DNA from: Phormidesmis priestleyi ULC007
GTDB lineage: Bacteria > Cyanobacteriota > Cyanobacteriia > Leptolyngbyales > Leptolyngbyaceae
Direction of reading: 5' to 3'
DNA: 64,000 bases
Assembly (NCBI RefSeq): GCF_001895925.1
Contig: NZ_MPPI01000017.1
Span: 1-64,000, forward strand
The first letter of the stretch is position 1, and each line of letters begins with the position of its first letter. This document shows, one piece after another, positions 1 through 64,000 of this stretch. The notes under the pieces are model-generated. The model saw nothing but the letters and a program-made list of their open reading frames with translations, did no database searches and was not told the origin of the DNA. A program made the translations under genes and the position numbers.

Positions 1-76
1 AAATCCCCCAATTCTGGGGGACTTCAAGCCCAGAATTTAGGTTCAAAGTCCCCCAATTTTGGGGGATTTAGGGGGC
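1..76. repeat. Palindromic MITE-like repeat, copy A (cut by window start)
   Basis: Two arms related to GCCCCCTAAATCCCCCA and its reverse complement surround a short spacer containing TTCAAAGTCCCCC. The first bases of the left arm lie outside the window. The right flank ends with TCGAATTCACGT near 114, as the flank of copy G at 63.7 kb does. The copy is intergenic, just upstream of the XRE-cupin gene. Confidence 0.85.
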
Positions 77-153
77 AGCCCGGATTGGCAACCGTAGCGA
101 AAAGCTTCATCGAATTCACGTCACATTAAGCGAGACGATCGAGATAAATCACT

Positions 154-777
154 ATGACAGAAGCTCCCGCAAAAACTACAGAAGTCTCTTCTAGCAACTC
201 TTTAGAGCGATATTTAGGCAACGCCATTCGAGATCTGCGGCAGAAACATGGGTTGACGATCGCTGAAGTCGCTGAACAGGTGAGCATCTCTCGCGGGATG
301 TTGTCAAAAATCGAAAACGCCCAAACTGCGACTAGTTTAGAGACGATCGGGAAGTTAGCGAGTGCATTAGGCGTGTCTCTCTCGACGCTATTTCGCAACT
401 ACAATATGCCAGCAGGCGGCGCACAGTTGGTTAAACAAGGCGACGGTATGGAGGTGGTGAGACGCGGGACGAAATGCGGACATACCTATCATTTGCTGGC
501 ATACGATCAGGGCCCGACGAAGTTGTTTGAGCCGTTTTTGATCACAATGGATGATGCGTCTGAGGTCTTCCCCACATTTGAGCATCCCGGCATCGAATTT
601 ATCTATCTGCTGCAAGGCAAGCTGGAATATCGCCACGGAATCCACACTTATTTGTTAGAGCCAGGAGATTCTTTGAGCTTTCGGGGTGAAGTTCCTCACG
701 GCCCTGAAAAGCTGATTGAGTTACCGATTCGATTTCTGGCGATTATTCACTATGCGGTGCCAACTGGCGATCGTTAG
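154..777 (+). CDS. XRE-family transcriptional regulator with C-terminal cupin sensor domain
   Basis: A 207-aa protein with two recognisable parts. Residues about 18-80 form a lambda-repressor-like helix-turn-helix, with the core LTIAEVAEQVSISRGMLSKI. Residues about 140-200 form a small cupin barrel, including GIEFIYLLQGKLEY and LEPGDSLSF followed by an H in VPHGP. This architecture is typical of one-component regulators that bind DNA through the HTH and a small ligand or metal through the cupin; ligand and target genes cannot be read from the sequence. It stands alone: a repeat lies upstream and a repeat-rich gap follows. No strong Shine-Dalgarno sequence precedes the ATG, but the HTH begins soon after it and there is no better start. 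The domain call is confident; the physiological role is unknown. Confidence 0.88.
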   Translation: MTEAPAKTTEVSSSNSLERYLGNAIRDLRQKHGLTIAEVAEQVSISRGMLSKIENAQTATSLETIGKLASALGVSLSTLFRNYNMPAGGAQLVKQGDGMEVVRRGTKCGHTYHLLAYDQGPTKLFEPFLITMDDASEVFPTFEHPGIEFIYLLQGKLEYRHGIHTYLLEPGDSLSFRGEVPHGPEKLIELPIRFLAIIHYAVPTGDR

Positions 778-810
778 AATGTGGCGTTGCTGAATAGAGA
801 ATAACCTGGG

Positions 811-878
811 TAGGGGCAATCCCCCCGTGGTTGCCCTCCATATGTCAGGGGTAGGCACGGGGGCACTACCTCTACAAT
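811..878. repeat. Imperfect inverted repeat of the GTAGGGGCAA...TACCTCTAC type
   Basis: The left arm GTAGGGGCAATCCCCCCGTG pairs imperfectly with a right arm containing GGCACGGGGGCACTACCTC. It lies between the XRE-cupin gene and the next repeat. It resembles GC-rich palindromes dispersed in cyanobacterial intergenic DNA. No gene is seen in 778-1260, which holds only repeats. Confidence 0.6.
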
Positions 879-1049
879 CAACCGAAAATTTACAGCAGAA
901 AGTATTTTGGGTGGGACGATCGATGACGACTCTATTGATGAAGAGTGAGAATCGCTAAAATTCAGGTGGATTGTAATTGTAAAAGCAGAGTTTCCGTCTC
1001 AGTCACGCTTGCGTGTGCCGAAGGCATCGCTGCGTTTCAGTCGGCTTGT

Positions 1050-1154
1050 GCCCCCTAAATCCCCCAATTTTGGGGGACTTTGACCCTGAGAAATGGTTTG
1101 AACGCTGACCCTCTTTCTGGCTCAAAGTCCCCCAGAATGGGGGATTTAGGGGGC
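1050..1154. repeat. Palindromic MITE-like repeat, copy B
   Basis: Full two-arm copy. The left end is GCCCCCTAAATCCCCCAAT and the right end CCCCCAGAATGGGGGATTT followed by AGGGGGC. The internal spacer between the two GGGGGACTTTGA / TCAAAGTCCCCC parts is longer than in the other copies. It is intergenic, downstream of the convergent XRE-cupin and NACHT genes. Confidence 0.85.
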
Positions 1155-1202
1155 AAACAATTTCGGCAATGACGGATTGATCAACGCGTGTATGCACGAT
1201 CG

Positions 1203-1234
1203 CTCCTGCGGGAGAGGGCTAGGGTGAGGGCGAG
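1203..1234. repeat. GGGAGAGGGCTAGGGTGAGGG-type repeat fragment
   Basis: GC-skewed motif CTCCTGCGGGAGAGGGCTAG followed by GGTGAGGG. It matches one arm of the larger inverted repeat at 38979-39066. Motifs of this type are widespread in intergenic DNA of filamentous cyanobacteria. It lies just beyond the 3' end of the NACHT gene. Confidence 0.6.
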
Positions 1235-1260
1235 TTCTTCTACACTTCACACCCCAAACT

Positions 1261-3333
1261 TTAGTCTCTCACCGTCACCATGCGGTCTTCAATGTCTGCC
1301 CAAGTTGTAGGCGACACTCGCACGGCGGCTTGTCTGCACCGCACCATCAGCCAACTTGCATAGAAATAGTTATCTAAAGCTTCAGTTTCTGCTTCAGATA
1401 AATCGACTAATTCTAAATTTAGATTGAGGGCGTTGCACCAGGTTTGCAGAACTTTGTTGTGAAAGGCTCGGCAGAATTCGATAGGTTGATTGTTTCTGGA
1501 AATCTTAGTTTTCAGAGCTTCTAGTCGAGCAATCAACACAACAAAGTTTACAGATTTAAAGATTTTTGTTTTTTCAAAGGTGTAAGCGAGGGAGAGGGCG
1601 CGGGAGAGGGACTGGACGAGAACATGGTTGAGGTCGGGGTTGAGGTCAAGGTTGACAGCGAGGGCGATGGGAAAGTCGAGGATGTGGGCAAGGGCATGGG
1701 CGTAAGCGTTAGCGAGGGCGCGATCGGGATCGAGGTCGAGGTGGAGAAAGATCGCTGCCGCCCGTTTAGCCGCAGGTTTATAGTTTCCTGCTGATCCTGC
1801 TGTTGCTTGGTCAGCCCACATGACCAAAGCTTTTAATTTTGGGGTGTTGAGGTAGGTCTGAGCTTTTTTCTCCATCAGCAACAGCAGTTCATCGGCTCCG
1901 CCGCGCATCAGCCCCGCCACCAAAATAAAAACTTCCTTCCAACGGCGATCGGTCAGGTGTTCTGTCACCAGTTTCTCAATCTGTCGCTGGTCATCAATGT
2001 GTTGCGCGGTCAAATATTCTTGCAGCGTCAAATGCGAAAACGAATAAATCCCGTCTGCCCGTTCTACCAAGATGCCGTGCTGCACTTCAATGCTACGCAA
2101 CACTTTTAATCCATCTACGCCCTTCTCATCCGGCAAGATTTCTTTTAACAGTTGCTCAATTTGGTCGGCAATTTCGCGACGGGTCGAGAACAATCGATTT
2201 TGCTGAAAGCTATCATGGGCGATTTCTGCCAGCATCATCTCTTTGCGTTTGGTGTCTAGCCCTTTATAGAGGTCGTCTTGCGGAATGCCCTTCTCGGCTG
2301 CCCATTCTTCGAGCAACACTCGCAGCGCCCGCTCATACAGCGTCGATCGATTCGTGGGAAACTTGCGCGATCGCTCATACAACAAACAAACCAACGTCAG
2401 CAGCAACGGCGTTTGCGTCAGTTCTTTAGCCGCCGTGTGGTCTTTACTATTTAACTTTTTCCAGCAATCCTCAGCGATGTCAGGTTCTCGACGAAACCAG
2501 TTATCAATAAACTGTTTGATCTGAGCATCATCAAAATCTGCCATCGCCACATCGGTAAACAGCCGAAAGTTATGACGGTAAGCCGCAACTCGACACGATG
2601 CAATGTAGCGGTTTTGCTTGTGAGCATCGACAAAGTTTTGAATCTGGCTGATCGCTTCATTCATGCGATCGGTCGCCACTTCATCTAAGCCATCGAGCAA
2701 GACTAAAAGCTTGCCTTGCTGCAAAAGTCTCTGCGTCGATTCTTCGGGCGACGGGAAGCCACAGATCCGAAACTCTTCGGCGATGGTTTTCTCAATGTTG
2801 ATCTCCCCTTTATTAAACACTTTCAGGTCAACAAACACCGGGATATAACCCGGCTGATAAGCTCCTTTGTTTCCTTTCAGCGCTTCTAAACCCATGCGCC
2901 GCAAAAAGGTCGATTTCCCGGCTCCGGGCCCGCCCAACACCATCAAATATTGCTTTGCATTCGCGACCTTTAGCCCTTCTTGCTTGGGGCAATCTTTTCC
3001 CTGAAAGCTGCGACCTTCTGAGAGTCGATAGGTTTCTTCGAGCGCCTCCACCGATTCAAATCGTTGCAAGGCTCGATCGTCTAAAAACTGCACGGCAGCA
3101 TACACACTCTCCAGCGTCACAGGTTCCCGCATCCCCAACACTTTGAGAATGCCGTGACGCTTCTCATAATTCTCGACATATTTCTGAGAGGCTTGAAAGA
3201 CTAGATTTTGGGTTGCTTTGTCTACTGTTCTGCCAAGCATCCCCGCGACTTTACCGCCCCCTTCCCACACTGTTTTGAGAACAATTTTGCCGATTTCTAG
3301 AGCAATTCCGGTAGAAATGGGGTCGAGAGTCAT
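1261..3333 (-). CDS. NACHT-domain NTPase (STAND family), candidate immune sensor
   Basis: A 690-aa protein counted from the ATG at 3333; an in-frame GTG at 3351 would add six residues. The NACHT NTPase has a P-loop GGPGAGKST at about 134-142 and a Walker B segment LLVLLDGLDEV at about 210-220. The arginine-containing QNRYIASCR and the winged-helix region with FSHLTLQEYLTAQHI follow. The first ~110 residues are helical and carry no enzyme motif. The C-terminal third is helical, with a quasi-repetitive stretch rich in AL/DL (DLDPDRALANAYAHALAHIL) encoded by GAGG/GAGGTCG-like DNA. Bacterial NACHT proteins are STAND ATPases, and several defend against phage; whether this one does is inference. 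It is a single gene with no obvious effector partner, flanked by repeats. Family assignment is confident, biological role is not. Confidence 0.88.
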   Translation of the reverse strand: MTLDPISTGIALEIGKIVLKTVWEGGGKVAGMLGRTVDKATQNLVFQASQKYVENYEKRHGILKVLGMREPVTLESVYAAVQFLDDRALQRFESVEALEETYRLSEGRSFQGKDCPKQEGLKVANAKQYLMVLGGPGAGKSTFLRRMGLEALKGNKGAYQPGYIPVFVDLKVFNKGEINIEKTIAEEFRICGFPSPEESTQRLLQQGKLLVLLDGLDEVATDRMNEAISQIQNFVDAHKQNRYIASCRVAAYRHNFRLFTDVAMADFDDAQIKQFIDNWFRREPDIAEDCWKKLNSKDHTAAKELTQTPLLLTLVCLLYERSRKFPTNRSTLYERALRVLLEEWAAEKGIPQDDLYKGLDTKRKEMMLAEIAHDSFQQNRLFSTRREIADQIEQLLKEILPDEKGVDGLKVLRSIEVQHGILVERADGIYSFSHLTLQEYLTAQHIDDQRQIEKLVTEHLTDRRWKEVFILVAGLMRGGADELLLLMEKKAQTYLNTPKLKALVMWADQATAGSAGNYKPAAKRAAAIFLHLDLDPDRALANAYAHALAHILDFPIALAVNLDLNPDLNHVLVQSLSRALSLAYTFEKTKIFKSVNFVVLIARLEALKTKISRNNQPIEFCRAFHNKVLQTWCNALNLNLELVDLSEAETEALDNYFYASWLMVRCRQAAVRVSPTTWADIEDRMVTVRD

Positions 3334-3406
3334 CGCAATATCCAAAAGCACTTAGAGAAGCACCACTAGCCTACTCTAGAGAAAAGGCAAGCGACCAAAT
3401 TAACCC

Positions 3407-3515
3407 GCTTTTCGAGTTCAAAGCTCGATCGTTTGAGTTCCAAGCTCCAAGTTCCGAGGTTAACGCTCGATCGTTCCTATTTTCATCTGCAAGTTCCGAG
3501 ATTAACGCTCGATCG
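3407..3515. repeat. 42-bp tandem repeat, about 2.6 units
   Basis: The unit starts AAGTTCCGAGRTTAACGCTC and continues GATCGT. Copies begin at 3449 and 3491, exactly 42 bp apart, and a diverged copy begins near 3407. Because 42 is a multiple of three, the minus-strand reading frame over it (3371-3628) shows a 14-residue repeat (DRALISEL / DRALTSEL / DRALNSK). That frame also runs into the MITE-like repeat, so I treat it as a by-product of the repeats, not as a confident gene. Confidence 0.75.
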
Positions 3516-3701
3516 TGGATCAAATAACCTGTCAATCTTGTCATCAAATCTCTTGATTCGTCATGGCTGAGATCTTCGCCCCCTAAATCCCCCAGAATGG
3601 GGGATTTAGGGGGCACAAGCCGACTCAAACGGAGCCATCCACGAATTGATATCCACTCTAGTTGAGTCCGAGAAGTTGCACCTTAATAAATCCACGTTCC
3701 T
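3509..3701. repeat. Composite repeat element, compact form (contains copy C at 3578-3614)
   Basis: The flanks are nearly identical to those of the element at 25.6-25.84 kb: CGATCGTGGATCAAATAACC on the left and TTGAGTCCGAGAAGTTGCAC on the right. The centre is reduced to a perfect 37-bp palindrome, 3578-3614: a 17-bp arm GCCCCCTAAATCCCCCA, GAA, then the inverse arm. The two-arm centre of the other copies is missing, as if deleted by recombination between the palindrome halves. No gene is seen in 3629-3924. Confidence 0.8.
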
Positions 3702-3924
3702 CGATCGTTCGAGTTCCAAACCCAACAATTCACGCCTACATCAGCAATGCTCACTCGAAGTCTGTCAAAAGGAAGAAGCCTAACGATTCGCACCCGTAGT
3801 AATCTATTCACCACAATATATGTTAGGGTGACTTTTTTGTTTCTTCAATTCGACTTAGTGATGTGAGAGACTCCTCTCACGATCGCTCCCTAGCTCAACT
3901 TTTCATTTACCAGGCTGGAGACTC

Positions 3925-5346
3925 ATGAGTGGCGAAGAGATTAATCGAAATTCAATTAGTCGTTCTCCGATCGTAGACACAATTCCTCTACACGACTCCA
4001 GTCATCCAGAAAAACCGCGTCCTCCTCGCTGGCGGCGATTTCTAATTCCGGCACTGATTGCGATGGCACTGTTGGGCGGAGTCAGTTGGCTTGTGTTTAG
4101 TCGGATCATTTTGCCGATGATGATGGCGAGTCAGATGAAAACACCCCCGACTCCTGTCCCGCTTTCCAACCCCAAAACCGCCACGATCGCAGACAGTTCT
4201 GACTATGCGGCTAGTTTAGATTCGCGTCAGTCAATCACGCTGCAACCGCGCGTGTCTGGACAGGTGTCTGCCATTTATGTCAAAGCAGGCGATCGCGTCA
4301 CCGCAGGTCAGCCGCTGCTGCAAATTGATGCCGCCGGGCCTCGTGCCCAAGTTGCCAGCCGCGTTGCCGCCGCCCAAAGTGCCAATGCCGATATTGCGTC
4401 GGCTCAGGCAGATGTGATCAACGCAAATGACACGCTGCGATCGCTCGAAGCACAACGTGCCGCCGCCGCCGCCAATGTTCAGTTAAACCAGCAAGAATAT
4501 GCCCGCTATCAAGACCTAACCAACCAAGGAGCCTCTAGCAAACAAATCTTGGATCAGCGATTAAACGCATTGCGAACGGCACAAGCTGCCCTACGACAAG
4601 CCGAAGCGGATGTGCAAGCCCAACGATCGGTGATCAATCGCACTCGAACCATCGTCACGAAAAATGAACGGGCGCTAGAAGAATCACAGGCAAACATTTC
4701 TGAAGGGCAAGCCCAACTGCGAGACTACACTGTGACGGCTCCGTTTACGGGCACGATCGGCGATCTTCCGATCAAAGTGGGCGATGGCGTGAGTCCGACG
4801 ACTCAGTTGATGAATGTCACCCAAAATCAGCGCTTAGAAATTCTGCTTCAGGTGCCCTTAGAACGATCGTCAGATCTGAAAATTGGTCTACCCGTCAAGC
4901 TGTTAGATGACCAAAATCGAGAAGTGCAGACAGGGCGAATTTCGTTTGTTGCGCCCAATGTCGATGCGACTTCTCAATCGGTGCAGGCGAAAGCTACCTT
5001 TGACAATCCGGGCAGTTTGCGCGCCTCGCAGTTTGTGCGCGCCAGAGTTATTTGGTCAAAAAGTCCGGGCGTGTTAGTGCCGACCTCAGCAATTTCTCGA
5101 CTCGGCGGCAGAGATTTTCTGTTCGTTGCCGCTCCCTTTAAAGAATCAAAATGTGAGGCTCCTACCGTGCCAGGAGCTGCGATCGAGCCAGACCAATTGG
5201 TTGCCGCCCAAAAACCCATCAAGTTAGGCAAAATTGTCGGCAATGATCAAGAAGTCTTAGAAGGAATCAGCTCCAACGATCGCATCGTGACAGCAGGCAT
5301 TCTGCAACTGCAAAACTGTGCCCCGATCGCAGCCGCACCACAGTAA
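3925..5346 (+). CDS. RND efflux periplasmic adaptor (membrane fusion protein)
   Basis: A 473-aa HlyD/AcrA-type adaptor that would link an inner-membrane RND pump to an outer-membrane channel. There is a Pro/Arg-rich cytoplasmic N-terminus, a single membrane segment at about 39-61 (RRFLIPALIAMALLGGVSWL), a lipoyl-like half-motif (QPRVSGQVSAIYVKAGDRV), a long coiled coil rich in Ala/Gln (about 145-260), the second lipoyl half (DYTVTAPFTGTIGDL), and beta-barrel and membrane-proximal domains. Two cysteines near the C-terminus (KCEAP, QNCAP) could pair in the periplasm. The start is supported by CTGGAG eight bases upstream. It lies 55 bp before the pump gene, with which it presumably forms an operon. 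No outer-membrane TolC gene or local repressor is present. The substrate is unknown. Confidence 0.92.
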   Translation: MSGEEINRNSISRSPIVDTIPLHDSSHPEKPRPPRWRRFLIPALIAMALLGGVSWLVFSRIILPMMMASQMKTPPTPVPLSNPKTATIADSSDYAASLDSRQSITLQPRVSGQVSAIYVKAGDRVTAGQPLLQIDAAGPRAQVASRVAAAQSANADIASAQADVINANDTLRSLEAQRAAAAANVQLNQQEYARYQDLTNQGASSKQILDQRLNALRTAQAALRQAEADVQAQRSVINRTRTIVTKNERALEESQANISEGQAQLRDYTVTAPFTGTIGDLPIKVGDGVSPTTQLMNVTQNQRLEILLQVPLERSSDLKIGLPVKLLDDQNREVQTGRISFVAPNVDATSQSVQAKATFDNPGSLRASQFVRARVIWSKSPGVLVPTSAISRLGGRDFLFVAAPFKESKCEAPTVPGAAIEPDQLVAAQKPIKLGKIVGNDQEVLEGISSNDRIVTAGILQLQNCAPIAAAPQ

Positions 5347-5401
5347 AATCTGAATTCGTATTTGACCAGAATCTCGCGCCCTTCACCCCCTACGATTCTG
5401 T

Positions 5402-8400
5402 ATGATTCTGTCGATCTCTAATTTCTTTATTCAACGTCCCGTGTTTGCGACCGTGTGTTCGATCGTGATCACGCTGTTGGGAATTGCCTGCATTCCGACC
5501 TTACCGATCGCTCAATATCCCGACATTGCGCCGCCTCAAGTCACCGTTACCTCAAACTATGTGGGCGCAAATGCTGAAGTGGTGGAATCAACCGTCACTA
5601 ACATCCTAGAGCGGGAATTGAACGGCATTAATGGGGTGAAATACATCAAGTCCACGAGTGCCAGCACCGGAACTAGCAATATCAATTTAACGTTTGACCT
5701 GGGACGCGATCAAGATCTGGCAGCCGTCGATGTGCAAAACCGCGTTTCAACCGTGCAGTCACGCTTACCGGGTCCTGTGACCCAAACGGGTGTGCAGGTT
5801 GAGAAAGCTAACAACAACTTTTTGCTGGCGATCGGGCTATATTCCGATCGTGACGAAAAAGCCGGAAAAGATCTCTACGATGACATCTATCTCAGCAACT
5901 ACGCCGACCTTTATATTGCCGATGCGGTGAAGCGCGTTAAAGGCGTGGGCGGTGTGCAGATTTTTGGCGAACGCAAATATGCGATGCGGCTTTGGCTCGA
6001 CCCCGAACGATTGGCGAGTCGATCGCTCACGCCTCAAGAAGTTGTCACGGCACTTCAAGAGCAAAATATTCAGGTCGGAGCCGGACAAATCGGACAGCCT
6101 CCTGCTCAGTCTGGACAGCAATATCAATATGCGGTCACGGCTCAAGGGCGACTCAAAGACGCTGAAGAATTTAGCAATCTCGTGATCAAAACCGTCAATA
6201 ATGGAACATTAGTCAGACTAAAAGATGTGGGTCGGGCTGAGTTGGGCGCAGAAAATTACGGTTCGGTTTTGCGATTCACTCCTGACGATCGCGTCACTCA
6301 CCGGGGCGTTGGCATTGGCATTAACCAGCAGTTTGGCAGCAATGCCCTCGACGTTGCCAAAGCTATTAAAGAAGAGATTCGGCTGCTCTCTGGGAGCTTT
6401 CCGCCAGGGATGCGCTACGCGATCGCTTTCGACACCACCACGTTTATCGAAGCGGGAACCAGAGAAGTGATCACCTCGCTGATCTTGTCGATCGCGCTTG
6501 TAATCGGCGTGATCTTCTTGTTTTTGCAGAACTGGAGATCGGCGCTGATTGCCTCGATCGCAATTCCAGTTGCGCTAATCGGCACCTTTATTTTCGTCAA
6601 ACTGCTCGGTTTCTCGATTAACACCCTGACACTGTTCGGATTAACCTTAGCAACGGGTTTGGTCGTCGATGACGCGATCGTGATTGTTGAAGATATTACT
6701 CGCCGTATTCAAGACGAAGGACTGCGACCGATTGAAGCCGCGATCGCCTCAATGAATACACTTTTTAGTGCGGTCGTTGCAACATCGGTTGTGTTGGTGA
6801 CGGTGTTTGTTCCCGTAGCGTTTTTTCCGGGCACAACGGGGCAGCTTTATCGACAGTTTGCATTAACGATCGCATTCTCAATCACGATTTCGACTTTTAA
6901 TGCAATTACGTTTACTCCGATGTTGTCTGCGCTGTTGCTGAGGCGAGGGCAGGCTCCTAATAACTGGTTCTTTAATCGCATTAACTGGGCGATCGACCAC
7001 ACACGGGAGAGCTACGGGCGCTCAGTCGGCAGTGTAATTCGGCGCAAAGGACTGATCGTATCGGTCTTCGCACTCGCGTTAGTGCTCACTTATTTTGTCT
7101 ATAATTTTGTCCCCAAAGCGTTCATTCCCGATGAAGATCAGGGCGTGTTTATCACCGTTGTTCAGGCACCTGAAGGCGTGTCGCTCGACTACACCGAACG
7201 CGTGTTAGAAAAAGCTGAGGCAATTCTCAAACAGCAGCCAGAAATCTCAAATATCTTTGCAGTCGGCGGCTTTAGCTTTAGCGGAGCAACGCCAAACAAC
7301 GGTCTCATTTTCTCCACCCTCAAGCCGTGGGAAGAAAGAACCGGAGCCAACCAATCCTTAAAAGCGATCATCGGCGGATTCTTCCCCCAACCCTCTGGCT
7401 TATTTCCCAAAATGGCATCGATTCAGGAGGCGGTTGTCTTGCCGTTTAATCTGCCTGCCATCCCTGGGATCGGCAGCTTTGGCGGATTTGAATTTCACCT
7501 GCAAGATCGCACAGGGTTTGGCTTTGCCGCTCTAGGTGAAACCCTCGGCAAATTTCTCGGTCGAGCCACTACTTATCCATCGGCTCAAAGTCCTGCACTC
7601 ACCGGACTGCGACCTAACTTTAACGCCAACACCCCTCAAATCTCAGTTGAGGTCGATCGGGTGCGGGCAAACCAACTGCAAGTATCTCTGCAAGACATTT
7701 TCAGCACGTTGCAAATCTTCTTAGGATCGACTTACGTTAATGACTTTAACCAGTTCGATCGCGCTTATCGAGTTTATGTGCAAGCCGATAGCCAATTTCG
7801 GTCAAATCCTGATGACATTAAACGGCTCTATGTCCGCACTGCCGCCACAAACGGGGCACAAACTGGGCAAATGATTCCACTAAGTAATTTGGTGAAGATT
7901 ACTCAAATCAACGGCCCTTCAATTATCAATCACTACAATCTGTTTCGATCGGTCGAAATTAACGGAGCCGCCGCTCCCGGCTCAAGCTCTGGTCAAGCCA
8001 TCACCGCGATGCAAACGATCGCCCAAGAAACCCTACCCAAAGGCTTTGGCTACGAGTGGTCAGGACTCTCACTCGAAGAACTTCAGTCAGGCGGTGCCGC
8101 AATCTTCATCTTCGCCTTGGGAATCATCTTCGTCTTTCTGACCCTGGCAGCCCAATATGAAAGCTTTATTGATCCTCTGATCATCATGCTCACCGTGCCT
8201 CTGGCAATTTTGGGCGCACTGGCAGCCGTGCTTCTACGCGGCACCGCCAACGATGTCTACACTCAAATCGGATTTATTATGCTAATCGGCATGGCAAGTA
8301 AAAACGCGATTCTGATTGTGGAATTTGCCAACCAACAGCGAGAACATGGGGAAACGATCGCCCGATCGGTGACCGAAGCCTGTCGAGAACGGTTGCGCCC

Positions 8401-8719
8401 CATCTTAATGACCGCGATCGCAACTGTGGTCGGCGCAGTTCCCCTCGTGTTAGCCACAGGGCCCGGAGCGGCAGCACGACAATCACTAGGAACCGCGATC
8501 GTGGGGGGAATGTGTGTCGCCACCGTTCTCAGTTTATTTGTCGTCCCAGTTCTCTATGTTGTCATCAAGTCAGCAGAAGGTCGCTTTCGCAAATCGCCCC
8601 CGCCGTCTCCTACCGTTGTAACCGTTGATGGCTCATTAGATGGTCATGATGGCAGTCAGCGATCGAGAGAAACCGCAGTTGGGCGATCGTCCTCCGATAA
8701 AACCCCTTCTGGTCATTAA
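5402..8719 (+). CDS. RND multidrug efflux pump, HAE1 (AcrB-like) family
   Basis: A 1105-aa inner-membrane proton-driven transporter, somewhat longer than E. coli AcrB (1049 aa) because of a hydrophilic tail. The N-terminus ISNFFIQRPVFATVCSIVI is diagnostic. The proton-relay aspartate pair is present in TM4 (TGLVVDDAIVIVED), as is the TM10 lysine (GMASKNAILIVEF). Periplasmic porter and docking domains lie between the two halves. The last ~50 residues are a Ser/Pro/Gly-rich cytoplasmic extension of low complexity. It follows the adaptor gene, and the pair forms a two-gene efflux operon. HAE1 pumps export hydrophobic or amphiphilic compounds; the natural substrate cannot be inferred. A long hairpin follows the stop codon. 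Confidence 0.94.
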   Translation: MILSISNFFIQRPVFATVCSIVITLLGIACIPTLPIAQYPDIAPPQVTVTSNYVGANAEVVESTVTNILERELNGINGVKYIKSTSASTGTSNINLTFDLGRDQDLAAVDVQNRVSTVQSRLPGPVTQTGVQVEKANNNFLLAIGLYSDRDEKAGKDLYDDIYLSNYADLYIADAVKRVKGVGGVQIFGERKYAMRLWLDPERLASRSLTPQEVVTALQEQNIQVGAGQIGQPPAQSGQQYQYAVTAQGRLKDAEEFSNLVIKTVNNGTLVRLKDVGRAELGAENYGSVLRFTPDDRVTHRGVGIGINQQFGSNALDVAKAIKEEIRLLSGSFPPGMRYAIAFDTTTFIEAGTREVITSLILSIALVIGVIFLFLQNWRSALIASIAIPVALIGTFIFVKLLGFSINTLTLFGLTLATGLVVDDAIVIVEDITRRIQDEGLRPIEAAIASMNTLFSAVVATSVVLVTVFVPVAFFPGTTGQLYRQFALTIAFSITISTFNAITFTPMLSALLLRRGQAPNNWFFNRINWAIDHTRESYGRSVGSVIRRKGLIVSVFALALVLTYFVYNFVPKAFIPDEDQGVFITVVQAPEGVSLDYTERVLEKAEAILKQQPEISNIFAVGGFSFSGATPNNGLIFSTLKPWEERTGANQSLKAIIGGFFPQPSGLFPKMASIQEAVVLPFNLPAIPGIGSFGGFEFHLQDRTGFGFAALGETLGKFLGRATTYPSAQSPALTGLRPNFNANTPQISVEVDRVRANQLQVSLQDIFSTLQIFLGSTYVNDFNQFDRAYRVYVQADSQFRSNPDDIKRLYVRTAATNGAQTGQMIPLSNLVKITQINGPSIINHYNLFRSVEINGAAAPGSSSGQAITAMQTIAQETLPKGFGYEWSGLSLEELQSGGAAIFIFALGIIFVFLTLAAQYESFIDPLIIMLTVPLAILGALAAVLLRGTANDVYTQIGFIMLIGMASKNAILIVEFANQQREHGETIARSVTEACRERLRPILMTAIATVVGAVPLVLATGPGAAARQSLGTAIVGGMCVATVLSLFVVPVLYVVIKSAEGRFRKSPPPSPTVVTVDGSLDGHDGSQRSRETAVGRSSSDKTPSGH

Positions 8720-8731
8720 TCACTTCACCCG

Positions 8732-8771
8732 ATGCAGTAGAGGCGTTCTCAGTGGAACGTCTCTACTGCAT
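8732..8771. repeat. 17-bp stem hairpin, possible terminator or dispersed palindrome
   Basis: ATGCAGTAGAGGCGTTC and GAACGTCTCTACTGCAT form a 17-bp stem with one G-T pair around a 6-nt loop (TCAGTG), 12 bp after the efflux pump stop. It is followed by TTATG, not by a long T-run. It may terminate transcription, but the GTAGAGACGTTCC motif is also typical of cyanobacterial dispersed palindromes. Confidence 0.65.
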
Positions 8772-8961
8772 TTATGAGAGCGTGAAGATATATCACTTCA
8801 AAAATTAAGAACGCTACGGTAGAAAAATCCTCTACTAGCAAAAGAAGATCGAGATCACCACCGATCGATCTCTCACTGATATACTGTTTGAGGCGATTTA
8901 AGATTCCTCCTTCAGCCTGTCCTTGATTGTGCTCACCGATTTCTGCTGGATAATTGAATTG

Positions 8962-10023
8962 ATGCATAAGACTTACGACCTGCATGTTGTTGAGACCAGA
9001 ACGCTGATGTCTCCAACAGCAATAAAAGAAGAAATTCCATTAACCGAGACTGCCGCCGCGCTCATTGCCACGACCCGCGATCGCATTCGCAAAATCTTAA
9101 ACCGACAAGACGATCGTTTACTCGTAATCGTTGGGCCTTGCTCGGTTCATGACGTAGATGCTGCCTATGAATATGGGCAAAAGTTGATGCACCTGCGAAA
9201 TGAATTGTCCGATCGCTTAGAGATTGTGATGCGCGTCTATTTTGAGAAACCCCGCACCACTACAGGTTGGAAAGGTCTAATCAACGATCCCCACCTGGAT
9301 GAGAGCTATGACATCAACACGGGGCTGCGAACGGCTCGCAAACTGTTGATCGATCTCGCCCATTTAGGAATGCCCAGCGCCACCGAATTATTAGATCCGA
9401 TCATTCCGCAATACATTGCCGATGTGATCACTTGGAGCGCGATCGGGGCCCGCACTACTGAGAGCCAAACCCACCGCGAAATGGCATCGGGTTTGTCGAT
9501 GCCTGTAGGTTTTAAAAACAGCACGGATGGCAATCTGTTAACCGCTATTCACGCGATTCTCGCCGCCAACCATCCTCATCATTTCTTAGGAATCAACGCT
9601 CAAGGCTTGGCAAGCATTGTCGCCACGACGGGCAACCCTGACTGTCACATCATTTTGCGAGGCGGCAAAGGCGGAACTAACTACGGTGCGGCTGACCTTG
9701 AAGAGGCCGTTAGCCAACTGATCAAGCAGGGCATTTCGACTCCGGTGATGGTCGATTGCAGCCACGGCAACAGCAGCAAAGATCACAATCGCCAAACGAT
9801 CGTGCTTCAGTCGATCGCAGAACAGATGGCAAGCGGCTCTCGTCACTGCTTCGGGGTGATGATTGAAAGTCATCTCGTTGCCGGAAATCAGTCGATTCCA
9901 GCCGATCTCAGTCAACTCACCTATGGGCAAAGCGTCACGGATGCCTGTGTTGATTTTGGCACTACGGTCACAATGCTGCAAGAACTTGCTCGATCGGTGA
10001 AACCTCAAGCGATCCCAGTTTAA
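8962..10023 (+). CDS. aroF: 3-deoxy-7-phosphoheptulonate (DAHP) synthase, class I AroF/G/H type
   Basis: Condenses phosphoenolpyruvate with erythrose 4-phosphate, the first step of the shikimate pathway. From the ATG at 8962 the protein is 353 aa, close to the ~350 of E. coli AroG. Family motifs run in order: VIVGPCSVHD, MRVYFEKPRTTTGWKGLI, GARTTESQTHREMASGLS, GFKNSTDG, HIILRGGKGG and MVDCSHGNSSKDH. The N-terminal strand DLHVVETRTLMSP corresponds to the segment that forms the feedback inhibition site in the E. coli isoenzymes. The frame opens 39 bp earlier at 8923, but alignment with the family favours 8962. No clear Shine-Dalgarno is seen. Which aromatic amino acid inhibits it cannot be told from the sequence, so the gene symbol is generic. 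It stands alone between a hairpin and a convergent Uma2 gene. Confidence 0.9.
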   Translation: MHKTYDLHVVETRTLMSPTAIKEEIPLTETAAALIATTRDRIRKILNRQDDRLLVIVGPCSVHDVDAAYEYGQKLMHLRNELSDRLEIVMRVYFEKPRTTTGWKGLINDPHLDESYDINTGLRTARKLLIDLAHLGMPSATELLDPIIPQYIADVITWSAIGARTTESQTHREMASGLSMPVGFKNSTDGNLLTAIHAILAANHPHHFLGINAQGLASIVATTGNPDCHIILRGGKGGTNYGAADLEEAVSQLIKQGISTPVMVDCSHGNSSKDHNRQTIVLQSIAEQMASGSRHCFGVMIESHLVAGNQSIPADLSQLTYGQSVTDACVDFGTTVTMLQELARSVKPQAIPV

Positions 10024-10041
10024 CCATTTTCAAAAAGCCCT

Positions 10042-10716
10042 TTAGCTGGGTTGCTGAAACTGTGTCATTAACCAAGCTCCGACTTGAGACTGGTCTGTTT
10101 CGCGGCTTTGCCGAAGGGCTGCTTCTAAGGTAGCGATTACCCCTTTGGGGAACTGCGAAGCAACCGCTAATCCGGGTAAGACTTGCGATTCATCAATGCG
10201 TTTGCTGCCGCGATCGATCATCTGAAACGCCAAAATTTCTGTTTTTTCGACATCTACGACCCAATATTCAGACACACCTAATTCTTCGTATAAGGTGCGT
10301 TTGTTGCCGCGATCGTCGAGCAGCGTCGTCTTAGAAACTTCGATCACGAGATTAGGAACAGGATACAAATCGAGATTCACAACATTTGTACCGGGTGGAA
10401 CTGATTGGGCACGTTCTCCAACATAGTAAGACACATCAGGCTGAAATTCCTGCACACCTGCTTTACGAAATGAGCAGTTATCAAGTCCGCGCAGTGAAAT
10501 TCCTTTGACAATCCCAAATAAACCGACTGCCAAAATGATGACAGTGTGATCATCTGCGTGATCGCGTCCAACTGAGGCCATCTCAATCCTCATGTGCCCT
10601 TGATAATAGTAGCCTTTTGCTTTTTCGTAGGTGGGATCAGCGATCGTCTGAAGATAGTCCTCCCACGACGCAGGAACCCAGGCATCAGCTACTAATTTCG
10701 CTTTGAGTTCTACCAT
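10042..10716 (-). CDS. Uma2 family (DUF820) putative endonuclease
   Basis: A 224-aa member of the Uma2 family, which is greatly expanded in cyanobacteria and has a PD-(D/E)XK nuclease fold. The signature is FQPDVSYYV followed by LVIEVSKTTLLDDRGNK and LYEELGVSEYWVVDVE; these contain the D, E and K positions of the fold. The N-terminus (SWEDYLQTIADPTYEKAKGYYYQGHMRIEM) is also typical. The cellular role of the family is not established. It converges on the DAHP synthase gene with an 18-bp gap and diverges from the gene at 10898. Other Uma2 loci in this window are at 31585, 37579 and a remnant at 33216. Confidence 0.88.
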   Translation of the reverse strand: MVELKAKLVADAWVPASWEDYLQTIADPTYEKAKGYYYQGHMRIEMASVGRDHADDHTVIILAVGLFGIVKGISLRGLDNCSFRKAGVQEFQPDVSYYVGERAQSVPPGTNVVNLDLYPVPNLVIEVSKTTLLDDRGNKRTLYEELGVSEYWVVDVEKTEILAFQMIDRGSKRIDESQVLPGLAVASQFPKGVIATLEAALRQSRETDQSQVGAWLMTQFQQPS

Positions 10717-10897
10717 TGCTTCATTCGCTTGTGTGAGGAGAAAATTTTGCGGCTCTCCTCTGATGATACTGCTTCAAAATCCTTGAACTATTTCCTTTTA
10801 GAAGTCTGTGTGCAGATGTCGAAATCTTGAGATGAGTAGATGAATACGCAAGCACCTAATCTGGGTACTTTATAGGTGAAGACACTCTAGCAATCCA

Positions 10898-11308
10898 ATG
10901 AAATATTACCAACCTAGACATATAAAACCCTCCACTAATCAGTTCTATGAGTCTGTAAAAGATCGGTTAAGTGAAGCAGGACAACGGAGTGCTGCCTACC
11001 AAGCGGTGCTACACCTGTTTAAAACATCAAAAAGTCTTTACCGCACCTTGGATTTTTACACTTCTGAAACTTTGGCGGTCTTCGTTGATTCCAACAAGTA
11101 TTTAACAGTAGCGCAAGAACACGATTTAGTTTCACTGACTTCGCTCTACGTATCTAGCATCGATTGTCAAGAAATTCATAACATAGTGGATACTGATCAA
11201 ACAATCACTGAAGACGATCGCACTACATTGAAAACAGTGCTGAACCTGTATAAAACAATTGCTGAGACTAGCAGTGCCTCTCTAGGTCAGCCAAGGTGGA
11301 TTGAATAG
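10898..11308 (+). CDS. Hypothetical protein, 136 aa
   Basis: I do not recognise this protein. It is soluble, mostly helical by composition, and shows no signal peptide, membrane segment or metal motif. The N-terminus is basic (MKYYQPRHIKPSTNQFYESV), the middle mixed (LHLFKTSKSLYRTLDFYTSE), and the C-terminal half acidic (EIHNIVDTDQTITEDDRTTL). The codon pattern looks like real coding sequence, and the gene occupies the only sizeable frame between the divergent Uma2 gene and the chlH terminator. It ends 10 bp before that terminator, which could also serve this gene. No function is assigned. Confidence 0.6.
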   Translation: MKYYQPRHIKPSTNQFYESVKDRLSEAGQRSAAYQAVLHLFKTSKSLYRTLDFYTSETLAVFVDSNKYLTVAQEHDLVSLTSLYVSSIDCQEIHNIVDTDQTITEDDRTTLKTVLNLYKTIAETSSASLGQPRWIE

Positions 11309-11318
11309 GCAACAAAAA

Positions 11319-11344
11319 GGGGTAGATATGTGACTATCTACCCC
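11319..11344 (-). terminator. Intrinsic terminator downstream of chlH
   Basis: GGGGTAGATA and TATCTACCCC form a perfect 10-bp stem with a TGTGAC loop. Read on the minus strand, the stem is followed at once by TTTTTG (from AAAAA at 11314-11318), as expected for a Rho-independent terminator of chlH. It lies 28 bp beyond the chlH stop. Confidence 0.85.
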
Positions 11345-11372
11345 GCAAGAAAAGGATTATTGAGCGACTGAA

Positions 11373-14300
11373 CTACTCAACGCCTTCAATCTTGTCTTCC
11401 ACTTCTTGATACAACTCACGAAGTTTATCGAGATTCTCTTCGCTGGTTTCCCAGTATCCGCGACCGTTAGCTTCCAGCAATGTCGTCACCATTTTACGGA
11501 ACGAGTTTGGATTGAGATCTAGCAATCGCTTTTGCATTTCATCATCTTTGATGAACGTATCATTCGCGTCTTCATAGATCCAATTGTCAACCGCCCCGGC
11601 TGTGGCTGACCAACCCATTGTGTTGACCAATCGCTTCGACAGTTCCCGCACTCCTTCATAGCCGTGACTCAACATTCCCTCATACCATTTGGGGTTGAGC
11701 AGTTTTGTCCGTGCATCGAGTCGGACTGTTTCTGAAAGCGTTCGCACTTGGGCGTTTGCGGTCGTCGTGTCGGCGATGAAAGAAACAGGCTTTTTGCCAT
11801 CATCCCGCAGTCGAGACACGATTTTTGTCGGGTCAGAATCGTAGTAGTGTGACACATCCGTCAGCGAAATCTCAGACGAATCGAGGTTTTGAAACGTGAC
11901 ATCTGCCGTTTTGAGAGCCGCCTCAAAAATCTTGCGGTCTTGCCCCATTTCACCCGGATTGTCTGACGAAAACGCAAACGATTTGCGAGACAAATACATA
12001 TCCTGAAGTTCCGATTCGTTCTCCCAAGTGCTGTTCTCAACTGCCAAATTAATATTCGACGAATAAGAACCGGAAGCATTTGAGAAAACACGAGTTGCTG
12101 CCTGACGCAGATTGATGCCCATGTCTTCAGACTGCTTGAGCGCGTGTTTGCGAATGAAGTTCATTTCCGCAGGTTCATCGGCTTCGGCTGCCATTTTGAC
12201 CGCCCGATCGAGCAAGTTCATCTGGTTAATAAACAAGTCGCGAAACACGCCCGAACAGTTAACCACCACATCAATGCGAGGGCGACCCAATTCTTCAAGG
12301 GGAATTAGTTCGACCTTGTTAATGCGTCCCAGCGAGTCGGGAATCGGACGTACACCCACCATCCAGAGAATCTGCGCCAGCGACTCGCCGTAGGTTTTGA
12401 TGTTGTCAGTGCCCCACAAAACACACGCGATCGTTTCAGGATATTGACCGTCATTTTCAGAACATTGACGCGATAAGAGCCGATCGACGACCACTTTCGC
12501 AGATTTTACCGCCGCCGCCGTCGGAATGGACTGCGGATCAAGAGCGTGGATGTTCTTACCCGTCGGCAACACATCAGGATTCCGAATCGGGTCGCCACCG
12601 GGGCCGGGAAGAATATATTCACCTTCCAGCGCGGTGAGCAATGCCCCTAATTCGTTATCGGCAATGACTTGCTTTAAGCAAAATTCCAGGTACTCAAACA
12701 GGGGCTTGATTTGCTCAACATTCACCTTGGTATAGCCCGCTTCATGCAAGGCTTCAATCCAAGGTTCCTTCTTGCCCATGTTGAAGAAATTGAGCTTCGT
12801 CACCTTCGAGACGCGACCATCAGCATCGGTTTGAGCCTTGACCATTGCAGCCACGGCTTCACGAGTCGCTAACGTGATATCTTGCAGCAGTTGAACGTCA
12901 GCGAGAACGCCACGATCGCTGCCCTGATACACGTCGTCCATGTCACGTCCAACGCTATCAGCAATGATGCGAGTCAGACTCACAACATCATCTTCAGGAC
13001 GATCTAAACTCGCAATGTTGACTAAAGTTGCAATGGCTTCTTCAGCGCTGGGAGGCTTCCCAATCACATGTAACCCACATGGCAACAGACGCGATTCGAT
13101 CTCCATCAGTTTGATGTAGACCTTCCCAATCACACTATCTCGTTCTTCTGGTGTGAGTTCCTTCGCGCTGACTTCCGGTAATGTGATGTCTTTATCCAGA
13201 TTTACGATCCGGCACTGATCGACGATCGTATCCACAATCTGAGCGCCGCGCCCCGTATCTTTCAGCGTTTGGTAAGACGCAACCAGATCACCGAGTTCCT
13301 TCAAACCCTTATACAGTCCAGCATTCTCAGCCGGAGGCGTTAAGTAGCTGATGGTTTCCGCATAAGAACGACGTTTCGCGATCGTCGCCTCAGACGGATT
13401 GTTTGCCGCGTAGTAATAGAGATTGGGAATCGTGCCAATCAAACTATCCGGGAAACAATCGCCTGACATCCCAATCTGTTTACCGGGCATAAACTCTAGC
13501 GATCCGTGAGTGCCAAAGTGCAGCACCGCATCGGCTTTCCAGATTTGCTCTAGATAGGTATAGTAAGCGGCGAACCCGTGATGAGGACTTGCCGATCGAG
13601 AGAACAACAACCGCATCGGATCGCCTTCATACCCGAAAGTTGGCTGCACTCCGATAAACACATTTCCAAACTCTTTGCCGTAAATCAGAAGGTTCTGACC
13701 GTCGGTGTTGAGATGTCCAGGAGCCGCACCCCAAGATGGAATCAGCTTCTCGTGATAAGGGGTGAGTTCTTCATATTCAGGCACCGACATCTTATAGGCG
13801 ATGTTGAGTTCGGGGCTGTTATATTGCGCTCTGGCATCATGCAGCACTTCTAGCATCAGCGCTTCTGCCGATTCGGGTAGCTCTGGCACATCATAGCCAT
13901 TGTGCTTCAGCGATTCCATCACTTTATAAATGGAGCCAAACACATCTAAATAAGCGGCTGTTCCGACATTGCCTTTATCGGGCGGAAAGCTGAAAACGGT
14001 GATCGCGACTCGCTTATTTAGCTTGGGTTTGCGGCGCAGACTTGCCCACTTCATTGCCCGTTGCGAAATCGCTTCGACGCGATCTTGGAGGGCGATCGCT
14101 TTCCCCGTATTGCCATCTCGACCTGACAAAATAATCGGCTCGATCGCACCATCTAACTCAGGTAGCGCAATCTGCAACGCGACTTGAATCGGGTGTAATC
14201 CCAGGTCACTATCCTGCCATTCTTCGGTCGTTTGGAAGACCAGCGGCAGCGCCACCATATAGGGACGGTTCAACCGAGTCAGGGCTTCGATCGCTTTGGG

Positions 14301-15356
14301 GTGATCCTGTCTCGCCGGGCCGCCGACCAAGGCAAAACCTGTTAGCGAGATGACGACATCGACGATCGATGAATCTCCTCTAATCGGATCGTAGAAAAAC
14401 GCCTCTACAGGCTTCGAGAAATCTAAACCGCCTGCAAACACCGGAATCACCCGTGCGCCCATCGACTCCAACTCCTGCACCATCGAGACATAGTGCGCGT
14501 CATCTCCGGTGACTAAGTGCGTTCGTTGCAGCACTAAGCCAATACACGGGGCAAGCGGATCTTTTAAGTCTGAAGAAATATCTTTGCGCGAGTTGAACCA
14601 GTTGAGATATTCTTTGACATCTTCATACATCGCGGGCGCAAGCGGATGCCAGATGCCCATATCTGGGTAGGTGACGGGATCTTGATACACCAAGTCGCCA
14701 GTGGTTTTGATGCCCTTAAACACATAGCGATCGGTGAGCATCAACAGGAAGTTCTCTAAGTTTTCCTGAGAACCGCCGAGCCAATATTGAAAGCTCAACA
14801 TAAAGTTGCGCGCATCTTGCGCCTTATCCATCGGCAAATATTTCAGCACTTTGGGCAAGGTTTGCAGCAGCTTCAGCATCCCATCTTGAAAACCAGCGCC
14901 AGACTTTTCTTTGCGCTTTTTCATAAACTGAGCGATCGCGCTTTTCGACTGCCCCAACTGCGCCATCGAGAAGCTGCCCATTTTATTGAGGCGCATCACC
15001 TGCGGCATTGAGGGGAAAACCACGGCGACATCCAAGTGATCGCGATGAGGCTCGACCGCAGCCACCAATTTGTCTGCGAGATCTTCTAAGAAAATCAGCG
15101 AGGCGATAAAAATATTGGCTTCAGAAACATCTTTTTTGAAGTTCTCGTAGTTTTCGGTGTCACGCAGTTCTTCAATCAGATAACCACTGATCTCGATCGC
15201 CACATTGGGATGAGCTTTATTAATCGATCGAACGGCGGCAGACAGAGCGCTTTGATATTGCGGCTCTAGCACGACATATACCACCTTTACGAGTGACCGA
15301 CCTTGAAGATTGTCGGGCGAAATGTGTCTAATGGTGGGCTTGACGTGAGTGAACAT
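11373..15356 (-). CDS. chlH: Magnesium chelatase subunit H
   Basis: Large porphyrin-binding subunit of Mg-chelatase, which works with ChlI and ChlD to insert Mg2+ into protoporphyrin IX, the first committed step of chlorophyll synthesis. I start it at the ATG at 15356 ([14 protein letters not shown]), giving 1327 aa, the usual size of cyanobacterial ChlH; the frame stays open 78 bp further upstream. CobN/ChlH signatures include [73 protein letters not shown] and [20 protein letters not shown] perfect terminator follows, and an AT-rich leader of about 400 bp precedes it, so it is probably a single-gene unit. chlI and chlD are not in the window. Confidence 0.97.
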
Positions 15357-15767
15357 GCGGGTCAGACTCCTTGCGATGCGTGTTCTCTTCGAGTAAATCG
15401 GTGAAGATGGCAAAGCCTGGATGAGCAACCACAATTACTCCCAGAACTGAGACCTAAATCTACGACGATCTTGAGACGGTTCTCAATCTAAACTGCGGCT
15501 TTATAAAGAAATGTGAAGTCGAAGTTTGACTTGTTGGTCAGAGACATCAGTTTATCTTCATATATATATTTACCAGAAAACGCCTACTAGAAGAGCGTTC
15601 CAGGAAATAACCGACACAATTTGATAAAAAACCTGAGTTATTTGTTTACACTAATTTACATAAAAGTGAGTAAGCACTCACAAGACTCTTAAAGTTCGGG
15701 TTAAGAGTGCAACAAATCTTAAAAAATCTAGTCAATTATCAATATTAAGTTCTGAGCATGAGTGCAA
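15357..15767. other. Intergenic region upstream of chlH
   Basis: AT-rich 411-bp gap between chlH and the next minus-strand gene. A TATAAA box occurs on the minus strand at about 15501-15506, but I could not find a convincing -35 partner. Runs such as TATATATATTTA near 15562 may mark the promoter zone. No coding sequence is seen. Confidence 0.4.
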
Positions 15768-16157
15768 CTATTCAGCACTCTCATTCAGATTAACGATTTG
15801 CTCTAGCTTGTCTTGAAAAGGAAAACGCTGGTGACTGACTTCATTCACCGCAGCGATCGTGAAGCCCAAAAAAAACAGACTGCCTACCATCGCCAGCAAA
15901 GATGAATGTCTAGAAATTCCAGAGTCTCGCAAAATTCTGGCCAGGGGACGGCTCTGGCGACGCAGCATCTGACCCGTCACTCTCTGCTTTAGCGCGAATG
16001 GGTCACGTACATAATGACCACTGACACTCACGACTAACCGCTCACGACAATAAGGGCAGGTCAACAACCCATCGACCATCTTGAGCGATCGCAGACCACT
16101 CATATGATGACAAACCGGGCAAGGAGAAGAGGGACGATCAAAGGTGTCAGCGTTCAT
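15768..16157 (-). CDS. Zinc-ribbon protein with a C-terminal membrane anchor
   Basis: A 129-aa protein that I cannot name. Near the N-terminus it has two CxxC pairs, SPCPVCHH and LTCPYCRE, 21 residues apart, which is the pattern of a zinc ribbon. A basic middle follows (LKQRVTGQMLRRQSRPLARIL), then one hydrophobic helix (LLAMVGSLFFLGFTIAAV) and a short acidic tail. It is therefore probably a cytoplasmic zinc-binding head anchored in the plasma or thylakoid membrane. Its orientation would allow cotranscription with chlH, but the AT-rich 410-bp gap argues against it. Function is unknown. Confidence 0.72.
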   Translation of the reverse strand: MNADTFDRPSSPCPVCHHMSGLRSLKMVDGLLTCPYCRERLVVSVSGHYVRDPFALKQRVTGQMLRRQSRPLARILRDSGISRHSSLLAMVGSLFFLGFTIAAVNEVSHQRFPFQDKLEQIVNLNESAE

Positions 16158-16460
16158 CAGGCACTTCTGCTGTCAAAGACAAAATGACAAGTTTCTCAAA
16201 CAGGCAACTCTAAAACCAGGGGAACTTCGCGGTCAAGAACTCTAACTATTTTGACTTAGTTTTGAGACACTCCCCACAATCTAAGACACGGATCAGCTTT
16301 CGCTACGATTACGCATTCTTACCTACTTAGTTTACCCACGTTTTTTGAAGATTGGCTTTCCACTCCTCACAGATTCCAAATTTGTTTGTTTTAGCTGGGA
16401 TCTATGACTGACAATGAAAGTTAGAAATAAAGTTTAATGCTATCTAGTGATTAGTCTTGG
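16158..16460. other. Divergent intergenic region, no feature recognised
   Basis: About 300 bp between the zinc-ribbon gene and the divergent CLC gene. It presumably carries promoters for both. I see no repeat, hairpin or small coding sequence that I can defend. Confidence 0.3.
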
Positions 16461-18404
16461 ATGCCTCTCCCTCCGCTCAAAGTCTTGCTGCCTGATCCAC
16501 CCAATTTACCGTCTACTGCCCCTCCTTTTGTTAACACTTTAAATCGTCTGCAATCTTCTCCAGAGACGATCGTGCTGATTCTAGCAGTCGTGATTGGGGG
16601 CGGAGCCGGGATGGGCGTGGTGATATTTCGCTACTTGATTGAGATTCTGCATCATTTGATGCTAGAAGATTTGATGGGTACGATCGCTCATTTAGGCGCG
16701 TGGACGTTGGCGTGCGTCCCCACGTTGGGCGGCATTGTGGTTGGACTGATGCGCTGGTGCTGGAAAGATTTTGGCCCTGGCATTTCTTCTCTGATCGCCG
16801 CTGTTCAGGCAGGGCAAGAAGTCTCCGCAATTCGCCCGGTGACTAAAATGGTGGCAGCCGCCGTGTCGCTTGGGTCGGGGGCATCGTTGGGGCCCGAAGG
16901 CCCCAGCGTCGAAATTGGGGCAAATCTAGGCATTCTTTTAGGACAGGCTCTGCGCGTTTCTCAAGAACGACAGCGCTTGCTGTTGGGAGCTGGGGCCGCG
17001 GCAGGACTGGCAGCAGGATTTAATGCTCCGATCGCGGGTGTCTTTTTTGCCCTAGAAGTCGTTTTGGGCACAACATTTGCGACTTCTGCGGCAAGTGTTG
17101 TCCTCTTAGCAGCCGTGGTGTCTGCTTTGGTCGCCCAGATTGGTTTAGGATCTCAACCTGCTTTTAATCTCCCTGCCTACGAAGTTCGCAGCCCGTTAGA
17201 GTTGCCGCTCTATTTGGGGTTAGGACTGTTTGCAAGTTTGGTCTCGATCGCCTACACCCAATCTCTAAAATGGGCGCAAGACTGCTTTAAAGGACAAATT
17301 CCGGGATTTGCCTGGTTTGGCAACCTGCCGCGAGAGATTCAGCCGATGATCGGCGGGCTGTGTGTCGGACTGGTCGCGCTGCAACTGCCCCAAATTTTAG
17401 GAGTCGGCTACGAAACCGTCGAGGCGATGCTGCGAGATGTCGAATTCTCACTAGGGCTGCTGCTCACATTGCTGGTCGTCAAGCTATTAGTCACGGCGGT
17501 GAGTTTAGGGAGCGGTTTAGTCGGCGGAGTCTTTGCCCCAGCCATGTTTTTAGGGGCAACGCTAGGAGCCGCTTATGGGAAGATTTTGCCGTTTGCATTG
17601 CCCTGGTTTGCTTCTAGCATTGCGGCTCCTCCTGCTTATGCGATGGTGGGAATGGCGGCAGTTTTGGCAGCGAGTGTGAATGCGCCTCTGACCTCGATTT
17701 TGCTGCTGTTTGAAATGACTCGTGACTATCGAATTGTGTTGCCCCTAATGGCAGCCGTTGGCTTGAGTGCTTGGCTGGCAGAGCGGCTCAATCACCGCCC
17801 AGAGCGAGGCTCAAACCTAAAGCAAATCGAGTCTGACCCGGAGCAAGACCGAGTTCAAAAAGTTTTAAACGCAATGCTGGTGGGTGAGGCAATGCAGCAA
17901 AACTTTGCGATGCTGCCGCAGTCATTGCCGCTGCTGCAAGCGGGGCTTTCTCTCATCGAGCAACATCTGCACGGTGCGCTGATCGTAGATGCCGATGATC
18001 AATTAGTTGGTATCGTCACGCTGCAAGACATCAACCGCACGATCGCCCGTTTTGAACAAACTCAAGCTAAGGTGTGCTTGCTTGATCAGTCTCTGATGAA
18101 CAAAACTATTGGAGAAATTTGCACCAATGAAATCCTTTACACTTACCCCGACGAGCTTGTGAACGAGGCGCTCGATCGCATGGCTGCCCAAGGCATTCAC
18201 CAACTGCCTGTTGTCTCGCGCCAAAAGCCTCATCAGCTTTTGGGTTTGTTGACGCAAGGAAATGTGGCGTTGGCCTGTGAATTGGCGTTAACTCGCGAGG
18301 CACTCACGCCCTATCTATCGATTTTGACTCAGGCACAGATTAGCTTAGATCTGCCTGAAGTCGATTCAAGTCAGGGGGTTAAGTCTCTGGTCGATAAACT
18401 CTGA
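16461..18404 (+). CDS. CLC-family anion channel/transporter with C-terminal CBS pair
   Basis: A 647-aa membrane protein with about ten hydrophobic helices followed by two CBS domains (about 475-530 and 545-610) that could bind nucleotides and regulate transport. The gating-glutamate motif is intact: SLGPEGPSVEIG, E146. Two filter positions differ from E. coli ClC-ec1. The GSGIP loop reads GPGIS (106 is Pro instead of Ser), and the internal proton glutamate in the FALEVV segment is Val (200). In plant CLCa, Pro at the first site favours nitrate over chloride, and Val at the second site is typical of CLC channels. Nitrate or chloride conduction without strong proton coupling is therefore possible (inference). 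The next gene converges with a 13-bp gap. No nitrate genes adjoin. Confidence 0.92.
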   Translation: MPLPPLKVLLPDPPNLPSTAPPFVNTLNRLQSSPETIVLILAVVIGGGAGMGVVIFRYLIEILHHLMLEDLMGTIAHLGAWTLACVPTLGGIVVGLMRWCWKDFGPGISSLIAAVQAGQEVSAIRPVTKMVAAAVSLGSGASLGPEGPSVEIGANLGILLGQALRVSQERQRLLLGAGAAAGLAAGFNAPIAGVFFALEVVLGTTFATSAASVVLLAAVVSALVAQIGLGSQPAFNLPAYEVRSPLELPLYLGLGLFASLVSIAYTQSLKWAQDCFKGQIPGFAWFGNLPREIQPMIGGLCVGLVALQLPQILGVGYETVEAMLRDVEFSLGLLLTLLVVKLLVTAVSLGSGLVGGVFAPAMFLGATLGAAYGKILPFALPWFASSIAAPPAYAMVGMAAVLAASVNAPLTSILLLFEMTRDYRIVLPLMAAVGLSAWLAERLNHRPERGSNLKQIESDPEQDRVQKVLNAMLVGEAMQQNFAMLPQSLPLLQAGLSLIEQHLHGALIVDADDQLVGIVTLQDINRTIARFEQTQAKVCLLDQSLMNKTIGEICTNEILYTYPDELVNEALDRMAAQGIHQLPVVSRQKPHQLLGLLTQGNVALACELALTREALTPYLSILTQAQISLDLPEVDSSQGVKSLVDKL

Positions 18405-18417
18405 ATCGATTGAAGCC

Positions 18418-18528
18418 CTATTTGTTACGGGCAGTCCAGATGCCAGTAAACATCATCAACATGCCGCCGATAAAAATGGCGATCGCGAGTCCGGCAGGCA
18501 CTACGGTTAGCCAATCAACATTTTCCAT
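18418..18528 (-). CDS. Small single-span membrane protein, 36 aa
   Basis: A 36-codon minus-strand frame with an ATG at 18528. It starts MENVDWLTVVPAGLAIAI, continues with one hydrophobic helix rich in Gly and Met (FIGGMLMMFTGIW) and ends with the basic tail TARNK. It looks like the small membrane subunits of cyanobacterial photosynthetic or NDH complexes, but it matches none of the ones I know (PetG, PetL, PetM, PetN, PsbX, Psb30, PsaM), so I give no name. It sits in the 253-bp gap between the CLC gene and cyAbrB; the stop codon is 13 bp from the CLC stop. There is no strong Shine-Dalgarno. The hydrophobic profile, charged ends and position make it a likely real gene. Confidence 0.6.
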   Translation of the reverse strand: MENVDWLTVVPAGLAIAIFIGGMLMMFTGIWTARNK

Positions 18529-18657
18529 AAGACTGAATCAGCAAAAAATTAAGAGGTCAATCTTCGAGGTTAAGAGTCACCTTCTCACCTTAGTACAGTT
18601 AACCAGAATCGCCGAGAGAATCTGGTTCAAGACTATTGAACGAGAGAGCAGTCAACT

Positions 18658-19047
18658 TCAAGAAGCTTCGTCTTGACGCTCAACTTGACGAAGGTGAATG
18701 TGCTTTCGCCCTAGTGAGATTTCAAACTCATCTCCGGGGTGCAGTTCCATTTGTTTAGTGTAGGCAGCACCAATCAGCAAGTTCCCGTTAGATTGAACAT
18801 TGATTCGATAGCTAGCGCTGCGCCCACCGCGCCCGTTAGTGTTTTGTTTCCCGTCGAGTTCAATTCCTTCTGCATCGATCAGGGCATTGAGGAACTTCAT
18901 CATGTTGACTCGCTCAACCCCGTTCTTAGTCACGGTGTAATAGCCACACTCGCGCGCTTTTTCCTCTTTGCTAAGAGTCTCTAGCTCTTTGACTTTCTTG
19001 AGGAGGGCTTCACCGATAAGAGGCTCAATCTTTTTCTTTTTAGTCAT
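18658..19047 (-). CDS. cyAbrB-family transcriptional regulator
   Basis: A 129-aa protein from the ATG at 19047; a TTG directly before it extends the frame by one codon. It matches cyanobacterial AbrB-like regulators (the Sll0359/Sll0822 group in Synechocystis). The N-terminal half includes LIGEALLKKVKEL, ARECGYYTVTKNGVERVNMM and FLNALIDAEGIEL. The C-terminal AbrB swapped-hairpin includes GNLLIGAAYTKQMELHPGDE and FEISLGRKHIHLRQV. These proteins bind DNA with low specificity and influence carbon and nitrogen metabolism and hydrogenase expression; the targets here are unknown. A long, AT-rich, gene-poor region lies upstream. Confidence 0.92.
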   Translation of the reverse strand: MTKKKKIEPLIGEALLKKVKELETLSKEEKARECGYYTVTKNGVERVNMMKFLNALIDAEGIELDGKQNTNGRGGRSASYRINVQSNGNLLIGAAYTKQMELHPGDEFEISLGRKHIHLRQVERQDEAS

Positions 19048-19504
19048 CAACTTGAGTCTGAAATAATGAAGATGAGTTTGCTCGACTTTAACTTGGCTAA
19101 CTTGCTTTAGGAAACATTTCCTGAGTCAATATTAACCATTTGATTTATATTACACTGATGCTGTGATTTTTTTACATTCGATTTTTCAGAAACTTGCAAA
19201 GCCGATCGAGAGATATTTTAAGACACTCAAACGCTCAACTTTTAAATCAGAGGCTTGTAGAAAAACCTACTAAATTGTGTGTTTGTCTATTGATGCTGCG
19301 CTTGAGGTTGCCTTCCTTCAAAACCGCTCTATTGATAAATTAGCAATTTGATCTTTGTGATTGTAATGCAGCCAAGAAAATTCAAGTAATAAGATTTAGT
19401 TGATGGAAACCAAGCGCTTTGTCTGAGTGTTGATTGAGCCGAGTTGAAGATAAATTTAGCGTCGATCGGAATGTATCTCACCGGATTGGGAAATGTATAA
19501 AATA
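19048..19504. other. AT-rich intergenic region upstream of cyAbrB
   Basis: About 460 bp, AT-rich between 19080 and 19200. It probably holds the cyAbrB promoter on the minus strand. No coding sequence is supported: the minus-strand frame at 19329-19628 has low-complexity, non-protein-like composition and overlaps the structured region described next. Confidence 0.4.
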
Positions 19505-19630
19505 TAAAAAAGAGCGAGAAGACTGCATCTGACCCACCTCGCCCTATCTTTGGAGTGCTGCAAGTGCTGCCATTCAGATAGGGTGATTTTGGATAGATCG
19601 CGGCAATCAACTCGCTCTTACCATTCATTC
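19505..19630 (-). ncRNA. Candidate structured small RNA (not previously named)
   Basis: On the minus strand a perfect -35 box TTGACA (19660-19665) is followed, 17 bp on, by a weak -10 box TTAACT (19637-19642), which predicts a start near 19630. The predicted transcript is closed by a 9-bp pairing, AAGAGCGAG (19611-19619) with CTCGCTCTT (19510-19518). Inside it a 10-bp stem CACCCTATCT/AGATAGGGCG (one G-U pair) carries a 26-nt loop with the repeated motif GCAGCACTTGCAGCACT. The outer 3' arm runs straight into TTTTTT, as a terminated RNA would. No family is recognised. The structure and promoter are seen; transcription is inferred. Confidence 0.5.
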
Positions 19631-19867
19631 ACCTGTAGTTAAAGAGTATCGAGCAGGCTTGTCAATCTCATGTTTCAGGCATGAACTTGCAATGACGGTT
19701 TAACAAATTTAAAAAACAGGGAGCAAGTTGACTGGGTTGAGCGTCAATATCCACGATCGCCCGTGAGATTCATGAGTGTGTGACGCGATCGCAACCCGAT
19801 CGTCATAAAGATAGTCTAGGTTCGAGCTACTAAAGCTATGGTTACTGTCAAGGAGAGTTGAGACTCA
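19631..19867. promoter_or_regulatory. Region upstream of htrA and of the candidate sRNA
   Basis: Contains the TTGACA box used on the minus strand by the candidate sRNA (19660-19665) and presumably the promoter of the plus-strand protease gene. CGATCG/GCGATCGC motifs cluster around 19755-19805. No open reading frame is supported. Confidence 0.4.
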
Positions 19868-21130
19868 ATGAAAACGCCCCACGATTCAGATCCCCATTCA
19901 ACGATTAAGCCTCGCAAATTTTCTTGGAAGCAGCCTGCGATCTATTTGATGTTGCCGCTCGTCGGAGCCGGGACGGCCTTAATCGGCGATCGTTGGTTAT
20001 CTTCATCCAACCCGGTGCCAGTGGTGCAGCCTGCGATTGCTCAAGCTGCCGAGACACAAGTGGCTCAGAGCCGCACGGGTGCTATTCTTTCTGCTACAGA
20101 TCCTAACTTTATTGCGGCGGCAGTCGAGCGAGTCGGGCCTGCGGTCGTGCGAATCAATTCGTCTCGAACGGTCAGAACTCAGATTCCTCCAATTTTTAAC
20201 GATCCTTTTTTCCGACAATTTTTCGGCTCAGAGTTGCCCGATGCTCCGTCTACCAGGGTTGAACGAGGCACCGGGTCGGGCTTCATTATTAATGGGGAAG
20301 GATTAATCTTAACCAACTCCCATGTTGTGAATGGCGCAGACACGGTTTCTGTAAAACTCAAAGATGGGCGAGAGTTTCAAGGCAAGGTGTTGGGCCAAGA
20401 CCCTGTAACTGATGTGGCGGTAGTCAAAATTCAGGCCAATAATCTGCCAGTTGTGACGATCGGAAACTCAGATCAGTTGCGTCCGGGTGAGTGGGCGATC
20501 GCGATCGGCAATCCGCTAGGGTTAGACAACACCGTAACTGCCGGAATTATTAGCGCGACGGGTCGCACCAGTGCTGAGGTGCGCGTTCCTGACAAGCGAG
20601 TTAGCTTTATTCAAACCGATGCCGCGATTAACCCTGGCAATTCAGGCGGCCCCTTATTAAATCAGCGCGGTGAAGTGATTGGGATGAACACTGCCATTAT
20701 TGGGGGAGGCGCTCAAGGGTTAGGGTTTGCGATTCCGATCAATACGGCGCAAAAGATTTCGCAGCAGTTGATTGCAACCGGAAAAGTGAATCATCCCTAT
20801 TTGGGAATTCGGATGACGACGCTGACTCCTGAACTGAAAAAACAGATTAACAGCGATCGGGAAGCCAATCTCTCGGTGCAAGACGATCGCGGGATCTTGA
20901 TCTATAGTGTGATGCAAAATTCTCCGGCGGCGAGGGCTGGGCTGCGCGCAGGAGACGTGATCAAAAAGATCAATGGTCAGGCGGTGGAGACAGCCGATCA
21001 GGTTCAGAACGCGGTAGAAGCCAGTTCTGTAGGGGGATCACTGCAAGTAGAAGTTAATCGCAACGGGCGAGCGACTACGGTTGCGGTGCAGCCAGGAGCG
21101 TTTCCGACACAGACGGCTCAAAGTGAATAA
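19868..21130 (+). CDS. htrA: HtrA/Deg serine endoprotease with one PDZ domain
   Basis: A 420-aa trypsin-like protease of the cyanobacterial HhoA/HhoB/HtrA group, which degrades damaged periplasmic or lumenal proteins. An N-terminal hydrophobic segment (AIYLMLPLVGAGTALIG, about 24-40) acts as signal or anchor. The catalytic triad is visible as H152 (TNSHVV), D182 (VTDVAVV) and S259 (NPGNSGGPLL). One PDZ domain follows (about 310-410; NSPAARAGLRAGDVIKKING). An AAGGAGAG Shine-Dalgarno precedes the ATG. Which of the three paralogue groups it belongs to needs a tree. A second htrA-type gene lies 3.2 kb downstream on the opposite strand, with an ExbB-ExbD pair and a response regulator between them. 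Confidence 0.94.
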   Translation: MKTPHDSDPHSTIKPRKFSWKQPAIYLMLPLVGAGTALIGDRWLSSSNPVPVVQPAIAQAAETQVAQSRTGAILSATDPNFIAAAVERVGPAVVRINSSRTVRTQIPPIFNDPFFRQFFGSELPDAPSTRVERGTGSGFIINGEGLILTNSHVVNGADTVSVKLKDGREFQGKVLGQDPVTDVAVVKIQANNLPVVTIGNSDQLRPGEWAIAIGNPLGLDNTVTAGIISATGRTSAEVRVPDKRVSFIQTDAAINPGNSGGPLLNQRGEVIGMNTAIIGGGAQGLGFAIPINTAQKISQQLIATGKVNHPYLGIRMTTLTPELKKQINSDREANLSVQDDRGILIYSVMQNSPAARAGLRAGDVIKKINGQAVETADQVQNAVEASSVGGSLQVEVNRNGRATTVAVQPGAFPTQTAQSE

Positions 21131-21153
21131 GCGGTTAGGCTCGTGAATTAAAT

Positions 21154-21202
21154 AATGTCGGTTATTTGTAAGTCAATGGGCACGGCGGTGCCATGCCCCT
21201 AC
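21154..21202 (+). repeat. Dispersed repeat family 2, copy 1
   Basis: TGTCGGTTATTTGTAAGTCA, then ATGGGCACGGCGGTGCCATG and CCCCTAC. The GGCACGGCGGTGCC part is palindromic. The same unit occurs at 25864-25911 and, inverted, at 43833-43879. It ends within the stop codon of exbD, between convergent genes. Confidence 0.75.
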
Positions 21203-21615
21203 TAGTTGCCTTCGATCGCCAACGATACGCGATCGCCGCCCATGTCGCGCAGGGTGCCCAGCAGCTTAACGACTTGCTCGTAAGGGATTTTGCTGTCAGC
21301 TTTGAGAATTACGACTCCTTTGGGGTTTTGAGTCAGGTAGGATTGAACCTTTTGACCCAATTCGTCAGAGGAAACTGGCTTTTCTGCCAGAATGATTTGA
21401 TTTTGCAGATTGAGTCCGACGATTAGCGGGTCGGGTTCCTTGGTCTCGATCGCGCCAGCACTCGTGCTAGGTAGTGTGACGTTAACGGTTTGCTGCGTAG
21501 TTAATGTCATCGCAATGATGATAAAGAATGTCAAGATAGTCATTAACACATCCATCATCGGCACCAGGTTGACTTCTGGCATTTCTGATTGCTTTTGCTG
21601 TGATTTAAACCGCAT
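21202..21615 (-). CDS. exbD: ExbD/TolR-family biopolymer transport protein
   Basis: A 137-aa protein from the ATG at 21615 (an in-frame GTG sits just before). It has the family topology: a short cytoplasmic N-terminus (RFKSQQKQSEMPEVNLVPMM), one membrane helix with the proton-binding aspartate (LVPMMDVLMTILTFFIII) and a periplasmic domain (GVVILKADSKIPYEQVVKLL). With ExbB it forms a proton channel that energises outer-membrane transport or envelope functions, usually through TonB or TolA. No tonB or receptor gene is in the window. The gene lies 93 bp after exbB on the same strand. Confidence 0.92.
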   Translation of the reverse strand: MRFKSQQKQSEMPEVNLVPMMDVLMTILTFFIIIAMTLTTQQTVNVTLPSTSAGAIETKEPDPLIVGLNLQNQIILAEKPVSSDELGQKVQSYLTQNPKGVVILKADSKIPYEQVVKLLGTLRDMGGDRVSLAIEGN

Positions 21616-21707
21616 CACTCATACCGTTGTTAATTTCAGCTTATGTAGACTTTGGGGTTGTTGAAGCAATTTTGACTGAGAGTCAGCAGCCTTTTAGAAA
21701 CCATTCT

Positions 21708-22412
21708 TTAGCTGTCAATTAACTGCACCTTGCTTGCATTTGAATAGTCATCATCAGACTGATGGTGATTGTGATGAAACGTCGGTTCATACCAAATCTC
21801 ACGGTAGATTAGTTCCAGATCGCTGCCGACTCTGCCAAAATAGTCAACCTGACGAGATTGTAGAGTCACCATGACTCGAAAAATGGCTAGAGAGATAATT
21901 GCGACAACCATCCCAGATGCAGTAGTGATCAGCGCTTCACCAATTCCTGCGGCGGCTTTGGTGGTGTCAGCAGAAGTTCCACCGCCGCCAATTTTTAAGC
22001 TTGCAAAGGTGGCAATTAATCCGGTGACGGTTCCCAATAGCCCTAAAAGAGGTGCCAGCCCAACCACCGATTCTAAAAGTTTGTCGCCCTTTCGCATTTG
22101 AATAAATTCCCGATCGGCAGCCGCTTCCATTGCTAACCGAAACGTTTCAGGAGTCGGCTGCTTGAGTTTGAGCGGAGCCAATAAAAATCGACCGATCGCT
22201 AACTCTTGAGCTTGGCTAGCAATCTCAGCGGCTCTAGATAAATCAAATCGAGCCGCTTCTATCACGTCGTGCACAATGCGTTCTTCTTGGCTCATTAGTT
22301 GAAACCAAAACCAGGATCTTTCTAGACCACAGGCGATCGTGGCGATCGACATCCCCACCAGGGGAATCATCGTCAGTCCACCTTTCGCGATCGTTTCAAA
22401 TAAGTTAGACAT
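21708..22412 (-). CDS. exbB: ExbB/TolQ/MotA-family proton channel protein
   Basis: A 234-aa protein from the ATG at 22412 (MSNLFETIAKGGLTMIPL); the frame stays open 27 bp further upstream. Three hydrophobic helices are visible. The long pair includes LLESVVGLAPLLGLLGTVTG and GIGEALITTASGMVVAIISL, the MotA/TolQ/ExbB signature with the conserved small residues and the Thr that line the channel. It partners the ExbD gene downstream. A His-rich tail (FHHNHHQSDDD) ends the protein and could bind metal. It follows the response regulator at 22565 by 152 bp on the same strand, but a shared transcript is uncertain. Confidence 0.92.
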   Translation of the reverse strand: MSNLFETIAKGGLTMIPLVGMSIATIACGLERSWFWFQLMSQEERIVHDVIEAARFDLSRAAEIASQAQELAIGRFLLAPLKLKQPTPETFRLAMEAAADREFIQMRKGDKLLESVVGLAPLLGLLGTVTGLIATFASLKIGGGGTSADTTKAAAGIGEALITTASGMVVAIISLAIFRVMVTLQSRQVDYFGRVGSDLELIYREIWYEPTFHHNHHQSDDDYSNASKVQLIDS

Positions 22413-22564
22413 ATCCTGGCAGTTACTTTTTAGACACAAAACACACGCACCCTTCGATAGGATACTTGAATTCTTTAGGGAGCCTGGTTAAGCGAGGGTA
22501 AGCGTTCAGTTATCTCGACTTTAAGAGTTAGGCGATCGTGTCTCAATCTATCTTTGACAAAGTG

Positions 22565-24250
22565 CTAATGACGAACCTTCATTTCGACCAACAATTTGAC
22601 GAGTGAAATCAATTCGTCTTTTATGCGATCGATTTGTTCGCATTCTGCAATAGGCAACTCTGAATCATCAGTTGCCATTTTTAGCGTTGCTTTAGCTTGC
22701 AAAGATTGGATCGTGGTTTGTAACTGTTGAGCCTTGACTAACGCCTCATTGAGTTGAGACTCGGTTGCTTTTGCCAGACGATGAAGTCTTTTGTTGCGCT
22801 CTAAACGGTTGATAAGGCGCGTCACTAACTCAGGGCCGACGATCGGTTTGCTGACAAAATCATCTGCCCCGGCGCTAAACACTTGATTGACAATATCGGT
22901 CTCTTTGTGAACCGTCAGAAACACGATCGGCAACTCGCTCCAGTGTGGGTCATTGCGAATCACTTGACAGAGTTCGATGCCGTTTAGATAAGGCATTTCA
23001 ACATCAAGCACTAATAGATCGGGCGATACGGCTTCTAGGGTTTGCCAAAATTGACGAGGGTCAGCGATCGTGCTTACCTGCAAACCCCACGGCTGAAGCA
23101 AGGTTTGCAGCAGTGCCAGGATTTTAGGGTCATCGTCCACTAGTAAAATCTTGGTTTCTGCCTGATCTAATTGCTGAACCTGAGCCAGAGGCAACGGTTG
23201 CGTAGATTCTGCACTCTCTAAGGTTGAACTAGGTGATTGAGAAATTTCTTGCCGCAGAGAATTCACCCAAGTTTGCACTGGCTCTGAAGAAATGTCATGA
23301 TCTCTCAAAGCACTCTCAATCAGGGCTGCCAACCTCGACCCTTCTGGAAACCCAAATGTTCCGAGCGACCCCGCGAGTGAATGTGCCTCTAATTGCGCCG
23401 CTGCCAGCAAATCTGCATCCACGCTGCCCTGAGCAACGGCAGCGATCGCCCTTTCAATCACCGAGATTTGATCACTCACATGACCTTGAAACCGTTCCCA
23501 GACTCCGGCAATCTTGACCAACATCGCCGCCTGATCTGATGGCGCTGGAGTTGAGAGCGATCGACTCTTCACCCCTGCTGATGGCTTCAGCCGATAGCCA
23601 ATGCCATAAACCGTCTCGACTAGACCGCCTGCCGCGCCTGCTGCCCTGAGCTTGTGCCGTAACCCTTTGATATGAGTTCGCACCGCTTCTTCTCCGGGCA
23701 TATCGTTATAAGTCCAGAGATGTTCTAGGATCATGCCGCAGCTAAACACTCGCCGACTGTTTCGCAAAAATAGCTCTAGCAGCGCATACTCTTTGGGGGT
23801 TAGCGCTAAAGACTGGTCTTGATAAGTCACTTCGCAACTGCTGGGGTCAAGCCGCAGGTGTTCCCACTCCAGCACGGGTTGCAAAGCGTTGCTGCCGCGT
23901 CTTAACAGCGCTCGAATTCGGGCAACCAGTTCTTCTTCTTGAAAGGGTTTGACCACATAGTCATCGGCTCCAGCATCTAGCCCGATCGCTTTGTCGTGAC
24001 TGCTATCTCGCCGGGTTAAGAGCAAAATCGGCATTGGGTAGCCGTGCGATCGGATGTGCTGACAAAGACTAATGCCATCCAGTTTGGGCAACATCACATC
24101 GAGCAGCACCAGGTCATAGTCAAAGGTTTCAATCAGGTTCCATGCAGCTTGACCATCGGTGACCACTTCAACGGCATAGTTTTGGCCCGTCAGAATTTCT
24201 GTTAGAGCATGGGTCATCAACTCATCGTCGTCAACGATCAAGATTCGCAT
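22565..24250 (-). CDS. Multidomain response regulator: REC - winged helix - Hpt - REC
   Basis: A 561-aa signalling protein. REC1 (about 1-120) has the phosphoacceptor D51 (YDLVLLDVMLPKLDG). An OmpR/PhoB-type winged helix (about 125-225) includes LALTPKEYALLELFLRN and VETVYGIGYRLKP. A histidine phosphotransfer-like domain (about 250-335) carries H in LEAHSLAGSLGTFGF. REC2 (about 365-485) has D in PDLLVLDVEMPYLNG and a C-terminal coiled coil (QLNEALVKAQQLQTTIQSLQ). Having DNA-binding, Hpt and two receivers in one chain suggests an intramolecular phosphorelay controlling transcription (inference). No histidine kinase is adjacent. It lies 110 bp downstream of the second htrA-type gene on the same strand, so a link to protein-quality stress is possible but unproved. 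Confidence 0.92.
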   Translation of the reverse strand: MRILIVDDDELMTHALTEILTGQNYAVEVVTDGQAAWNLIETFDYDLVLLDVMLPKLDGISLCQHIRSHGYPMPILLLTRRDSSHDKAIGLDAGADDYVVKPFQEEELVARIRALLRRGSNALQPVLEWEHLRLDPSSCEVTYQDQSLALTPKEYALLELFLRNSRRVFSCGMILEHLWTYNDMPGEEAVRTHIKGLRHKLRAAGAAGGLVETVYGIGYRLKPSAGVKSRSLSTPAPSDQAAMLVKIAGVWERFQGHVSDQISVIERAIAAVAQGSVDADLLAAAQLEAHSLAGSLGTFGFPEGSRLAALIESALRDHDISSEPVQTWVNSLRQEISQSPSSTLESAESTQPLPLAQVQQLDQAETKILLVDDDPKILALLQTLLQPWGLQVSTIADPRQFWQTLEAVSPDLLVLDVEMPYLNGIELCQVIRNDPHWSELPIVFLTVHKETDIVNQVFSAGADDFVSKPIVGPELVTRLINRLERNKRLHRLAKATESQLNEALVKAQQLQTTIQSLQAKATLKMATDDSELPIAECEQIDRIKDELISLVKLLVEMKVRH

Positions 24251-24359
24251 TCTTAAACCATCCTTCAGAACAGGGCACGACTCAAGCGATTACGCTGATC
24301 TTAGAATTTTGACCGGGAGCGACTTCATAATTGGTTACAAATATCCATCAACTAAGTCT

Positions 24360-25574
24360 TCACCCTCGACGATCGACGGCTTCTTGCACAGGCAGTTGCT
24401 CTGGTTTGACCGCGATCGCTTCTGTCTGATTTCCCCGCTTGACTGTGATTTGCATTGGGTTGCCGATACTACTCGCTTCGACCTGCTCTTGCACTTGTCG
24501 AGAACTTTGAATCGCCACATTGTTAACCGATTGAATCACGTCACCCGGACGCAACCCCGCACGAGCCGCCGGGGAGTTAGGCGCAACTGCGATCACGATC
24601 ACGCCAGAGTCTTGATTGACTTTAAACCCAGCATTGCTTTGATTGATCTGCGATCGTAACTCTGGGCTTAACTCGCCCATTTGAACGCCCAAATAGGGAT
24701 GGTCAACGCGACCTTTTGTAGCAAGCTGCTCTGCGATCCGTTTCACCGTGTTGATGGGGATTGCAAACCCTAACCCTTGTGCGCCTTGAATGATCGCAGT
24801 GTTGACTCCAATCACTTCACCCGATGAGTTGAGCAACGGCCCGCCAGAGTTGCCCGGATTGATCGCAGCATCGGTTTGGATAAAGTTAATGCGCTCAGTC
24901 GGAACGCCGACATCAGCGCTCGATCGTCCGGTCGCGCTGATAATGCCTTGAGTGACGGTGTTGTCAAGTCCGAGCGGGTTGCCGATCGCGATCGCGGCTT
25001 GCCCCGGCAGTAAGTTGTCTGAGTTTCCTAATCTTGCGGTGGGTAGCCCCGTCGCGTCGATTTTAACTACGGCCAGGTCGGTCACGCGATCGGTTCCGAC
25101 TACTTCGCCTCGTAGCCGTCGCCCATCGGTAAGCACTACGACCACACTGTCGGCTCCTTCGACCACATGGGCATTGGTGACGACTCGACCATCAGCGCTG
25201 GTGATAAAGCCTGACCCAGTGCCTCGCTGCACTTGTTGTTTGCGAGGTGCCTGACCGCCAAAAAATTGCTCGATCGAGGGGTCTTGAAGTTCTTCTTGCA
25301 CCGTGCGAGTCGAGTTGATTCGCACGACGGCGGGCCCAGTCTGCTTGACAACTTGAGTCACATAATCGGGATTGTCGCTCGATCGAATTGGAGTCAATTG
25401 ATTAGGTTGAGTCGGTGCCACAGGAGCCGTCTGGCTCAGAATGGGTTCTTGGGGCTGACTTGAGCCTCTAATTGCAGAACATCCTACACTGCTGCTTGCA
25501 GTTAATAGAGCCAGATAAAACGCAGAGTGTTTAAGGATTTGTTTCACAGGTGCTGACATGTATTTTTGAATCAT
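24360..25574 (-). CDS. HtrA/Deg serine endoprotease, second paralogue
   Basis: A 404-aa paralogue of the protease at 19868. The N-terminal hydrophobic segment is short and ends LLTASSSVGCSAIRG; the Cys could be lipidated, though the lipobox is weak. The catalytic triad is H136 (TNAHVV), D166 (VTDLAVV) and S243 (NPGNSGGPLL), and one PDZ domain follows (PNSPAARAGLRPGDVIQSVN). The two paralogues share long identical stretches (IAIGNPLGLDNTVT), so they arose by duplication within this family. Starts at 25574 and 25559 are both possible. A composite repeat lies directly upstream and may separate it from its neighbour. Confidence 0.93.
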   Translation of the reverse strand: MIQKYMSAPVKQILKHSAFYLALLTASSSVGCSAIRGSSQPQEPILSQTAPVAPTQPNQLTPIRSSDNPDYVTQVVKQTGPAVVRINSTRTVQEELQDPSIEQFFGGQAPRKQQVQRGTGSGFITSADGRVVTNAHVVEGADSVVVVLTDGRRLRGEVVGTDRVTDLAVVKIDATGLPTARLGNSDNLLPGQAAIAIGNPLGLDNTVTQGIISATGRSSADVGVPTERINFIQTDAAINPGNSGGPLLNSSGEVIGVNTAIIQGAQGLGFAIPINTVKRIAEQLATKGRVDHPYLGVQMGELSPELRSQINQSNAGFKVNQDSGVIVIAVAPNSPAARAGLRPGDVIQSVNNVAIQSSRQVQEQVEASSIGNPMQITVKRGNQTEAIAVKPEQLPVQEAVDRRG

Positions 25575-25603
25575 GCAGGAGATTGTCTTCTAGGAATATA
25601 TCC

Positions 25604-25862
25604 TAACGATCGTGGATTAAATAACCTGTCAATCTTATGATCAAACTCTTGATTCGTCATGGCTGAGATTTTCGCCCCCTAAATCCCCCAAAATTAGGGA
25701 ACTTTGAGCCAAGATTCCCGGTTTCAAAGTCCCCCAGAATGGGAGATTTAGGGAGCACAAGCCGACTCAAACGCAGCCATCAACGAACTGATAGACGCGC
25801 TAGTTGAGTCCGAGAAGTTGCACCTTAATAAATCCACGTTCTTAACGATCGTGGATTAAATA
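25604..25862. repeat. Composite repeat element, full form (contains copy D at 25674-25756)
   Basis: The element is bounded by an exact 20-bp direct repeat, TAACGATCGTGGATTAAATA, at 25604-25623 and 25843-25862. Between these lie a left flank (ATTCGTCATGGCTGAGAT), the two-arm palindrome 25674-25756, and a right flank (TTGAGTCCGAGAAGTTGCAC). Both flanks match the compact element at 3509-3701. The right arm of the palindrome has drifted (GGGAGATTTAGGGAGC). It fills the gap between the second htrA-type gene and a response regulator gene. Confidence 0.82.
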
Positions 25863-25863
25863 G

Positions 25864-25911
25864 GATCGGTTACTGGCAGTGTCAATGGGCACAGCAGTGC
25901 CATGGCCTTAC
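25864..25911 (+). repeat. Dispersed repeat family 2, copy 2
   Basis: ATCGGTTACTGGCAGTGTCA followed by ATGGGCACAGCAGTGCCATG matches the copy at 21154. It abuts the composite element with only one base between. Confidence 0.7.
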
Positions 25912-25933
25912 GATTAATGGACGAGATCCAAGT

Positions 25934-26665
25934 CTACGAATCGTTTAAGAGTGCTCGATCGTCCTCCCATTGGTTGCCTAATCTTCCTGACAGGCTGTTT
26001 TTCTCGTTGGGAACCGCATTGGCATAGATGGCAAGTTGCGATCGATTTCGGAGATTGAGGCGACTGAGAATGCTGGTTACATGGGTTTTCACAGTTCCTT
26101 CTGTGATGTAAAGCCGTTGGGCAATTTCGCGGTTTGTCGCCCCGACCCCAATTAACCGTAGAACTTCGTGTTCTCGTGCAGTGATTTCTGAAGGCTTTGA
26201 TGGAGATGCTTGGTTTGTTGAAGTCGAAACCCCGTCTGTCGCCAACAATTTATCAAATAACCCTGGGCCAAATTGAGTATAGCCATAATGCCCAAAGCGA
26301 ATCGCATTTGCCAACTCACGCGAAGGCATATCTTTGAGCAAATAGCCTTTTGCCCCTGCCCTCATTGCTCCAGCAATATAAGAATCATCATCAAACGTGC
26401 TTAAGACGAGAACTTTGACATTAGGAAAGTTTTGAGTAATTAGCTTTGTTGCGGTTCGGCCATCCATTTCGGGCATCCGAATATCCATCAGCACGACATC
26501 AGGCTGGAGAGTGGCAACCAGTTCTAGCGCAACTTTGCCATTTTCAGCATCGCCGACCACCTGCAAATCAGGCTCTATCTCTAGCATTGCTTTGAGTCCC
26601 TGCCGAATCAGGCTTTGGTCATCAACAATCAACAGGCGAATTGGAGGGGATTGATCAGGTTTCAT
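25934..26665 (-). CDS. NarL/FixJ-type response regulator
   Basis: A 243-aa protein with a receiver domain (about 8-125) whose phosphoacceptor is D61 (DVVLMDIRMPEMDG); the Thr/Lys positions are in VLVLSTFDDD and GYLLKDMP. A LuxR-type HTH follows (about 165-225; EITAREHEVLRLIGVGATNR, LYITEGTVKTHVTSILSRLN). It activates or represses genes once phosphorylated by a sensor kinase, which is not adjacent. A closely related regulator lies 1.5 kb away on the same strand (27460-28182), with an unknown gene between them. The tail after the HTH (NEKNSLSGRLGNQWEDDRAL) is polar. Confidence 0.93.
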   Translation of the reverse strand: MKPDQSPPIRLLIVDDQSLIRQGLKAMLEIEPDLQVVGDAENGKVALELVATLQPDVVLMDIRMPEMDGRTATKLITQNFPNVKVLVLSTFDDDSYIAGAMRAGAKGYLLKDMPSRELANAIRFGHYGYTQFGPGLFDKLLATDGVSTSTNQASPSKPSEITAREHEVLRLIGVGATNREIAQRLYITEGTVKTHVTSILSRLNLRNRSQLAIYANAVPNEKNSLSGRLGNQWEDDRALLNDS

Positions 26666-26777
26666 CGGGGGCGACCTCTTAAGGGTGAGATGAATGATCG
26701 AGGGGTGGTTAAGTCAGTCAATAAACAGAGCAATGGACAAAGGCATGACGTTGATGATTTCTCTAGAAGCGGATGAG

Positions 26778-27191
26778 TCAAAATTCGACTAGCCGCGCGA
26801 TGCCACTGAGCGATCGCGTCTGATAGGTTTCAACTTGTCCTTCAACTCGCCGCCAACCCCTCGGCTGCGGCAGTCGTCGAGTCGTCAGAATCACCTCAGC
26901 CTGAATGGAATACTCCATTACACCGACAGGTAGATAAACAATGGGTAACAGCAAGGTCAATATTTTCTCACTTTGTTGAGCGAGATCAGACGCTAGTGTG
27001 ACGGTGATCAGTCTGCCGATCGCGATGGCAATGATGCTAATTTCGTCACCGCTAAAATGGTTACTACGATCGAGTAGCGCGGTTTGATAATCGAGTTCTG
27101 AAACACCTGATTGACGACCGATCGAGTATTGAATCTGAGTTTCGCCATTGTGGAAGACAAACAGATTGGGTTCAAAGACTTGATTGCTCAT
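26778..27191 (-). CDS. Hypothetical protein between two response regulators
   Basis: A 137-aa protein from the ATG at 27191 (MSNQVFEPNLFVFHNGE); the frame opens 39 bp earlier. I do not recognise a family. The sequence alternates beta-strand-like segments (ISIIAIAIGRLITVTLASDL, VMEYSIQAEVILTTRRL) and ends with a basic stretch (PQPRGWRRVEGQVETYQTRS). No signal peptide or confident membrane helix is present, although ILTLLLPIVYLPVGV is hydrophobic. It sits on the same strand between two NarL-type regulators, 112 bp from the downstream one, and may be regulated with them. Function is unknown. Confidence 0.6.
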   Translation of the reverse strand: MSNQVFEPNLFVFHNGETQIQYSIGRQSGVSELDYQTALLDRSNHFSGDEISIIAIAIGRLITVTLASDLAQQSEKILTLLLPIVYLPVGVMEYSIQAEVILTTRRLPQPRGWRRVEGQVETYQTRSLSGIARLVEF

Positions 27192-27459
27192 GCGAATTCG
27201 GTGTGGAGACTTGCTTGGGTGCGTCCGCAAATCAGCTTGAATTCTTCCATTTTGGTCATGAATTTAAGCCTGATGGGAGTTAAGTGCCCCCAGATTTACA
27301 GGCTCAATTTACCGGGTTTAAAGGGTTGCTCACATCGAATAGATGTCACGGCTGAGATAGGAGATTTGTCATGGAGTGGGACTGGATTAGTCATCGTGTA
27401 TTCTCTCGCTAGTGACTACCTCCTTTTAGACGTGCGTCTTGATGAAGTTATGCAATCTC

Positions 27460-28182
27460 TCATTTTTCGTCTCTTCCTTCTAACCAGGGGCGACAGGAAT
27501 TTGCCACGATCGCGGCCTGGGTGCGATCACGCAAGTTCAGTCGGGTAAGAATGTGTGTAATGTGATTTCTCACCGTTCCTTCAGACAGGTGGAGCGCTTG
27601 GGAGATTTCTCGGTTATTTGCGCCCCCGGCAATCAATCGCAACACGTCTCGCTCTCTATCGGTCAGTTCCGCCAAGCCGGGAGGTAATGGTTGCGGTGAG
27701 TCTGGCTTTGTGGGTGGCGGTTCAGCCATCACTTTTTTAGCAATCACTTTTTCGACGATTCCCGGCCCAAATTGGGTATAGCCTTGGTGAACCGATCGGA
27801 TCGCTTTAGCCAGTTCATCGGCGGGAGTGTCTTTGAGCAAATATCCCTTGGCCCCAAAGCGCAGCGCCTCAGAAACGTATTCTGTATCGTTAAATGTGGT
27901 CAAAACCAAAACCTTGAGGTCTGGAAACTGCTGACAAATTAGCCGGGTTGCTTCTACGCCATTCATCCCCGGCATGCGGATATCCATCAACACGACATCG
28001 GGAAATGGAGTTATTTCTGGCGCTTCAAGTTGATCGTTGGCTTGGCAGTCGGCTAGAAAGCGAATCGCGCTGTGACCATTATCTGCTTCACCAATCACTT
28101 GGAGATCGGGCTTTGTTTCTAGCAGCGTCTTCAGACCCCGCCTCACAATTTCTTGGTCTTCTACAAGCAGCACTCGAATCAT
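27460..28182 (-). CDS. NarL/FixJ-type response regulator, second paralogue
   Basis: A 240-aa protein from the ATG at 28182 (MIRVLLVEDQEIVRRGL); the frame is open 48 bp upstream but the receiver begins here. Phosphoacceptor D67 (DVVLMDIRMPGMNG). The receiver has an insertion of about ten residues before this Asp (CQANDQLEAPEITPF) compared with the regulator at 25934. The LuxR HTH is at about 165-230 (ELTDRERDVLRLIAGGANNR, LHLSEGTVRNHITHILTRLN). The two regulators share segments such as AKGYLLKD and GYTQFGPG and are probably tandem duplicates. No kinase is nearby. Confidence 0.93.
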   Translation of the reverse strand: MIRVLLVEDQEIVRRGLKTLLETKPDLQVIGEADNGHSAIRFLADCQANDQLEAPEITPFPDVVLMDIRMPGMNGVEATRLICQQFPDLKVLVLTTFNDTEYVSEALRFGAKGYLLKDTPADELAKAIRSVHQGYTQFGPGIVEKVIAKKVMAEPPPTKPDSPQPLPPGLAELTDRERDVLRLIAGGANNREISQALHLSEGTVRNHITHILTRLNLRDRTQAAIVANSCRPWLEGRDEK

Positions 28183-28340
28183 AAGACTTGTTTTGAATAG
28201 CGCGATCGGATCTAAATTGATTGAATCCAACAGTTTTTGACCTATCTCTTCAGACAGATTTCCATCCTGGGAGATTATGAGAGAATTTTACATAATTTAA
28301 TACCAATCTAATATAATTTTAATCAGGGATAGCAAAATTC

Positions 28341-28532
28341 ATGGAACTCAAGAGAAGGCTTGACTTAATTCGATTTTTGAGAGAAGAACTGGCACTTCCG
28401 GCGGCAGCGATCGAGCTTGCTGCGCGTCAGTCTGAGCAAAACACGACCGCATTGCCAATGGTGCTTTGGCAATATGGCTTAGTGACGCTATCGCAACTCG
28501 ATCAAATTTTTGATCGAATGGAAATTATTTAA
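28341..28532 (+). CDS. DUF2949 family protein
   Basis: A 63-aa protein matching the cyanobacterial DUF2949 family: LIRFLREELALPAAAIELA, then LPMVLWQYGLVTLSQLDQIF and DRMEI. It is small, soluble and helical. No biochemical function is known for the family. The final four bases overlap the 3' end of the convergent ftsE gene. The ATG follows an AT-rich leader in the divergent gap after the response regulator. Confidence 0.88.
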   Translation: MELKRRLDLIRFLREELALPAAAIELAARQSEQNTTALPMVLWQYGLVTLSQLDQIFDRMEII

Positions 28533-29272
28533 TAATTCACAGACGATAGCCGCCCGTTTTTAATCTGCACAACTGGATGATTGGACAGACGAATCAAACT
28601 CTCATCGTGAGTCGTCACAATCACCGTAATGCCGATCTGATTCAGTTTTTTAAGAATCTTGATCACCTGCCAAGAATTGTCTGGGTCGAGGTTTCCGGTT
28701 GGCTCGTCAGCCAAGAGTAAGGGAGGAGTGCCCACGATCGCACGAGCAATGCTAACTCGCTGCTGCTCACCGCCCGATAGCTCTTCTGGGAAGCACTCTG
28801 CTTTGTGCTGCAATCCCACCATTTTGAGTGCGGGGGGCAAGCGTCGATTAATTTCTTTGCGCGTATAGCCCTGTGCCCACAGCACAAACGACACATTCTC
28901 AGTCACTGTACGCCTGGAAATCAGCTTGTAATCTTGAAAGACAATGCCGATCCGACGACGTAATAATGAGAGCCGATCGCCCCGCAGCGTTGCCGGAAAA
29001 TCATTGTCTACCCTGACTTCGCCCTCAGAGGCACACTCCTCGCCATAAAGCAGTTTGAGAAAGGTAGATTTGCCAGAACCCGACGGGCCCGTGACAAACA
29101 AGAAATCACCCCGCTTGACCTCTAAGCTGACATCGATCAGCGCTTGACTGCCATTGCGATAAGTTTTGCTAACACCCTTAAGCTGAATGATGCTGTCTTG
29201 ATTAGGAGGCTGGCTCGACGATCGGCGATCGCGTTGCGCGTTTCCAGAAGAATCGGTGAGAACTTGCGGCAT
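28529..29272 (-). CDS. ftsE: FtsE-like ABC transporter ATP-binding protein
   Basis: A 247-aa ATPase. An N-terminal extension of about 25 polar residues precedes the core. Walker A is [17 protein letters not shown], the Q-loop is [11 protein letters not shown], the signature [16 protein letters not shown], Walker [13 protein letters not shown] and the switch His is in VTTHDES. Segments such as QDYKL and SFLKLLYG are close to FtsE of the FtsEX complex, which activates cell-wall hydrolases during division. The membrane partner FtsX is not adjacent: the downstream neighbour is the convergent DUF2949 gene. It is the last gene of the proB-wecG-ftsE run, with gaps of about 55 bp. Confidence 0.88.
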
Positions 29273-29327
29273 GAGACGTGACGATGGAAATTCAATCTAT
29301 TAGAACACGAAGACCCGAATCTAAACT

Positions 29328-30143
29328 TCAAAGTCTCGTGCTGACCGGGTTGCGTTTCGTGAACCGATAGAGGATCGATCGCCAGGCAAACTGTGGCAGT
29401 GCCAGCATTCTTCGCCAGCGCCAGGGTTCTTGATAGAGGCGATAAACCCACTCTAAATGGTTATCTCTCAGCCAGCCGGGAGCGCGAGTTTTGGTACCTG
29501 CCCAAATGTCAAAGCTGCCGCCCACCCCCATCCACAGCGATTGGGGGCAGAGGTGACGGTGCGCCGCGATCCACAATTCTTGACGAGGAACGCCCAAGCC
29601 CACAAAAATAATCTGCGGCTGTAGCGTTTGTAGAGTCTTGAGAAAAGCAGGTTCTTCTTGAGCAGAAAGATAGCCGTTTTGCACGCCCGCGATCGTCAAC
29701 CCCGATAACTGTTTTTGCCACTGGTCAGCGGCGATTTGAGCCACGTCTGGGGCACCTCCAAAAAAGAAAACTGAGAGAGCCGGGTTTGAAGAGGACTCGA
29801 TCGTAGAAGTTTGCTTTGAACCTAGAGATTCTGAACGAAGGTTAAACTGAGCCGCTTTTCTGAGAATCGACTCTGCCAACTCAATGCCAGGGCATCGGGC
29901 AACTCGCTTGCCATAGAGCCGCAGATAAAACACAATGCCTGCCCCATCAGGAATCACCAAGTCAGCGCGATGAATGATGTCTGCCAGGGCAAAATTTTGC
30001 TCGGCTTGCATGGTCATTTCGGCGTTGAGAGTGACGACATGACAGCCCAAACGCTGATCGAGGCGATCGAGTAACCAGCCAGAATAATCGTCTCGCAAGT
30101 GTATGGGCAACCCCATGACCGAAAATTGGCGGTCTGTTTTCAT
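29328..30143 (-). CDS. WecG/TagA/CpsF family glycosyltransferase
   Basis: A 271-aa enzyme (GT26) from the ATG at 30143 (MKTDRQFSVMGLPIHL); an upstream ATG at 30173 would add ten residues. Typical motifs are VVTLNAEM, ADLVIPDGAGIVFYLR, VFFFGGAPDVAQIAADQWQK, IIFVGLGVPRQELWI and WMGVGGSFDIWAGTKTRAPG. It transfers an aminosugar, usually ManNAc-type, onto a lipid-linked intermediate in cell-surface polysaccharide synthesis; the acceptor is unknown here. It lies between proB and ftsE on the minus strand, 86 bp after proB. Confidence 0.92.
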   Translation of the reverse strand: MKTDRQFSVMGLPIHLRDDYSGWLLDRLDQRLGCHVVTLNAEMTMQAEQNFALADIIHRADLVIPDGAGIVFYLRLYGKRVARCPGIELAESILRKAAQFNLRSESLGSKQTSTIESSSNPALSVFFFGGAPDVAQIAADQWQKQLSGLTIAGVQNGYLSAQEEPAFLKTLQTLQPQIIFVGLGVPRQELWIAAHRHLCPQSLWMGVGGSFDIWAGTKTRAPGWLRDNHLEWVYRLYQEPWRWRRMLALPQFAWRSILYRFTKRNPVSTRL

Positions 30144-30229
30144 CGTTAAATGGCTCACGTTCCTCATCCCCATCAGCTTATCAAGCTATGGATTTTAACT
30201 GACCAACCAAATTTTGCACCCAAATCTGA

Positions 30230-31342
30230 TTAGTGGCTCAACACCAAATTGTCGCGATGCACGATCGTCTCTGCACCCTCATAACCCAAGATTATGGGGA
30301 TCTCTTCAGATTGGTGTCCTTGAATCTTCTGCAACTCTTCGCGGCTGTAGTTCACTAGCCCTTTAGCGATTTCAAGACCAGAGCGATCGCATAAAGTCAC
30401 CGCGTCATGACTCTCAAACTCGCCTTCAACTTGCAGAATTCCGGCAGCGAGTAGAGATTTTCCGGCGTTGGAAATTGCTTCGACGGCTCCATCATCTAAA
30501 ATTAGCTTTCCAGTCGAGACTAAGCCGTGAGCGATCCAGCGTTGACGAGCATTAAAGGGGCGAGGTTGCGGTTCAAATTGAGTGCCGATCGCTTCTCCTG
30601 CCAAAATCTTTAAGAGATTCATCGGCGATCGTCCTTGAGTGATCACGGTTCTCACCCCGGCACCCGTCGCAATTTGGGCAGCCGCAATCTTTGTCACCAT
30701 GCCACCTGTGCCCCAGCGAGAACCCGCACTGCCCGTCTGCACCTGAAGCTCTGCGAGTTGCTTGATACTTTGAACCCGCGAGATCGGTTGAGCATCAGGG
30801 TTGCTGCGCGGATCGTCGGAATAGAGGCGATCGACATCGGTGAGCAAAAATAACCAATCTGCATCGACCAAACTGGCAACTAGCGCTGATAGCGTGTCGT
30901 TATCGCCAAATTTGAGTTCATCCACCGCAACCGTATCGTTTTCATTGACGATCGGAACGACTCCCAGTTGCAACAGCTCTTGAAAGGTGCGGTAGACATT
31001 CACATAGCGACTCCGCTCAATCAAGTCGCCACGAGTCAGCAACACTTGCGCGATCGGCTGCTGCATTGCCGTAAAAAAGTCATCGTAGATTCGCATCAGG
31101 CGACCTTGCCCAACGGCGGCAACAGCTTGTTTAAGGGCGATCGATTTAGGGCGATCGGTCATTCCCAGTCTCGCGCACCCCACTCCAATGGCTCCTGAAG
31201 ACACCAGCACTACCTGACTTCCTTGCTGTCGTAAGGTACTGAGAACTTCTACCAAGGCAGCGATTGTGGATAAAGCGAGTTGACCCGTCTCAGGCTGAGT
31301 CAGGCTAGATGTACCAATTTTGACCACTACTGTTTGAGCCAT
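30230..31342 (-). CDS. proB: Glutamate 5-kinase
   Basis: A 370-aa enzyme that phosphorylates glutamate with ATP, the first step of proline synthesis. The amino-acid-kinase domain (about 1-260) contains [57 protein letters not shown] and [21 protein letters not shown]-terminal PUA domain follows (about 280-365; [20 protein letters not shown]). The length is normal for the PUA-containing form. It is the first gene of a minus-strand run with wecG and ftsE. proA is not in the window. Confidence 0.96.
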
Positions 31343-31465
31343 AGCAAATTTAAAATAATGATTAGATGATTGCGACTGTTAATCACTAAAGAGATGGAGA
31401 ATCACTCATGAATTTTGCGCTACGATGAATAGCTAACCATAGAGTAAAGAACCGTAGGGTGCAGG

Positions 31466-31588
31466 ATGGAGAATGTCGATCGCGAACAAACGGTAAATGT
31501 ACTAGCATCTATAGTTAAGCACCTGAGAAAACTCAGAACAAGACTTAGTGAAGCACAAATATCACTTAGAGCAAAGCTAACGCCATGA
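31466..31588 (+). CDS. Possible 40-aa protein overlapping a Uma2 gene
   Basis: An ATG frame preceded by GTGCAGG encodes 40 residues: MENVDREQTVNVLASIVKHL followed by a strongly basic helix (RKLRTRLSEAQISLRAKL). Its TGA overlaps the Uma2 ATG in ATGA, the arrangement typical of translationally coupled genes and of many antitoxin-toxin pairs. I know of no family. The ATGA overlap and helical composition favour a real gene; the short length means chance cannot be excluded. Confidence 0.35.
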   Translation: MENVDREQTVNVLASIVKHLRKLRTRLSEAQISLRAKLTP

Positions 31589-32163
31589 CCCAAACAAAGC
31601 AACGGTTCTCAAGTTTTGAGGAGTATCTTGACGATGACGACGGGACGGATAATGTGTATGAATTGTTCAACGGAGAATTAATCGAAGTGCCGCCAGAGCC
31701 AGGATTTAATGTCGGAATTGCAGTTTTTCTACTGGCTCAATTTCTTCCACTGGTAGGACATCTGAGAGTCAGACCTCATGGGCTAGAACTCGAAGTTAGA
31801 GGCGAACCGCGCAACCGATTCCCAGATCTGACCATCATTTGTGAACAACATATCGAACAACTGAAACGGCGCAACACGATTCGTCTGTCGATGGCTCCTC
31901 CATTATTGGTTGTTGAAGTGGTTAGCCCTGGAGACTTGCAGCGAGACCGCGACTATGTGGCAAAACTAGGGCAATATGCAGCGATCGCCATCCCCGAATA
32001 TTGGATCATTGACCCTGAAACTCAAGAGATATCTGTCTGCAATCTGCTCGGTGGAAGCTATGAAGTGAGGGAGTTTCGAGGAAACGATCGTATTCAACCT
32101 CAGCTTGAAATTCTCCAAAGTTTGCAGTTGACGGCTGAAGAGATTTTGAAGGCAGGGGATTAG
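31585..32163 (+). CDS. Uma2 family (DUF820) putative endonuclease
   Basis: A 192-aa Uma2 protein. N-terminal part: FSSFEEYLDDDDGTDNVYEL and FNGELIEVPPE. Nuclease-fold residues lie in FPDLTIICEQHIEQL and LLVVEVVSPGDLQRDRDYVA, followed by QYAAIAIPEYWIIDPETQEI. The C-terminus has the LTAEEI motif also found in the copies at 33216 and 37579. It overlaps a possible 40-aa gene by four bases and precedes the DUF6602 gene by 60 bp, at the left edge of the accessory region. The role of the family is not established. Confidence 0.9.
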   Translation: MTQTKQRFSSFEEYLDDDDGTDNVYELFNGELIEVPPEPGFNVGIAVFLLAQFLPLVGHLRVRPHGLELEVRGEPRNRFPDLTIICEQHIEQLKRRNTIRLSMAPPLLVVEVVSPGDLQRDRDYVAKLGQYAAIAIPEYWIIDPETQEISVCNLLGGSYEVREFRGNDRIQPQLEILQSLQLTAEEILKAGD

Positions 32164-32223
32164 AGGAGCAATGATTTTTGTAGAACTTAGACGTTAGCTT
32201 TCTATAGAGGGAGATAGAAGTAT

Positions 32224-33204
32224 TTGGAAGAAATCAAAAGTCATGATCTTTTCGATTTTATGTCGCAAATCAGCCAAGAGATGTCCTCGGAGTATGCCCG
32301 TATTCAGAAACGTGCTACCGAAGATTCTGGTACTGCTGGAGATCAAGGAGAGGAGAACTGGGCTGAACTATTGAGGGATTGGTTACCACCTACCTATCAA
32401 ATTGTGACGAAAGGCAGAATCATAAACCAGGATGGTAATACCAGTCCTCAAGTTGACGTAATCGTACTAAAGTCGTCTTACCCCAAGAAGCTACTCAATA
32501 AGAAGGTTTATTTGGCAGCAGGTGTAGCTGCTGCTTTTGAATGCAAAGTCACTCTCAAGGCTGCTCATATTGCTGAAGCTTTAGAAAGTTGTGTTGCAAT
32601 AAAGTCATTCTTCACGCCCAGAAAAGGCTCTCCCTTTAAGGAGCTAAATGCTCCAATATTATATGGGTTACTGGCACATTCCCATTATTGGAAGGGCGAT
32701 AGGTCAACACCAGTTGAAAATATTGAAAATAAACTTGTTGAAGAAGATCGCAGATTGGTTGATCATCCAAGAAAAACAATTGACTTGATCTGTGTGGCCG
32801 ATCTTGGATCTTGGCATTCCTCAAAGAAGACTTTTTTGACACCGAATCAATACCTCAATTTAAGGACTCCACCAAATCATTCTGGACGATCGCTTGAAAC
32901 CACTACTGCATACATAGGACATACAAACAACTTTGAGAATCAAATGGAGCACTTTAAACCAATAGGCGCTTTTATCTTTTACTTATTTCACAAATTGGCG
33001 TGGGAGAATCAAGAGTACCGTAGCCTTGCTGATTATTATGACCTGACTGATATAGCTGGTTCTGGTAGTGGTCCTGTCAGGTATTGGAACAGCAATATTT
33101 ATTCTGATGAAATCAAAGTAAAACTTGAGAGATATATAACAGGTGTCGAAAGAAGCATAGTGTCAAATGGTGAACCCTGGGACGAGTGGCAGATCATGTT
33201 TTGA
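32224..33204 (+). CDS. DUF6602-like protein, putative PD-(D/E)XK nuclease
   Basis: A 326-aa protein. The start is a TTG at 32224 with GGGAG about eleven bases upstream; the ATG at 32260 is an alternative. The central region DVIVLKSSYPKKLL and AAGVAAAFECKVTLKAAHI has the D...ExK arrangement of the PD-(D/E)XK fold. The preceding GDQGEENWAELLRDWLPPTY and VTKGRIINQDG match what I recall of DUF6602. Such proteins occur next to restriction and defence genes, but a specific activity is not known to me. Its base composition is more AT-rich than that of flanking housekeeping genes, consistent with transfer. Immediately downstream lie remnants of other genes. Confidence 0.7.
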   Translation: MEEIKSHDLFDFMSQISQEMSSEYARIQKRATEDSGTAGDQGEENWAELLRDWLPPTYQIVTKGRIINQDGNTSPQVDVIVLKSSYPKKLLNKKVYLAAGVAAAFECKVTLKAAHIAEALESCVAIKSFFTPRKGSPFKELNAPILYGLLAHSHYWKGDRSTPVENIENKLVEEDRRLVDHPRKTIDLICVADLGSWHSSKKTFLTPNQYLNLRTPPNHSGRSLETTTAYIGHTNNFENQMEHFKPIGAFIFYLFHKLAWENQEYRSLADYYDLTDIAGSGSGPVRYWNSNIYSDEIKVKLERYITGVERSIVSNGEPWDEWQIMF

Positions 33205-33215
33205 GATCATTCCTT

Positions 33216-33282
33216 CTAAACCTCTGCTAAAAAGATCTTCTCTGCGCTTAGTGTCAACCCTAGTAAGGCATCAGAAATAACG
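33216..33282 (-). pseudogene. 3'-terminal remnant of a Uma2 gene
   Basis: The reverse complement reads VISDALLGLTLSAEKIFLAE, one more residue (V) and a stop. This matches the last 22 residues of the Uma2 protein at 37579 (VISDTFPELALTAEQIFAAG, then V and stop). The rest of the gene is absent: homology ends at AATAAC, beside a CGATCG motif, where the methyltransferase remnant begins on the other strand. Confidence 0.75.
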
Positions 33283-33795
33283 ATCGCTGTTGCTCAAAAA
33301 CTTAACCGTAAATGGATTGGCATCGACATCACTTATTAAAGCATTAGTTTAATTCTCAAACGCCTCGAAGATAGCTATGGAGAAGCAGCCGTCTTTAACG
33401 TCAAAATGACAGGCATTCCGAGAGACATGAAATCTGCCGAAGCCTTGGCGAACAAGAACGACTTTCAAGTCAAATCTGGCAAAGTCGATTCTCGTGACAT
33501 TCGCGATCTCTTGGGCACAATGACCCGCGAAAAAGCCGCCCTTGGCATCTTCATCACCCTCAAAAAACCCACCAAAGATATGCTGCAAGAAGCCAAAACT
33601 TGCGGACTCTATCATCACAAAATTATGGGATGTTCCTATGACAAGATTGCGATCGTCACCATTCAAGACATGATCGAAAACGGTCTACGATTGCACGTAC
33701 CTCTCAGCATGGAAGTCCTTAAATCTGCCCAACGCAAAAACCAGGAAGACAATCAGTTACCGATCTTTTTAGAGCAGATGGACGAAGCCGTGTAG
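33280..33795 (+). pseudogene. Remnant of a DNA methyltransferase with Mrr-like nuclease domain
   Basis: The frame reads TIAVAQKLNRKWIGIDITY, an in-frame TAA (33337-33339), then SISLILKRLEDSYGEAAVFN and continues open to 33795. The first part is the C-terminal end of an N4/N6 methyltransferase (RKWIGIDIT is the SAM-binding region). The second part (VKSGKVDSRDIRDLLGTMTR, KAALGIFITL, YDKIAIVTIQDMIENG) is the end of a restriction-endonuclease-like domain seen fused to such enzymes. Most of the gene is missing upstream. Compared with the intact fusions I know, about 45 residues are also deleted before VKSGK (inference), which would remove the nuclease aspartate. The segment from the ATG at 33406 could still yield a 129-aa polypeptide, probably not functional. 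Confidence 0.72.
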
Positions 33796-33898
33796 ATTGC
33801 GGTAACTGCAAAGCAGAAGATCGAGATCAAAGAATTCCGCAGCCCGCTTTTTGCATAGACTAAACTAGATTTTAGGCGCACTTGCACACCTTAAAATT

Positions 33899-34102
33899 AT
33901 GACAACATCACTGCCCGGACAAGACAATGCTGTAGCGAATGCAAAGCCTTCCGCCTCAGAAAACGCCACTAAGCGACCGATTTGGGAAATTGTTGCCGAA
34001 ATTGGCGCTCAGATTCCTGATGAAGAATGGACAACTGTGCCCAGTGATGCCTCCATCAATTACAAACATTATCTGTATGATCAGCTCTCGAAAAACTCAT
34101 GA
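33899..34102 (+). CDS. Putative antitoxin of a VapBC-like pair
   Basis: A 67-aa protein, MTTSLPGQDNAVANAKPSAS and then TKRPIWEIVAEIGAQIPDEE, WTTVPSDASINYKHYLY. Small proteins ending with xxYKHYLY/DxLYG precede PIN-domain toxins in many cyanobacteria. Its TGA overlaps the ATG of the PIN gene (ATGA), as in operons of antitoxin followed by toxin. No DNA-binding motif is clear in the N-terminus. The toxin is broken, so this antitoxin is probably an orphan kept or decaying. Confidence 0.68.
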   Translation: MTTSLPGQDNAVANAKPSASENATKRPIWEIVAEIGAQIPDEEWTTVPSDASINYKHYLYDQLSKNS

Positions 34103-34515
34103 CGGCTGTGTTTGCTGATGCAGGATATTGGATTGCGCTTTTCAATCCTCATGACGCACTGCATACTAAAGCACTCACAGTTTCTCAAGCAATACAGGCT
34201 CAACCGATCGTTACAAGTCAAACGGTGTTAGTGGAGTTTCTCAATCACTACGCATCAATGGGTTCAAGATTTCGTCAACGCGCTGTCGAAGTTGTAGAGC
34301 GCCTTCAACAAGAGCCAGATGTTGAAATCATTTCCCAAACCAATGAGCAATTTGATAAGGCTTTGCTTCTCTACGCACAGAGACAAGATAAAGAGTAGGG
34401 ATTCATAGACTGTGCTTCATTTCTGATTATGCCAGAGCGAAGAATTTCACAGGCACTTCCCTACGATGAACACTTTCGGCAAGCAGGTTTTGTGCCTCTG
34501 CTACGGGAGAGCTAA
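34099..34515 (+). pseudogene. VapC-like PIN-domain toxin, interrupted by a nonsense codon
   Basis: The frame opens MTAVFADAGYWIALFNPHDA, with the first PIN aspartate D7, and VLVEFLNHYASMG with the conserved Glu. After residue 99 (QRQDKE) a TAG at 34396-34398 stops translation. The same frame then continues GFIDCASFLIMPERRISQAL and PYDEHFRQAGFVPLLRES to a TAA at 34515. In intact homologues the residue at the TAG is Trp (DKEWGxxDC), so a single TGG to TAG change explains it. The lost part carries the remaining catalytic aspartate (IDC), so the truncated product should not be an active RNase. The only alternative I see is stop-codon readthrough. Confidence 0.82.
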
Positions 34516-34581
34516 CAATCTGAAGGCAAGTCGGGACGCATCGCCCACGCCCCTCGATCGCTCAAATTGCTGAAGTTAACG

Positions 34582-36087
34582 CTAGAGATTGATCACGACT
34601 CCTGCAAACTTAAGCAGATCAATCATCTTAAAGTCTCCGGTCGTGCTGAGAGTCGGTATCCACTCAGGATCTTGCTTCAAATAAGACAAAGAGTCTCCTT
34701 CTAGCAAACCAATTAACACCTCTGTAATAATGCGTCCGCCTACCGGACCCATGCGCTTGCCGTCACCCAATACGTCTGCCTCGCGCAACACGTAAAACCA
34801 TAGGGGCGTACGGGTATCTAAAACAAAGTGCTTGAGGTCAGCAAGATCGCTTGGCTCAAGAATCTTCTCATTCATTGCTTTCGCGACGCTCTGACCCGAA
34901 GGTACTCGAAATGCTAGATTTCGGAGCAGATTGCGCTGAGCAAGCGACTGAGGCTCCATACCGGGAATACCCGGCAGATCAAACAGCACTGACGAGAGCC
35001 TCGTATCGATCGTTTTGTTAGGACGCGATCGCCCATCTCCAAAATCAAAAAACGTTTGCCAGTCAATAAAGCGGCGTTTCGATCGTTTACCCCCCCGCAG
35101 GTCATTGGGGTCTGGATCATTGGGTGCGGGTGAATTGACTCTGCCGTCATCAAAGATCAGCGCAATAAACTGTTCACTATCATCAGGTTTTGCCCCAAAG
35201 TTGGCGCGATAGCTGGGACGCACCTGCGAATGCCCAAATCGATAGGCTGCTACCGAAAACTCAACAGGAATGAAGGGCAAGTTGCGCCAGTTATAAAACT
35301 TCCGCCCATGGGTCAAAACGTTTGTGACCATCTCTTGACCTACCGTTTTGGGCAGAAACTCATGCACAATAATCCACTGATAGTGCCATCTGACCAAGCG
35401 CTGTGCCTCTGCAAAAATCTCATTCGGATTTTTCAATTCTGTTTCTTGCTTGACCCTCGCCACGACTGCGTTGTGAAACTTCAAAAAGGCAAGGTGGAGT
35501 TGAGAGACAATCAAGTTTTCGTCGTTGCGGGGGTCACCAATCAGGGCAACGTTTTGACTGTTGCGAGGTAGATCAAATCGGGGTTTGCCATCGCGAGACA
35601 CGGTACTTGAGTCTGGGATTTCTTCGGTCAGAAAGGTGGTCAGCCCAGAGTCAACGTTTTGATCATATAAGTGAGGTGAGGCGATCGAACCCGACCCATA
35701 AACGTTGTCTAGCGCCAAGGTCGGTGTTCGGAAGTTGGCGATCGTTTCTGGGTCTTGCTGACGTTCTAAACTCGATGTAGGGTCGAAGGTCATATCGTGG
35801 TCGAGAAACTGACCCAAAAAAGTCATGCCTGCGGTCAGGTTTGGGTTGTTGGGATTTTCCAGACTTTTTTCGGGTTTGGTAATTAGTCCAACGGGGTCAT
35901 TGATATCATCTTTGGCATCCATGATGCCGCCTTGTTTACCAATCTCTTTGAGGGCTGCTCGCAAGGTGGGGTTGTCTCCTGCAAAGGGCGGTAGCGTTGG
36001 GAATAGTCGTCCAAACTTTCCTTGGTCGTGGTAGATAGAGCGAGGAGGGTTCTCTCCTCCTAAAGGCATGGCTCCATGACGGGTCAT
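34582..36087 (-). CDS. Animal-type heme peroxidase (peroxidase-cyclooxygenase superfamily)
   Basis: A 501-aa protein with the full catalytic domain. The distal histidine is in MTFLGQFLDHDMTFD. GDPRNDENLIVSQLHLAFLK and FHNAVVARV form the conserved helix, and the proximal histidine is in VAAYRFGHSQVRPSY. There is no clear signal peptide, so it is either cytoplasmic or exported by another route. Bacterial members oxidise halides, phenols or fatty acids; the substrate here cannot be predicted. It sits in the accessory region between a broken toxin gene and orphan antitoxin-like genes, which suggests acquisition by transfer (inference). Confidence 0.92.
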   Translation of the reverse strand: MTRHGAMPLGGENPPRSIYHDQGKFGRLFPTLPPFAGDNPTLRAALKEIGKQGGIMDAKDDINDPVGLITKPEKSLENPNNPNLTAGMTFLGQFLDHDMTFDPTSSLERQQDPETIANFRTPTLALDNVYGSGSIASPHLYDQNVDSGLTTFLTEEIPDSSTVSRDGKPRFDLPRNSQNVALIGDPRNDENLIVSQLHLAFLKFHNAVVARVKQETELKNPNEIFAEAQRLVRWHYQWIIVHEFLPKTVGQEMVTNVLTHGRKFYNWRNLPFIPVEFSVAAYRFGHSQVRPSYRANFGAKPDDSEQFIALIFDDGRVNSPAPNDPDPNDLRGGKRSKRRFIDWQTFFDFGDGRSRPNKTIDTRLSSVLFDLPGIPGMEPQSLAQRNLLRNLAFRVPSGQSVAKAMNEKILEPSDLADLKHFVLDTRTPLWFYVLREADVLGDGKRMGPVGGRIITEVLIGLLEGDSLSYLKQDPEWIPTLSTTGDFKMIDLLKFAGVVINL

Positions 36088-36253
36088 ATAAAGGGTTTCC
36101 TTACCGCGATCGGTCTAGCTTAAATTCACCTCCAGACTAACCATCAGGTATTAAGAGCGCGAAAATATAACATCTCGCAGCATATTTCTTGAAGATAAGT
36201 AACGCACGATACTGTTTTTTGTAGCTTATAACTGTTACCTCTTGTGATAGTTT

Positions 36254-36442
36254 TCAACGATTTAACTCTGCGATCGCATCCTCCACAGTTCCTCGAAATA
36301 CGGTGCCTGCTTGATGAGCGGCTTTCGTTTGAGCAATGTTATTGGCGATTTCTGCACGGCGGTGTTCAATCAGTCGGCGTTGGATGATTTCGAGCAGCGC
36401 GGCTTGATCGTCAATGGAGAGAGATTCGATCGCTTCTAACAT
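36254..36442 (-). CDS. Small antitoxin-like protein, 62 aa
   Basis: A helical protein, MLEAIESLSIDDQAALLEII followed by QRRLIEHRRAEIANNIAQTK, ending FRGTVEDAIAEL. It resembles the short addiction-module-type proteins (about 60-80 aa) common in cyanobacteria, in which an acidic helix precedes an Arg-rich one. No toxin gene follows on this strand in the 166 bp before the peroxidase gene start. It is divergent from the similar-sized gene at 36576. Possibly an orphan antitoxin. Confidence 0.58.
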   Translation of the reverse strand: MLEAIESLSIDDQAALLEIIQRRLIEHRRAEIANNIAQTKAAHQAGTVFRGTVEDAIAELNR

Positions 36443-36575
36443 AGGCGATCGCAGGCGTTTGTTAGATTTGGGAGCGATCGCCCTTCCAACAAAACAGCAG
36501 TTTCAATTCCTGTTCTAATTCCCTTCTGTATTGCGACAATAGAATAGAGAAGATATATGTCAAGGTAAGGTCATT

Positions 36576-36782
36576 ATGCAGCTTCGCCAAGACCTTCTAA
36601 ATTTGATTGAACAGCTTTCTGATGAGCAGTTGGTTTTGTTGATGCCGTTGGTTCTTGCCTTGCGAGATCATCATCAAGTCAAGCAGGTTTCGAGTGAAGC
36701 GTCCGGGGCTTATCAGGCTTGGGTAGGCGCGGAAAATGACGTGTATGATGAACTTTTTGTAGATGAGTTGGCAACGCAGTGA
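36576..36782 (+). CDS. Small antitoxin-like protein, 68 aa
   Basis: Begins MQLRQDLLNLIEQLSDEQLV and ends AYQAWVGAENDVYDELFVDE LATQ. The amphipathic N-terminus and acidic YDELF tail are typical of cyanobacterial antitoxins that precede PemK/MazF-type toxins. The GTG of the next frame overlaps its TGA, and that frame resembles a toxin fragment (36779-36838). Probably the surviving antitoxin of a decayed pair. Confidence 0.6.
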   Translation: MQLRQDLLNLIEQLSDEQLVLLMPLVLALRDHHQVKQVSSEASGAYQAWVGAENDVYDELFVDELATQ

Positions 36783-36838
36783 TCGTGTCTGCGGATATGC
36801 TTAATCAGGTTTCGGATGATGTAATGGTGGTGCCTGGT
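36779..36838 (+). pseudogene. Possible MazF/PemK-like toxin remnant
   Basis: From a GTG that overlaps the antitoxin stop, the frame reads VIVSADMLNQVSDDVMVVP, which resembles the central strand and following segment of PemK/MazF proteins (RPAIVVSxDxxN...VMVVP). The N-terminal third of the family is missing, and the similarity stops at about 36838. The match is short and made from memory, so it is tentative. Confidence 0.42.
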
Positions 36839-37053
36839 TGTTGGGATATACCTGCAAAGACATTTGTAGCATTCTTTATGGTGCTAACAACAGCGATACC
36901 TTACGCCCAGGACTCGCGAAATATCTATACCCACTGATCGGCGATCTGATTCGTGATCGCACCCAACAAGAACCAGGTAAAATCACAGGCGTTGTCGTCC
37001 TAGTCCAGCTAGAAAAGTTGGGTTATCGGAAAGCCTTGATGAGCGAAGACTGA
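36838..37053 (+). CDS. Hypothetical 71-aa frame, possibly a gene fragment
   Basis: A TTG-initiated frame: LGYTCKDICSILYGANNSDT, LRPGLAKYLYPLIGDLIRDR, then GVVVLVQLEKLGYRKALMSE. It has protein-like composition, but there is no recognisable family and no Shine-Dalgarno. It follows directly after the toxin remnant, and its residues suggest a piece of a larger helical domain. It may be debris from an inserted gene. About 180 bp without any recognised feature follow. Confidence 0.35.
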   Translation: MLGYTCKDICSILYGANNSDTLRPGLAKYLYPLIGDLIRDRTQQEPGKITGVVVLVQLEKLGYRKALMSED

Positions 37054-37235
37054 GACTCTGTTTTGGATAACTAAACGATCGCCGCCCTACGCGCAGTTGA
37101 TCTAGCATCCTGCCAGGGTGCAGTCGGGCTGTGGTACAGACAAACGACCATACTGCACTTAATCAACACATTACTAAAACCGTTGAGTTGAGCAAACTGC
37201 TATTACGATCACGCAAACTGCTTTACGCACTCATC

Positions 37236-37478
37236 TCAGCTACCTAGCGAACTAAAATCATTGGGAATCTCATCGGCTGAGATCTGCAATACTTGCATCA
37301 TCGCTTTCCACTGACGAGGCGTGAGTTTCGCTTCCGTTTCGCCAGAGATCCATCTCTGATAGGTGCGAAGGGGAACGCCACAATGCACCGCAAACTCAGC
37401 TTGAGAAAAATGGGTTCGTTCGACTCTCAAAGCTTCGATCGGCGATTGGCTGTCTTGGGGGCGGCGATCTTTGTTCAC
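37236..37478 (-). CDS. XRE-type helix-turn-helix protein, 80 aa
   Basis: From the GTG at 37478 (VNKDRRPQDSQSPIEALRVE) the protein has a single HTH: HFSQAEFAVHCGVPLRTYQRWISGETEAKL is its core, followed by LTPRQWKAMMQVLQISADEI. Cyanobacteria carry many such stand-alone phage-repressor-like proteins. The frame stays open upstream to 37766, but that portion overlaps the Uma2 gene at 37579 and is not protein-like, so the GTG is preferred. It lies 100 bp downstream of that Uma2 gene on the same strand. Confidence 0.68.
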   Translation of the reverse strand: MNKDRRPQDSQSPIEALRVERTHFSQAEFAVHCGVPLRTYQRWISGETEAKLTPRQWKAMMQVLQISADEIPNDFSSLGS

Positions 37479-37578
37479 TCTCAAAATATTGACGCGCCAT
37501 ATTGCCGGATTGATAGGTGACGTGTCATATCGTTTACGAGATGGTTTACCTCTAAGAGCAGCTAAACATAAACTTCTT

Positions 37579-38190
37579 CTAAACCCCAGCCGCAAAGATT
37601 TGTTCTGCGGTAAGCGCCAACTCTGGAAAGGTGTCAGAAATAACCCGATCTTTTCCCCGAAATTGCTGCACTTGATACTCGCCTTCCATCCACTGATAAA
37701 CCGAAATCGTCGGCTGTTTGGGAGAGCCAATATATCGCTTTGCACCCAATCCTTTAAAATCGACAATCCAATACTCAGGAATGCTCATCCGTTCGTAGTC
37801 TGTCACCTTGTTTCCATAGTCGGTGTTCCAATTGGTACTCACCACTTCTACGACTAGTTTGATCGATTTGCCATGCTCGATCGTCGATGATTTCTTCCAG
37901 CGGGGTTCATCCTGAAGTGCCCCTCGGTCTAAAACAAGAATGTCTGGTTGGTAGCCACTGTCTTCGCCGGGAGGCTTAACCAGGTAAGTTCTGGGAATGA
38001 TATAAGGCAATTGCAGCCGTCGAACTTCCAGAAACAATTCACCTGTAGTAAATGCGGTTACTTCTTCGTGATCACCTGTTGGCAGCATTTCAGCGATCGC
38101 TCCTCTATAGAGTTCGTAGCGCCCTGCTCGATCGGGATACCACTCTACAAACTCCTCAAAACTCATAAATTTTGGCGAAGCTTGAAACAT
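37579..38190 (-). CDS. Uma2 family (DUF820) putative endonuclease
   Basis: A 203-aa protein from the ATG at 38190 (MFQASPKFMSFEEFVEWYPD); the frame opens 18 bp earlier. Uma2 features: YELYRGAIAEMLPTGDHEEV, GYQPDILVLDRGALQ, IKLVVEVVSTNWNTDYGNKV and YERMSIPEYWIVDFKGLGAK. These supply the D, E and K positions of the PD-(D/E)XK fold. The C-terminus VISDTFPELALTAEQIFAAG is the intact counterpart of the remnant at 33216. It precedes an XRE-type gene. Confidence 0.9.
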   Translation of the reverse strand: MFQASPKFMSFEEFVEWYPDRAGRYELYRGAIAEMLPTGDHEEVTAFTTGELFLEVRRLQLPYIIPRTYLVKPPGEDSGYQPDILVLDRGALQDEPRWKKSSTIEHGKSIKLVVEVVSTNWNTDYGNKVTDYERMSIPEYWIVDFKGLGAKRYIGSPKQPTISVYQWMEGEYQVQQFRGKDRVISDTFPELALTAEQIFAAGV

Positions 38191-38393
38191 AGTGCTTGCC
38201 TCTCTCATCTTTCAACTGATATTACGATAACGCGAACTGAAAAACTTTCCAGTGTTTGATGGAAAGTTTCCAGCCTTCTATCCTAGGATTCGTGATACAT
38301 TAACCCCAATCCTTCCGCTTAAACAGGTATCCAATCTTGAGGTTAAAGGGTAAAGGTAGATCATCGTTTAGTCCGCATGATTTGCCGAACAAG

Positions 38394-38675
38394 ATGAAGC
38401 CGAGACAATTTTGCCGCTTGTGGTTCAACGTTAGTGAAGAAGACGAGAAAGCCAGAGGCTACCGCACGCAATGCGTAAAACTGCTTTCCCGCGTCATTGG
38501 TTTGGAGGAAGACACGATCGAACGTTGGGGTTCAGGGGTCGATTTTCCTGGAATGCCAGACCAATACGAAAACACGCTGGGCTATGCCATGACGATTAAG
38601 CGAATGCTGGAAGAAGGCGGAAAGAGTCAACGCGAGATCTTTCAAGCCGTTTTGCAACAGTTGGAAGATTCATAA
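38394..38675 (+). CDS. Conserved cyanobacterial-type hypothetical protein, 93 aa
   Basis: From the ATG at 38394 (MKPRQFCRLWFNVSEEDEKA) the protein continues RGYRTQCVKLLSRVIGLEED and TIERWGSGVDFPGMP, ending in an acidic helix. The frame also opens at 38337, but that upstream part looks random. I have seen similar short proteins starting MKPRxFxxxWF in cyanobacteria; the RGYRxQCVKLL...TIERWG region suggests a divergent helix-turn-helix (inference). Function is unknown. Confidence 0.6.
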   Translation: MKPRQFCRLWFNVSEEDEKARGYRTQCVKLLSRVIGLEEDTIERWGSGVDFPGMPDQYENTLGYAMTIKRMLEEGGKSQREIFQAVLQQLEDS

Positions 38676-38730
38676 AATTTATTATTGAATTATTTTCTGA
38701 CTTTTTACTGGAAACTCTCATCCTTATCTA

Positions 38731-39057
38731 TTGACCCCAAACCAGGGGTTTTTTATTGTTAGAAAGTTCAACTGTTTTTCGTGGCATCTAAAATATGAGT
38801 TACCAAAACTCGCTCAGTCCCTGGGTGATTATCGTCGCCTGCCTAATTTTCAGCGTCAATTTATCGATCGATTTCGTCGCCGCACCCACGCCGAAGAATA
38901 TTTGAAAGTGATTCAGCGCCTTAGCCCCGATGCTGAATTTGAGATTGTCTACGAGATTGCTCAAGCAGAAAGCCATAAACCCTCACCCCAAACCCCTCTC
39001 CCGCAGGAGATGGGTTTCAATCAATCTCTGGTTCCCTCTCCTTGGGGAGAGGGCTAG
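38731..39057 (+). CDS. Doubtful hypothetical protein running into a repeat
   Basis: The central part (LAQSLGDYRRLPNFQRQFID, RFRRRTHAEEYLKVIQRLSP, FEIVYEIAQAES) looks like real protein. The first ~25 residues are hydrophobic and random-looking, and the last ~27 are translated from the GC-rich repeat at 38979. It may be the surviving middle of a decayed gene, or a small gene whose 3' end was replaced when the repeat arrived. No family is recognised. Confidence 0.35.
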   Translation: MTPNQGFFIVRKFNCFSWHLKYELPKLAQSLGDYRRLPNFQRQFIDRFRRRTHAEEYLKVIQRLSPDAEFEIVYEIAQAESHKPSPQTPLPQEMGFNQSLVPSPWGEG

Positions 39058-39066
39058 GGTGGGGGC
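38979..39066. repeat. CCCTCACCCCAAACCCCTCTC...GGGAGAGGGCTAGGGTGGGGG inverted repeat
   Basis: ACCCTCACCCCAAACCCCTC (left) and GGGGAGAGGGCTAGGGTGGG (right) are imperfect inverse complements separated by about 40 bp. The right arm matches the fragment at 1203-1234. This is a common intergenic palindrome of filamentous cyanobacteria. Confidence 0.7.
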
Positions 39067-39181
39067 TGCTTTGAGGCGGTTTTAGGAAAGTCGCACATCG
39101 CGTCACTAAATTACTTTAAACAAAAATAATCTGTGTAAAAGCATTACAAATAACGCACCTACACCGATTAACCTCAGAGCT

Positions 39182-39868
39182 TTAGTAGACAGCGTTCACT
39201 GTTAGAGAACTGTTGAGCGTCAACGACAAATCAGTTTGAGGATTTACCACTAGCACGTCGGCACTGCCACGTTTCAGCAAGAATTGACCTAAAGCACCCA
39301 CACCACTCCCGATCAAAACCTTGCCTACAGAAATGCGGCGGTTGCCTGTGATTCCACTAATAATCGCGGCAGCACCCGCCCCGATCGCGGCACCCGTTAA
39401 AATACTGCCTGTGCTTGCACCTTTTTGGATGGTTTCTCTGCGGGTCACCACATTAGAAGAGGCATCGATCGACAGGCGATCGCCATTCGTCAAAACCAGC
39501 GTTTTCGCAAAAAACTGAGTGCCGCCTTGCGAAGGTCTGAGTTCGCCTTCTACCTGGCTTCCAGCCGGAATCAACAACGCGCCAGACGAAGTGCGAACGT
39601 TTCTAGCAATCTTCAGCGTGACTGCACTGGTTTCGTTAGGTGCCACCACAATTTTGTCGTTGTCATAGGTAACAGGCAGAACCGTGCCTCTCGGAATTCT
39701 CACCTGACCCGATTGGACGGGTTGAGTAGAAGGATACTGCTGTGAAGGGAACAAGGGCGCGGCGGCAGCATTGCCGATCGCAAAGGGTGCCAGACTTGTA
39801 GAGGTCATGCCCAATGTGAGAGCCAGGACAGTCCCCGTTTGCCATTTTCTGAATTTCAACATTTGCAC
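39182..39868 (-). CDS. Exported protein of unknown function
   Basis: A 228-aa protein with a signal peptide (MLKFRKWQTGTVLALTLGMT and STSLAPFAIGNAAAA). The mature part has a low-complexity linker (PSQQYPSTQPVQSGQ), a beta-rich domain (VRIPRGTVLPVTYDNDKIVV, LLIPAGSQVEGELRPSQGGT, LVLTNGDRLSIDASSNVVTR), a Gly/Ala-rich hydrophobic segment (ILTGAAIGAGAAAIISGITG) and a short C-terminal beta stretch. The pattern of a beta domain around a glycine-zipper segment suggests an envelope-associated protein. It stands alone between the accessory region and the element upstream of sbcC. I cannot assign a function. Confidence 0.8.
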   Translation of the reverse strand: MQMLKFRKWQTGTVLALTLGMTSTSLAPFAIGNAAAAPLFPSQQYPSTQPVQSGQVRIPRGTVLPVTYDNDKIVVAPNETSAVTLKIARNVRTSSGALLIPAGSQVEGELRPSQGGTQFFAKTLVLTNGDRLSIDASSNVVTRRETIQKGASTGSILTGAAIGAGAAAIISGITGNRRISVGKVLIGSGVGALGQFLLKRGSADVLVVNPQTDLSLTLNSSLTVNAVY

Positions 39869-40030
39869 GTCCTTAGAGTCTTAGTCTAGTAGCGATGGTT
39901 TCAATGACCGAGGCAAGTTTAGCAAGGTTCCTAATGAGGGAAAAATCATCCAAAGGGCATAAGGTAGGTGCAGATTGTGAAAGGCTTCTGCTATCAACGA
40001 TGCTCGATCGCCAATCCCCTATTCATGGGG

Positions 40031-40201
40031 CTACTGTGTATATACAAATGGCTTCAAGTTCGGATTTCTTGGGAATTGTCCCCTAAATCCCCCAAAATGG
40101 GGGGACTTTGAATTTTGGAACTCTCTCTTCTCAAAGTCCCCCAAAATGGGGGATTTAGGGGGCTGAAATGGAGCGATAAACGATTTGTGTATACACAGTA
40201 G
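40031..40201. repeat. MITE-like element with terminal inverted repeats (contains copy E at 40078-40163)
   Basis: Outer inverted repeats CTACTGTGTATATACAAAT (40031-40049) and ATTTGTGTATACACAGTAG (40183-40201) match at 18 of 19 positions. They enclose the standard palindromic core GTCCCCTAAATCCCCCAAA ... GGGGGATTTAGGGGGC. The whole element is 171 bp. It lies in the 492-bp gap upstream of sbcC (39869-40360), which otherwise shows no gene. Confidence 0.82.
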
Positions 40202-40360
40202 ACCCATAGGGTATGTTGAAAAGCCCGATCGCGCCGTCATTTTTAAGAGTTTTTAGAAAAACCGTTACGGACTAACCCTTCAAGCGCGTACACTACAAGA
40301 AGTGCGAGTGTACTTCGGTGCATTTGTACTCAATTCACTCGATCGGGCGAATCGCTCTCA

Positions 40361-43300
40361 ATGATTCCTCAGCAACTCACACTCAAGAATTTTTTGAGTT
40401 ATCGTGCCGCCACGCTTGACTTTCGGGGGCTGCACACCGCTTGCGTGTGCGGAGCTAACGGGGCTGGCAAATCGTCGCTGTTAGAGGCAATTGCTTGGGC
40501 GATCTGGGGCGAAAGTCGGGCAGCCTCTGAAGATGATGTAATTCACGTTGGTGAAGCTGAAGCGCGAGTTGAGTTTGTGTTTAGCATGCATCAACAAACC
40601 TATCGCGTGATCAGAACTCGGCAACGAGGAAACGGCGTAGCGCTAGAGTTTCAAATTGCCCACGGAGCGATCGCAAGTCACAACTCAGATTCACACTTAC
40701 CCTCGTTTCGATCGCTCACCGAAAAAGGAATTCGTGCCACTCAGCACTTAATTCTGGAGCATTTGAAGCTCGATTACGATACGTTTGTCAACTCAGCTTA
40801 TTTGCGGCAGGGTCGCGCCGATGAGTTTATGCTCAAGCGTCCGGGCGATCGTAAACAAATTCTCGCTGATCTGTTAAAGCTACAGCGCTATGATGAGTTA
40901 GCAGAGCAAGCCAAAGATAAATCTCGTCAGTTTAAAGGGCAAGTAGAACTGCTAGAACGAAATCTAGCGTCGATTCAACAACAGTTGCAACAAACCGAAG
41001 CGATCGCGCTAGAACGCGCCCAGTTAGAGGCAACACTAGCGCAAATGCAGCAGCAGCAAACTGCCTATAATGAGCAGTTGCAGAATCTTTTAGCCAGACA
41101 GCAACACCGACAAACCACAAAACAGCAACTCACCTGGCAACAGCAACAGCAACGTAATCTTAATCAAGACTGCCAACGCCTGCAAAAAGAACTCACGCAG
41201 ATCGATCACCAACGGCAAACGCTAATTGAATTGCTGCAACAAGAACGCGCGATCGCCAATGGATATCAGCAATGGCAAACGCTGCAAATGCGGGAAGACG
41301 GCTTTACTACAAAATTTCAAGCCCATCAGGTTGCTCAAGCCAAACGCCAACAATATCAGCAGCAACAAACCACGAAACTCAACGATCTTCAAAATCAGTT
41401 ACAAAATCTGCAAGCGCAAGGCGTGGTGTTAGAACAACAGTTTCAAGAGATTCAGCGCACCCTCAGCAAAGCTGCCGATGTTGAAGCCGGAGTTGAACAA
41501 CTGCGAGAGGCACGGCTGCAACTGACTCATCTAGACCAACTGCAAATGCAAGTGGCTCCGCTGCTTCAGCGTCGCCAACACCTGCAAAGCGATCTCGATC
41601 GAGCCTCAACCCGACTCACCGCCAGACTTGATGAACTGCGAACTTCTGCACATCAGCTTCAGACCCAGCAGCAGCGTCAGCCCAAACTACAGCGCGCAGC
41701 CGTCGAAGTTGCTGATCGCATTGAAGCGTTAGAAAAACTCAAACTCTATCAAGAACAAGTGCGCGAAAAAGGGCTAGAGCGGCGCAGCTTTATGGATCGA
41801 CTGCAAGCCCATCAGCGCGACCACGAAGCCCATCTCGCCGAATTAGATCACAAACTGCGGATGCTCAAACAAGGCACATTAGGAGATCAAGATCTTGCAG
41901 AACTAGAACGTGAGTTGACAGCAGATAGAGTTACGGATGAACAATCCATTCATTCAACCGAGTCCTCATCCGCAACTCAATCTGTTGCGACTCTCACGCA
42001 ACCCTCAATCCTCGACCCGCAAAATTCTTCTTATCCGCCTTGTCCGCTCTGCGATCGTCCCCTCGATGAACCCCACTGGAATCTCGTCTTACAAAAACAC
42101 GAGCAGCAGCGGCAAGAAGTGTTCGATCAAATTTGGGTGATTCGAGAACAGTTAGCGGTGTCTGAGCGAGAAATTCAAGTTTTGCGGCGAGAATATGCAG
42201 AACTTGACACTCAACTCGCGCAATTTGGCTCGGCGTTAGAGCGACGCGGACAACTGCAAGAACAACTTCAAACTACCGCCGATGTGCAAAAAAGCCTGGA
42301 ACAACTTACGGTAGAAGCTTCTCAACTCGAACAACAACTGCACGATCGAGACTATGCCACTGATGTGCAAGAAGAATTGACCCTACTCGATCGCAGCCTC
42401 CAACAACTGAGCTATGACGAAAAAGATCACGCCCTGGCACGAGGAGCCGTCGATCGCTGGCGGTGGGCAGAAATTAAACTTGCAGATATCAAACAGGCAC
42501 AGCGACGACAGGCCCAAATGACTGCCCATCAGCCAGAGCTAACAGCTCAAGTGTCTCAGCTAGAACAGCAAATAGAACAGCTTCAGGCAGACACCGCCGC
42601 CGGATTTGTGCAGAGCGATCGCCAAATTGCTGAAATTGGCTATGATTTAGCGCAACACAATGCGCTCAGAGTCGCACTCCGGCAGGCACAGCCTTGGCAG
42701 TTGCGGTTTCAAGAACTGCGACAGGCACAGCAGCAATTTCCGCAGGTGCAGCAGCGTCTCCAAGACTTGGCGCAAACCCTCCAGACGCGGCTAAACGAGC
42801 TGCAAACGGTGAGCCTCCACACTCAAGAACTCGTCAGTTATTTAGAGCAAACATCCGATTTTACGGCTCAGATTCAGGCGATCGAACAAGAACTACAACG
42901 GCAGCGCCAACAGCTAGATGAACAGCTTGCCCGTCTGGGTCGGCTTCAGCAACAGCAACAGCAGCAAGACGCGCTCAGAATTCAAGATGGAGAACTCAGA
43001 ACCCAGTTAACCCTGGCACGTCAGCAGAGCCGAGTCTATCAAGAACTCGCCTTAGCCTTTGGCAAAAATGGCATTCAGGCACTCTTGATTGAGAATGTGC
43101 TGCCGCAGCTAGAAGCGACAACGAATCAAATTCTTTCTCGTCTCAGTGCCAATCAACTGCACGTTCAATTTGTGACTCAACGCACCGCCCGCAGTGCAAA
43201 ATCTTCTAGCAAATCGACGCGAGGCATCACCCAAAATCCCAAATCGATCGAGACCCTCGACATTCTGATCGCCGACGCTCACGGCACACGCCCTTATGAA

Positions 43301-43591
43301 ACCTATTCAGGCGGAGAAGCCTTTCGGGTTAATTTTGCAATTCGTCTGGCGCTGGCTCGATTGCTATCACACCGATCGGGCACTGCCCTGCAAATGCTGA
43401 TTGTTGATGAAGGCTTTGGCACACAGGATCAAGAAGGCTGCGATCGCTTGATTGCGGCGATTAATGCGATCGCGCCTGACTTTTCCTGCATTCTCACAGT
43501 TACACACATGCCCTATTTTCGAGAGGCGTTCCAAGCGCGCATTGAGGTCACAAAAACCTCTGAAGGCTCACAAATTATGCTCTGCCTCTAG
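40361..43591 (+). CDS. sbcC: SbcC/Rad50-type ATPase subunit of the SbcCD nuclease
   Basis: A 1076-aa SMC-like protein. Walker A is at about 30-38 (CGANGAGKSSLLEAIAWAIW). Two long Gln-rich coiled coils flank a zinc hook CPLCDRP, with Cys at about 561 and 564. The ABC signature is at about 980 (YSGGEAFRVNFAIRLALARL) and Walker B at about 1012 (LIVDEGFGTQDQEG). With SbcD it forms an ATP-dependent double-strand exonuclease and hairpin endonuclease for DNA-end processing. sbcD is not adjacent. The coiled-coil arms are encoded by CAG/CAA-rich DNA. The position next to a palindromic element is notable because SbcCD cleaves hairpins, but this is probably chance. Confidence 0.95.
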   Translation: MIPQQLTLKNFLSYRAATLDFRGLHTACVCGANGAGKSSLLEAIAWAIWGESRAASEDDVIHVGEAEARVEFVFSMHQQTYRVIRTRQRGNGVALEFQIAHGAIASHNSDSHLPSFRSLTEKGIRATQHLILEHLKLDYDTFVNSAYLRQGRADEFMLKRPGDRKQILADLLKLQRYDELAEQAKDKSRQFKGQVELLERNLASIQQQLQQTEAIALERAQLEATLAQMQQQQTAYNEQLQNLLARQQHRQTTKQQLTWQQQQQRNLNQDCQRLQKELTQIDHQRQTLIELLQQERAIANGYQQWQTLQMREDGFTTKFQAHQVAQAKRQQYQQQQTTKLNDLQNQLQNLQAQGVVLEQQFQEIQRTLSKAADVEAGVEQLREARLQLTHLDQLQMQVAPLLQRRQHLQSDLDRASTRLTARLDELRTSAHQLQTQQQRQPKLQRAAVEVADRIEALEKLKLYQEQVREKGLERRSFMDRLQAHQRDHEAHLAELDHKLRMLKQGTLGDQDLAELERELTADRVTDEQSIHSTESSSATQSVATLTQPSILDPQNSSYPPCPLCDRPLDEPHWNLVLQKHEQQRQEVFDQIWVIREQLAVSEREIQVLRREYAELDTQLAQFGSALERRGQLQEQLQTTADVQKSLEQLTVEASQLEQQLHDRDYATDVQEELTLLDRSLQQLSYDEKDHALARGAVDRWRWAEIKLADIKQAQRRQAQMTAHQPELTAQVSQLEQQIEQLQADTAAGFVQSDRQIAEIGYDLAQHNALRVALRQAQPWQLRFQELRQAQQQFPQVQQRLQDLAQTLQTRLNELQTVSLHTQELVSYLEQTSDFTAQIQAIEQELQRQRQQLDEQLARLGRLQQQQQQQDALRIQDGELRTQLTLARQQSRVYQELALAFGKNGIQALLIENVLPQLEATTNQILSRLSANQLHVQFVTQRTARSAKSSSKSTRGITQNPKSIETLDILIADAHGTRPYETYSGGEAFRVNFAIRLALARLLSHRSGTALQMLIVDEGFGTQDQEGCDRLIAAINAIAPDFSCILTVTHMPYFREAFQARIEVTKTSEGSQIMLCL

Positions 43592-43684
43592 GGATCTATC
43601 AAAATTAAATTGCCAGAGTGATTGTATCAATTTGATTTAACGTGAGATCGATGAAGTTTTTCGCTGCGGTTGCAAATCCGGATT

Positions 43685-43766
43685 GCCCCCTAAATCCCCC
43701 AAAATTGGGGGACTTTGAACCTAAACTCTGAGCTTAAAGTCCCCAAAATTGGGGGATTTAGGGGGC
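43685..43766. repeat. Palindromic MITE-like repeat, copy F
   Basis: Two-arm core GCCCCCTAAATCCCCCAAA ... TTGGGGGATTTAGGGGGC. The outer flanks ACGTGAGATCGATGAAG (near 43640) and CTCATCGAACTGACGCT (near 43795) are imperfect inverse complements, so the whole unit of about 170 bp is a foldback element. It lies between sbcC and the convergent dikinase fusion gene. Confidence 0.85.
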
Positions 43767-43832
43767 AGAAGCCGCTGAAAACGAAGCGAAAGAACTCATC
43801 GAACTGACGCTAAATTAAGCAAATTTACGTAC

Positions 43833-43879
43833 GGGTAGGGCACTGCCGTGCCTTCAACCTTGCAAGTAACCGACGTTAT
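43833..43879 (-). repeat. Dispersed repeat family 2, copy 3 (inverted)
   Basis: GGGTAGGGCACTGCCGTGCC followed by TTGCAAGTAACCGACGTTAT. Its reverse complement matches the copies at 21154 and 25864. As in the 25.9 kb copy, it lies close beside a family-1 palindromic element. Confidence 0.7.
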
Positions 43880-43911
43880 GTAATTTACGATCCTTAGATT
43901 TTTCTTCACCA

Positions 43912-46827
43912 CTACAAAATTTCAACCGTTCCGCTTTGACCATCGATGCGAACAGACTGCCCATCGCGCAAAAGATGAGTCGCGTTGTTGACATCCATCA
44001 CAGCGGGAATGCGATATTCACGAGCGACGATCGCCCCGTGCGACAACCGACCGCCAACCTCCGCAATCAATCCTCCCACTCTTGCCAAAAGCGGTGCCCA
44101 GCCAGAATCTGTATAAGGAACCACGAGAATGGTCTCTCGATCGAGGTCAGTTACATTTGCTGACAGCGATCGCATCACTTTAATGCGTCCTTCAACCTGT
44201 CCGGGGCTGGCCCCAATGCCTTGCAACTGCTGAGAAGATTGCCAATTTTGCAAAATCGGGGCGGGTGGATCGTCTCCATAGACGATCGTCGGAACTTGCT
44301 CAAGCTGATCATCGGTCTGAAGGCGCGATCGACGTTGAGCAATCACTTGAGGAATCCGCTCAAGCATTTGGCGATCAAGATGCGAGGCTTGGCGGACTTC
44401 TTCTAACGCTAAAAAAAAGATATCACCCGGTTCAGAAAGTATGCCCGATTGCAGCCAATCCCTTTCTAACGCAACAAAACTCCATCGCAACTCTGCTAAT
44501 AGCTGACTATAAACTTCTGTGACTCGCCCTTTGAGACCAAACCGACGCTGAACAAACCCAGCTTTACGTGGCTTAACTGATTCTGCTCTAAGGGGCGGAT
44601 TCAAACAAAACTGAGCAAATAAATCTCGAACAGGTTGTGAGTATTCTCTCCAAGTAGGCACCGCAATATCGGTTCCGACCTCACTTAAATAGCCATAACG
44701 ATTTAAGATTTGGTCAAACCGATCGAGAATTTCTCGCCCGTTGACTGTTCTGTCTAGCATTCCAAAAAGTTCTGAACTGCTAACAGCATTTTTATCTGTC
44801 CCAGTTATCTGTTCATTGCTGATTAAATCTTGATGGGCTGCGATCGCTAATGCTTGCAGCGATCGCAGTGCCGCCACCTCTGGCGTATCTCCATTGTCAA
44901 TCTGTTCATCGCTAACTCGCAAAATCGCCTTTCGCAATGCTGCACTCAACGGAACCAAAATGCTATAAAAAGTGGCAGTTTTGAGCAACTCAAGAATCAG
45001 CTCAACTCGCTCTACCAGATTAGCAACAGACAATTCAGAAGTGGGATGCGTCGCAACCTCGTTGAGAAAAGGAGAAAATCTGCGGCGATCGTCCCGACCA
45101 AAGTTCTGCTCAAGCTGCCATTCATGACCGATTAACCGCAGCAATCCCGGCAGATTGCGAAGCGTTGACTGCACCGGAGGCTTACTAAATGTTGCCCCTC
45201 TCGTGAGAAACTCTAAACTCTCAGACGGCAACCCCATTCGTCGAAAAAGTTGCCCTAGCAGTGATGCGTTGAAATAAGCGCGAGAGTAGTGCAGCGTTGC
45301 CGTGTCATTAAAATCGAGTCCTTGAGCGCGATCGCCCAGCACGATCGTAAAAATTTCTCCCCAAACGCCGCACGTCAACGGACGATTGATCGACCAGGTA
45401 AGCGGACGAATCAACCCCGGAATCACTTCAGCCGCAATCTTACGAGTCCAGATTGGCAACAGAGTTGTGATGGGTCGAGACTGCAACACCCACAAAGCGC
45501 GACCATCATAAGTCCACTCCACATCTTGAGGAACGCCGTGATACTGATTCTCAAGACGGCGCACCAGAAAAGCCACTTGCTGCACTAATCTCGGTGGAAT
45601 ATTGCCTACTCCCGTGACTTCCAATATCAATTCATCGGGTAAAACCCAATCCGAATCTAGCGTTAAAGCATCGGGGACTTGAATCTCATAAGCTTCTGGA
45701 GTCACTCGTCCTGATACGATCGATTCTGCATCACCCGGCAGGGCTTCAATAACAACCGCATTGCCTTGCCTAGAAATGGGATCGCGACTAAAGGCAACTC
45801 CAGAAAACACACCCCGAATTTGCTTCTGAATCAGCACCACCATCGAACTATCAGATAATCCACGATCGCGCCGATATTGAACTGCCGAAGCGCGATTATA
45901 AGACTCTAAACATTGCGCGATCGCGGGCAGCAGTTCTTCTCGCCGCGTCACGCCCAAAATTGTTTGATATTGTCCTGCCGCCGAAGCCGCCTCAGAATCT
46001 TCTCCGATCGCAGAAGATCTGACGACCAAAGGCTCCGCCTCAGAAGGCTGAAGAATCTCGATCAGCGGCGCAGGGTCATCACCCGGAAACAAAACCCAAC
46101 CCTCTGGCACTGGGTAGCCCGATCGCTTCAGATCCGATAGAGTTGCCGCTTTTTCTCCTGCCTTGCCCGGTAACAAACGTTGATCGAGAGAAACTAGGGA
46201 GCGATCGCCCCGAAAGAATTTAAACATAGACTGAGATGTTTTTTGCGCGGCTTCAGTCCTCATATCTAAGTCGTCTGGAATCTTTTTGTAAATCCATCCT
46301 AAAAGGACTGCTAACGCGATCGTCATCACAATCAATGCAGAGTCTTGAGAATGCCGCAACGCAGTCACTAGGGGGAATAAAATCAGAATGCCGATTCGAC
46401 CCTGGCTGCGTTCTCGAAGAATTGTAAAGCCGATGCCACCGATTAAGAAAACCAGAAGAGCAGAAATCGGGTCGTGTACTGCGTAACCCCAGACGACATT
46501 CGTCGTGCCCGCCCCTTGGCTAATCCAATAACGCCCAAACACCAAAGCAATCAGTGCAATCATTTCCCACTCAGCATGATCAGGAAAGAAAGCACGAGCC
46601 AGAAAAACGGCTGCAATTCCTTTTAGCGCCTCCGACAGAACGGCTAAAATTCCGGCAAACTTTCCGCCATGATAAAAAGCAGCCGAGACACTCACATTTC
46701 CGGTGCCGAGATTTTTTAACCGTTTCCTAGTAATTCCATAAGTCATCCAATCGATCAGAGGCAGACCTCCCAAAATTGGACAGATTATGAAGATCACGAG
46801 AGATCCCCAGACTTGGGTGAGCGTCAT
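43912..46827 (-). CDS. Fusion of a PlsY-like membrane domain with a PEP-synthase/rifampin-phosphotransferase-like enzyme
   Basis: A 971-aa protein. Residues 1-200 are a multi-helix membrane domain resembling the acyltransferase PlsY: LGTGNVSVSAAFYHGGKFAG, SEALKGIAAVFLAR and ALRHSQDSALIV. The second PlsY motif (GHxFP...GGKG) is degenerate (FGRYWISQGAGTTN), so acyltransfer is doubtful. Residues about 220-455 are the ATP-grasp domain of PEP synthase/PPDK (PLVVRSSAIGEDSEAASAAG, VFSGVAFSRDP, DVEWTYDG). A long helical middle region follows. The C-terminus is the swivelling phosphohistidine domain (GGRLSHGAIVAREYRIPAVM, His near 928). The C-terminal PEP-binding barrel of true PEP synthase is absent, the same layout as rifampin phosphotransferase. 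I infer a membrane-tethered dikinase that phosphorylates an unknown, perhaps lipidic, acceptor. Confidence 0.85.
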   Translation of the reverse strand: MTLTQVWGSLVIFIICPILGGLPLIDWMTYGITRKRLKNLGTGNVSVSAAFYHGGKFAGILAVLSEALKGIAAVFLARAFFPDHAEWEMIALIALVFGRYWISQGAGTTNVVWGYAVHDPISALLVFLIGGIGFTILRERSQGRIGILILFPLVTALRHSQDSALIVMTIALAVLLGWIYKKIPDDLDMRTEAAQKTSQSMFKFFRGDRSLVSLDQRLLPGKAGEKAATLSDLKRSGYPVPEGWVLFPGDDPAPLIEILQPSEAEPLVVRSSAIGEDSEAASAAGQYQTILGVTRREELLPAIAQCLESYNRASAVQYRRDRGLSDSSMVVLIQKQIRGVFSGVAFSRDPISRQGNAVVIEALPGDAESIVSGRVTPEAYEIQVPDALTLDSDWVLPDELILEVTGVGNIPPRLVQQVAFLVRRLENQYHGVPQDVEWTYDGRALWVLQSRPITTLLPIWTRKIAAEVIPGLIRPLTWSINRPLTCGVWGEIFTIVLGDRAQGLDFNDTATLHYSRAYFNASLLGQLFRRMGLPSESLEFLTRGATFSKPPVQSTLRNLPGLLRLIGHEWQLEQNFGRDDRRRFSPFLNEVATHPTSELSVANLVERVELILELLKTATFYSILVPLSAALRKAILRVSDEQIDNGDTPEVAALRSLQALAIAAHQDLISNEQITGTDKNAVSSSELFGMLDRTVNGREILDRFDQILNRYGYLSEVGTDIAVPTWREYSQPVRDLFAQFCLNPPLRAESVKPRKAGFVQRRFGLKGRVTEVYSQLLAELRWSFVALERDWLQSGILSEPGDIFFLALEEVRQASHLDRQMLERIPQVIAQRRSRLQTDDQLEQVPTIVYGDDPPAPILQNWQSSQQLQGIGASPGQVEGRIKVMRSLSANVTDLDRETILVVPYTDSGWAPLLARVGGLIAEVGGRLSHGAIVAREYRIPAVMDVNNATHLLRDGQSVRIDGQSGTVEIL

Positions 46828-46931
46828 GACTGTAAAAGCAAAATAAAACCTTTCTTGCAGTCTACGATCGTGTTCAGCAAAAAGTCTAAGTTTTCTCTAA
46901 AGTCTTCATTGCTGCAAAGGCCAAACATTCA

Positions 46932-46961
46932 AAAAGCCCTCCACGCAAGTGGAGGGCTTTT
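46932..46961 (-). terminator. Intrinsic terminator of psbA
   Basis: AAAAGCCCTCCAC, loop GCAA, then GTGGAGGGCTTTT: a perfect 13-bp stem with A and T tracts on both sides, 31 bp beyond the psbA stop. Being symmetrical it could act in either direction, but psbA is the gene that ends here. Confidence 0.88.
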
Positions 46962-46991
46962 CTATGTCAGACCGATTCTACCCAGGAAAGC

Positions 46992-48122
<1,131 letters not shown>

Positions 48123-48126
48123 TCAT

Positions 48127-48155
48127 ACAATAAACGAGACTTTAAGCTTTGTAAA
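48127..48155 (-). promoter_or_regulatory. psbA promoter
   Basis: On the minus strand TTTACA (48150-48155) and TATTGT (48127-48132) are separated by exactly 17 bp, as in sigma-70-type psbA promoters. The predicted start, near 48120, leaves a leader of about 46 nt before the ATG at 48074, close to the length seen for other cyanobacterial psbA genes. Confidence 0.72.
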
Positions 48156-48300
48156 GGATTCTCACAATATTTGTAGATGTGTAAAACTCTTGGTTCGCGT
48201 CCTTCGCACCTACAAAGGGATGCGGCTTTCTGGTAACACAATGAGGCGCGACAGGCGGAAGCACAGTAGGATGGGGGTAGACGTGAATCACCACTGACCT

Positions 48301-48987
48301 ATGGCTCAACTGCAAATGACTGAACTGGAAGTTTATCAGGGACAGTTTGGAGAGTTTACGATCGACTCCAGCGATCGTCGCGGGGTTATTATCTACCGAG
48401 GTGGGCTGCTGGTGGCAGCACTGAGCTTTGCGATCGCAACTGGGCTTGTACTCTGGCAAGGAAGTGACCCCTTCATTCTCAACGTGCTGACCCTGCTTTA
48501 CTTTGTTTTTTGGGTTGGGTTGGGTGTGAGTTTATTTACGATTCATATCTATCTAAAGCCGCTGCATCAAGCACTTCAAGCGTTTTGGGCGATCGGAGGC
48601 ATCACCTCTCTGATGTTTGCAGTTAAAAGTTCAGAACCGCTTGCTCTCTATATCTATAGTCACCCGCTGACAATTTTTGGAGTCGGTTTTGGCTTTGCTG
48701 CGTTGACCGGAATCTTTTTTAAAGAGGCTTTTTGCTTCGATCGTTTAGAAACGAAGCTACTCACTCCTCTAATTCCTGTCTTACTTTTAGGGCATCTAAC
48801 AGGTTTCTTGTCGATCCAGTGGGAGCAGATTTTGCTAGGAGCTTGGGCGTTTCTATTTGTGGTGTTTGCAATTCGTAAAGTCATTCAACCCGTTCCGCCT
48901 GATATTGGCGATAAGAGCGTGTTTGAATATCTGCACTCGCAACACCTCAGAAACAATGCTTCAAGACTATCGACTCCAAAAAATTAA
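48301..48987 (+). CDS. DUF2301 family integral membrane protein
   Basis: A 228-aa protein with about six membrane helices (for example GGLLVAALSFAIATGLVLWQ, VLTLLYFVFWVGLGVSLFTI, TIFGVGFGFAALTGIFFKEA). The soluble N-terminus QGQFGEFTIDSSDRRGVIIY and the FKEAFCFDRLETKLLTPLIP region fit the cyanobacterial DUF2301 family. Function is unknown. It is divergent from psbA, sharing a 226-bp upstream region. The C-terminal ~30 residues are polar. Confidence 0.85.
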   Translation: MAQLQMTELEVYQGQFGEFTIDSSDRRGVIIYRGGLLVAALSFAIATGLVLWQGSDPFILNVLTLLYFVFWVGLGVSLFTIHIYLKPLHQALQAFWAIGGITSLMFAVKSSEPLALYIYSHPLTIFGVGFGFAALTGIFFKEAFCFDRLETKLLTPLIPVLLLGHLTGFLSIQWEQILLGAWAFLFVVFAIRKVIQPVPPDIGDKSVFEYLHSQHLRNNASRLSTPKN

Positions 48988-49110
48988 AATTTGGCTCTTT
49001 GGTCGTCGAGAAAAGTGGGCTTTAACGGCTCAAGGCTGACTGGTGAGTTTCATCACTGTCAGATTGAGGGAACACTTAACCGAGAATCACCTTAACGTGA
49101 GGACGGGAAA

Positions 49111-50238
49111 TTGGAGGAACGTGCGTTTTGGCTGGCATGGTCGCAAATTTCGGGCATTGGCCCGGTGCTGATTAAGCGACTATATCGGCATTTTGGAAGC
49201 TTGGCATTAGCTTGGGAAGCCAGCCCAAAAGAGTTAGTTGAAGTCGAAGGAATTGGGAGCCAAACCGTAGAAGAAATTTTGCCCCAGCGAGTAAAGTGTC
49301 AGCCCGATCTTCTGCTGCAACACCATGAACAGAAGAACGAATATTTTTGGACTCCGGCCGAAGCTGACTATCCTCGATTGCTGCGAGAGATTCCTGACCC
49401 ACCGCCTGTGTTGTATTATTGCGGCGATTCTAAGCTAGTTAAAGATCTGGGAACTCTGCCTGCGATCGCCATTGTAGGAACTCGCGAACCCTCAGATTAT
49501 GGCAGACGCTGGACGCGCAAGATTAGCTCTGCTCTGGCACAAAATGGATTTGTGGTCGTTTCTGGTTTGGCAGATGGCATCGATGCCGAAGCCCACCGCA
49601 ATTGCATTGAGTCTGGAGGTAAAACCGTCGCCGTGCTGGGAACAGGTGTCGATGTGGTTTATCCCTGGACAAATCGCCGTCTTTATCAGGAAGTGCTAGA
49701 AAACGGATTAGCTCTCAGTGAATATCCAGCCGGAACTCAACCCGATCGCACTCACTTCCCCCGCAGAAATCGTATTGTGGCAGGGCTGTGTCGAGCTGTC
49801 TTAGTGATTGAGGCTCCTAAAAAATCGGGCGCTCTAATCACGGCGTATCTTGCCAACGACTATGGGCGCGATGTCTATGCCCTACCTGGCAGTTTAGACA
49901 ATTCTAAATCAAAGGGCTGCCTCGCCTTAATTAGCAAAGGCGCACAAATGATTTTGGGAGAAGCAGAGTTGCTCGAAATGTTGGGGACGATGCCTCAGCT
50001 AGACTACCCAGTGATGGAAGCGACCCAGTTACCTCTAATCGACCTCAGTGCCGAATTAAGTCAGGTATTGCAGTCCGTCAACACGATCGTTCAAAGTGAT
50101 GAAATCGATACGGCGGCTTTTGACACGATCGTCCAGCAGACAGGAATGCCAGCAGGTTCGGTGTCAGGCGCATTACTACAGCTAGAAATGTTGGGACTCG
50201 TTTCACAATTGCCAGGAATGCGCTATCAAGTTCACTGA
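49111..50238 (+). CDS. dprA: DNA-processing protein DprA (Smf)
   Basis: A 375-aa protein that in naturally competent bacteria loads RecA on incoming single-stranded DNA. It starts with TTG at 49111 (LEERAFWLAWSQISGIGPVL). An N-terminal helix-hairpin-helix/SAM-like part (about 1-60) is followed by the Rossmann fold: GTREPSDYGRRW, VVSGLADGIDAEAHRNCIES, KTVAVLGTGVDVVYPWTNRR, SEYPAGTQPDRTHFPRRNRI and VIEAPKKSGALITAYLANDY. A C-terminal winged helix follows (DTIVQQTGMPAGSVSGALLQ). Its presence fits the natural competence known in several cyanobacteria. It lies 124 bp downstream of the DUF2301 gene. Confidence 0.95.
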   Translation: MEERAFWLAWSQISGIGPVLIKRLYRHFGSLALAWEASPKELVEVEGIGSQTVEEILPQRVKCQPDLLLQHHEQKNEYFWTPAEADYPRLLREIPDPPPVLYYCGDSKLVKDLGTLPAIAIVGTREPSDYGRRWTRKISSALAQNGFVVVSGLADGIDAEAHRNCIESGGKTVAVLGTGVDVVYPWTNRRLYQEVLENGLALSEYPAGTQPDRTHFPRRNRIVAGLCRAVLVIEAPKKSGALITAYLANDYGRDVYALPGSLDNSKSKGCLALISKGAQMILGEAELLEMLGTMPQLDYPVMEATQLPLIDLSAELSQVLQSVNTIVQSDEIDTAAFDTIVQQTGMPAGSVSGALLQLEMLGLVSQLPGMRYQVH

Positions 50239-50425
50239 GGTGAGCTTAATGAATTAAGGGTCAGATAGTTCGCTTTGAAGCGAAAGCACAACTACTGAAG
50301 AAAGAAGTGAAGTAGCAAGCTTGCAATTTTTCAAAATGAGTTTGGCTGAACGCCCCAGCACACTGGCTTCTTTCTGGCTTAGAACAAAGCAAGAGATCGA
50401 GGTCGCCCAATGGCTCAAGCAGAGG

Positions 50426-50623
50426 CTACGGCATTTGGGGGTCGGGTTCTAAACCCCACTGATGTTTGAGAAAGTGACGATACATCGTTTCACGCATGAT
50501 CATCTGCTCATAGAGCTTGATCAAAAAGTCTTGAGCTTGCTCGTGGCTCATTCTCTCGACTTGTGTCTCAAACGATCGAATGCTGAATTTTTGCTCCAAA
50601 GACAGTTCTACAGGTTGGCTCAT
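50426..50623 (-). CDS. nblA: Phycobilisome degradation protein NblA
   Basis: A 65-aa protein from the ATG at 50623 (MSQPVELSLEQKFSIRSFET); a longer frame to 50635 is possible, but GGAG ten bases upstream supports 50623. It matches NblA along its length: FSIRSFETQVERMSHEQAQD, FLIKLYEQMIMRETMYRHFL, KHQWGLEPDPQ. NblA binds phycobiliproteins and directs phycobilisome proteolysis by a Clp protease during nutrient starvation. The 375-bp gap upstream contains a candidate NtcA site, which fits induction by nitrogen limitation. Confidence 0.95.
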   Translation of the reverse strand: MSQPVELSLEQKFSIRSFETQVERMSHEQAQDFLIKLYEQMIMRETMYRHFLKHQWGLEPDPQMP

Positions 50624-50885
50624 AATACGCTCCAATGTAAAAGAGAGAGTAGGTCAGTCAAAGAATCATCGACTTGGGAGGTCGTGGATAGATTCTGGGT
50701 GGACTTATTTGATTGTTCAAAGATAGACTATGAGTCAATCAATCTATCCACCTGTTATTACAAAAGATAACAACTATTTGACAAAGTGACCATACCCCAG
50801 TTGGCTTACTTTGAATGAAGTGCTCGTACCTCTTTAGAAAGGAACCTCAGAATGTATAGGCTGTGACAGGTTGAGAGAATTTCTA

Positions 50886-50899
50886 GTAACAATTACTAC
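50886..50899 (-). promoter_or_regulatory. Candidate NtcA-binding site upstream of nblA
   Basis: The sequence is GTAACAATTACTAC, an exact match to the NtcA consensus GTA-N8-TAC on both strands. On the nblA strand a TATACATT box lies about 27 bp downstream, slightly longer than the usual 22-24 bp. This predicts a start near 50840 and a leader of about 215 nt. nblA is a known NtcA target in cyanobacteria; the site here is prediction. Confidence 0.55.
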
Positions 50900-50998
50900 A
50901 AATCGAGGACTCATTGATTAGGTAAGTCCTCCAACTGATAGGGGCATGATTAGATTTTCTCAAGATGTCGTAGATAAACAGTTTCGTCAAAAGTGTGG

Positions 50999-51742
50999 TT
51001 AATAGTCGCTGCCGCTTAGACCGTCGATCGCCACAATTACGACGGTGATATTATCTCGCCCACCCTGCTCTTTTGCAGCGTTAATCAACGCAGAGGCGGC
51101 TTTTTCGCAAGCTTGAATCGGTTTAAGCTGATCGGTAATTCGCTGATCAGACAGTTCTTCGGTCAAGCCATCACTGCAAAGTAGAAGGCGATCGCCCGAC
51201 TGCACAGATAGCGACTTCACCTCAATTTGCTGGAGATCTTCTCGCCCCAAACATTGAGCCAGCACATGTCTGAGGGGATGGGTTCGCGCCTGATCGGGCG
51301 TGATCTCTCCCAAGCGCATTGCCCGTGCCACCCAAGTGTGATCTTCAGTCATCTGTTCAAGTTCTGAGCCACGCAGACGATAGAGCCGCGAGTCACCAAT
51401 GTGAGTGCAGAAAGGTTGTTCATCGCGAAAGATCACAACGACCACGGTCGTACCCATGTCCGATCGCTCTGGATGCTGCTTTTGATCGTCTAAGATCGCC
51501 TGATTTGCCTCTAGCAGCGATTTTTCTAGCAAATCTTGTGAGGGGAGCGTTGATTGCCAACGGGTGTCTAGACAAAACTGAATCGCTTGTGTTGCTAGAC
51601 GACTCGCTTCTTGCCCACCTGCATGTCCGCCCATGCCATCTGCCACAATAAAAAAACGCCCATCCGGATCGAGGTAATAGGCATCCTGGTTGACAGCACG
51701 GATTAACCCCGTATCAGTCATCCCTATAAAGAGGCGTTTCAT
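50999..51742 (-). CDS. PP2C-family Ser/Thr protein phosphatase
   Basis: A 247-aa metal-dependent phosphatase (Stp1/PphA type) with no extra domains. Motifs: IRAVNQDAYY, FFIVADGMGGHAGGQEAS (metal-binding Asp), GTTVVVVIF, THIGDSRLYRLRG, LCSDGLTEELSD and GGRDNITVVIV. It would remove phosphate from Ser/Thr on cytoplasmic proteins, such as PII in the case of PphA. It starts 32 bp after the UbiB gene and is the last gene of a run beginning with the CCA-type enzyme at 58679, which also contains a pseudokinase. The substrate is unknown. Confidence 0.94.
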   Translation of the reverse strand: MKRLFIGMTDTGLIRAVNQDAYYLDPDGRFFIVADGMGGHAGGQEASRLATQAIQFCLDTRWQSTLPSQDLLEKSLLEANQAILDDQKQHPERSDMGTTVVVVIFRDEQPFCTHIGDSRLYRLRGSELEQMTEDHTWVARAMRLGEITPDQARTHPLRHVLAQCLGREDLQQIEVKSLSVQSGDRLLLCSDGLTEELSDQRITDQLKPIQACEKAASALINAAKEQGGRDNITVVIVAIDGLSGSDY

Positions 51743-51774
51743 GGCTGGGCAAAGGTAGTTAGAGACATTTTAGT

Positions 51775-53748
51775 TTAGGGCATTCTCTCATAGCGATCGA
51801 GCTTAACCAGCAGTCGAATTAACACGATCGCGACAGCAAGAGCCGCCACCGCCATGGCGAGGGCTAACCAGGGATAGCCATTGACAAACAAAATAGTCGC
51901 TGAAACCGTAAACGCAGAGGTCAGCAGGGTGTAATTTGTGCCCATATTTACGCCACTGATGCGCCGTAAGACCCGATCGGTTTCGGTTGAGCGCACTCGA
52001 ACGCGAATATCGCCTCGCTCTAGCTTGTCTAGCGTGTCTTCGATGCGGCGGGGCAACCCAAAGGCAGTATTGCCGACCTGCACAGCCTGACGGCTTAACT
52101 CATTCAACAGACTGCCTGCTTCCGAGGAAGAATTTCCATTTGTCATAAGCTGCATTGCAAAAGGTTTTGCAACCTCCATAAAGTTAAACTCTGGGTCTAA
52201 ACCTTTGCCTACACCTTCTAAGGTTGAGAAGGCGCGCATCACAAAGGTAAATGTAGCAGGAAATCGAAACGGCTGATCGTAGGCAATTTCATATAAATCG
52301 TCGCTGATGGCGCTCACAGACTGATCTTCAAAGGGTTTGTCCATGAAGTTGTCTAACATGAACTGCACCGATCTCCGCACCGGACCCATATCATCGGTAG
52401 GGGCTAAGGCTCCGAGTGCAATCAGTGACTCAACGACGCGATCGGCATCTTTTTGAGAGATCCCAAAGAATGTGTCTAACAACTTTTCACGTGTGATTGC
52501 CTGCACCTGCCCCATCATGCCAAAGTCATAGAAAATCAGAGAACCATCGGGGCTGACTGCAAGATTGCCTGGGTGGGGATCGGCGTGAAAAAAACCATTG
52601 TCGAGCAGTTGATGTAAATAGGCTCTAGCACCCATTTGGGCGAGTTCTTTGCGATCGAGTCCAGCAGCTTCTAAGGCTTCATAGTGACTAATCTTGATCC
52701 CCGGCGCATACTCTAAGGTCAAAACACGAGGAGACGTGTAGCGCCAATAAACTCTAGGCACTTTTACCCAATCCATGCCTCTAAAATTGCGACGGAACGT
52801 ATCTGCGTTGCGTCCTTCGTTGAGGTAATCGATTTCTTCCCAGAGAATTTTGCAGCACTCGTCGTAGATGCCCAACCAGTCGCGCCCCTTGCCCCACTCT
52901 GGATGATTTTGAAAATAGCGAGTGATGCCTTTAAGAATTTGTAGATCAATCTCAAACAGCTTGCGAAGTCCGGGACGCTGAATTTTAACAACAACCTCTT
53001 CGCCAGAATGCAGTTGGGCCCGATGAACTTGCCCTAGACTGGCGGCAGCCAGCGGAATTGGGTCAAAGCTGCGAAAGAGTTCTTCGATCGATTTCCCTAA
53101 ATCTTGCTCAATAATTGATTCGACCTGCTCATAGCTAAATGCCGGAACTCGGTCTTGCAGCTTTGACAACTCTTCAACAAACTCTGGAGCAAATAAGTCA
53201 GCTCGCGTTGAAAAAAGCTGCCCGATCTTGATGAATGTGGGCCCAAGGTCTAGCAGCGTCTCGCGAATCCAAACAGCTAGAGTGCTGCGTCTCGCTGCCT
53301 TTTTTTCGTCTGAGATGCCGCCCTGATAGCTCCAAGACTTTTTATAGAGCCATCTCGCCCCCAACAATTTAAGCACAAATGCCCAAATGTCAATGAAGCG
53401 ACCTCGGCGCGAATAATTTTCCCGACTCCAGCGATAGGCTTTGGCTGAGTGAGGTTTTCCCATCGATTTGTGTGCTCTATCAGCCATTGTAGAGGTCGAT
53501 ACTACGGAATTATCTAAGGGATGTAGTGAGGGTTCAACTGCATATAATTCTGCCTGGTCATCGCTATGTGTCTGCTTGATTTCAGACGAGGTGCCGAGTG
53601 GATGGCGTACAGTTTCCCCGGTTAGGGACTGGAGATCGTGCAGGTCAGCATCCACTGCTGGTGGCTTCGCCGTTTCTGTCAGGATTTGGCTGGGCGATCG
53701 CTGAGGCTTACTGGAGTCATTTGGAGAAACAGACACTCGACTTTCCAA
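51775..53748 (-). CDS. UbiB/ABC1 family atypical kinase
   Basis: A 657-aa protein. The first ~115 residues are polar and probably disordered. The ABC1 domain follows: RETLLDLGPTFIKIGQLFST is the KxGQ motif, then PLAAASLGQVHRAQLHSGEE (Ala-rich nucleotide loop), VVVKIQRP (Lys), GFFHADPHPGNLAVS and LIFYDFGMMGQV (DFG). The C-terminus has two membrane helices (LLTSAFTVSATILFVNGYPW, ALAMAVAALAVAIVLI). Members in cyanobacteria and plastids act in plastoquinone or prenyl-lipid metabolism and in stress responses; direct substrates are not established. It follows the DUF6825-like gene by 53 bp and precedes a PP2C gene by 32 bp. Confidence 0.93.
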   Translation of the reverse strand: MESRVSVSPNDSSKPQRSPSQILTETAKPPAVDADLHDLQSLTGETVRHPLGTSSEIKQTHSDDQAELYAVEPSLHPLDNSVVSTSTMADRAHKSMGKPHSAKAYRWSRENYSRRGRFIDIWAFVLKLLGARWLYKKSWSYQGGISDEKKAARRSTLAVWIRETLLDLGPTFIKIGQLFSTRADLFAPEFVEELSKLQDRVPAFSYEQVESIIEQDLGKSIEELFRSFDPIPLAAASLGQVHRAQLHSGEEVVVKIQRPGLRKLFEIDLQILKGITRYFQNHPEWGKGRDWLGIYDECCKILWEEIDYLNEGRNADTFRRNFRGMDWVKVPRVYWRYTSPRVLTLEYAPGIKISHYEALEAAGLDRKELAQMGARAYLHQLLDNGFFHADPHPGNLAVSPDGSLIFYDFGMMGQVQAITREKLLDTFFGISQKDADRVVESLIALGALAPTDDMGPVRRSVQFMLDNFMDKPFEDQSVSAISDDLYEIAYDQPFRFPATFTFVMRAFSTLEGVGKGLDPEFNFMEVAKPFAMQLMTNGNSSSEAGSLLNELSRQAVQVGNTAFGLPRRIEDTLDKLERGDIRVRVRSTETDRVLRRISGVNMGTNYTLLTSAFTVSATILFVNGYPWLALAMAVAALAVAIVLIRLLVKLDRYERMP

Positions 53749-53801
53749 CTAAAGAGGGCTGATCTAAGGGCGGCGGTGTTTAGCCACGATCGCTGAGTTT
53801 T

Positions 53802-54128
53802 TTAAACAGAACGGCTGCGATAGACTTGCAGGGCTGATCGGAGTTGGGCAATTTCAGCGCGAAGTTCATCGATCGTGGCTTGCAGATCTTCAGTTTGAGA
53901 GCCTACACGCACACCAGTCGAAGCCGTTCTTGCTTGCATCGCAATCTCTTCTTCACGGGCTGCTCTTTCAGCCACCTGATCGACAAAAGTCCGTAAGTTT
54001 TCTCTCTGCTCGGCATCAAACTTGCCCAACTCACTCAGGGCATTTGTGACCCCATTTTCTAGCTGTTCGTAAGCAATCTCGGCGATCGCTCGACCGACAA
54101 AAAAAGCATGAATCAGGGAATTATTCAT
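53802..54128 (-). CDS. DUF6825-like conserved small protein
   Basis: A 108-aa protein from the ATG at 54128; a TTG just upstream is also in frame. The sequence SLIHAFFVGRAIAEIAYEQL is followed by LGKFDAEQRENLRTFVDQVA and ends with a coiled coil (EDLQATIDELRAEIAQLRSA). This resembles the cyanobacterial/plastid family I recall as DUF6825; the family name is from memory. It has no signal peptide or membrane helix. It is the third gene in the run CCA-type enzyme, pseudokinase, this gene, UbiB, PP2C. Function is unknown. Confidence 0.7.
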   Translation of the reverse strand: MNNSLIHAFFVGRAIAEIAYEQLENGVTNALSELGKFDAEQRENLRTFVDQVAERAAREEEIAMQARTASTGVRVGSQTEDLQATIDELRAEIAQLRSALQVYRSRSV

Positions 54129-54194
54129 CAAAAATCTACCAAGCGCGCTGCCAAAATTATAGCTTGCTTAGGAAAGGGATGAAGGATAGGGACT

Positions 54195-55871
54195 TTAAAG
54201 TTTGGGGTCTTCTGGGATAGTTGGCACCACGACTGACCCGCGAGTGGTGCCAGTAGAAGGCTTGGCGGGAGGCACAGGATCAGCTACGTCCGCAGGAGCC
54301 GGGGCGGGAGCGATCGGCGGTGCACTTGGAGCGGGAACAGTCGGGATCGGTTCGGGTTGCGCTGTCGGGACAGCAGGAGCCGGTTTTGTGATGGTTGATT
54401 GACGAGGCGCTGTCGATCGAATGGGTGGCGCGATCAATTCCTCTGGAGCGGTCACCTTGCGAGGCGGCGCGTCGTCTGAAAACCTTGAAGCGGATGAAGC
54501 ACTTTGAGGAGATGCCAAATTGTTGCGATAATCGCCCGGAGTTACACCTGGTTTCTCGATCGGGACATCAGACACGTCTCCTTGAGGGCTTAGCGTCCCC
54601 TTCCAATCTTTTGAAGGAAAGGCTTGGTCTGGGTGAAAGAAACTGGCACCTGGAGCTTGAGCGGCACTAAAACGCAGAGCTAACCCGAAGCCAATTCCGA
54701 TCGAGACGGCGGCAGCACTGGTCAGCCCAATAAACTTAGGAAGATGTCGGCTGATTTCGAGCGGGATAGTCATTGATGTGAAAGCCAGCTTACGGGTTGT
54801 AGATGCTGAAATTGTTTTGGGCACAGCAGGTAAAGCTTCCTGAACTGCTGGCGCGATCGCTAAAGGTGCCGTTAAGCGCTCACTTTCTTGAGAAACCACG
54901 GGTTTAGTGGGTTCTCGTTTAGGGAGAACGGGTAAAGCGGTGGCGGTTCCGGCGGAGTTGCGCTCTGCGCTAATCGCCGGAGAAAGCGGCTTTGCAACCT
55001 CTAAAACTGGCTCCATGATTGGGGCATCTTTTTGAGCAGGTTGACCCGGAAGAGGAGCCGCTATTGCCGTGACAGACTTGAGCGGAACGGCTTCGCTGGG
55101 CAGTAAACGGAGCCAAGCGGCGATCGTGGAGGGGCGACGAGTCAGATCAGAGGTCATGCCTTGCAAGATCGCTTGCTTGAGTGCCGGATTCCACGCTTCT
55201 GGGTCTAGCTGAGGAGAGCGTCCTGGAGCGCGAGCAGACAGCAAATAATAGAGAATGGCAGACAGCCCGTAGAGGTCGATCGCAAATCGATTATCAGCAC
55301 CCCAAAGCGCATCAGGTGGCGCAAAATCATTAGAGTCAAAAATGTTGGTTTGAGGAGGGCTGACCGCACTCGCAACCTCGTGGGCGATTCCGAAGCCCAC
55401 CAGCACGGCTAGATGAGTTCCGGGTCGGCGAATAATTGACTGAGGATTAAGATTGCGGTGAATTAACCCATTGTGATGGGCGGTGTCGATCGCCGAGCCA
55501 ATTTGTCGAATGTAGTGAATCGCTTCGGCTTCAGGCAATGCCCCTTTGGATTTCACCACCTCTGCCAGCGTTTGCCCTGGCACATGCTCCATCACTAAAA
55601 AGGGCAGGTTTTCTTCTTGAAAAAAGTCGAGAACGCGGACAATGCTGGGATGCTGACTTCTAGCAAGGAGGCGCGTTTCTTCGACAAAACGCTGGTGCAA
55701 ATGAGGAAAGCTACGAGTCACCTGCAAACTAGCATCAAGCGTCTTGATCACAACGGCTTGATTTAAGAGCGTTTGGGTCGCGAGGTAAGTCGCCCCAAAG
55801 CCCTCTTCTCCCAAAACTTGATTTAAGAGATACTTTCCGCCTTGTAGCGTTGATCCTGGTTTTAGCTTCAT
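54195..55871 (-). CDS. Ser/Thr pseudokinase with membrane anchor and Pro-rich tail
   Basis: A 558-aa protein from the ATG at 55871 (MKLKPGSTLQGGKYLLNQVL). The kinase-like domain spans about 15-270: G-loop LGEEGFGATYLA and Lys43 (VVIKTL) are present. The catalytic loop reads LIHRNLNPQS instead of HRDxKPxN (Asp140 replaced by Asn), and the DFG motif reads LVGFGIA (Asp159 replaced by Gly). Without both aspartates, catalysis by the usual mechanism is not expected, so it is probably a pseudokinase. A membrane helix (FIGLTSAAAVSIGIGFGLAL) comes at about 380-400. The tail is Pro/Ala-rich (PAPAVPTAQPEPIPTVPAPS) and probably periplasmic or lumenal. It sits between the CCA-type gene and the DUF6825-like gene. 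Confidence 0.9.
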   Translation of the reverse strand: MKLKPGSTLQGGKYLLNQVLGEEGFGATYLATQTLLNQAVVIKTLDASLQVTRSFPHLHQRFVEETRLLARSQHPSIVRVLDFFQEENLPFLVMEHVPGQTLAEVVKSKGALPEAEAIHYIRQIGSAIDTAHHNGLIHRNLNPQSIIRRPGTHLAVLVGFGIAHEVASAVSPPQTNIFDSNDFAPPDALWGADNRFAIDLYGLSAILYYLLSARAPGRSPQLDPEAWNPALKQAILQGMTSDLTRRPSTIAAWLRLLPSEAVPLKSVTAIAAPLPGQPAQKDAPIMEPVLEVAKPLSPAISAERNSAGTATALPVLPKREPTKPVVSQESERLTAPLAIAPAVQEALPAVPKTISASTTRKLAFTSMTIPLEISRHLPKFIGLTSAAAVSIGIGFGLALRFSAAQAPGASFFHPDQAFPSKDWKGTLSPQGDVSDVPIEKPGVTPGDYRNNLASPQSASSASRFSDDAPPRKVTAPEELIAPPIRSTAPRQSTITKPAPAVPTAQPEPIPTVPAPSAPPIAPAPAPADVADPVPPAKPSTGTTRGSVVVPTIPEDPKL

Positions 55872-55934
55872 GCTTGCCCCTCGCACAATCCCAACTATGC
55901 TACCCCTTTCTAAGAAATTTTTGAGAATCAGGAA

Positions 55935-58679
55935 TCACGAGTTTGGGGCATGGTGCTGTGCCAAATACGCCTCAGCTTCGGCTCGATCGTGCACTCTCCC
56001 ATCCAAAGTTGCTGACAGCAAATCGTCTAAAATCTGCTTAAATTGCCGACCCGGTTTGTAGCCCAAAGCTTTCAAATCGTTGCCGTCTAAAGGTGGCTTT
56101 ACGGTTGACCAAATCGTCAAATAACGCCAGATTTGCTTACGAATAGCACGAGAACTCTTGACCGCAACCAAAATCAAAAGCGGCAGTTCATAGGGCTTTA
56201 AATATTGCACAATTTGGCTTGGCGACAGACTGATCGACAAGGATTCCAGCTTAGATCGAACGGGTTCTAGCTGAACTAATCGATCGATGCCATCGGCAGA
56301 AAGTTGCAGGTTTTGAGCAACGGAGGCACGATCGTCAGGTGCGAGATGCGCGATCAAAACTTCTAAAAGCAATTGCCAAGATGGTAGAAGTTGCGAACGA
56401 TCAAGCCGATGCAGCCAACGATCGGCTGACCGCAGTTGCCACCTCAATTCATCGTCTAGCTCTAATTTGGGATGAATACAGCGCAAAGCTCCCAGGTGTG
56501 CTAATTGGTTTAAAGCTGCTTTCCAATAAGACGATTGCAGTATGTATTTGAGTTCTGATTTGAGACGAGTTTGCAGGGCAGGGGCAATGACTCGACCCGC
56601 GACTTGACGATCTTGGATTTGTTCGTAAATGCCACTCGCGATCGCGTGACGAATATAGCGTTCGGTCTGTGGCTCAATCTCAAATCCTAATCGGGTGGCA
56701 AACCGGACGGCTCGATAAATTCGAGTCGGATCTTCAATAAAACTGTTGGGGTGTAAGACGCGAATTTGCTTTGCCTGCAAGTCTAGCGATCCGCCAAAGA
56801 AGTCTAGCAATTCGCCCGGCCCCTTGCGGGTATCTGCGAAGCGCGGATTAGTCAGCCGCAGCGCCATTGCATTGATGGTGAAGTCCCGACGATAAAGATC
56901 TTGACGAATTGAACTCGCCTCAACTTCTGGGTTTGCCGCCGGGTATGGATAAAACTCAGTTCGGGCGGTGGCAATATCAACCCACAAAGAGTCGAAGGTT
57001 GGATCTTTGTGCCATAACAGCGCCGCAGTTTGAAACCGTCCGTGAATATCTAAACGCACATCGGGATAGAGACGTTGCAGCGATCGCGCTAACTCCACCC
57101 CCGCGCCGACATCAGCAGAACGGTGAAACCCATCGACGACTAAATCAATGTCGGTCAACATCACGGGTTGATCAGAATCGGTCAGCAGCAAATCGCGCAC
57201 GGCTCCGCCCACCAGATAGAGATGCCAGCCGTGCTGTTCTGCCTGGTTTGCGGCGATCGACAAAAATTCTTGTAAATGAGCAGAAAGCCGATCGAGGCTG
57301 ATTTTGGATTTTGGACTTTGAAGGGTGGATTTTGAGTGGTTGTCAGGTCTTTGGTTAGTGTCAGCTTGATGAAGTTGCCGCAGCACGTCTGTGCGAGTCA
57401 CAATGCCGACGAGTTGCCCTTGATCTAAAACGGGTAGGCGACCAATATCGTAAGTCACCATTAATGACTCGATTTCTGGCAGTCGGGCATCAGGCGCGAT
57501 CGTCTTTAAGTTCGTGGTCATATAGCCTTTAACCGGGGCATGACCAAACCCGTGATAAAAAGCTATATCCAAGTCGCGACGAGAAATAATTCCGACTAGT
57601 TGATCATTGGCATCTACGACTGACAGCCCAGAATGACCATAGCGCAATAGAATTCGTTGAGCTTCGTCGATCGTCGTGTCAGGACGAATCGTGCGAACTG
57701 GCGATGACATCAACTCTCGTGCCGTTAGAGATGGCGGAATCTGAGCCTCAAACTGGGTGAGCAGCTGCGTCAAGATTTCCTGAAAATCACCATCCCGCAA
57801 AGTCAGCGCGGCAGCTTTGGGGTGTCCGCCTCCGCCCCAGGGTTTAAACAATTCGTTGAGGTTGGTGCCTTCGATGCGCGATCGCCCAATCACACTCAAA
57901 ACGTTGGCTTCATTCACTCGGCAATCGACTCCCCGGCAATAGCGATGCAGCAACAGCAGCGCATCACTTTCGGTCAACTCCACTAATCGAGAGGCGAGAC
58001 TCGAAAGCCCAGGCACATAGTCATCGGTTTTGAGAATCACCCAAGAAACGGTGTAACCCTGAACGGTTTTGGATTGCAAATTTTCGAGTGCCACTCCTAG
58101 TAAGTCTTGCAGCGTGGGTGAGAGTCCGGGATCGATATACTCTGCGATCGCCCTTAAATTAGCTCCTTGCCCCATCAGCCACGCTAACGCCGACGCATCT
58201 CTGGGAGTGGCATGATCAAAGGTTAGAGAACCTGTATCGACGTGAATTCCGAGTGCCATTGCCGTCGCCTCGATCGCCGTCAGCAAAATTTGCGCGATCT
58301 GAAGTCGCTCAACGATTAAAGTGGTCGTAGCCCCAACCGCTTCAACGTGGCGGTCTTGGGCAAAAATATCGCTCTCTGTATCCGAGTGATGGTCATAAAG
58401 CGTAATCGGGATATCTGGCAAATCTAACCATTCTGCAACTTTGCCCAAACGATCGCGCCGTTGACTATCGACCACCGACAGCGATCGGATGCTTTGCGGA
58501 TTCACCGATCGCCGCTCAATCAAGGCATATTCATCTCGATGCAGAGCCAGAAAATCTCGTACGGTAGGATGCGCTCCTCCTGCCAGCACAATTCGTGATC
58601 CCGGCAAGAGGCGAGATAGCCCGATCGCCGCACCCAACGTATCGAAATCTGCCGTGATATGACATAGAATCAGATCCAT
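55935..58679 (-). CDS. DHH phosphoesterase - CBS - CCA/poly(A) nucleotidyltransferase fusion
   Basis: A 914-aa protein in three blocks. The N-terminal DHH/DHHA1 phosphoesterase (about 1-310) contains [19 protein letters not shown]-like residues, [24 protein letters not shown], and [16 protein letters not shown]. Two CBS domains follow (about 315-435; [40 protein letters not shown]). The C-terminal class II nucleotidyltransferase has [44 protein letters not shown] and the RNA-binding region [14 protein letters not shown]. In some cyanobacteria and in Aquifex CC-adding and A-adding enzymes are separate, so this could complete or start tRNA CCA tails. It is the first gene of a five-gene minus-strand run. 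Confidence 0.93.
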
Positions 58680-58774
58680 TTTTCTGATAGGTTACTACTT
58701 ATGGCTAGTCAAAGTTGCAGCCTGTATGCCGCCAAATCTAGATTTAATTTGTTTGCTGTAGTAGGGAGAAGATA

Positions 58775-58963
58775 ATGACAATTTTGTTTCAAGCCGCCTT
58801 GGCTGCTCTAGTAATATTCTCATTTGTGATGGTGGTTGGGGTGCCCGTTGCTTATGCATCTCCTCAAAACTGGGATCAGTCAAAGCGCCTACTTTATTTG
58901 GGTGCTGGAATCTGGACTCTGTTGGTGCTAACGGTTGGGGCATTAAACTTCTTGGTTGCTTAA
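58775..58963 (+). CDS. psbZ: Photosystem II protein PsbZ (Ycf9)
   Basis: A 62-aa two-helix thylakoid membrane subunit of photosystem II. It starts [20 protein letters not shown], has the conserved [20 protein letters not shown] linker, and a second helix [25 protein letters not shown] lies about eight bases before the ATG. PsbZ stabilises PSII-LHC/phycobilisome supercomplexes. As in many cyanobacteria it precedes ribH on the same strand. Confidence 0.97.
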
Positions 58964-59222
58964 GAATCTTGTAAACTAGGGGAAGAAAACTTAGTGCTTT
59001 CGACCCCTTTTAAATTAGAGTTCCGTCCGCTAAAACTGCTTGAGTAAGCGCCAGATTTCGTCACGAAATGTAGAACCTAAATAAAATACTGTGTCAACTC
59101 TATTCAAAGACTGACGATCCCGGTAGATTGAGTAAATATTCTTAGGTTTGCACCCAAGGGTAAAAGTAGGGGCAGTCTACCTTCGATCGTAGCTGTGAAA
59201 TGTTGACGCTTAGATTGAAACA

Positions 59223-59804
59223 ATGACTATTTTTGAAGGATCGTTCTCGCAAACGGAGTCACTTCGTTTTGCACTCGTGATTGCGCGCTTTAATGACCTG
59301 ATTACAAACAAACTGGTGGAAGGTTGTCAAGATTGCCTGAAGCGTCACGGCGTTGATGTCAACCCTCAAGGCACTCAGGTAGATTATGCCTGGGTTCCGG
59401 GATGTTTTGAGTTGCCTCTCGTTGCCCGTCAACTTGCAATCACCGATCGCTATGATGCGATCATCTGTTTAGGTGCCGTTATTCGAGGTCAAACGCCACA
59501 CTTTGAATATGTTTCGGCAGAAGTCTCAAAAGGCATCGCCGCAACTGGGTTTCAAACGGGTGTTCCCGTGATTTTTGGGGTGATCACCGCAGACAATATG
59601 CAGCAAGCCCTAGAGCGGGCTGGAATCAAGAGCAATCATGGCTGGGGCTATGGGATGGATGCACTTGAGATGGCCAGTCTGATGCGTCAGGTTAAAGGCG
59701 TTCCAGCAGGCAACCACTATGGCAATAGCGCGATCGCTCCCACGGCTCATCACAGTTTGTCAGCCTCGTTTCAAGAAGCAGTCGCTGACCCATCGGTCGA
59801 GTAA
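59223..59804 (+). CDS. ribH: 6,7-dimethyl-8-ribityllumazine synthase
   Basis: A 193-aa enzyme that forms the penultimate intermediate of riboflavin, condensing a pyrimidinedione with a butanone phosphate. Conserved segments: [58 protein letters not shown], and [23 protein letters not shown]. The C-terminal extension of about 35 residues ([20 protein letters not shown]) goes beyond the usual end. It follows psbZ by 259 bp. No riboswitch of the FMN type was recognised upstream. Confidence 0.96.
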
Positions 59805-59916
59805 GATCGGTTACAGACGCTTCCAAGAACTTCGATTTCAATAAAATTTTTGAAGACTTGCACCTGAGTTTGTGCTATAAATCTACAGTAATCTCATCGA
59901 AAAGCCGGGGATTGCG

Positions 59917-60933
59917 GTGGGCATTCTAATACAAGACGTATCAAAGCGATTTGGCAGCTTCCAAGCGGTCGATCAAGTCAATTTAGAAGTGAAGAGCGGC
60001 TCTCTCGTCGCCTTACTGGGTCCTTCTGGGTCGGGCAAATCCACTCTGCTGAGACTGATTTCAGGGTTAGAGACTCCCGATGTGGGCAGGATTTTGATTA
60101 CGGGCGAAGATGCCACCGATCGCAGTGTGCAAGACCGTAACATTGGCTTTGTCTTCCAGCACTATGCGCTGTTTAAGCACCTGACCGTGCGGCAAAACAT
60201 TGCATTTGGGCTAGAGATCCGCAAAGCGAAGACTACCAGGGTCAGACAGCGCGTCGAGGAGTTGTTAGATCTGGTGCAGTTGTCTGGGATGGGCGATCGC
60301 TACCCCTCGCAACTATCCGGCGGACAACGGCAACGAGTTGCTTTGGCGCGCGCACTGGCCGTAGAACCCAAAGTGCTATTGCTTGATGAACCTTTTGGGG
60401 CGCTTGATGCCAAAGTGAGAAAAGACCTCAGAGTCTGGTTACGGCGTTTGCACGACGAAGTGCACGTCACAACCGTCTTTGTCACCCACGACCAAGAAGA
60501 AGCGATGGAAGTCTCAGACGAAATCGTGGTGATGAACAAAGGCAAAGTTGAGCAAGTCGGCACCCCGGCTGAAATTTATGATCACCCAGCGAGTGCTTTT
60601 GTGATGAGCTTTATTGGGCCGGTGAACGTGTTGCCCAGTTCGTCAAGGATTTTTCAAAATAACGGGTTTGATTCGGCTCATCCTGAAATGTTTCTGCGTC
60701 CTCAAGACGTTTTAATTGAGACTTCTTCAAACGGCAGCACTGTTCCCGCTAGAATCAGTCGGTTAATTCACTTGGGTTGGGAAATTCAAGCTGAATTGAC
60801 GCTCGACGATGGTCAAGTGGTGACGGCTCATCTGACTCGCGATCGGTTTGATGAATTAAAGCTAGAACCTGAGCAACGAGTTTATGTCAAACCCAAAGAT
60901 GCAAAATCTTTTCCGCTCTACTATTCCATCTAA
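59917..60933 (+). CDS. cysA: Sulfate/thiosulfate ABC transporter ATP-binding protein
   Basis: A 338-aa ATPase starting with GTG ([20 protein letters not shown]). Motifs: Walker [39 protein letters not shown], signature [15 protein letters not shown], Walker [17 protein letters not shown], and [11 protein letters not shown]. The C-terminal TOBE-like domain ([29 protein letters not shown]) fits CysA. The sulfate-binding protein and the CysT/CysW permeases are not in the window, so it may act with proteins coded elsewhere. It lies between ribH and ispF on the same strand. Confidence 0.9.
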
Positions 60934-60966
60934 TTTCTGCTAAAACTGAATGCTAATCGCCATCAA

Positions 60967-61446
60967 ATGACTCTTAGAATCGGCAACGGATATGACGTTC
61001 ACCGCCTTGTTAGTGGACGAGATTTAATCTTAGGCGGCATCAAAATCGACCACGAAACTGGTTTATTAGGGCACAGTGATGCCGATGTACTCACCCATGC
61101 GATTATGGATGCGATGCTAGGAGCCTTGAGCCTGGGAGACATCGGGCACTATTTTCCCCCGACCGATCCGCAGTGGGCAGGTGCCGATAGTCTGGTGTTG
61201 CTGGCGCAAGTGCATCGGTTGATTCAGGAGAAAGGCTGGCAGATTGGCAATATCGACTCGGTTGTCGTGGCTGAACGACCTAAGCTCAAGCCCCACATTG
61301 AAGCGATGCGATCGCGCCTTGCCATCGTTCTCAATTTGCCGCCCGATCGGGTCGGGGTCAAAGCCACAACCAACGAGAAACTCGACGCAGTGGGTCGCGA
61401 AGAAGCGATCGCGGCTCATGCGATCGTTTTATTAGAACAGTCGTGA
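60967..61446 (+). CDS. ispF: 2-C-methyl-D-erythritol 2,4-cyclodiphosphate synthase
   Basis: A 159-aa enzyme of the MEP pathway for isoprenoid precursors, needed for carotenoids, phytol and quinones. Motifs: [20 protein letters not shown] (metal-binding Asp and His), [39 protein letters not shown], and [23 protein letters not shown]. The length is normal. It starts 33 bp after cysA. ATG at 60967. Confidence 0.97.
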
Positions 61447-61637
61447 AAATTTCTTTGTAAGGTGCTGAACTTTGATCGATCTTTGGGCGTTAAGAAAGAC
61501 CCGGAGATAGCAGCAGAATGACGTTAAGCCTTTACAATTTTAGGCAAGAGTGTGGTTCATAACAGGTCTGCTGTGGTTCATGTTGAGAACTTCCTACCTA
61601 TTCGATTCGTCGGCTAGGTTCTGTCCTGACTTGCCGA

Positions 61638-63680
61638 ATGTTATCCAGTCTGGCTGGTAGAGCACTATCGATGATCATCTCCGAATCCGTCCTCGAAGAA
61701 CTTCTCAAAGCCTTTCCTCAAGTTCGCCCCCAAATCTATTTTAAGTCTTCACTCACCGCCCTCTCACACGCGATGGAAGACCAGGTTTTGGCAGGGGTCG
61801 ATCGCCCATTGGTGATTGCCAGCTTTCAGCGAGAACGGTTTTATCGGCAAGAAGCCCATCGATATTTGCGAATCGCCGAACGTACTGATCAGGTTTATGT
61901 CTTAGCGGCTCCTGAAACTGATTTTGTCGATCGTCAAGACTATGAAACGATCGCCTTTCAGCCAGCCGATGCCCTCAGTCAAGAATGGCATCTAGTCGTA
62001 CTAGGAGCGCACTATGCATCCTGTCTAATTTGCCGTGAGCGACAACAGCCCGATCCGCCTGCTAACATTCAAGACTTGCATATCGATCAGTCTCGCCGCT
62101 TTGAAGGCATCTGGACGTTCGATCGCCAAACTGTCTATGAGGCGGCAAATCTGCTGCTAAAACGCATTCAGATCTACCGTCCAGATTTGGCAGCTAAAAC
62201 TGAGCTGATGCTGGCACAGATTAAAACAGACGCGACTTGTGGCTTTAATCAAGTCGATCCGGGGCCGTTTGCCGAACGGCTCGTTACCTACCTGCAAGCG
62301 GGGCAATATAAGCTGGCAAAGGCCTATCGGTCGATCGCCGAGAAAGAACGCAAAGAGCGCTTGATTAACTCGATCACGGCGGCAGTGCGGCGATCGCTCA
62401 ACCCCAACGAGATTCTGCAAGTGGCGGTGCAAGAGTTGGGCAAAGTTTTAGGAGCGGGGCGATGTTTAATTTATCGCTGCAAATCAACCGATGAAACCGC
62501 AACCCTAGAGTATGAGTTTTTAGGAAGCTGTGGCTATGCTGCCTCTAGCCCAGCCAAGCGTCAACCTCCCAGTTTTGATACACATTCCCTTGTAGGTCAA
62601 TCTTGGTCGCTCCGGGCAAACCCTTTATTTCAAGAAGTCGTCCAAAAGCAAGAGCCTGTCTATGTTGAAGATACGCATGTCGATGAGCGGTTGCGTGAAA
62701 CTCAAAGTACATTGACTCAAAATGGACAGATCCGATCGTGGCTGATGGTGCCCGTTCTCAATCAAAACCAGCTATTGGGCATTGTTGAGCTACACTACTG
62801 CTCCACGCCTCACAAACTAGAGCGCAGTGAGTTAGAAATGGTCGAAGCGATCGCGACTCAAATCGGGGTTGCCCTGATTCAAGCCGAAGCTTATGCAAAT
62901 TTAGAAGACCTCAACCAGCAGCTTGCAGCCCTCGATCGCACCCGCAGTAATCTAATTGCTATTACTGGACACGAGCTAAGAACGCCGCTCTCAACGATTC
63001 AAGTCTGCCTCGAAAGCCTTGCCAGCGAACCCGATATGTCGCCCGACTTGCGGCAAGTGATGCTTAACTCAGCCCTGACCGATTCCGATCGGATGCGAAA
63101 GTTGATTCAAGACTTTCTCACCCTGTCTCGTCTTGAAAGCGGTCGGATTGAATGGCGGCTCGAACCGTTGCCCCTTGAAGAATGCGTTGATCTGGCTCTC
63201 AGCAGCCTTCAGGCGCACAAATACGATACGCCTTTGCCCAAAGTTACCACTCAACTTCCTTCTGAGCTACCTCTCGTGCAAGTCGATGGCGAATGGCTGG
63301 TTGAAGTGATTTCAAAACTGCTCGATAACGCCTGCAAATTCACTGATTCAACGGGACAAATCACCATTGAGGCACAGCGCACTGGCGGAAAAATGTTAGA
63401 AGTGATCGTCGCAGACACTGGGCGAGGCATCGAATCGAATCGGCTTGAAACGGTCTTCGATCGCTTCTACCAAGAAGAAGGAGCCTTACGCCGCACCACT
63501 GGGGGCACTGGGCTGGGGCTGGCAATCTGTCGCCAAATTATTGCAGGGTGGGGCGGTCGGATCTGGGCAGAATCGGGTGGTAAAGATCAGGGCACTCAGG
63601 TTCACTTTACGATTCCGATCGTCCAGTCCAGCCTTTCAGACAAGAAACCCGCGACGAGTCGGCGGCGCAAAACCCGCTAG
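61638..63680 (+). CDS. Histidine kinase with DICT and GAF sensor domains
   Basis: A 680-aa protein. The start is ATG at 61638; an ATG at 61671 (MIISESVLEELLKAFPQVRP) is an alternative. The DICT domain is N-terminal (YFKSSLTALSHAMEDQVLAG, QRERFYRQEAHRYLRIAERT). A GAF domain spans about 250-405 (IQVAVQELGKVLGAGRCLIY-like, LMVPVLNQNQLLGIVELHYC). HisKA has the phosphoacceptor His in AITGHELRTPLSTIQVCLES. The HATPase domain has LLDNACKFTD, VADTGRGI, FDRFYQE and GGTGLGLAICRQII. DICT proteins in cyanobacteria are often linked to light or redox signalling. No cognate regulator gene is adjacent. It has no membrane segment, so it is cytoplasmic. Confidence 0.94.
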   Translation: MLSSLAGRALSMIISESVLEELLKAFPQVRPQIYFKSSLTALSHAMEDQVLAGVDRPLVIASFQRERFYRQEAHRYLRIAERTDQVYVLAAPETDFVDRQDYETIAFQPADALSQEWHLVVLGAHYASCLICRERQQPDPPANIQDLHIDQSRRFEGIWTFDRQTVYEAANLLLKRIQIYRPDLAAKTELMLAQIKTDATCGFNQVDPGPFAERLVTYLQAGQYKLAKAYRSIAEKERKERLINSITAAVRRSLNPNEILQVAVQELGKVLGAGRCLIYRCKSTDETATLEYEFLGSCGYAASSPAKRQPPSFDTHSLVGQSWSLRANPLFQEVVQKQEPVYVEDTHVDERLRETQSTLTQNGQIRSWLMVPVLNQNQLLGIVELHYCSTPHKLERSELEMVEAIATQIGVALIQAEAYANLEDLNQQLAALDRTRSNLIAITGHELRTPLSTIQVCLESLASEPDMSPDLRQVMLNSALTDSDRMRKLIQDFLTLSRLESGRIEWRLEPLPLEECVDLALSSLQAHKYDTPLPKVTTQLPSELPLVQVDGEWLVEVISKLLDNACKFTDSTGQITIEAQRTGGKMLEVIVADTGRGIESNRLETVFDRFYQEEGALRRTTGGTGLGLAICRQIIAGWGGRIWAESGGKDQGTQVHFTIPIVQSSLSDKKPATSRRRKTR

Positions 63681-63733
63681 ACGATTTTAACGTCAGTTCG
63701 ACGAGTTTGTTTGCTTCGTCAAGAGCGGCTTCT

Positions 63734-63814
63734 GCCCCTAAATCCCCCATCCTGGGGGACTTTGAACCGGAAATTTTGGCTTGAAGTCCCCCAATTTTGG
63801 GGGATTTAGGGGGC
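63734..63814. repeat. Palindromic MITE-like repeat, copy G
   Basis: Core GCCCCTAAATCCCCCATCC ... TTGGGGGATTTAGGGGGC. Outer flanks ACGTCAGTTCGACGAG (63690-63705) and CGTCGAATTCACGTG (63836-63850) are imperfect inverse complements, making a foldback element of about 160 bp. It lies between the histidine kinase gene and the thiO-like gene, ending only a few bases from the stop codon of the latter. Confidence 0.85.
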
Positions 63815-63853
63815 GCGATAGACTGGTAACGAAGTCGTCGAATTCACGTGATT

Positions 63854-64000
63854 TTACGGTGAGATTGCCCTTCTGACTCGCTCTGCCGTCGCTGGGGCTA
63901 GCAGCACCCCGTTGCGATAGTGTCCGGTTGCTAACAAAATGTTTTGATAACCTGGGAGCAGTTCAATAATCGGGGCAGGGCGACCTTGAGGACGGGGACG
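63854..64000 (-). CDS. thiO: C-terminal end of a glycine oxidase ThiO-like flavoprotein (partial)
   Basis: The last 48 codons of a minus-strand gene that extends beyond the window. The frame from the window edge reads RPRPQGRPAPIIELLPGYQN, ILLATGHYRNGVLLAPATAE, and a short basic tail before TAA at 63854-63856. The GHYRNGVLLAP motif is the C-terminal FAD-binding end of ThiO/DAO-type oxidases. In cyanobacteria ThiO supplies the glycine imine for thiazole synthesis in thiamine production. The assignment rests on this short stretch. Confidence 0.8.
   Translation of the reverse strand, partial: RPRPQGRPAPIIELLPGYQNILLATGHYRNGVLLAPATAERVRRAISP

Follow-up and report, generated by a model that had tools for sequence, protein, structure and literature searches.

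Genes and Features of the Locus

The gene discussed here lies in a 64,000-nucleotide stretch of the Phormidesmis priestleyi ULC007 genome (the window), where an open reading frame on the minus strand (54195..55871), confirmed with its coordinates, encodes a pseudokinase of 558 amino acids. Its start is the ATG at 55871, at which M-x-L is seen in seven aligned orthologues, and an alternative GTG is located 15 bp upstream. The protein consists of a kinase-like domain (about residues 13–258; 55098..55835), delimited by Pfam PF00069, an alignment to PknB and the family alignment, of a TM-like helix (about residues 381–399; 54675..54731) followed by Arg400, and of the family motif Q416-A-F-P...W423 (54603..54626), which is found just C-terminal of the helix by pattern, profile and alignment. 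The remainder is a variable Pro-rich tail (54198..54602), recognized by its composition and by comparison with orthologues; all of these parts are on the minus strand. An earlier note on this DNA had described a membrane helix and a Pro-rich tail, and indeed the helix, placed by hydropathy and motif alignment, has a best 19-residue Kyte–Doolittle mean of 1.85, while the protein beyond the kinase domain contains 17% proline. A scan of the genome contigs with the window gene returned one locus only, and the nearest relative in the genome set is P. priestleyi BC1401, the protein of which is 72% identical.

The gene is part of a same-strand run in the order tRNA nucleotidyltransferase, kinase, DUF6825, ABC1 kinase and PP2C, with gaps of about 30–70 bp. 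The upstream neighbor (55935..58679, minus strand) is an A-adding tRNA nucleotidyltransferase-like gene, which scores below the equivalog cut-off and is backed by synteny. Downstream, likewise on the minus strand, follow genes for a DUF6825 protein of 108 amino acids (53802..54128; PF20711, E 5.9e-37), an ABC1-family atypical kinase (51775..53748; PF03109, E 2.3e-87) and a PphA-like PP2C phosphatase (50999..51742; Stp1/IreP family model above cut-off). The run and the phosphatase had been pointed out in the earlier note, but the ABC1 gene, described there as a UbiB-type kinase, is not a member of UbiB, since its product scores 384.8 against an equivalog cut-off of 487.55. The DUF6825 gene between the kinase and ABC1 genes was absent from that note. 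The closest PDB relatives of the PP2C protein are 5iti and 2j82 (E about 2e-80), solved chains that we take to be tPphA.

The order DUF6825-ABC1-PP2C is the same as that of sll1769-sll1770-pphA, where pphA is presumably sll1771, so that the correspondence is one of gene order: by this order the ABC1 gene corresponds to SpkI, and the DUF6825 gene is probably PG18/sll1769-like. In Synechocystis, sll1770 is SpkI and is located upstream of pphA, whose product is the PII phosphatase, with the PII kinase described as still unidentified (PMC11863333). A further source gives sll1769 as the homologue of the plastoglobular protein PG18, a cyanoglobule protein that increases in Anabaena under nitrogen deficiency (PMC12923008). 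Within a set of 60 loci, 59 of them placed by DUF6825 matches and one by its kinase, the ABC1 gene is present in 59 and the PP2C gene in 53. DUF6825 was found in 106 genomes, for part of which neighborhoods were taken. A same-strand kinase was detected with the kinase profile at most 3 kb upstream of DUF6825 in 44 of 87 loci, a set rich in the window's own family, while 42 had none and one stretch was too short. No promoter-like or terminator-like minus-strand site is listed in the gap between the kinase and DUF6825 genes, which lends weak support to an operon.

A Kinase Fold Without Its Catalytic Residues

The kinase-like domain has a Hanks-type fold with both lobes, as judged by its PF00069 match (residues 21–229, E 1.9e-29), and the family HMM aligns to it over columns 2–258 of 258. 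Among solved structures it is closest to PknB, StkP and PknE/PknA; single-sequence structure prediction for residues 1–279 gave a mean pLDDT of 35. The β3 lysine Lys43 (55743..55745, minus strand) and Glu65 of helix αC are kept, while HRD is replaced by H138-R139-N140 (55452..55460, minus strand) and DFG by GFG (G159–G161; 55389..55397, minus strand), such that Asn140 and Gly159 occupy the positions of the two aspartates. The asparagine of the catalytic loop is lost as well (Ser145). Both the HRNLNPQS loop and the VGFG motif had been noticed before with the numbering found here, and of the further statement that the G-loop and Lys43 remain, the latter part is correct, whereas the G-loop is kept in part only: it reads LGEEGFG (GxExxG), with Glu23 at the second glycine. 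Pseudokinases have been defined by the loss of at least one of the β3 Lys, the HRD-Asp and the DFG-Asp (PMC12599244); in the window protein both aspartates are gone and the lysine is present. With the HRD-Asp, the catalytic-loop Asn and the DFG-Asp all lost from the encoded protein, we infer that phosphotransfer is absent.

The genome has 28 kinase places with 27 scorable domains; apart from the window gene, three of these domains deviate at HRD or DFG. A second pseudokinase gene (L178; G000 C48:91484-92236, minus strand) has Glu for the β3 Lys, HQN for HRD and IQFG for DFG, and together with the window gene it makes up the two that lack both aspartates among the 27 scored domains. Two tandem kinase genes are located at G000 C33:31832-33370 (L164, minus strand), of which one is intact and the other reads INFG at DFG, and a short piece of kinase sequence that contains an in-frame TGA and has IAFS at DFG (L177; G000 C62:141396-141860) is probably a broken kinase. 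An active Hanks-type paralogue (G000 C29:56297-57214) shares 46% identity with the window protein over residues 6–300, and like it has a C-terminal TM-like helix and a Pro-rich tail. By contrast, its HRD, Asn and DFG are intact, the Q-x-F...W motif is missing and the gene lies at another locus.

Conservation of the Substitutions Among Orthologues

The comparison set comprised 49 kinases of the window locus and 27 paralogues, the latter being the nearest ones and, from the window's genome, the kinases with the highest scores, rather than a random sample. Most of the 49 orthologues were recognized by synteny; L011, L032, L043, L044, L150 and L152, from short or divergent stretches, were placed by the tree and partly by the tRNA nucleotidyltransferase neighbor. 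Of the 42 searched genomes in the window's family, 39 are represented among them, while outside the set G131 gave no match at threshold and G134 and G138 no usable orthologue. In a tree built without the catalytic columns and including 19 paralogues, the 49 orthologues form one group with support of 99/95 (96/86 in an earlier tree of 33 and 25 rows).

Both aspartates are kept in 11 orthologues, one is lost in 13 and both are lost in 25, as compared with 27/27 paralogues that keep both. Unaltered HRD and DFG triplets are found in only six of the 11 (L053, L065, L073, L107, L108 and L152), the others reading for example HQD/DYG, HCD/DYE or HRD/DVN. The minimum number of changes on the tree is five at HRD and six at DFG, a parsimony count that does not distinguish loss from regain; unless Asp has been regained, its loss appears to be recurrent. 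The window clade of 12 genomes and its sister clade of six (branch support 96/93) carry Asn and Gly at the two positions in all 18 members (12/12 and 6/6). Since these near orthologues share the substitutions and dN/dS is well below 1, a sequencing error is rejected. The earlier note had named intact orthologues combined with an error here as what would overturn its proposal; orthologues with both aspartates occur, but only further away, and losses common to 18 genomes under purifying selection uphold the pseudokinase status. A pseudogene was also rejected, since the frame is uninterrupted in all 12 members of the clade and dN/dS is 0.08–0.19 in three pairs.

Lys43, Glu65 and an acidic residue at position 23 (11 Glu, one Asp) are each present in 12/12 members of the window clade, and the catalytic-loop Asn is replaced by Ser, Thr or Ala in all 12. 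The domain could have kept nucleotide binding or another catalysis through these three residues, such as an ATP-dependent modification other than phosphorylation, and some bacterial pseudokinases, among them SelO and SidJ, are active enzymes according to a review (PMC12599244). We consider this improbable in view of the absence of both aspartates and the catalytic-loop Asn from the entire clade and of the persistence of relatives without a C-lobe (see below). The reading we prefer is that the domain serves as a non-catalytic docking or dimerization module, with conservation of the Lys43–Glu65 pair. Glu65, on the other hand, is kept in 0/6 of the sister clade and 20/31 other orthologues, which counts against it.

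Constraint on the Kinase Domain

Whole-gene dN/dS (Nei–Gojobori) is 0.19, 0.17 and 0.08 in three pairs of pseudokinases and 0.16 in an intact pair, and for the N-lobe the pseudokinase pairs give 0.13, 0.05 and 0.03; the pseudokinase values are rough, since dS is close to 1 or higher. For the window pair, 0.13 in the N-lobe compares with 0.16 in the activation segment, a slight difference that speaks against a docking function mainly by the N-lobe. When the active paralogue and the window gene were measured in one and the same genome pair, the paralogue was more constrained, both in the N-lobe (0.03 vs. 0.13) and in the late C-lobe (0.04 vs. 0.19), so that relaxed constraint accounts for some of the pattern. 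Mean pairwise identity among the 12 pseudokinases is 0.79 in the N-lobe, 0.68 in the catalytic loop and 0.48 in the activation segment, as compared with 0.69, 0.90 and 0.79 among 18 paralogues; because the two sets differ in depth, it is the contrast within each set that counts.

The lower likeness of the activation segment and C-lobe and the faster evolution relative to the active paralogue would be expected if the kinase domain were a decaying remnant, with the TM helix and Q-x-F-P...W doing all the work and loss of the domain to follow as in other lineages. Both lobes are nevertheless found in 12/12 clade members (the match of G019 to the profile extends as far as column 220 of 258), the N-lobe ratios are low in all three pairs, Lys43, Glu65, Asn140 and Gly159 are invariant over 12 genomes, and some 30 positions that are fixed within the clade differ from the paralogues. 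Together with the kinase-less relatives described below, decay is the most serious of the alternatives, albeit an unlikely one.

The back-to-back dimer contacts of PknB, which we take to be R10, L33 and D76, map to Lys13, Leu36 and Asp82, each conserved in 12/12 of the window clade; the same positions in 18 active paralogues hold Lys in 17 and Arg in one, Leu in 18 and Asp in 18. Leu36 is kept in only 1/6 of the sister clade and 12/31 other orthologues, which argues against dimerization by this surface as a general property.

The TM Helix and the Q-x-F...W Motif

Directly C-terminal of the TM helix, the Q-x-F...W pattern is found in 42/49 orthologues (12/12 of the window clade, 5/6 of the sister clade and 25/31 others) and in 0/27 paralogues, and the motif profile recovers two of the pattern misses (G012 and G029). 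The hallmark of the family is therefore the helix with Q-x-F...W and not catalysis. The window protein has this arrangement, and its gene adjoins those for the tRNA nucleotidyltransferase and DUF6825, a placement seen in many family members, if not all. Constructed from 42 members that have a kinase, the motif profile was applied to 6834 ORFs alongside 20502 shuffled decoys (best decoy E 0.23), and it uncovered further ORFs just upstream of DUF6825. Six of these neighbors of DUF6825 are short and kinase-less, with E values from 2.9e-14 to 1.3e-3: L105 (232 aa, E 2.9e-14), L089 (99 aa), L082 (227 aa), L077 (207 aa), L062 (203 aa) and L093 (238 aa, E 1.3e-3). A Pfam scan of the first five gave no match. 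At E 0.01 the motif alignment matches 105 of the 194 genomes that were sampled from the class, including eight weak matches (E 0.0017–0.0085) that were not taken further (G026, G038, G099, G126, G157, G168, G200 and G211). In a phylum sample of 59, 6/21 class members and 3/38 others (TM part only) were matched.

Possible Stepwise Loss of the Kinase Domain

For classification one locus was taken per genome, giving 122 loci, of which 112 have a motif ORF and 10 none at threshold, although in several of the 10 the motif is visible in some form (L084, L083, L088, L068 and L109). Among the 112 motif ORFs, 25 have both aspartates, 46 are pseudokinases, 18 retain the N-lobe only and in 23 a kinase is not detectable; these 23 include L048 and L081, with a kinase in a separate ORF just upstream, L201, which lies close to the end of its contig, and six ORFs that may hide remnants below the profile threshold (four long ones of f13, 464–562 aa, and two of f24). 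In L048 (G009) and L081 (G066) the kinase and TM-motif parts thus lie in different ORFs, through a break in the frame, fission of the gene or an error in the draft.

Family f24 contributes 15 of the 18 N-lobe-only loci, in 14 of which the match to the kinase profile reaches column 84–96 of 258 and in one column 41, and the β3 Lys is replaced by Gln (13) or His (2). The isolated N-lobes of L182, L185, L192, L193, L196 and other f24 loci are joined to the TM-motif tail; Pfam found no match in L182, L185 and L193, the three proteins scanned. In L181 (a full-length pseudokinase) and L182 the gene follows the tRNA nucleotidyltransferase, with no DUF6825 in the stretch. The other three N-lobe-only assignments are remnants in f13, where the tRNA nucleotidyltransferase, DUF6825 and ABC1 neighbors are kept in 19/19 loci and the motif ORFs range from kinase remnants through to nine kinase-less proteins of 177–278 amino acids. 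DUF6825 lies in the fetched stretch of 71/112 motif ORFs and is missing from that of 41/112, including all 18 of f24, many stretches being only 5 kb; the link to the operon is thus not universal.

A widespread cyanobacterial TM/Q-x-F-P...W family might therefore have had its kinase domain dismantled stepwise in separate lineages, from a kinase with both aspartates via a pseudokinase and an isolated N-lobe to no kinase, with the window gene in the pseudokinase state, function residing in the retained core and the isolated N-lobes acting as stand-alone modules, a reading to which we give even odds. Loss is favored over gain by fusion, since kinases with both aspartates occur in several families and several of them join outside most pseudokinases, on a tree (25 family rows of 28 intended, three falling outside the motif filter; f13 rows L077, L082 and L105 omitted, their kinases being unrelated ones from elsewhere in the stretch) whose backbone is unresolved and which holds the wider family together weakly (81/36), a limit on the direction of change. 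For the window gene itself, the 23 motif ORFs without detectable kinase, with the caveats given, and the N-terminal kinase remnant of L063 (G035), missed by Pfam and detected by the family profile, fit with the decay of the domain weighed above.

Relation to Known Kinases and Pseudokinases

The PASTA receptor kinases PknB and StkP have an N-terminal kinase domain and one TM helix. They share the kinase fold with the window protein and include its best solved relatives, but the latter has no PASTA domains and has lost the catalytic residues; membership in the PASTA kinases (PknB/Stk1) is rejected by a score of 135.4 bits against the NCBIfam cut-off of 450 and by the lack of PASTA in the Pfam scan. 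Bacterial pseudokinases have been reviewed (PMC12599244). In that review MviN (ActPs3), a mycobacterial pseudokinase, has a role as a scaffold and forms a back-to-back dimer; it has lost the β3 Lys (VALT) that the window protein keeps, and the architectures differ as well. The review also describes the CP1 pseudokinases of cyanobacteria and proteobacteria, which show mixed degrees of motif loss, lack TM regions and are linked to COG3899 (PMC12599244). The window protein was rejected as a member of CP1, given its TM-like helix and a Pfam scan that shows only Pkinase and PK_Tyr_Ser-Thr and no sign of linkage to COG3899.

Cyanobacterial Ser/Thr kinases without the catalytic Asp were noted in 2007, and SpkE (slr1443) of Synechocystis is, like the window gene, one of them (PMC2176072). 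SpkE, one of five such kinases, was reported there as inactive and later as active on casein and other substrates (PMC11863333), so that residual true kinase activity despite the substitutions might be argued for the window protein, too. It is a different gene, however, outside the sll1769-sll1771 run by its gene number and likened to the window gene by description only, and members of the window clade have lost both aspartates together with the catalytic-loop Asn; we regard such activity as highly improbable. While pseudokinases as such are known, the TM/Q-x-F-P...W kinase-like family is defined here: in the accessible portions of the open-access literature we recognized no description of it, nor of cyanobacterial proteins with a kinase N-lobe on its own.

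A Putative Membrane Adaptor

The reading that we favor, with a probability of about 0.6, is that the product is an adaptor in the membrane, with a kinase domain that in this case is non-catalytic and has been kept for docking or dimerization, probably in the service of the PG18-SpkI-PphA operon. It would be a single-pass membrane protein with a cytosolic Hanks-type kinase domain incapable of normal phosphotransfer, the fold acting mainly via its N-lobe. The losses and their conservation, the full-length frames, the helix with its motif and the gene order are observed. A scaffold or sensor role, as proposed in the earlier note, is plausible on these grounds, and is strengthened by homologues without a C-lobe or any detectable kinase that keep the TM helix and motif. 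These two elements form the conserved core of the family, and Q-x-F-P...W would be placed on the side of the periplasm or thylakoid lumen, where it may bind a partner or sense a state; the invariant Arg right after the helix, by contrast, does not favor a C-out topology. The output would probably go either to the products of the adjacent genes (PG18-like, SpkI-like and PphA-like) or to the paralogous kinase that is active. That loss of both aspartates is not unique to this gene, a second kinase gene of the genome lacking both, counts against the adaptor reading.

Taken as a whole, the family resembles a natural series: catalysis is lost, then the C-lobe and then the whole domain, while the membrane part and, in many genomes, the neighbors stay. 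Since some orthologues at the same locus have the catalytic residues and others lack them, the roles of a bacterial kinase domain other than phosphorylation can be tested directly. Among the neighbors of interest are pphA, for the PII phosphatase of a system whose kinase is reported as not yet identified (PMC11863333), and PG18, the cyanoglobule protein (PMC12923008). If the stepwise dismantling is true, the conserved function would be that of the retained TM/motif core and not phosphotransfer.
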